A stretch of 19,818 nucleotides of DNA from assembly GCA_003136075.1 (NCBI GenBank), contig PNBP01000172.1, positions 1 through 19,818 on the forward strand, given 5' to 3'. The stretch is from Methanoregula sp. (GTDB taxonomy: Archaea; Halobacteriota; Methanomicrobia; Methanomicrobiales; Methanospirillaceae). A program made the position numbers and the translations under genes. The notes under the pieces were generated by a model. The model had not been told where the DNA came from, did no database searches, and saw only the letters and a program-made list of their open reading frames with translations. This document shows, piece after piece, positions 1 to 19,818 of this stretch (the stretch's first letter is position 1; each line of letters opens with the position of its first letter).

Positions 1-333
1 GTGGACAATGCTCCCGAATCATATACCCGGGAGCTCATGCTGGACGCCGACCAGCTCAATTTCTTTTTGAACGACCGTGCACGCGCACAGGGAATTGTGA
101 AGGCTGTCACAATGGAAGACCGCGAACGGGAAAAAGAACTTCAGGCAAATGCAAAAAAATCAAAAACGGTCACTGCCCCGCCCGCCGCACAAAAACCCGG
201 GCCGACTTCCCTAAAAGATGTGCCGGAAGAATTACCGAAAGCACCTGAAAAACCAGATGAAATAATCATGGACAATCCCCCGGAAAAGAAAACACCTGCA
301 AAGACTCAGTCAACGCTCTTTGACGGGTTCTGA
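1..333 (+). CDS. Probable C-terminal part of replication factor C large subunit (5' end outside window)
   Basis: The open frame enters from the left edge, so the GTG at base 1 need not be a start. The 110 visible residues begin with a short helical stretch (LMLDADQLNFFLNDR) like the end of the clamp-loader collar of archaeal RfcL. A charged, Lys/Glu/Pro-rich linker follows, and the chain ends in QSTLFDGF. That tail resembles the PCNA-interacting PIP box (Q-x-x-L-x-x-F/x-F) at the C-terminus of archaeal RfcL. In that family the protein loads the PCNA sliding clamp with the small RFC subunits. The AAA+ part is not in the window, so the identity rests on the tail alone; another PCNA-binding replication or repair protein is possible. 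The 3' end overlaps the convergent UPF0146 gene by 28 bp. Confidence 0.55.
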   Translation: MDNAPESYTRELMLDADQLNFFLNDRARAQGIVKAVTMEDREREKELQANAKKSKTVTAPPAAQKPGPTSLKDVPEELPKAPEKPDEIIMDNPPEKKTPAKTQSTLFDGF

Positions 334-728
334 TGCCGGTGATACAGGTGGAGGAGCACCCCGCAATCAATACGTTCCCCCCCGTTACCGTACGATTCGA
401 ACCCGAGATGGTAGACCAACAGATCGCAGTTTACCCGTTGTGCCAGCGCGATCAGGGGGGGCATCATCTCTTCTGCAGGACGGATGGCATAGATAACCTC
501 TGCTCCCACGTACTTCGAAAGGTCAGGCTCGAAGATGTCGTCAACGGAAAAGTACAGCCAGTCCGGGTGTACAAGAGCCCTGACATCGATAGCCCGGACC
601 CGGACTCCTGCGGTATTAAGGATCTGCGCGGCATTCTAATTCTCACCCACACCTGCCTCCACCGCGTCCCTATAGTGTGTGGCAATATATGTCCCGACAC
701 ATCTCTCAATATGTTTATAGCCGCCCAT
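306..728 (-). pseudogene. UPF0146 family protein interrupted by an in-frame TAG
   Basis: Reading from ATG at 728, the frame gives a UPF0146-like chain of 140 positions. It opens with MGGYKHIERCVGTYIATHYR, has a GVGEN glycine loop, then VDDIFEPDLSKYVGAEVIYA and IRPAEEMMPPLIALAQRVN, and stops with TGA at 306-308. These are the conserved blocks of this archaeal family of unknown function (Rossmann-methyltransferase-like start, VDD..P and YxIRP motifs). One amber codon at 636-638, between two Asn codons directly after the GVGEN loop, interrupts it. The frame and the similarity continue on both sides without a shift, so this is a point nonsense change, a sequencing error or readthrough. Several other genes here end in TAG, so TAG is an ordinary stop in this genome. 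The 5' end lies 16 bp from the divergent amzA start. Confidence 0.7.
714..719 (+). promoter_or_regulatory. Candidate TATA box for amzA inside the UPF0146 gene
   Basis: TTTATA lies about 26-31 bases before the amzA ATG at 745. That is the usual distance from an archaeal TATA box to the transcription start, which would make the transcript leaderless, and no Shine-Dalgarno motif precedes the ATG. The mirror situation holds for the minus strand, where AAAAAATATGG (753-763) lies about 25-35 bases before the UPF0146 ATG. Confidence 0.35.
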
Positions 729-744
729 CCAACAGAATATAGCG

Positions 745-1290
745 ATGCATATCCATATTTTTTGGGATCGGCTGTCTCCCGCAGGTCTGCAGGTGCCGGT
801 TGCCCGGAATATCGCGGCGATCATAGGTGTTCCCGCGCGTGTTGAAGAAAATCCGGTCCGTATCATGGGATACGTGGATGTGCGAAAACAGGTTGATGCA
901 CAGGTGCAACTGGATCATCTGGCGGCATACAAGCACCGGCACGATCTCGCAGATCCGGTCCTGCTTGTTCTCAACCAGGACCTGTTCAATCCCGGCCACA
1001 GTTTTGTGTTTGGACTTGCCCGCGAATCTGTCGGGGCTGCCGTGGTTTCCACCGCCCGGCTTGCCAATGAATATTACGGTCTTTTGGAAAACGATGACGA
1101 TCTGATTGACCGGACGACAAAAGAAGGTGCACATGAGGTGGGACACCTGCTGGGTCTTGGCCACTGTGAAAATCGGGAATGTATCATGTTCCGCCCTGAT
1201 ACACTGGATGAGCTGGACGGGAAGAAGAAAATGCTCTGCGATACCTGTCGGGCACACCTGGAACAAAAAATTGGGCAGAAAGAATTGTAA
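745..1290 (+). CDS. amzA: Archaemetzincin zinc metalloprotease
   Basis: The 181-residue protein carries the full archaemetzincin signature. HEVGHLLGLGHC has zinc ligands His130, His134 and His140 and general base Glu131. Cys141, Cys146, Met148 (the CIM motif, supplying the metzincin Met) and the CDTC pair (Cys165, Cys168) follow. In this family the four cysteines bind a second, structural zinc. The length matches typical archaeal family members. The protein should be a cytosolic zinc-dependent peptidase; the physiological substrate of archaeal members is not known. The ATG at 745 is the first start giving the usual N-terminus, and no signal peptide is seen. It is divergent from the UPF0146 gene with only 16 bp between the starts. 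Confidence 0.95.
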   Translation: MHIHIFWDRLSPAGLQVPVARNIAAIIGVPARVEENPVRIMGYVDVRKQVDAQVQLDHLAAYKHRHDLADPVLLVLNQDLFNPGHSFVFGLARESVGAAVVSTARLANEYYGLLENDDDLIDRTTKEGAHEVGHLLGLGHCENRECIMFRPDTLDELDGKKKMLCDTCRAHLEQKIGQKEL

Positions 1291-1446
1291 TCTTTTCATG
1301 GCGCTGTGATTTATTTCCGGCCAGGAATGCTGGCAAAATCCAAATTTTTTAAGATCTTTCTCGCAAAAACAGGTGCTCATCTCACAGAGTGTTTGAAGGC
1401 CAGAATTTTTGCTCATCTTTTTAGGGTATCCCTGTCCCTGTTAAGA

Positions 1447-2013
1447 TTATGCAGGTATGGGGAGGATATCGACCTCTATGGTACTAATCTTCTGGTAAAG
1501 TCTCTTCTTTTTGATGATTGGCCAGAGTTCATAGAGGAGCACGGTGACCGGCTCCCACATTGCAGCCCAGCCGGTGATCCTGAGCGCGTCTGCCAGCAGC
1601 TGGACAATTACAGAATTGCTGATGCTCAAAAGGTACTCGCCGCCAATCAGGCTGATAAATAAAAACGAAAGGCCAAGGAGCAGGGCAAACCGGCCGTATT
1701 TTATCCGGTTGCGAAGCCGGCGCTCCGTAGCAAGCATCCGGTACTGGAAGTGATTATGTACTGCCGGAACAATCTTTTTTGCCTGATCGCCGGAAGCGAG
1801 TTCCGGCGGCAGGTAAATTGCCAACCTGAACTGGGTCTTTGAGGGGAAATCGTCGACAGTATCAACAATATATTTCTCTGCATCAGCATCAAGTTCTTTT
1901 TCACGAAACGGTGCAGGATCAAAGGAGTTGAAGAGCTGGGCAATGGAGGAAAGTTTGATCTCGATGAGGATCTTTCCGTCCACTTTTTTATATGAAGATT
2001 CTATGTCCTGCAT
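1447..2013 (-). CDS. Hypothetical membrane protein with a soluble N-terminal domain
   Basis: This 188-residue protein begins at ATG 2013 (MQDIESSYKK), with a purine-rich stretch (AGGGAAGAG) just upstream. Residues 1-95 look soluble, alternating charged and hydrophobic stretches. A clear membrane helix lies at about 108-125 (ALLLGLSFLFISLIGG), and a second hydrophobic segment at about 131-160 ends in EPVTVLLYELWP. A basic stretch (KKKRLYQK) then suggests a cytoplasmic C-terminus. I do not recognise the family. It is the distal member of three minus-strand genes with the HEAT-repeat and RDD genes, but gaps of about 110 and 220 bp make a single transcript uncertain. Confidence 0.75.
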   Translation of the reverse strand: MQDIESSYKKVDGKILIEIKLSSIAQLFNSFDPAPFREKELDADAEKYIVDTVDDFPSKTQFRLAIYLPPELASGDQAKKIVPAVHNHFQYRMLATERRLRNRIKYGRFALLLGLSFLFISLIGGEYLLSISNSVIVQLLADALRITGWAAMWEPVTVLLYELWPIIKKKRLYQKISTIEVDILPIPA

Positions 2014-2127
2014 GTCTCTTCCCTGTACTGAAGTTCAACGGCATGACCGATAAAACTGTTTTATTGCCCGGTGGGAACATGGACCTGGACAAATGCAGGT
2101 GGGACTCTCATTTTTCCTGCTGCCTGA

Positions 2128-2466
2128 TTATTGCCCACCGGCGTTCCGGCTGATTGTTTCAAGCGCCTCGCGGATACTATCCCGCGTATCGTCATCTGCC
2201 GTGCGGTACAGTGCGCGGAGGGGTGCGGTTGCCCGGGGATCGCCTAGTGCACCAAGCGCCCAGACTACCTTGAGCCGGACCCGGTCATCCTCATCGGCAA
2301 GAGCAGAAATCAGCGGTTCGACACCTCTTGCATCCCCAAGCCGGCCAAGGGAGATTGCTGCATTCCATCGGTTGCCCGGATTTTCATCAGCGAGTCGTGC
2401 GAGATAATACGCCAGCCGGGCGTCTTTGTCTGTTGTACCGGATTCATCTGTATCGTTTGTCATCAT
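2128..2466 (-). CDS. Small HEAT-repeat (PBS lyase-like) protein
   Basis: The 112-residue protein contains about two and a half short HEAT-like repeats. The units start near RWNAAISLGRLGDARGVEPL (residues 33-52) and VRLKVVWALGALGDPRATAP (about 64-83), followed by a third, partial helix (about 90-108). The pattern R-x-x-A-x-x-A-L-G-x-L-G-D-x-R-A-x-x-x-L is typical of the PBS-lyase HEAT-like repeats common in methanogens, which form an alpha-solenoid for protein binding. No catalytic residues are visible, so it is probably an adaptor. Two consecutive ATG codons (2464-2466 and 2461-2463) are possible starts. The N-terminus is acidic and polar, with no signal peptide. Confidence 0.85.
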   Translation of the reverse strand: MMTNDTDESGTTDKDARLAYYLARLADENPGNRWNAAISLGRLGDARGVEPLISALADEDDRVRLKVVWALGALGDPRATAPLRALYRTADDDTRDSIREALETISRNAGGQ

Positions 2467-2684
2467 ACTACGGTGTTTCTCTGCATGGCCTCACCAGCAG
2501 CCCAAAACCGTTTCGTATTCAGGTGCAGGTAAGAGTGTTTTTTGTTCGGTCAACATGATGCCGCACATCTTTGCAACGGGAATGCCCGTGAATAAAGAAA
2601 CCAGCGGGAATCACCATGGCTCTCATAAAAGAAGGGGAGTGATATAAAGCAATAAAAATTGTTCGCCTCCGTTATACTCCCGGA

Positions 2685-3224
2685 CTACTCGCGATCTTTT
2701 ATGTAGCTGATTCCTTCGGGCTCCTTGTAATCGGTATTGATGACAATGGTATTTGAGATCCGGTTAAACACCCGGAGTTTTGTTCCTGACATGCCCAGCC
2801 ATCCAATCAGGCAGTCAAACGGCAGGAGGAATGCCTTGCCGAAACTTTCCACCGCGGCCGCACCGTAATGGATTTTTGTCCCGTCACGGTTTACTACCCG
2901 GATATTCATTACCATCTTTCCGATTGACTGGCCTTTGTAGCTCTCGGTTATCGTCCAGTAGAGGAAGAAAAAGATAGTCTCAAAACCGATCTCAAAGAGC
3001 CCCCAGTGCTGCCAGTCCCAGAGGAAGTGGATTGTCCAGACCGGTTCGAGGATGCCGCGCACGATATTTAAGAAGAGAATAATGAGAATGACGTCAATGA
3101 GCCATGCCCAGAATCGGGTCAGCCACTTTGCCAGGTGAAGGGTTTTACCGGTGTCCTGCCGTATGCACACCGGTTCGGATTCAGGTTGTGGAACGGGTTC
3201 TGTTCCGGCACTATCGTTTTCCAT
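2685..3224 (-). CDS. RDD family integral membrane protein
   Basis: The 179-residue protein has the RDD pattern: an Arg and Asp in the first helix (RFWAWLIDVILI, residues 38-49), a second helix at about 75-92, the conserved GQSIGKMVMNIRVV loop (98-111), and a third hydrophobic segment at about 129-146. RDD proteins are small three-helix membrane proteins; some affect ion or compatible-solute transport, but the role is not fixed for the family. The first 30 residues are acidic, Pro-rich and probably cytoplasmic. The gene starts at ATG 3224 and ends with TAG. Its neighbours give no functional hint. Confidence 0.88.
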   Translation of the reverse strand: MENDSAGTEPVPQPESEPVCIRQDTGKTLHLAKWLTRFWAWLIDVILIILFLNIVRGILEPVWTIHFLWDWQHWGLFEIGFETIFFFLYWTITESYKGQSIGKMVMNIRVVNRDGTKIHYGAAAVESFGKAFLLPFDCLIGWLGMSGTKLRVFNRISNTIVINTDYKEPEGISYIKDRE

Positions 3225-3569
3225 TTCAGTGATATTGTGTGCCGCGCAAATGAATGAAGTTTACTCATCACCTGTGTGAAATGCTGCGATGGCTCTACCG
3301 CTATCCGGCGGGTATCGTTAAATTTGACGGAGCACAGCGTTATTGAGTGTTTTTGTGCACCGGAAAATATCGCGTTCGAGTAGTTATCTCAAGGGATGAC
3401 TGCCAATTCATGCAGCATTTTCCTTGTCAACCCCTTGTGAGTTAGAGCAAAATCCGGATAGCCTGCACAGAGTTTTGTGATTTTCCGCAGTAATTTAAAG
3501 AGAACAAAGTATTTTATCCCGCAGTTGGTAACGTTAAAAAATAGCACAGGACTAAAGGGAAAGACTGAC
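3225..3569. other. Intergenic stretch, no convincing gene
   Basis: This gap separates the divergent RDD gene and the repeat-protein gene. It is moderately AT-rich. An AT-rich element (GTATTTTAT, near 3507) could be the promoter of the plus-strand gene, and AAAGGGAAAG just before 3570 is a weak ribosome-binding site. A minus-strand open frame ending at 3389 has no family resemblance that I can name. No tRNA or long inverted repeat was seen. Confidence 0.5.
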
Positions 3570-4697
3570 ATGACAGACGCGGTCATTACTGAATTTGCAG
3601 GAATGCGTGGTGGACCGGTTACCCGGATCTACCAGTACACCCGTGAGGGGATACGGGTTCTCAATGGCAGACGGGGTCTCAAACGGCTTTACCTGTTTGA
3701 TCCATCCTCAAACATGATGACGGAGCGTGATACCAGCCGGCAGGATAACGTTCTCCGGCGGTTCGTCTTTGACAATTACGGGATGCTTGAAGAGTCATTT
3801 TCTTTTGGGCGGTCGCCCCGGACATTCCGGTACGAGGATGGTGGCCGGCAGATTGTTATGCGGGAGGGTGGTGACTACGGGGCGGTCGGGAAGACCTACA
3901 CGTTTGAAGCCAATGGTATTGCCGAAACTGCGTATGGCCGCAATGGGGAGATCGAGCGGGTCTTTGTGTTTGCATCCGGAAGTGATACGATAATTGTCCG
4001 CAGGGGTGGCTGGTATGGCGATGTTGAGCGGACACTTGTGTTTGAAGGCATTGATACGTCGCTGTTCCGCGAACCGGACGCGTTCCTCCAGTTTCTGATG
4101 TTTACGGAAAAGAGCGCCCGTGAATCAGAAGCCGAGATTGACGAACAGGTTGCAATGATCCGGGGCACGCCAGTGGCGGAACCCGGCCGGAGCAGGTTCG
4201 CATACACCGGTCCACGACATACGTCTGATGATGCCGGACGAGCTGACGGGATTGCCGCGTCGCGTTCTCCAGTCCGGCCTGTCCTGCGCCCCGGTGATCG
4301 TTCTGCCGGGCCCTCAGCCCGGCGACCTGCGATGCAGGCCGACGATTCCCCGGATGCCGGTATAGATTTCATCCCTGAAGGGGATTCGGCCCCCCGGCGT
4401 ACACCGGCTGGCAACCCTGCGGCACGCGACCGGAGCGGCGGAATCCCGTTTGAGGAACGCTGGCAGAGTGCACAACCTGATGGCGAAAAACTCACGCAGG
4501 GCGGGAGCAGCCGTATCTCTCTGGAGGAGCGCTTCCAAAGCGCGGAGCAGGATAGGGGAGAACTCACCCAGGGAAGAAGTGCGAGGATCCCCCTTGAAGA
4601 GCGGTTCCAGGACGCGGAGAATAAAGACGAGCTGATCCCGGGAAGGAGCACGCAGATCTCCTACGAGGAACGTAAGGCCGGGAGAAGGCTACCGTAG
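3570..4697 (+). CDS. Repeat protein: seven YD-like beta units plus 24-residue C-terminal repeats
   Basis: This 375-residue protein is not of a family I can name. I chose ATG 3570 (MTDAVITEF) because the frame before it is not protein-like and a purine-rich site precedes it. Residues 15-160 hold about seven copies of a short motif, [VLI]-x-R-x-[FY]-x-[FY], at about 17, 37, 61, 82, 106, 128 and 152. The spacing is 20-24 residues, and Gly-rich turns and charged strands lie between copies. This resembles YD/Rhs-type beta repeats. Residues 190-290 are Pro/Arg/Asp/Ser-rich and probably disordered. From residue 291 come three and a half repeats of about 24 residues built on [RG]-I-x-[FLY]-E-E-R and LTQG. 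No signal peptide or membrane segment is present, so a cytosolic scaffold or binding role is plausible but unproven. Confidence 0.8.
   Translation: MTDAVITEFAGMRGGPVTRIYQYTREGIRVLNGRRGLKRLYLFDPSSNMMTERDTSRQDNVLRRFVFDNYGMLEESFSFGRSPRTFRYEDGGRQIVMREGGDYGAVGKTYTFEANGIAETAYGRNGEIERVFVFASGSDTIIVRRGGWYGDVERTLVFEGIDTSLFREPDAFLQFLMFTEKSARESEAEIDEQVAMIRGTPVAEPGRSRFAYTGPRHTSDDAGRADGIAASRSPVRPVLRPGDRSAGPSARRPAMQADDSPDAGIDFIPEGDSAPRRTPAGNPAARDRSGGIPFEERWQSAQPDGEKLTQGGSSRISLEERFQSAEQDRGELTQGRSARIPLEERFQDAENKDELIPGRSTQISYEERKAGRRLP
4440..4694 (+). repeat. Tandem repeat in coding sequence, about 72-bp units, 3.5 copies
   Basis: Units run 4440-4511, 4512-4583, 4584-4652 (one codon shorter) and 4653-4694 (partial). 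Each begins with a Gly, Arg or Gln, then I-[PS]-[FLY]-EER, and the first two have QSAxxD..xLTQG. The units keep the protein pattern but differ at many bases, so this is an old, selected repeat rather than a fresh slippage product. Confidence 0.85.
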
Positions 4698-4835
4698 GTC
4701 CCCGAGTGCTTGCGGGGAGGGTAACGATCTCCTCATCACATATGAACAATTTTCAACAGGAAATTATTATTTTTCGCTTCAGACACTCTTCGAGTGCCCC
4801 GGCATTCGATGCAGCCCCGATAAAAAAAGATGATG

Positions 4836-5024
4836 TCAATGCTCGTCGCAGCGGAGCACTCCGCCGTGGCCGATGTCCTCGAGGCTGTGCTCGTCGATCA
4901 TGATCGTGACGAGATCCGGGTCGACATTCAGCGTAGATACAAGGGTGTTCGTGAACTCTTTGACGATCCTGCGTTTCTGTTCCGTGGTCCAGCCTTTGCG
5001 TACTTTGAGTATTACTACGGGCAT
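4836..5024 (-). CDS. 4-oxalocrotonate tautomerase family enzyme
   Basis: The 62-residue product MPVVILKVRKGWTTEQKRRI... is exactly the size of this family. After removal of Met, Pro becomes the N-terminal residue and serves as the catalytic base (Pro1). The strand-helix-strand order and the central TEQKRRIVKEFTNTL helix fit the family, as do the VTIMIDEH strand and the Gly-rich end. I chose the ATG at 5024 over an upstream in-frame start at 5105 because only it puts Pro at position 1, and AAGGTG lies six bases before it. The family interconverts keto and enol forms of 2-oxo acids, or does related chemistry, as small hexamers. The substrate here cannot be read from the context. It is convergent with the repeat-protein gene. 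Confidence 0.9.
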   Translation of the reverse strand: MPVVILKVRKGWTTEQKRRIVKEFTNTLVSTLNVDPDLVTIMIDEHSLEDIGHGGVLRCDEH

Positions 5025-5478
5025 GTAAGCACCTTGACGTAAGATATCTGAACTGAGGATATTTACTTCCTGTGTTTGGATCGGCCGCGGGACCCGGTAC
5101 CCCATTTTTTGCGCACCCGGTTCTGCCCGTACCGGGTTCCGACAGCCTTACATAACTATTAAATTCGCCGTTTTTCCTCTTCCGGAATTTATTCAGCCAG
5201 GCCCATCTCCTTCTGTATGCCATGCTGCTCTGTCAGCGTAACCCCCTCTGACACCGGAGGAGTCCATGAGAACCCCTCCACCTCCCCGGTCCGGAGGAAC
5301 CGGTCGGACAAACGGGAAAAGGAGAACAGAGTAACAAAAACGCTCACGACCTCAGGGAACATTTTTGTTCCTTCAAAAACAGCGGGATGCGTGCTCGGAT
5401 GGTCATAAAAATCCCGTAACGGCCCCTGTTCTCTCTGGAAACCGTTTCATAATCAAAGCCGATTAACTCTCCCGGCCA
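5025..5478. other. Intergenic stretch with a short hairpin and a possible 22-codon ORF
   Basis: No sizeable gene is supported here. A perfect hairpin GGAACA-TTTT-TGTTCC lies at 5356-5371. A tiny plus-strand ORF (5266-5334, 22 residues, Pro/Arg-rich, starting MRTPPPPRSGG) follows a good GGAGGAG motif at 5256-5262, but nothing else supports it. TTTTTTGCGCA lies near 5105. The promoters of the tautomerase (minus strand) and of the genes at 5479-6465 (plus strand) presumably lie here, but I could not fix a clear TATA box. Confidence 0.45.
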
Positions 5479-5634
5479 ATGTCTGGGATGTCAAAGGGCC
5501 CGATGACAGCAAAGAATCCCGGGGGGATTCTTTTTGTCCTGAAGGGGTTTGAAAAAATCCCTTCGGATACGCGGAGTGTTGTGGGAACAACCGCCGCATC
5601 AGGAAAAACAAACGGAGGTATGAACCATGAGTGA
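5479..5634 (+). CDS. Possible small ORF or leader peptide before the two-gene operon
   Basis: The frame gives 51 residues (MSGMSKGPMTAKNPGGILFV...) and ends in TGA at 5632-5634. It overlaps the next gene by eight bases (ATGAGTGA), an arrangement that would couple translation. Internal ATGs at 5488 and 5503 are alternative starts; no strong ribosome-binding site precedes any of them. The frame runs through a 10-bp inverted repeat followed by T residues (5511-5533), so it may be a leader peptide translated through an attenuator-like structure, or simply non-coding leader RNA. No family is recognised. Confidence 0.3.
   Translation: MSGMSKGPMTAKNPGGILFVLKGFEKIPSDTRSVVGTTAASGKTNGGMNHE
5511..5533 (+). 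terminator. Terminator-like hairpin in the leader of the two-gene operon
   Basis: AAAGAATCCC and GGGATTCTTT form a perfect 10-bp stem with a GGG loop, and T continues to 5535. In bacteria this would read as an intrinsic terminator or attenuator; archaea rely more on T tracts alone. Two smaller stems follow, ATCC/GGAT (about 5559-5570) and GTTGT/ACAAC (5579-5592), so the whole leader is structured. Confidence 0.4.
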
Positions 5635-6034
5635 AAAATCTGCAAAAAATTCAGGAAAGGAAATACCGGGCCCTGCCGGGTCCGGTGAAACGGGAACCGG
5701 CCCGGAATCCCCGGAAGCACAGGAACAACGGATGGCGCTCCGTAAAAGTCCCGCGCCGCGGCTCGCTGAGCGGGCCACTGCCCTGAGGGGGCAGGGCATC
5801 GGGCGGCCGCCGGCACCGAAGAGCGTACGCCGGCGCCGGACGCAGGAAGACATCTACGGAACGGATCCCGAGATCCCGTACGTGAAGTTCGAGGCCGCGA
5901 CCCGCGACCTGATCTGCTCCTTAATGGAGCGGCAGGACCGGATGAACAAGGAGATCTTTCTCAGGATTAACGACCTTGGCTACCGGCTCGAAGCACTCGA
6001 AGAAGGCCGGCAGGAAAACGGGGGCGGGCGATGA
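5627..6034 (+). CDS. Hypothetical protein, disordered N-terminus and C-terminal coiled coil
   Basis: This 135-residue protein starts at ATG 5627, placed seven bases after a strong GGAGGT (5614-5619). Residues 1-60 are rich in Gly, Pro, Ser and Glu and look disordered. A basic patch (VRRRR, about residues 67-71) follows and could bind nucleic acid. Residues about 90-128 form a charged helix with regular hydrophobic spacing (LICSLMERQDRMNKEIF...LGYRLEALEEG), likely a coiled coil. The stop overlaps the next start as ATGA, so the two genes are translationally coupled. I do not recognise the family. The partner has a nuclease-like fold pattern, so a DNA-related two-subunit system is a reasonable guess, no more. 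Confidence 0.75.
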   Translation: MSEKSAKNSGKEIPGPAGSGETGTGPESPEAQEQRMALRKSPAPRLAERATALRGQGIGRPPAPKSVRRRRTQEDIYGTDPEIPYVKFEAATRDLICSLMERQDRMNKEIFLRINDLGYRLEALEEGRQENGGGR

Positions 6035-6465
6035 GCCGGGGCAGGCGTCCGCTCAATGCACTTGCTGAAGCGGTGGAGATCGCGGGCCGGCGCGGCTGCG
6101 TGGAGAATGTATCCGGCAGGCGGGGTCGTTCATTCGATTTCCTCATCATCGAACCGTTCCGGGTCGTGTTCGTGAAAGTGAAGCGTTCGCAGACCTCGTT
6201 CACGTACCCCCTGGAAGTCTTGTGCAAATACCAGCGGGAGATCGCGAGTCTTCACCGCGTGGCCCTGACACGGGTAACGGCCCGGGAGTTCTGGGTCCGG
6301 GCCCCGGCCGGGCAATGGCAGTTCTTCCTGGTCCGGCACGATTCGGTGGTTGAAGTCCGGGCCGATGGTACGTACATCCCCCGTGAATCACTCCCCCTGG
6401 AGACCGTGGATCTGTCCGGAACCCCCGCTGACGGAACCGGATCTCCGTCGGAAAACGGGGAGTAA
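6031..6465 (+). CDS. Hypothetical protein with a degenerate PD-(D/E)XK-like core
   Basis: The 144-residue protein overlaps its upstream partner by four bases. Its first 55 residues follow the order of PD-(D/E)XK nucleases of the resolvase/Mrr type. There is a helix with Glu13 (LAEAVEIAGRRG), a variable loop, Asp36 opening a strand (FDFLIIEP), and a second strand ending FVKVKRSQ (residues 47-54). The last motif should be (E/Q)-x-K, but here it reads K49-V-K51, so the usual metal-binding acid is missing. That suggests a DNA-binding or structural derivative rather than an active nuclease. A long basic/aromatic middle (KYQREIASLHR, EFWVRAPAGQWQFF) and a Ser/Gly-rich tail follow. The fold assignment is by motif order only. 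Confidence 0.75.
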   Translation: MSRGRRPLNALAEAVEIAGRRGCVENVSGRRGRSFDFLIIEPFRVVFVKVKRSQTSFTYPLEVLCKYQREIASLHRVALTRVTAREFWVRAPAGQWQFFLVRHDSVVEVRADGTYIPRESLPLETVDLSGTPADGTGSPSENGE

Positions 6466-6469
6466 CCCC

Positions 6470-6479
6470 TTTTTTTGCA
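6470..6479 (+). terminator. Oligo-T terminator (T7 then GCA)
   Basis: Seven T residues followed by GCA begin five bases after the stop of the 6031-6465 gene. T tracts end transcription in archaea. The same T6-GCA string follows uvrA, uvrC and the encapsulin gene. Confidence 0.55.
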
Positions 6480-6683
6480 CCCTCCTTGAAGGGCATCCCT
6501 GGAGGGGCAATCCGGGTCCGTTTCGAGCCCTGTTTACCCCATTTTCGATCAATTTCTGCAAAAAACGGTACACTTTTACACACTTTTTCCGGATACGCAA
6601 TTTTCCTGCGATTCAGGCCAAATGGGGCATTTTGCGTGGCGCTGTAAAACGCTAATGTACGCTATTGGGAGGCGAAAGTCAAA

Positions 6684-6724
6684 GGGGGTGGGGGGTAGCA
6701 TGGGTGCGGGGGAAAGGAAGGGGG
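6684..6724 (+). other. G-quadruplex-forming motif
   Basis: The plus strand has five runs of three to six G (6684-6688, 6690-6695, 6702-6704, 6708-6712, 6720-6724). They are separated by loops of 1, 6, 3 and 7 bases, which meets the usual G3+/N1-7 rule with a spare run. It lies between a terminator and an inverted repeat, outside any supported gene. Confidence 0.7.
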
Positions 6725-6735
6725 TTTTGGAGGTT

Positions 6736-6806
6736 CTGTTGCGTTTACGGTTGGCGATGAATTTTTCACCTCGGAAGAATTTTCATATCAACCGCCAATG
6801 CAACAG
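6736..6806. repeat. Long imperfect inverted repeat at the edge of the AT-rich insert
   Basis: The left arm (6736-6761) and the reverse complement of the right arm (about 6781-6806) share CTGTTGC, TT, CGGTTG and ATGAA in the same order. That is about 20 of 26 positions, and two of the mismatches are G-T pairs. The loop is about 19 bases. It could be a folded RNA, a bidirectional terminator or an element end. Confidence 0.6.
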
Positions 6807-6855
6807 CACCGGACATTGAATTCGTCATGCTCAATAGAATAGCGAGCTGTGCAAT

Positions 6856-7722
6856 CTACAGATGGCCTCCCTTTTCAAATCTACGTAATGGTTTTACAAC
6901 TTTTAATCTATCAGAAAAAATCATCAATTCTTGTCCGACCACAGATCTGCTTGCAGTGTAACGCAAATTGTATTTTTCTTGTCTAAAATTTTTGTACAAG
7001 TTGCGAATCACTTCAACGTTGTCATATGTTAAAATCCAATGAATATTTTCCAACAATTGTAAATCTTCGAAGATTTGTTTATGGTCCCGGTCTTTGTAAT
7101 AATTAAGATAAAGTGCACTTCCTTTTACGTAGTAAGGGGGATCCATATAAATTATCGATTTTTCTGGGAGAGATTTTTTAATAGACTTTATTAATTCTAA
7201 AGCATCGGAGTTACGAAGTTCTATCTGTTTTTTATGACGGGCGATTCGTTGAATTCGCTCTATTAATTCAATTTTATTATATCGTGAATCTATTTTCCAT
7301 TGGCCATCCTGAGTTATTCCTCCAATTACTCCAGCTGAGAGAATTCCTGAGCGATTGGTTCGATTTAAAAAAAATGTCGAGAATCCAAGTTCAATCAAAC
7401 TACATTTCTGTTTGTTTCGTTGTCTGGCCGCTTGCTCTTTCCAATTTGGAATTGTCACTGGAGTCTCTTCTATGAGTTTACAAAACTCATTAGTTTCGTT
7501 CAGAACAGACCACCAAAATGCATATACTGACTGATCAACATCGTTAATAATTATCTTGGAAACATATCCGTCTAAAAGCAAGGAAAGAGCGACAGATGCC
7601 CCCCCTGCGTATGGTTCCACATATACGCCATCACATAACTGATTATCTTTCAAAATTTTTTTGAGGTAAGGTGCAATCCTTCTCTTTCCGCCCGGGTATC
7701 TTAAGGGCGAATAAACATTCAT
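6856..7722 (-). CDS. D12-class adenine-specific DNA methyltransferase (Dam family)
   Basis: The 288-residue protein has the D12/Dam motif order. PLRYPGGKRR (residues 6-15) and VEPYAGGASVALSLL (35-49) form the S-adenosylmethionine site. IYMDPPYY follows, with the DPPY catalytic motif at 194-197, and the C-terminal part ends in a SDRL-type strand. It should methylate adenine N6 in a short DNA site; the target sequence cannot be told. The size is typical (Dam of E. coli is 278 residues). ATG 7722 lies four bases after the stop of the ParB-like gene, so the two are co-transcribed on the minus strand. No restriction endonuclease is obvious, so it is either an orphan methylase, part of a mobile element, or half of a system with the ParB-like partner. 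Its AT-rich codon use differs from the flanking genes. Confidence 0.93.
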   Translation of the reverse strand: MNVYSPLRYPGGKRRIAPYLKKILKDNQLCDGVYVEPYAGGASVALSLLLDGYVSKIIINDVDQSVYAFWWSVLNETNEFCKLIEETPVTIPNWKEQAARQRNKQKCSLIELGFSTFFLNRTNRSGILSAGVIGGITQDGQWKIDSRYNKIELIERIQRIARHKKQIELRNSDALELIKSIKKSLPEKSIIYMDPPYYVKGSALYLNYYKDRDHKQIFEDLQLLENIHWILTYDNVEVIRNLYKNFRQEKYNLRYTASRSVVGQELMIFSDRLKVVKPLRRFEKGGHL

Positions 7723-7726
7723 TAGA

Positions 7727-9073
7727 TCACGGCAGATTATTCCACAAACGCGTCATAAATTCCTGGATGTTATCCCACGCGGTGATCAGATTTTCTGGGT
7801 TTGGTGAAAAAAATCGGTTGTGAACATAATTATGAAACGTATCTATAGATAAGATATTATGCCTATCACCGACGCCAGTTTGGATCCCTTTGCATATATC
7901 CTTTGTTGCAAAGCCTGATTTCATCATATCCTCTGATATTCCAATAACTTTCTCCTTTAAGGTGGGGTTACCTTTCCTTTGGGTGTTTATATTTGGTTTG
8001 CGAGCGTCTATGTAACAATCACAACTCAATTCAACAAATACTCGTAATAAAACAGAAGCTGCGTTTGGGTATTTTGCGACCTCGAGTTTCTTGAGTTCTG
8101 TGAATATATTACTGACCTTTGGATTTCCAATATTGATTGAACAATTTTTGGGAATAACCACTTTTCTTTCGGATGGTTGGGGTTTTGGCCTTAGTTCTGG
8201 ACCTGAAGTCTGAATCGTCGTCACCAGATGCCATGGATTGGTTTCTTTACTACTGATATTTGGTTTTTTATTAGGATCAAATTCGTTAAGATATTTTGCT
8301 CGATTCTCTTTTGAATATATTTTTCCAACAGTGAATCTAGGATCGAGTAAATCTGTTGCGAGCTGAGCTAATCCTTTGATGACTTCTTTTTTAGAGACAG
8401 ATGATTGAACTGCTCCATTTTTATTTACCTCAATACCGAAGAACGCCCGAGCTTGAGGATCAGCCATCATTCTGTCAAAATTAGTGATTTTTGGGTCGTC
8501 CTTTAACCTGATTTTCAATTGATCCGGAACATCAGGAGATTCTTGAAGTAAATGGAATATCTGTAACGAAATGGAAGATTTATTTTCAATTTTCTCTTTG
8601 TATCTGGCTGTCTGATGGGCGTTCCAGCCAACAGTTCCCGCTCCTTTATTTTCTCCGGTATGTTTTAATTTAATCCACTTATTTGCTTCTGTTAAATCGT
8701 CAAAAACATTAACTTCAATTTCTTGAGGTATTTTTGTTTTGAAGGTATTATGAAGTTGCTCGAATTTCCCCTTCAATTTTACGTTATTCTCGATCAGATT
8801 AGGATTATCTAAAAGCTTTAATGCGAGAGATCTTCGGTTACCTTCGAGCACTGTTGGACTGTCTTTCTCTGGACCGGTGTATGCGACTGCAATTTTATCA
8901 TTGGGATTGATACCATTCTCTGCAATATCCCTTGCCAATTCGAATATATTTTCTTTCTGTTCTTTAACCATGACGTCGATTGCTTCCCGTTGGCTTGATA
9001 CAGGATCATATCTAAAATTTTCCGGGTTGACAATAAGATCCGATACAGCAATTTTCTTAATTGTTACAGGCAC
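7727..9073 (-). CDS. ParB/Srx-like domain protein with unknown C-terminal domain
   Basis: The 448-residue protein begins at GTG 9073, preceded by AAAAGGGG. Residues 8-85 fit the ParB/sulfiredoxin-like fold: IAVSDLIVNPENFRYDP, a helix (IFELARDIAENGINPNDKIAV), then VLEGNRRSLAL at 75-85, which matches the GERR-type nucleotide or phosphate-binding motif of ParB. The middle (about 130-300) is basic with no known motif. The C-terminal 150 residues are helical (VSNIFTELKKLEVAKYPNAA) and end with FHNYVHNRFFSPNPENLITA, reminiscent of the His-containing helices of HEPN-like or abortive-infection proteins. It heads the operon with the methyltransferase. ParB-like domains with methylases occur in phages and defence loci, so a role in sequence-specific DNA marking or cleavage is possible. 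An AT-rich stretch at 9085-9118 probably holds the promoter. Confidence 0.8.
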   Translation of the reverse strand: MPVTIKKIAVSDLIVNPENFRYDPVSSQREAIDVMVKEQKENIFELARDIAENGINPNDKIAVAYTGPEKDSPTVLEGNRRSLALKLLDNPNLIENNVKLKGKFEQLHNTFKTKIPQEIEVNVFDDLTEANKWIKLKHTGENKGAGTVGWNAHQTARYKEKIENKSSISLQIFHLLQESPDVPDQLKIRLKDDPKITNFDRMMADPQARAFFGIEVNKNGAVQSSVSKKEVIKGLAQLATDLLDPRFTVGKIYSKENRAKYLNEFDPNKKPNISSKETNPWHLVTTIQTSGPELRPKPQPSERKVVIPKNCSINIGNPKVSNIFTELKKLEVAKYPNAASVLLRVFVELSCDCYIDARKPNINTQRKGNPTLKEKVIGISEDMMKSGFATKDICKGIQTGVGDRHNILSIDTFHNYVHNRFFSPNPENLITAWDNIQEFMTRLWNNLP

Positions 9074-9511
9074 AGATATTCCCCTTTTTAAATATTATTA
9101 TATTTTTTAATTAAAAAAATGTTGCAAAAAAACCGATTCATGAAGATATTTACTGGAACGATCCCTCGGTCTTATAACTTATCGGGACTTGGGATAATTC
9201 CTACAAATCGTTATGTCGTGAAAATTCATATTTTCCTGATTTTCTCCAAGAAGTCCCGTCAACTTATCAGAACCCTCAAACCAATTGGAAATCCGTATTC
9301 AAAGGGTTGCATATTTTAATGGGTTTTGATACGGTTGGATTACTGGGAAGTGATTAAGGTCCCCAGTTTGCCAAACGGATGACGAATTCTGGAATTTATG
9401 ATGAAACAAAAATCCGAGATCCTTGCAGACTTACATTCCAATCTTAACATTTATGATAATTTTGGTGTACAGGATTGGAACTTGCCGGTGTCTGCCCGAT
9501 AATTTTTCTCT
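9074..9511. other. AT-rich gap between ParB-like operon and truncated uvrA copy
   Basis: No supported gene. The first 45 bases are nearly pure A/T and suit the minus-strand promoter. A plus-strand frame at 9119-9319 has no protein-like pattern. A 34-codon frame (9398-9502, MMKQKSEILADLHSNLNI...VSAR) has plausible composition and may be the relic of a gene start or end. No tRNA, hairpin terminator or terminal repeat of a known element was seen. Confidence 0.45.
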
Positions 9512-9769
9512 TCACTTTCATGCCCCGAACTGAACTCCTTTAACTACCGGAGCTAAACAGTCTGAGCACACCAGCATGAAAAACATCATCATCAAAGGTG
9601 CCCGCCAGCACAACCTGAAAAATATCAATGTGGAGATCCCCCGCGACAAGCTTGTCGTCATTACCGGTGTATCCAGCTCCGGTAAATCGACGCTCGCGTT
9701 TGACACGCTATATGCAGAAGGACAGCGCCGGTATGTCGAATCGCTCTCCACGTACGCCCGCCAGTTCCT
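9512..9769 (+). repeat. 258-bp direct repeat, left copy (uvrA leader and first 64 codons)
   Basis: This matches 11272-11529 at a constant offset of 1760 bp. Positions 9512-9628 (117 bp, including the 64-bp leader) are identical to the right copy. The remaining 141 bp hold 13 differences, the first at 9629 and the last at 9761. Twelve are at third codon positions and one at a first position. Confidence 0.97.
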
Positions 9770-9782
9770 TTGGCAAAAATAG
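9576..9782 (+). pseudogene. Truncated 5' copy of uvrA
   Basis: The frame encodes the first 64 residues of UvrA, then LWQK and TAG at 9780-9782. The only amino-acid change in the shared part is in the Walker A loop, where GVSGSGKST of the intact gene reads GVSSSGKST (Gly34 to Ser, AGC for GGT). A 68-residue product would lack the rest of the ATPase and cannot be a working UvrA. It keeps the full leader of the intact gene, so it may still be transcribed. The differences from the intact copy are almost all synonymous, so they arose while the sequence was still coding, probably in another strain, rather than by decay here. Confidence 0.93.
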
Positions 9783-9889
9783 GTAAAATTTCTTTGAAAT
9801 TTATTTTTTGGGATAACTTTGGGTTACCATTGTGGTGAAATTCACTTAAACAAAATTGTCCGACCTCTTGAATTTCTTGGATGTCGCCC

Positions 9890-10777
9890 TTAAAACCCAG
9901 AAAGTTCACTAAATTTTATATCCACGTCTCTGCTGATGTAAATCATAATTATTATTACAACAAAAACTATCCAAAATATCCAAAGAATTGGCGCATTTTG
10001 GCCAAAACTTGAAGAATAATTTAGTATCCCGATTCCGATTATCATACTACCAATAATGATCGAGAGAATGGAAAGAGTTTTTAATAAATCAGAATTCTGA
10101 GCGGAATAATATGTAACCGCCTCTTCATGAAAAGCATCTAATCCAGAAACCGCATTATTGAAAAGGGTTGTATATAGGTCGTATTCTCCATAATCTAGCT
10201 TATTTCGTTGAAAAATTATAAAATTCAATCCGTAAAGGATGCATCCCTTGGCTTGGCGTCGGATGATTGCACTTGAATACATTAAATTTTTATTTCCTTT
10301 TTCTTTTTGAATAGCGATCATCAATTTGATGTGAAAATCATTGTATTCCTGAATTTTTCTTTGATGAAATTCTATTATCTCTTTTACCGCTTGTTTCTCA
10401 TTTGGATTAAACGATGGCTGAGTTAAACTGTCTGGCATTCCATTTTCAGTTCCGTCATCTAATGCATGAGTGTGTTTAAAGTAAATATCTCGAATATCAA
10501 TGAAGGCTTGTTTTAAGAGTAATCTTGATGCAATCTTCTCATCTTTCACCAATTTGATTTTTTCTGGATCAATAAATTTTGACTCAATTTTGATGAAACC
10601 GAATTTGTCAAAATTTTCAATATGGAACGAAACGATTAATTTTAACTTAGAATCTTTTTGCGAACTGAAAAAGAAGATATCTTCAGGAATACGGGATTTT
10701 TCATGGAAACAATATGCAACGAATGTCAATTGTTCCTTGTCTCTATCATTGAAGCTGGCTGCACGAAAAAAAACCAA
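9890..10777 (-). CDS. Unknown protein with two C-terminal membrane helices (start uncertain)
   Basis: From TTG 10777 the frame gives 295 residues, but the open, protein-like reading continues upstream with no ATG or GTG. It reads back through LVFFRAAS, LIDPYIPKDF and ITDFFSELLEI to about ATT 10954 and stays open to a TGA near 11057. The true product is therefore probably near 355 residues, with a non-standard start, coupling to the upstream small gene (which ends at 10945), or a lost N-terminus. The soluble part is mixed alpha/beta with many Lys, Glu and Phe. Residues about 110-160 are helical and charged (KQAVKEIIEFHQRKIQEYND). Two membrane helices lie at about 235-252 and 264-281, with a short cytoplasmic tail. 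No family is recognised. Lying in the cassette at uvrA, it may be a membrane effector of a small defence or toxin-like pair. Confidence 0.65.
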   Translation of the reverse strand: MVFFRAASFNDRDKEQLTFVAYCFHEKSRIPEDIFFFSSQKDSKLKLIVSFHIENFDKFGFIKIESKFIDPEKIKLVKDEKIASRLLLKQAFIDIRDIYFKHTHALDDGTENGMPDSLTQPSFNPNEKQAVKEIIEFHQRKIQEYNDFHIKLMIAIQKEKGNKNLMYSSAIIRRQAKGCILYGLNFIIFQRNKLDYGEYDLYTTLFNNAVSGLDAFHEEAVTYYSAQNSDLLKTLSILSIIIGSMIIGIGILNYSSSFGQNAPILWIFWIVFVVIIIMIYISRDVDIKFSELSGF

Positions 10778-10944
10778 ATGGTAATTCTTAAGAGTATTTT
10801 TATCCAGATCCGATAGTCGGTCCTCAAACTCTTTCAGATGAGAAAAATCTTTTGGGATGTATGGATCAATCAGGAAAATATTGCCGGAAAACGACGGTAC
10901 ATACCCAAAACAACGAATTTCTAACAGCTCCGAAAAAAAATCTG

Positions 10945-11148
10945 TTATCGCAATTCTTTTAGAATTTGTTTTCCCATGACAGTTATAATAGCAGTTTCTC
11001 TCATTGTTTCGATATCCAATCCTCGTCTCATCAATCCGATGGTAGACAAATGGTCAATCAAGATCGCGTCTCTCTCTTGATTGACGTAGTCTCCCGAGGA
11101 ATATTGCTCCAAAACCCGCGCTTCATCAGCGAGAATACTCGTCTGCAT
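10945..11148 (-). CDS. Small winged-helix-like protein
   Basis: From ATG 11148 the product is 67 residues; an in-frame GTG at 11160 would add four. I prefer the ATG because GGTGGGG lies six bases before it. Helical segments (ADEARVLEQYSSGDY, RDAILIDHLSTIGLMRRG) are followed by a hairpin-like TAIITVMGKQILKEL. The pattern L-x-x-I-G-L-[x]n-a-x-I-T-x-x-G-K-x-I-L is that of the end of a winged-helix DNA-binding domain. It may be a small regulator, or the tail of a larger protein whose start was lost at insertion. The next gene reads on in another frame across its stop, so the two are probably coupled or derive from one frameshifted gene. It is divergent from uvrA. Confidence 0.55.
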   Translation of the reverse strand: MQTSILADEARVLEQYSSGDYVNQERDAILIDHLSTIGLMRRGLDIETMRETAIITVMGKQILKELR

Positions 11149-11271
11149 GTTTGGCCCCACCAGTCGGTAGCATCATTGCCCAGCATCAGCTACCACAAAT
11201 AAATGATACAAAGTTACAAATCTATTTAATTCTATGGATGATCGCGAAATAATCCAAAACAATCCCCTCCA

Positions 11272-11529
11272 TCACTTTCATGCCCCGAACTGAACTCCTT
11301 TAACTACCGGAGCTAAACAGTCTGAGCACACCAGCATGAAAAACATCATCATCAAAGGTGCCCGCCAGCACAACCTGAAAAATATCAACGTCGAGATCCC
11401 CCGCGACAAGCTTGTCGTGATTACCGGCGTATCCGGTTCCGGTAAATCGACGCTCGCGTTTGATACCCTGTACGCAGAAGGACAGCGACGATATGTCGAA
11501 TCGCTCTCCACGTACGCCCGGCAGTTCCT
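11272..11529 (+). repeat. 258-bp direct repeat, right copy (start of intact uvrA)
   Basis: This is the partner of 9512-9769. It ends at CAGTTCCT within codon 65 of uvrA. The sequences on either side of the two copies are unrelated: AT-rich DNA before both, and uvrA coding sequence only after this one. Confidence 0.97.
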
Positions 11530-14146
11530 CGGCCTGATGCATAAGCCGGATGTGGACAGCATCGAAGGACTTTCTCCGGCGATCTCGATTGAACAGAAGA
11601 CTACGTCAAAAAATCCCCGGTCAACGGTCGGGACGACAACCGAGATTTACGATTATCTCCGTCTCTTGTTTGCCCGGATCGGGACCCCCTATTGTCCCGA
11701 GCACAATATCCCGATTGCCTCCCAGACCCCGGACCGGATTGCCGACCAGATCGCTACAGAACACCCCGGCATGGTAACCATCCTTTCCCCGATCGTCCGG
11801 CAGAAGAAGGGTACGTACCAGCAGCTGCTAAAAGACCTGAATAAAGAGGGGTTTACCCGGGTGCGGGTAAACGGGAAAATCATCCGCACCGATGAGGAGA
11901 TCGCGCTCGACCGGTACAAAAAACAGGATATCGAGATCGTGATCGACCGGCTTGACTCATCTGACCGCTCCCGCCTTGCCGAAGCCGTTGAGAACACCCT
12001 TAAAAAATCCGAAGGGCTCGTGCTTGTTGTCGATGAAAATGGGAAGGAATCCACCTATTCTTCTCTCATGGCATGCCCGGTCTGCGGGCTTGCATTTGAG
12101 GAACTCCAGCCAAGGATGTTCTCGTTCAACAGCCCGTTTGGTGCCTGCGAGGAATGCCACGGCCTCGGGGTCAAGATGGAATTTGACGCCGACCTCATCA
12201 TCCCGGACAAGACCCGGTGCATCGCGGATGGTGCGGTTGCCCCGTACCGGAACCCGATGGACGGATTCCGGGGCCAGTACCTTGCGACAGTTGCAAAACA
12301 TTTCGGCTTTGATGCCCTTACGCCGATAAAGGACCTGACGGAACGGCAGTACAACGCGCTGATGTATGGTTCGGATGAACGGATGCATTTCTCGATGAGC
12401 ATGAAAAACGGGGATGCCCAATGGTCGCACAACGGCGAATGGGAAGGGCTCCTGCCCCAGACTGCCCGGCTCTACAACCAGACGCAGTCCGACTGGCGCA
12501 AACGGGAACTGGAAAGTTATATGCGGGTATTTCCCTGCCCGAAATGCAAAGGGCAGCGGCTCAAGGACAAAGTGCTTGCCGTCCGGATTAACGGGAAATC
12601 TATTATCGACGTAACGGATCTGTCCGTGAGCGGAAGCATACGGTTCTTCGCCGAGCTGAAATTAACGGACAAGGAGGTGGAGATCGCCCGGCAGATCATC
12701 AAGGAGATCCGGTCCCGGCTGGAATTCCTTGAAAAAGTCGGGCTTGGCTATCTCACGCTCTCCCGGAATGCCGGTACCCTCTCCGGCGGTGAAGCACAGC
12801 GGATCCGGCTTGCCACCCAGATCGGCTCTAACCTGATGGGAGTGCTCTATGTCCTTGACGAGCCGTCTATCGGGCTGCACCAGCGGGACAACCGGAAACT
12901 GATCGAAACGCTGCGGACGCTTCGCGATATCGGGAACACGCTGATCGTCGTTGAGCATGATGAGGATATGATCCGCAGTGCCGATCACGTGATTGATATC
13001 GGGCCCGGTGCCGGGCTCCATGGCGGTGCAATTGTGGCGGAAGGGACGCCAAAGCAGATTGAGAAGAACAAAAAATCCCTCACCGGCCAGTACCTTTCCG
13101 GTGTTAAATCGATCGGGATCCCGGAAAAACGGCGGAAGGCGCAAAAATATATCAAAATACGCGGGTGCCGGGAAAACAACTTAAAAAACATCACGGCAAA
13201 AATCCCGATTGGTCTTTTTACGGTTGTCACCGGGGTTTCGGGCAGCGGCAAGTCAACGCTCATCTACGATACGCTGTATAAGGGGATGATGAAAAAGCTG
13301 CATGAGTCCCGGGAACAGGCCGGCGATCATGACGGTATCGATTTTGATCTGGAAATTGACAAGGTGATCGTCATCGACCAGAGTCCTATCGGCAGGAGGC
13401 CCCGGTCCAACCCCGCAACCTATACAAAAGTCTTCGATGAGATCCGGCAGATCTTTGCTGAAACAAAGGAAGCAAAGATGCGGGGGTTCAAGCCCGGGCG
13501 TTTCTCCTTTAACCTGAAAGGCGGGCGCTGCGAGGCGTGCGAGGGAGACGGATTGATCCGCATCGAGATGAACTTCCTGCCGGATGTCTATATCGAATGC
13601 GAGGAATGCAAGAGCAAACGGTATAACCGGGAAACGCTGGAAGTGAAATACAAGGGCAAATCGATCGCCGACGTGCTGGATATGAGCGTCGAGGAAGCAC
13701 TTGTTTTGTTTGAAAATATCCCGTCGATCAAAAGCAAGATCGAGATGCTCTCCCGGGTCGGGCTCGATTACGTCAAGCTCGGGCAGAGCGCGACAACGCT
13801 TTCCGGTGGTGAGGCGCAGCGGATTAAACTCACCCGTGAGCTGGCGAAACGTGCGACCGGGAAAACCCTGTACCTGCTCGATGAGCCGACGACCGGTCTT
13901 CACTTCGATGATACCAAAAAACTGATCAAAGTACTTGACGATCTGGTGGAAAAGGGCAACACCGTGGTCGTGATTGAGCACAACCTCGATGTGATTAAAT
14001 CGGCGGATTATATCCTTGATATCGGGCCGGAAGGCGGGGATGCCGGCGGGGAGATCGTGGCAACCGGGACTCCGGAAGCGGTGGCAAATGTCGCAGCAAG
14101 TTTCACGGGACAGTATCTGAAACCGATGCTGGCGGGAAGAGAGTAG
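11336..14146 (+). CDS. uvrA: Excinuclease ABC subunit UvrA
   Basis: The 936-residue protein is full length for UvrA and complete in motifs. The first ATPase has Walker [10 protein letters not shown] (residues 31-39), signature LSGGE (482-486) and Walker B LYVLDEP (504-510). The second has Walker A from 633 (Lys639), signature from 822 and LYLLDEP (845-851). Zinc modules are Cys247/250/271/274 and Cys732/735/755/758; the second is the DNA-contacting finger. UvrA dimers scan DNA for bulky lesions and load UvrB, after which UvrC cuts. Bacterial-type UvrABC occurs in many mesophilic methanogens, probably by old transfer from bacteria. The gene ends in TAG, followed by an oligo-T tract. Its leader and first 64 codons recur 1760 bp upstream, so the present promoter region (before 11272) may be foreign. 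Confidence 0.98.
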
Positions 14147-14152
14147 GAAATC

Positions 14153-14161
14153 TTTTTTGCA
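14153..14161 (+). terminator. Oligo-T terminator after uvrA (T6 then GCA)
   Basis: T6GCA lies six bases after the uvrA stop. It suggests that uvrA and uvrC are separate transcripts, which agrees with the 201-bp gap and a TATA-like TTTTAAAATAA at about 14188-14198. Confidence 0.5.
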
Positions 14162-14347
14162 CACTATTTGTGCCATCAAAGGGGGACTTTTAAAATAATC
14201 TTTCCTTCCTGACGTGTATCTCCGGTGCGGCGACTTATTTACCGGGAGAATTTTTGAGAGGTGCGACCTCTGATAAAATCCCATGTGGGCAATCTGTTAC
14301 CCCATCCCACTCCCTTATGTTCCGGCATTCCGATACGCTATTGTTCA

Positions 14348-15928
14348 ATGATCGATCCCGCCACGCTTCCTGAAAATCCCGGCTGCTACCTGTATGCGGA
14401 TACCGGCGGCACCATCATTTACGTGGGGAAAGCGAAGAACCTCAAAAAACGGGTATCAAGTTATTTTACCAAAAAAGATCATGACCCAAAAACCCGGAGC
14501 CTTGTCGAACACATCGCATCCGTTGACGTCATGGTCACCAACACCGAGACCGAAGCGTTCCTGTTGGAAAATACACTGATAAAAAAGCACCAGCCGAAAT
14601 ATAACATTGACTTAAAAGATGCAAAACGATACGCGTGGATCAAACTGACCAGCGAGGAATTCCCCCGGCTGGTGATCGCCCGGCAAACAACGGGGGACGG
14701 GACCTTTTTTGGGCCGTTTGTGTCCGCAGCTGAACGTGATCATGTCCTGAATGTGGTAAAGAAAGCATTTCACCTGCGGACGTGTAAAAAAATCCCGAAA
14801 CGCCCGTGTCTCCGCCGCCACATGCAGTCCTGCAGTGCACCCTGCACCGGCACGCTCAGCCCGCAGGAGTATGACGAGAACGTGAAAAAAGCAACCCTCC
14901 TTCTCAAGGGAAAGAGCAGTGAACTGCTGGATCGGCTCCGGCAGGAGATGGCGGAGCGTTCTCGTGCGGAGGACTATGAGCGGGCGCTTGAACTGAGAAA
15001 CGAGATTGCTGCAATCGGGCACCTTGACGAGCGCCAGGCGGTCGAACGACGGCGGGAATATGACCAGGATGTAATCGCCTGCCAGGTGACGGATGGGCGG
15101 GTATACCTTGTCGTGTTCAATGTCGAACGCGGATCGCTCTCAAACAAGCAGGAGTTTACCTTCGATGCCGTGGAGGACTATTTTGATGAATTTCTGGTGC
15201 AGTACTACTCAGAGCGCGAACCTCCGGCGGAGTTGATCCTCGACCATGAAACCGATCCTGCGCTTGCCGGTTTCCTTTCGCAGAAAAAATGCCGGCATGT
15301 CGAGGTGATCTATCCGCAGCGTGGCGAAAAGAAGCAGCTGCTCGACCTTGCGCTCAAAAATCTTGAGATTGCGTTCTTCCGCGATGTCCTGAAAGGAGCC
15401 GAGCTTGGCACCGCACTCCACCTCCCCAGTCCACCTGCGGTGATCGAATGCTTCGATATCTCCCATATCTCCGGCACGGCAATGGTTGGATCGATGGTGC
15501 AGTTCCGGGAGGGGAAACCTGACAAGAGCAACTATCGCCGGTTCCGGATAAAGACGGTCGAAGGGATTGATGATTTTGCCTCAATCGCGGAAGTGGTGAA
15601 GCGACGGTACCAGCGGCTCATCGATGAACACGAATCTTTTCCCGATCTCGTCATTGTCGATGGCGGTAAAGGACAGCTCTCGTCTGCAACTGAAGCACTG
15701 GGCGGACTTGGTCTCGATCTTCCCATTATCGCAATTGCAAAACGGGAGGAGGAGATCTTTGTACCGCATGAAGTGCTTCCCCTGCGACTTGACAAAAAAA
15801 GCATTGCCCTCCGTTTCGTTGAAGAGATTCGCGATGAGGCACACCGGTTTGCCATTACCTATAACCGGTTGCTGCGCAGGAAGACCGTGATGGGGGAGAA
15901 TAAACGGTCATCCCATCCGGGAAAATAG
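14348..15928 (+). CDS. uvrC: Excinuclease ABC subunit UvrC
   Basis: From ATG 14348 (MIDPATLPENPGCYLY) the product is 526 residues. An upstream in-frame GTG at 14261 would add 29 residues unlike UvrC, so I rejected it. Residues 12-36 form the GIY-YIG nuclease (GCY and YVG motifs, Arg35), which makes the 3' cut. A UVR motif (LRQEMAERSRAEDYERALEL, about 197-216) binds UvrB. The C-terminal RNase H-like nuclease, which makes the 5' cut, shows ECFDISHISG, LVIVDGGKGQ and RDEAHRFAITYNRLLRRK, supplying its Asp, Asp and His residues. The protein ends about 12 residues later, so the tandem helix-hairpin-helix DNA-binding domain of bacterial UvrC (about 610 residues in E. coli) is absent. It lies downstream of uvrA; uvrB is not in the window. 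Confidence 0.97.
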   Translation: MIDPATLPENPGCYLYADTGGTIIYVGKAKNLKKRVSSYFTKKDHDPKTRSLVEHIASVDVMVTNTETEAFLLENTLIKKHQPKYNIDLKDAKRYAWIKLTSEEFPRLVIARQTTGDGTFFGPFVSAAERDHVLNVVKKAFHLRTCKKIPKRPCLRRHMQSCSAPCTGTLSPQEYDENVKKATLLLKGKSSELLDRLRQEMAERSRAEDYERALELRNEIAAIGHLDERQAVERRREYDQDVIACQVTDGRVYLVVFNVERGSLSNKQEFTFDAVEDYFDEFLVQYYSEREPPAELILDHETDPALAGFLSQKKCRHVEVIYPQRGEKKQLLDLALKNLEIAFFRDVLKGAELGTALHLPSPPAVIECFDISHISGTAMVGSMVQFREGKPDKSNYRRFRIKTVEGIDDFASIAEVVKRRYQRLIDEHESFPDLVIVDGGKGQLSSATEALGGLGLDLPIIAIAKREEEIFVPHEVLPLRLDKKSIALRFVEEIRDEAHRFAITYNRLLRRKTVMGENKRSSHPGK

Positions 15929-15964
15929 CAAATCCACATGGTGTTGTAACGATGAGAGAAATTA

Positions 15965-15973
15965 TTTTTTGCA
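15965..15973 (+). terminator. Oligo-T terminator after uvrC (T6 then GCA)
   Basis: T6GCA lies 36 bases after the uvrC stop, the same string as after uvrA and the encapsulin gene. Confidence 0.45.
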
Positions 15974-16063
15974 GGCAAAAACTGGCGGTTATCCAAAACC
16001 CGGCGTATTCTGATTTCCCTTCGGAAAATCACGGCAATTTTGTGCTGTCACCATGGCAGGAAT

Positions 16064-16075
16064 ATTTATATTTTT
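16064..16075 (+). promoter_or_regulatory. TATA box of the encapsulin operon
   Basis: ATTTATATTTTT is a strong archaeal TATA box with a purine-rich GGAA before it (possible BRE). Transcription would start near 16095, leaving a very short leader that contains or abuts GGAG (16097-16100), six bases before the ferritin ATG. Confidence 0.7.
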
Positions 16076-16106
16076 AAGGTATACTATTGGCTAACCGGAG
16101 TATATT

Positions 16107-16466
16107 ATGCCAGAATTTGTCAATCCTTTCAGTGGAATAGTACCGGACCGCAAAATGACGCACGAGGAACTTGTGCGGGCAGTCCGTCTTGATATTGCCG
16201 GGGAACTTGAAGCAATTCATCTTTATATGGCCCATGCCGATGCAACCGATAACCCTCTTGCAAAGGCCGTCCTTGTGGATATCGCTGATGAAGAGCGGGT
16301 TCACGTGGGGGAACTGATGCGGCTAATGGCAATCCTCACCGGCAATGAGGATGAATTCCTGAAGAAAGGAACCCTTGAAGTCGATACAATGGCGGCAAAA
16401 ATTGCTCCGGCAGCACAGGGCTCCGGACCGGTACAGCAGGAAACGACAATTGGATCATTGAAATAA
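16107..16466 (+). CDS. Encapsulated ferritin (EncFtn), encapsulin cargo protein
   Basis: The 119-residue protein has two helices bearing the EncFtn metal site: Glu33 in GELEAIHLYM, and Glu63/His66 in DEERVHVGELM. These are one position off Glu32, Glu62 and His65 of the Rhodospirillum rubrum protein. EncFtn forms a ring-shaped decamer with ferroxidase sites at dimer interfaces. It oxidises Fe(II) but needs the encapsulin shell to store the mineral. Residues about 85-112 are a flexible linker, and the tail TIGSLK is the cargo-loading peptide (compare the (L)TVGSLR type). The gene lies 18 bp before the encapsulin gene, the standard order, and behind a clear TATA box and GGAG site. It would protect the cell from iron and oxidative stress. 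Confidence 0.95.
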   Translation: MPEFVNPFSGIVPDRKMTHEELVRAVRLDIAGELEAIHLYMAHADATDNPLAKAVLVDIADEERVHVGELMRLMAILTGNEDEFLKKGTLEVDTMAAKIAPAAQGSGPVQQETTIGSLK

Positions 16467-16484
16467 ATTCAGGAGATGTAAACC

Positions 16485-17273
16485 ATGGAAAACAAATATC
16501 TCGGGCGCGGGGATGCGCCCATTGCAGCGGAAACCTGGAACCTGCTCGACACGGTTATGGTGGAATCCGCAAAAAGCCAGCTTGTCGGCCGCAGAATACT
16601 TCCGATTGAAGGCCCGTACGGGTTGGGCCTCAAGTCCATTTCCCTTGGGGATTATGTAATCGATGACGGGATCACGGGCAGTGCATCTGTTCCGGTAACG
16701 ATGATCCGGACCGATTTCAGCCTTGCCAAACGGGATCTTGCGGCATTTGAACGGGATCACCTGTTCCTCGATACCGCACCGGTTGCCTGCGCTGCAATGG
16801 ACTGTGCAGCAAAAGAAGACCAGATCCTCCTTTCCGGGCTCCCCGGTATCCCGGGACTTATGAACGTGGAAGGTGCAGGTTCCTACAGCCTGTCCAAGTG
16901 GGAAAAAGTCGGTACTGCCGCAGACCAGATTATCGATGCGGTAACAAAACTTGACGAGGCCGGGTTCCATGGTCCCTACAGCATGGCATTAGCCCCGTCG
17001 CTGTTTAATCTTCTCCTGCGCCGGTATCCGCAGGGTGCAGGTACCGAGCTCGATCATATCCGTTCGATTGTCACCGATGGCGTCGTGAAAGCTCCCAACT
17101 TAAAGAAAGGCGGGGTCCTGCTGGCATCGGGAAAACAGTACGTGTCTGTTGCGATTGGCCAGGATATGGTGCTCGGGTACAACGGGCCTGTTGGGGATCT
17201 CCTTGAGTTCCAGGTCTACGAGAGCCTGGCCCTCATGGTTCATGCACCCCAGTCAATCTGCGTGCTCAAATAA
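16485..17273 (+). CDS. Encapsulin shell protein (family 1, HK97 fold)
   Basis: The 262-residue protein matches family 1 encapsulins (linocin M18-like) in length and pattern. It has an N-terminal helix that binds cargo tails (ENKYLGRGDAPIAAETW), then LVGRRILPIEGPYGLG, DYVIDDGITGS, FERDHLFLDT, and the C-terminal GYNGPVGDLLEFQVYESLAL. Such proteins assemble into icosahedral shells of HK97 phage-capsid ancestry. The shell would hold the ferritin encoded just upstream, whose TIGSLK tail docks inside. AGGAGATG (16471-16478) is a good ribosome-binding site seven bases before the ATG. No phage genes are nearby, so this is a cellular compartment and not a prophage capsid. An oligo-T tract ends the operon. 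Confidence 0.97.
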   Translation: MENKYLGRGDAPIAAETWNLLDTVMVESAKSQLVGRRILPIEGPYGLGLKSISLGDYVIDDGITGSASVPVTMIRTDFSLAKRDLAAFERDHLFLDTAPVACAAMDCAAKEDQILLSGLPGIPGLMNVEGAGSYSLSKWEKVGTAADQIIDAVTKLDEAGFHGPYSMALAPSLFNLLLRRYPQGAGTELDHIRSIVTDGVVKAPNLKKGGVLLASGKQYVSVAIGQDMVLGYNGPVGDLLEFQVYESLALMVHAPQSICVLK

Positions 17274-17284
17274 ATCTCCCCTTC

Positions 17285-17293
17285 TTTTTTGCA
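17285..17293 (+). terminator. Oligo-T terminator after the encapsulin operon (T6 then GCA)
   Basis: CTTCTTTTTTGCA begins 9 bases after the encapsulin stop. It matches the tracts after uvrA, uvrC and the 6031-6465 gene. Confidence 0.55.
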
Positions 17294-17487
17294 TTTCAGT
17301 TTTTACTTTGTATTAAACCGGATAAAAAAATCCCCTGTGTTTTTTAATCCTGCCAAATCCCATAATCCCATAAAGCAGTACCCGCATGGCACCACATCGT
17401 TTTTTATTCCCTGCCCTGTTCATGAGGTACTATCAGGGCCTCTGTGTTCCGTGCAGAACCAATCTTTTAACCTCTGGTTTGTGGATT

Positions 17488-17499
17488 GAATATATATCG
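17488..17499 (+). promoter_or_regulatory. TATA box of the lipoprotein gene
   Basis: GAATATATATCG lies about 25-35 bases before the ATG at 17523, giving a leaderless or nearly leaderless transcript. Confidence 0.6.
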
Positions 17500-17522
17500 T
17501 GGTGTAAAGAAACGTGGTAGTC

Positions 17523-17891
17523 ATGAAACTCTCTACAGTGGCACTCGTGCTGGTGGTTACCTTTGTCGCGTGTTGTGGGTGCGTAAACAGTCCTGCGGTA
17601 ACTGATCGTTCAGAAGGAACACTTCATGCCCATTATGCATATACCGATGAATGGTCGCCGACGTTGGGATGCTATGAACGCGTTACCGGCTATGTCTATA
17701 ATGCCGGCAATGTATCTACAGATGCCACCCGGCTGAACTTCAACCTGGTAAATACCAATACCGGAACTATCCGGGATTCCAAATCGATCTATGTCGGTAT
17801 GGTTGGAGCCGGAGCCACAACCACGTTTGAAACCGTTCTTGACGGTGAATGCACACAGCAATACCGGGTAGATTTCGCGTTTGAGAAATAA
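17523..17891 (+). CDS. Small secreted lipoprotein with a beta-sandwich (FxLYD-like) domain
   Basis: From ATG 17523 (an in-frame GTG lies three codons earlier) the product is 122 residues. Residues 1-16 are a short signal peptide (MKLSTVALVLVVTFVA). A Cys-rich lipobox, CCGC, follows, with Cys20 the likely lipid-modified residue (Cys17 or Cys18 are alternatives). The mature part has the pattern GYVYNAGNVSTDATRLNFNL, then VGMVGAGATTTFE and YRVDFAF. This is the strand order of FxLYD/CARDB-like domains that methanogens often place on surface lipoproteins. Such domains are usually binding or structural; no enzyme motif is seen. It stands alone with its own TATA box and T-rich tracts after the stop (near 17930 and 17943). 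Confidence 0.8.
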   Translation: MKLSTVALVLVVTFVACCGCVNSPAVTDRSEGTLHAHYAYTDEWSPTLGCYERVTGYVYNAGNVSTDATRLNFNLVNTNTGTIRDSKSIYVGMVGAGATTTFETVLDGECTQQYRVDFAFEK

Positions 17892-18284
17892 TACTATTCT
17901 TTATCAAGATGGGATACCAGCATTCTGTTTTTTAACCAATGTTTTTTTGGGCTCTGGAGAAATCCAAAATTAAATTGCCATAACGCTCTTCGAGTGCTCC
18001 GGCAACCCTTTTCTTTGCCATCGCCGCTGTGGCACCCCCCGGTTGCGATAGTGTGTAGTAGTTCCTATTCCGGCATCATCGCCCTTGCGCCCCGTCCCCC
18101 TTGGGGGACTACTGGTGGCGCAAGAGGGGGACTGTGGATTATGAAAGAGGTTTTTCAGAATGCCGTTTTTTAAAAATCCTCTCCCCTCATGATTACCTTC
18201 ACGGTGCACGGAACGGGCTTTTTATAGGGATCCTGTGCACCATTCACCACGGATATTCCCGCTATCATCCGTTTGAGGAATTCA
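17892..18284. other. Intergenic stretch with nested inverted repeats before recQ
   Basis: No gene is supported. The first 60 bases hold T6 and T7 tracts suited to ending the lipoprotein transcript. A GC-rich block with alternative hairpins occupies 18084-18132. A weak GAGGAA (18275-18280) precedes the recQ ATG by four bases. A minus-strand frame (17970-18209) crosses these structures and is low-complexity (Arg/Gly/Pro-rich), so I do not call it. Confidence 0.5.
18084..18132 (+). promoter_or_regulatory. Nested and mutually exclusive hairpins upstream of recQ
   Basis: GTCCCCC (18094-18100) pairs perfectly with GGGGGAC at 18103-18109 (loop TT) and equally with a second GGGGGAC at 18126-18132. 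The outer arms CTTGCGCC (18084-18091) and GGCGCAAG (18117-18124) enclose the first hairpin and compete with the second. The block lies about 150 bases before recQ. Confidence 0.5.
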
Positions 18285-19818
18285 ATGCATACCTGTGAAG
18301 ATCTTTTAAAAAAATACTGGGGCTATGTCTCATTTTTGCCGCACCAGCGTGACATTATTACCTCCCTCCTCAACGGGCAGGACACCCTTGCAATCATGGC
18401 AACCGGCAGCGGAAAATCGCTCTGTTACCAGGTGCCTGCGCTGGTTCTCGGCGGGCTTACCATTGTCATCTCCCCGCTGATATCGCTGATGAAAGATCAG
18501 GTCGATGATCTTGTTGCCCGGGGAATACCAGCAGCTGCCTACAACAGTTCATTGGATCCACATGAAAGAAACCGGATTGAACGTGAGATTCTCGATGGTA
18601 CCCTCCGGCTCCTGTTTATCTCCCCGGAGAAGTGCATGCAGGAGAATTTTCTGAAATCCCTCAAACAGTGTCCCGTTCATCTTGTTGCCATTGATGAAGC
18701 GCACTGTATCTCGGAATGGGGTCATAACTTCCGGCCCGAATACCGGCAGCTGGCCGCACTAAAAAAGCATTTTCCATGTGTTCCTGTTGTTGCATTGACC
18801 GCGACGGCAATTCCCGAAGTCCGAAAAGACATCAGCCGGCAGCTTGGGCTACCAGACGCACATGAATACATTGGCAGTTTTGACCGCAGAAACCTGAAAT
18901 ACCGTGTCATCCCAAAGAAAAACCCGCTCGTCCTGCTTCTGAACTTCCTTTCCCAGCACCGGCACGATTCCGGTATCATCTACTGCATGAGCAAGCAGGA
19001 GACGGAAGATCTGGCCGGGGAACTGAAAAAACACGGGTATAATGCCGCCGCGTACCATGCGGGGCTCCCAAAACAGGTACGCAAAACGGTACAGGACGCG
19101 TTTATCCATGACAACATATCCATTGTCTGTGCTACTGTTGCATTTGGCATGGGCATCAACAAGCCTGACGTCAGGTTTATTGTGCACTACGATCTGCCAA
19201 AAACACTTGAGTCCTATTACCAGGAAACCGGGCGTGCCGGGCGGGATGGCCTGGACAGCGAATGTGTCCTCTTCTATGGCCGGGGGGATTATGCCCGCGT
19301 GCGCTCCATGCTTGAACACGATGATGCTTCTGGACAGCATCTGGGCATCGCGCTTGGCAAACTGCGGGATATGACCGGGTTTTGTGAAACCACCGGTTGC
19401 CGCCGGAAATTCCTGCTCACCTATTTTGGCGAGGAGTTTCCCGATTCACCGTGCGGGTCCTGCGATAACTGCGATCATCCACCGGACCTGATGGATGGTA
19501 CTGCCGTGGCAAAACTGATTACCGGGTGTGTCCGCCAGTTACCGTCAAGGTTCGGGATTGAAATCATCGCCGATGTCCTGCGGGGCTCTAAAAATGCCAG
19601 GATCCAAAAGTACCATCTCGACGCACTTCCGCTGTTTGGCGTGGGGAAAAAATACAGTAAAATCCAGTACCGGACATGGATTAACGATCTTGTCCTGCAG
19701 GGATACCTGGAGCGGACTGGCGACACCTATCCGGTTATCGGGATTGGCAGGAAAAGTGAGGAGTTACTGAACGGAAATTGTCATGTCATGCTGACGGTTC
19801 CGGATACGAACACTTCAC
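18285..19818 (+). CDS. recQ: RecQ-family ATP-dependent DNA helicase (3' end outside window)
   Basis: The frame runs from ATG 18285 off the right edge, 511 codons so far. Visible superfamily 2 motifs are LPHQRDII (motif 0, near 18-25), MATGSGKSLCYQ (Walker A, Lys44), DEAHCISEWGH (137-147, DEAH box plus the RecQ aromatic loop), LTATA, the FGMGINKPDVRF motif, and QETGRAGRDG (313-322, arginine fingers). A RecQ zinc site follows with Cys372, Cys390, Cys393 and Cys396, then a winged-helix RQC-like part. RecQ unwinds DNA 3' to 5' during recombination and fork repair. The HRDC domain, if any, would lie beyond the window. It is transcribed in the same direction as the lipoprotein but is separated from it by 393 bp with structured sequence, so it is probably independent. 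Confidence 0.96.
   Translation, partial: MHTCEDLLKKYWGYVSFLPHQRDIITSLLNGQDTLAIMATGSGKSLCYQVPALVLGGLTIVISPLISLMKDQVDDLVARGIPAAAYNSSLDPHERNRIEREILDGTLRLLFISPEKCMQENFLKSLKQCPVHLVAIDEAHCISEWGHNFRPEYRQLAALKKHFPCVPVVALTATAIPEVRKDISRQLGLPDAHEYIGSFDRRNLKYRVIPKKNPLVLLLNFLSQHRHDSGIIYCMSKQETEDLAGELKKHGYNAAAYHAGLPKQVRKTVQDAFIHDNISIVCATVAFGMGINKPDVRFIVHYDLPKTLESYYQETGRAGRDGLDSECVLFYGRGDYARVRSMLEHDDASGQHLGIALGKLRDMTGFCETTGCRRKFLLTYFGEEFPDSPCGSCDNCDHPPDLMDGTAVAKLITGCVRQLPSRFGIEIIADVLRGSKNARIQKYHLDALPLFGVGKKYSKIQYRTWINDLVLQGYLERTGDTYPVIGIGRKSEELLNGNCHVMLTVPDTNTS

Follow-up and report, generated by a model that had tools for sequence, protein, structure and literature searches.

Insertion of restriction-modification genes with a long duplication of their target has been described (Nobusato et al. 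2000, as cited in the available portions of PMC3031569 and PMC1643837). The stretch upstream of uvrA in Methanoregula resembles the cases related in those portions in that defence genes are bracketed by long direct target repeats of variable length. The insert analysed here is flanked by long direct repeats copied from its target, and in relatives the inserted genes are restriction-modification or similar genes, while the gene of this insert has no family match. Unlike those cases, the start of a single gene recurs across species with one edge nearly fixed, an old lineage of the fragment travels, and sequence passes between its copies and the intact gene. A second precedent is that of the integrase-less hotspots (Oliveira et al. 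2017, PMC5635113, available in part), where variable genes likewise lie beside conserved ones with no recognisable recombinase and with a recombining core gene at the flank. Here, too, variable genes lie between conserved neighbours without recombinase genes, DDE transposases standing beside the fragment in two genomes (G029 and G001), and the flanking core gene recombines, as seen from identity tracts between fragment and gene and from promoter types compared with the tree. The available text of that paper proposes double recombination in intact flanking genes, whereas here truncated copies of the flanking gene lie inside the island.

In Pseudomonas aeruginosa, core defence hotspots (PMC10250203) likewise consist of a varied set of defence systems flanked by fixed core genes, and transfer through homologous recombination has been suggested for them; according to the part of that text available, such transfer would leave no mobile-element scars, whereas fragments of a gene start persist here. 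The homeocassettes of Halorubrum ezzemoulense (PMC11078007) are archaeal islands swapped between the same core genes, again with homologous recombination of the flanks suggested, and the portion of that paper available names no repeated fragment of a flanking gene, which is present here. Finally, integron cassette arrays are known in archaea (PMC9668308, available in part) and share with this locus small, mostly one-gene units that lie between repeats beside a fixed landing point. Unlike them, this locus has no integrase of the general integrase family beside it, and its repeat is the start of a protein gene. Among the literature matches listed, no title dealt with insertions at uvrA in methanogens. 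Within a literature sample that mostly left out subscription papers and preprints, the text available mentioned no decayed core-gene fragment recurring across species beside unrelated defence cassettes.

The window, i.e., the whole stretch of 19,818 nucleotides analysed, comes from contig C20 of a 2.16-Mb Methanoregula draft genome in 197 contigs (G000). Its sole long direct repeat is 258 nt in length (9512-9769 and 11272-11529, spacing 1760), and just one other direct-repeat family was reported, of 22 nt. The second copy (11272..11529, + strand) comprises the promoter and the first 194 coding bases of a complete uvrA of 936 aa (11336..14146, +; UvrA_inter, UvrA_DNA-bind and ABC_tran matches). 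The first copy (9512..9769, +), referred to as T, is a truncated uvrA start that keeps 64 promoter bases followed by some 65 codons. Between them lies a cassette of 1502 bp (9770..11271). Its cargo gene (9890..10927, - strand) codes for some 346 aa with membrane helices at the C-terminus, as judged by eye; the start at 10927, a position without ATG, was set from P0003 and P0004 (345 and 348 aa), two metagenome proteins that are 72% and 66% identical to it. The cargo protein gave no Pfam match above the cut-off and 9890-10777 no PADLOC match, and its family has three members in 5.8 billion proteins, itself included; it is a candidate for a single-gene defence protein. Upstream of it, a 71-aa reading frame without Pfam match (10945..11160, -) is a possible small partner.

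To the left of T lie two adjacent genes of a PD-Lambda-5 system, encoding the B-type adenine methyltransferase (6856..7722, -; Pfam MethyltransfD12; PADLOC PD-Lambda-5_B, E 2e-122) and the A-type protein (7727..9073, -; PADLOC PD-Lambda-5_A, E 5e-146). A tautomerase gene (4836..5105, -; Pfam Tautomerase) adjoins uvrA in G007, G010 and G059 and is therefore the conserved gene that bounds the island on the left; in the window the two are 6.2 kb apart, with the PD-Lambda-5 pair and the cassette between them. In G023 and G034 the gene adjoining uvrA encodes a DHH/DHHA2/CBS protein, which we take to be ppaC and name so here. The GC content is 36.7% in the PD-Lambda-5 pair and 34.6% in the cassette, against 54.8% in uvrA and 51-55% in the surrounding conserved genes; positions 5610-6475 reach 62%. 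A non-coding block at 6457-6731 is 73-77% identical to island stretches of G035, G037 and G033, and adjoins ppaC in G035. Further downstream, 16107-17273 encodes an encapsulin-type shell protein (Linocin_M18) with a small ferritin-like protein (rubrerythrin/EncFtn-like) directly before it, likely an encapsulated ferritin pair.

The two copies of the repeat are identical at 245 of 258 aligned positions. The first 117 bases, 64 of which lie 5' of the ATG, show no difference, and the following 141 bases contain 13, with the edge of the shared tract at 9628/11388. Twelve of the 13 differences fall on third codon positions, and at all 12 sites the base of T is also present in other full uvrA copies, in just 1 of 37 at site 9710. 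The remaining one (9675/11435, first codon position) changes a P-loop G to S in the window T; the G was found in 37 of 37 other full copies and the S only in this T. At least 12 of 13 differences would fall on third positions by chance with P = 1.7e-5. The absence of all 13 from the first 117 bases has P = 2e-5 with sites weighted by variability, and P = 3e-4 (6 of 20,000 draws) if the identical stretch is not fixed beforehand. Third-position bias, occurrence of the T bases in other full copies and the improbability of both biases argue that the copies are two uvrA alleles shaped in working genes, T carrying one decay mark in addition. In the diverged part the two are mutual nearest relatives in the sample (128/141 vs at most 122/141 for others), so the second allele came from a near relative. 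A later partial replacement of the complete uvrA would give the same pattern, so the foreign copy may be either T or the complete gene.

These results bear out much of the sequence-only reading, namely a mosaic, near-synonymous duplication of the uvrA start, a sharp identity edge between two selected alleles, and AT-rich cargo between the copies, for which no DNA match was obtained in the other 107 of the 108 family genomes, the cassette matching itself alone. That reading had named close kinship of the copies, coupled with random substitutions in the shorter one, as grounds against itself; the kinship was found, the random substitutions were not.

T was sought in 39 Methanoregula genomes by DNA search and by profile searches of loci; 31 genus loci were readable, over 1.0 to 14 kb upstream of uvrA each, and were aligned together with two of the sister genus (n = 33). 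The genome contig set comprised 80 loci kept from 203, and a profile scan recovered T only in L113, the record of G035. Matches about 1.8 kb inside uvrA stem from the second ATPase part of the gene itself; they were left out of the count, as were G037 and G005, whose contigs end within the uvrA start. T precedes the complete uvrA in six of the 31 genus loci (G000, G018, G025, G029, G035, G036), forming a unit of 1.0-2.1 kb with one recognisable gene between the two, the value for G025 being extrapolated. Six more genomes carry T on another contig or at another place, i.e., G001 and G015 with two copies each, G012, G022, G008 with two short degraded pieces, and G028 with the promoter part only, which brings the total to 12 of 39; a further T is present in G052, of another genus. 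No T was found upstream in the other 25 genus loci. Most of these differ there, so turnover of the island does not need T, a point against the homology-tract reading given below. In G037, contigs C22 and C9 (L040, L029) share an exact 123-base overlap inside the uvrA start, which hints at a second copy that the assembly could not resolve.

Relatives without inserted DNA beside uvrA have a single copy of its start, and with these near-empty sites and the repeated occupation of the place, the recurrent docking before uvrA suggested from the window alone was found in related genomes. As controls, the starts of fumA and uvrC were searched, and in neither case did the same stretch recur: fumA matched in 37 of 39 genomes, at one place each except in G026, where two places cover different parts of the query, and uvrC in 35 of 39, at one place each, this control being less sensitive because its query is less conserved. 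Degraded T pieces lie in front of fumA in G015, G022 and G008; T thus also moves to sites that lack homology to uvrA. Like the region before uvrA, the one preceding fumA is hypervariable (L039:2300-9195, L044:2781-3830, L190).

The stretch before uvrA is a hypervariable defence-gene hotspot of Methanoregula. Sequence to the left of TCACTTTCATGCCCC mostly differs among the 33 aligned loci, the exceptions being near relatives (e.g., G001/G022/G008) and shared cassettes. The gene between T and uvrA encodes SoFic in G029, a YhcG/DUF1016 nuclease (PADLOC candidate PDC-S02) in G036 and a GNAT protein in G025, split over two frames in G018; the cassette proteins of the window and of G035 have no family match. 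On the other side of T lie PD-Lambda-5 in the window, an ApeA-like protein in G036, Avs4 in G025, AriA/AriB in G018 and an IrrE-type peptidase in G035. The T contigs of G001 carry Eco29kI-type and BfiI-type restriction systems, and those of G012 and, by likeness, of G015 type III restriction systems. PADLOC gave no match for 8 of 20 proteins scanned, namely, in addition to the window cargo protein, those at window 5627-6034 and 6031-6465, L035:5611-6279, L035:2467-3129, L039:3452-4798, the GNAT protein, and L039:8003-8761, whose weak match was counted as none.

Two cassettes are shared at the same place: the GNAT cassette of G018 and G025 (792 bp, 93% identity) and a 4.0-kb stretch of G030 and G038 (90%). 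In both cases well-supported branches keep the two species apart. Two further elements recur in these islands. An intergenic element, GC-rich and some 100 bp long, lies 3' of T in G001, G012 and G015 and is frequent in island stretches (L037, L038, L039, L041, L044, L181, L188, L190 and others). Short repeats of the ATGTCGGGATT type are present in the leaders of both the SoFic and the YhcG cassette, and elsewhere in the family (L232:1889-1921, L233:1963-2015, L034 near 11150, L033 near 11250).

Exchange between T and uvrA is visible in several genomes. Runs identical between T and the uvrA of the same genome measure 117 bases in G000, 58 and 128 in G029, and 160 in G036, where the run adjoins a promoter of another type. 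These are the three least decayed T copies, all sharing long identical tracts with the uvrA of their genome; T of G018, G025 and G035 is too diverged for this comparison. Among six T copies of genomes with promoter type A, five are closer to uvrA of other types than to their own, and the sixth (G022, 130 bases) has no clear preference between own and other types. Promoter types were assigned by eye from the locus alignment, before the tree was made. Type A agrees with the tree of distal uvrA. For type C (G035, G016, G028, G038), a single clade is rejected on distal uvrA (p-AU 1.7e-75), also without G035 (p-AU 3e-4), and the type takes four changes on that tree, of which at least three are forced.

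The history of T can be followed through a frameshift. The string CGGTWCRCCTGASTC has five exact matches in the 39 genomes, all in T (G001, G015, G018, G029, G036), the right-hand neighbours of which are all different, and occurs in 0 of 33 complete uvrA genes. It is absent from T of G000, G012, G025, G035 and G052 and from the second T of G001; a one-mismatch match in G005 was rejected, its surroundings being unlike uvrA. This distribution shows a derived frameshift and an old T lineage present in several genomes; not every fragment in the relatives, then, arose anew.

Recombinases and carriers were searched for as well. In 20 genomes, no phage-integrase or resolvase match (PF00589, PF00239) lies within 38 kb on any uvrA contig, nor is there one on the T contigs C226, C234, C56 and C43. 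The closest integrase-family match, 38 kb off in G038, belongs to a gene (about 307 aa) that most of the 20 genomes carry, presumably the housekeeping XerA. An integrative element with its own tyrosine or serine recombinase at uvrA was thus rejected; as to an attachment sequence, the right junction is nearly constant and the left junctions are imprecise. Viral contigs held no stretch with the core-plus-TATA pattern or the 26-mer of the coding start; the 16-mer core occurred in 10 viral-contig stretches, which beyond the core did not resemble the uvrA start (best E 0.21) and were dismissed. The 258-bp fragment met partial likeness of 60-90% identity in 134 plasmid and 18 phage records. None covers 80% of the query, the 18 phage matches and the 20 listed of the 134 plasmid matches begin no earlier than query base 65, i.e., in the coding part, and several of those listed are annotated uvrA. 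Among the viral contigs searched and the phage and plasmid matches listed, none holds the promoter-plus-start fragment, and Rfam gave no match at the gathering threshold. The Campbell-type integration of a circle first proposed for the window thus found no circle or carrier in its favour, and the second AT-rich defence block, PD-Lambda-5, to the left of T contradicts the idea that T forms the outer boundary of the insert.

T and uvrA exchange sequence, T stands beside varied cargos, and promoters are out of step with the uvrA tree. Our preferred reading, held tentatively and at a little under even confidence, is that T copies act as homology tracts that recombine with uvrA and with each other, so that host recombination gains, loses and swaps defence cassettes. 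Recombination between T and uvrA would release the cassette between them as a small circle; this circle, or linear DNA derived from a relative, could by homology integrate into a different Methanoregula, either at uvrA or at a further T, both steps using only host RadA-type recombination. Entry would yield one truncated fragment and one complete uvrA, provided that the crossover lies 5' of any damage in the fragment. In the window, alleles of two near relatives would have met, with the tract edge described above as the trace. The first T may go back either to the single-crossover integration of a circle or to an insertion event in which the target was duplicated.

Close behind the homology-tract reading comes the view that long target duplication founded T. 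Under this alternative, which is possible if doubtful, a target-duplicating insertion made T, one of the two copies was afterwards partly replaced through allelic recombination, and T is a scar rather than a tool. A long target repeat, variable in length at one end, stands on both sides of single defence cassettes, as in the insertions described for restriction-modification genes in the excerpts cited at the outset. The Fic cassette of G029 starts within about 5 bases of the end of T and occurs in G001 in a contig stretch without T, which speaks for such a founding; its left end meets the end of T as if T were merely cut target. T before fumA, a place to which homology with uvrA cannot have led it, likewise counts against homology as the guide, and the transposase genes that adjoin T in G029 and G001 suggest that insertion sequences may have moved some copies. 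However, the left edge is nearly constant, whereas the target duplications described in those excerpts are long and variable; the old T of five genomes was not made afresh from each uvrA; and the two alleles of the window require a second step after duplication.

A site-specific recombinase encoded elsewhere, acting at YTCACTTTCATGCCCC (11271..11286, +; 9511-9526 in T), with elements that carry the uvrA start as attachment site, is improbable. The locus alignment places the left edge of the conserved block at this sequence, the start of the block coincides between T and the complete copies, with mostly different sequence to its left, and the common cassette of G030 and G038 abuts it while the promoters behind differ, all as such an enzyme would leave them. 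Against it stand the lack of integrase and resolvase genes near uvrA and on T contigs, the seven alignments of empty and filled sites, in which no precise left insertion point was seen, and the motif CACTTTC of the left edge, present in 27 of the 33 loci and missing in six. The near-constant edge may be the mark of a site-specific enzyme or just the limit of promoter constraint. A decaying local tandem duplication or an assembly fault, for which only the fragmented draft would speak, is very improbable and was set aside given the third-position bias, the identity edge, the AT-rich cargo between the copies and the same arrangement of T before complete uvrA in the single-contig genomes G018 and G036.

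Beyond the homology-tract reading itself, the locus might represent an integrase-free cassette system, a proposal we regard as rather unlikely at present. In it, the 5' fragment of a housekeeping gene would serve as a portable homology arm that carries mostly single-gene defence cassettes between species and docks them before uvrA and beside other T copies. The arm itself would be renewed through gene conversion, with the intact gene as donor. If true, T-cassette units would pile up at uvrA as integron cassettes do at attI. For defence-island turnover without integrases, recombination in flanking core genes has so far been argued largely from statistics. At this locus the marks of exchange can be read in fragments of different age, mosaic edges and promoters out of step, and a frameshift traces one fragment lineage across species, which makes the mechanism testable. 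If the proposed mechanism is true, the promoter of a DNA-repair gene would be exchanged in Methanoregula as a by-product of defence-gene traffic.
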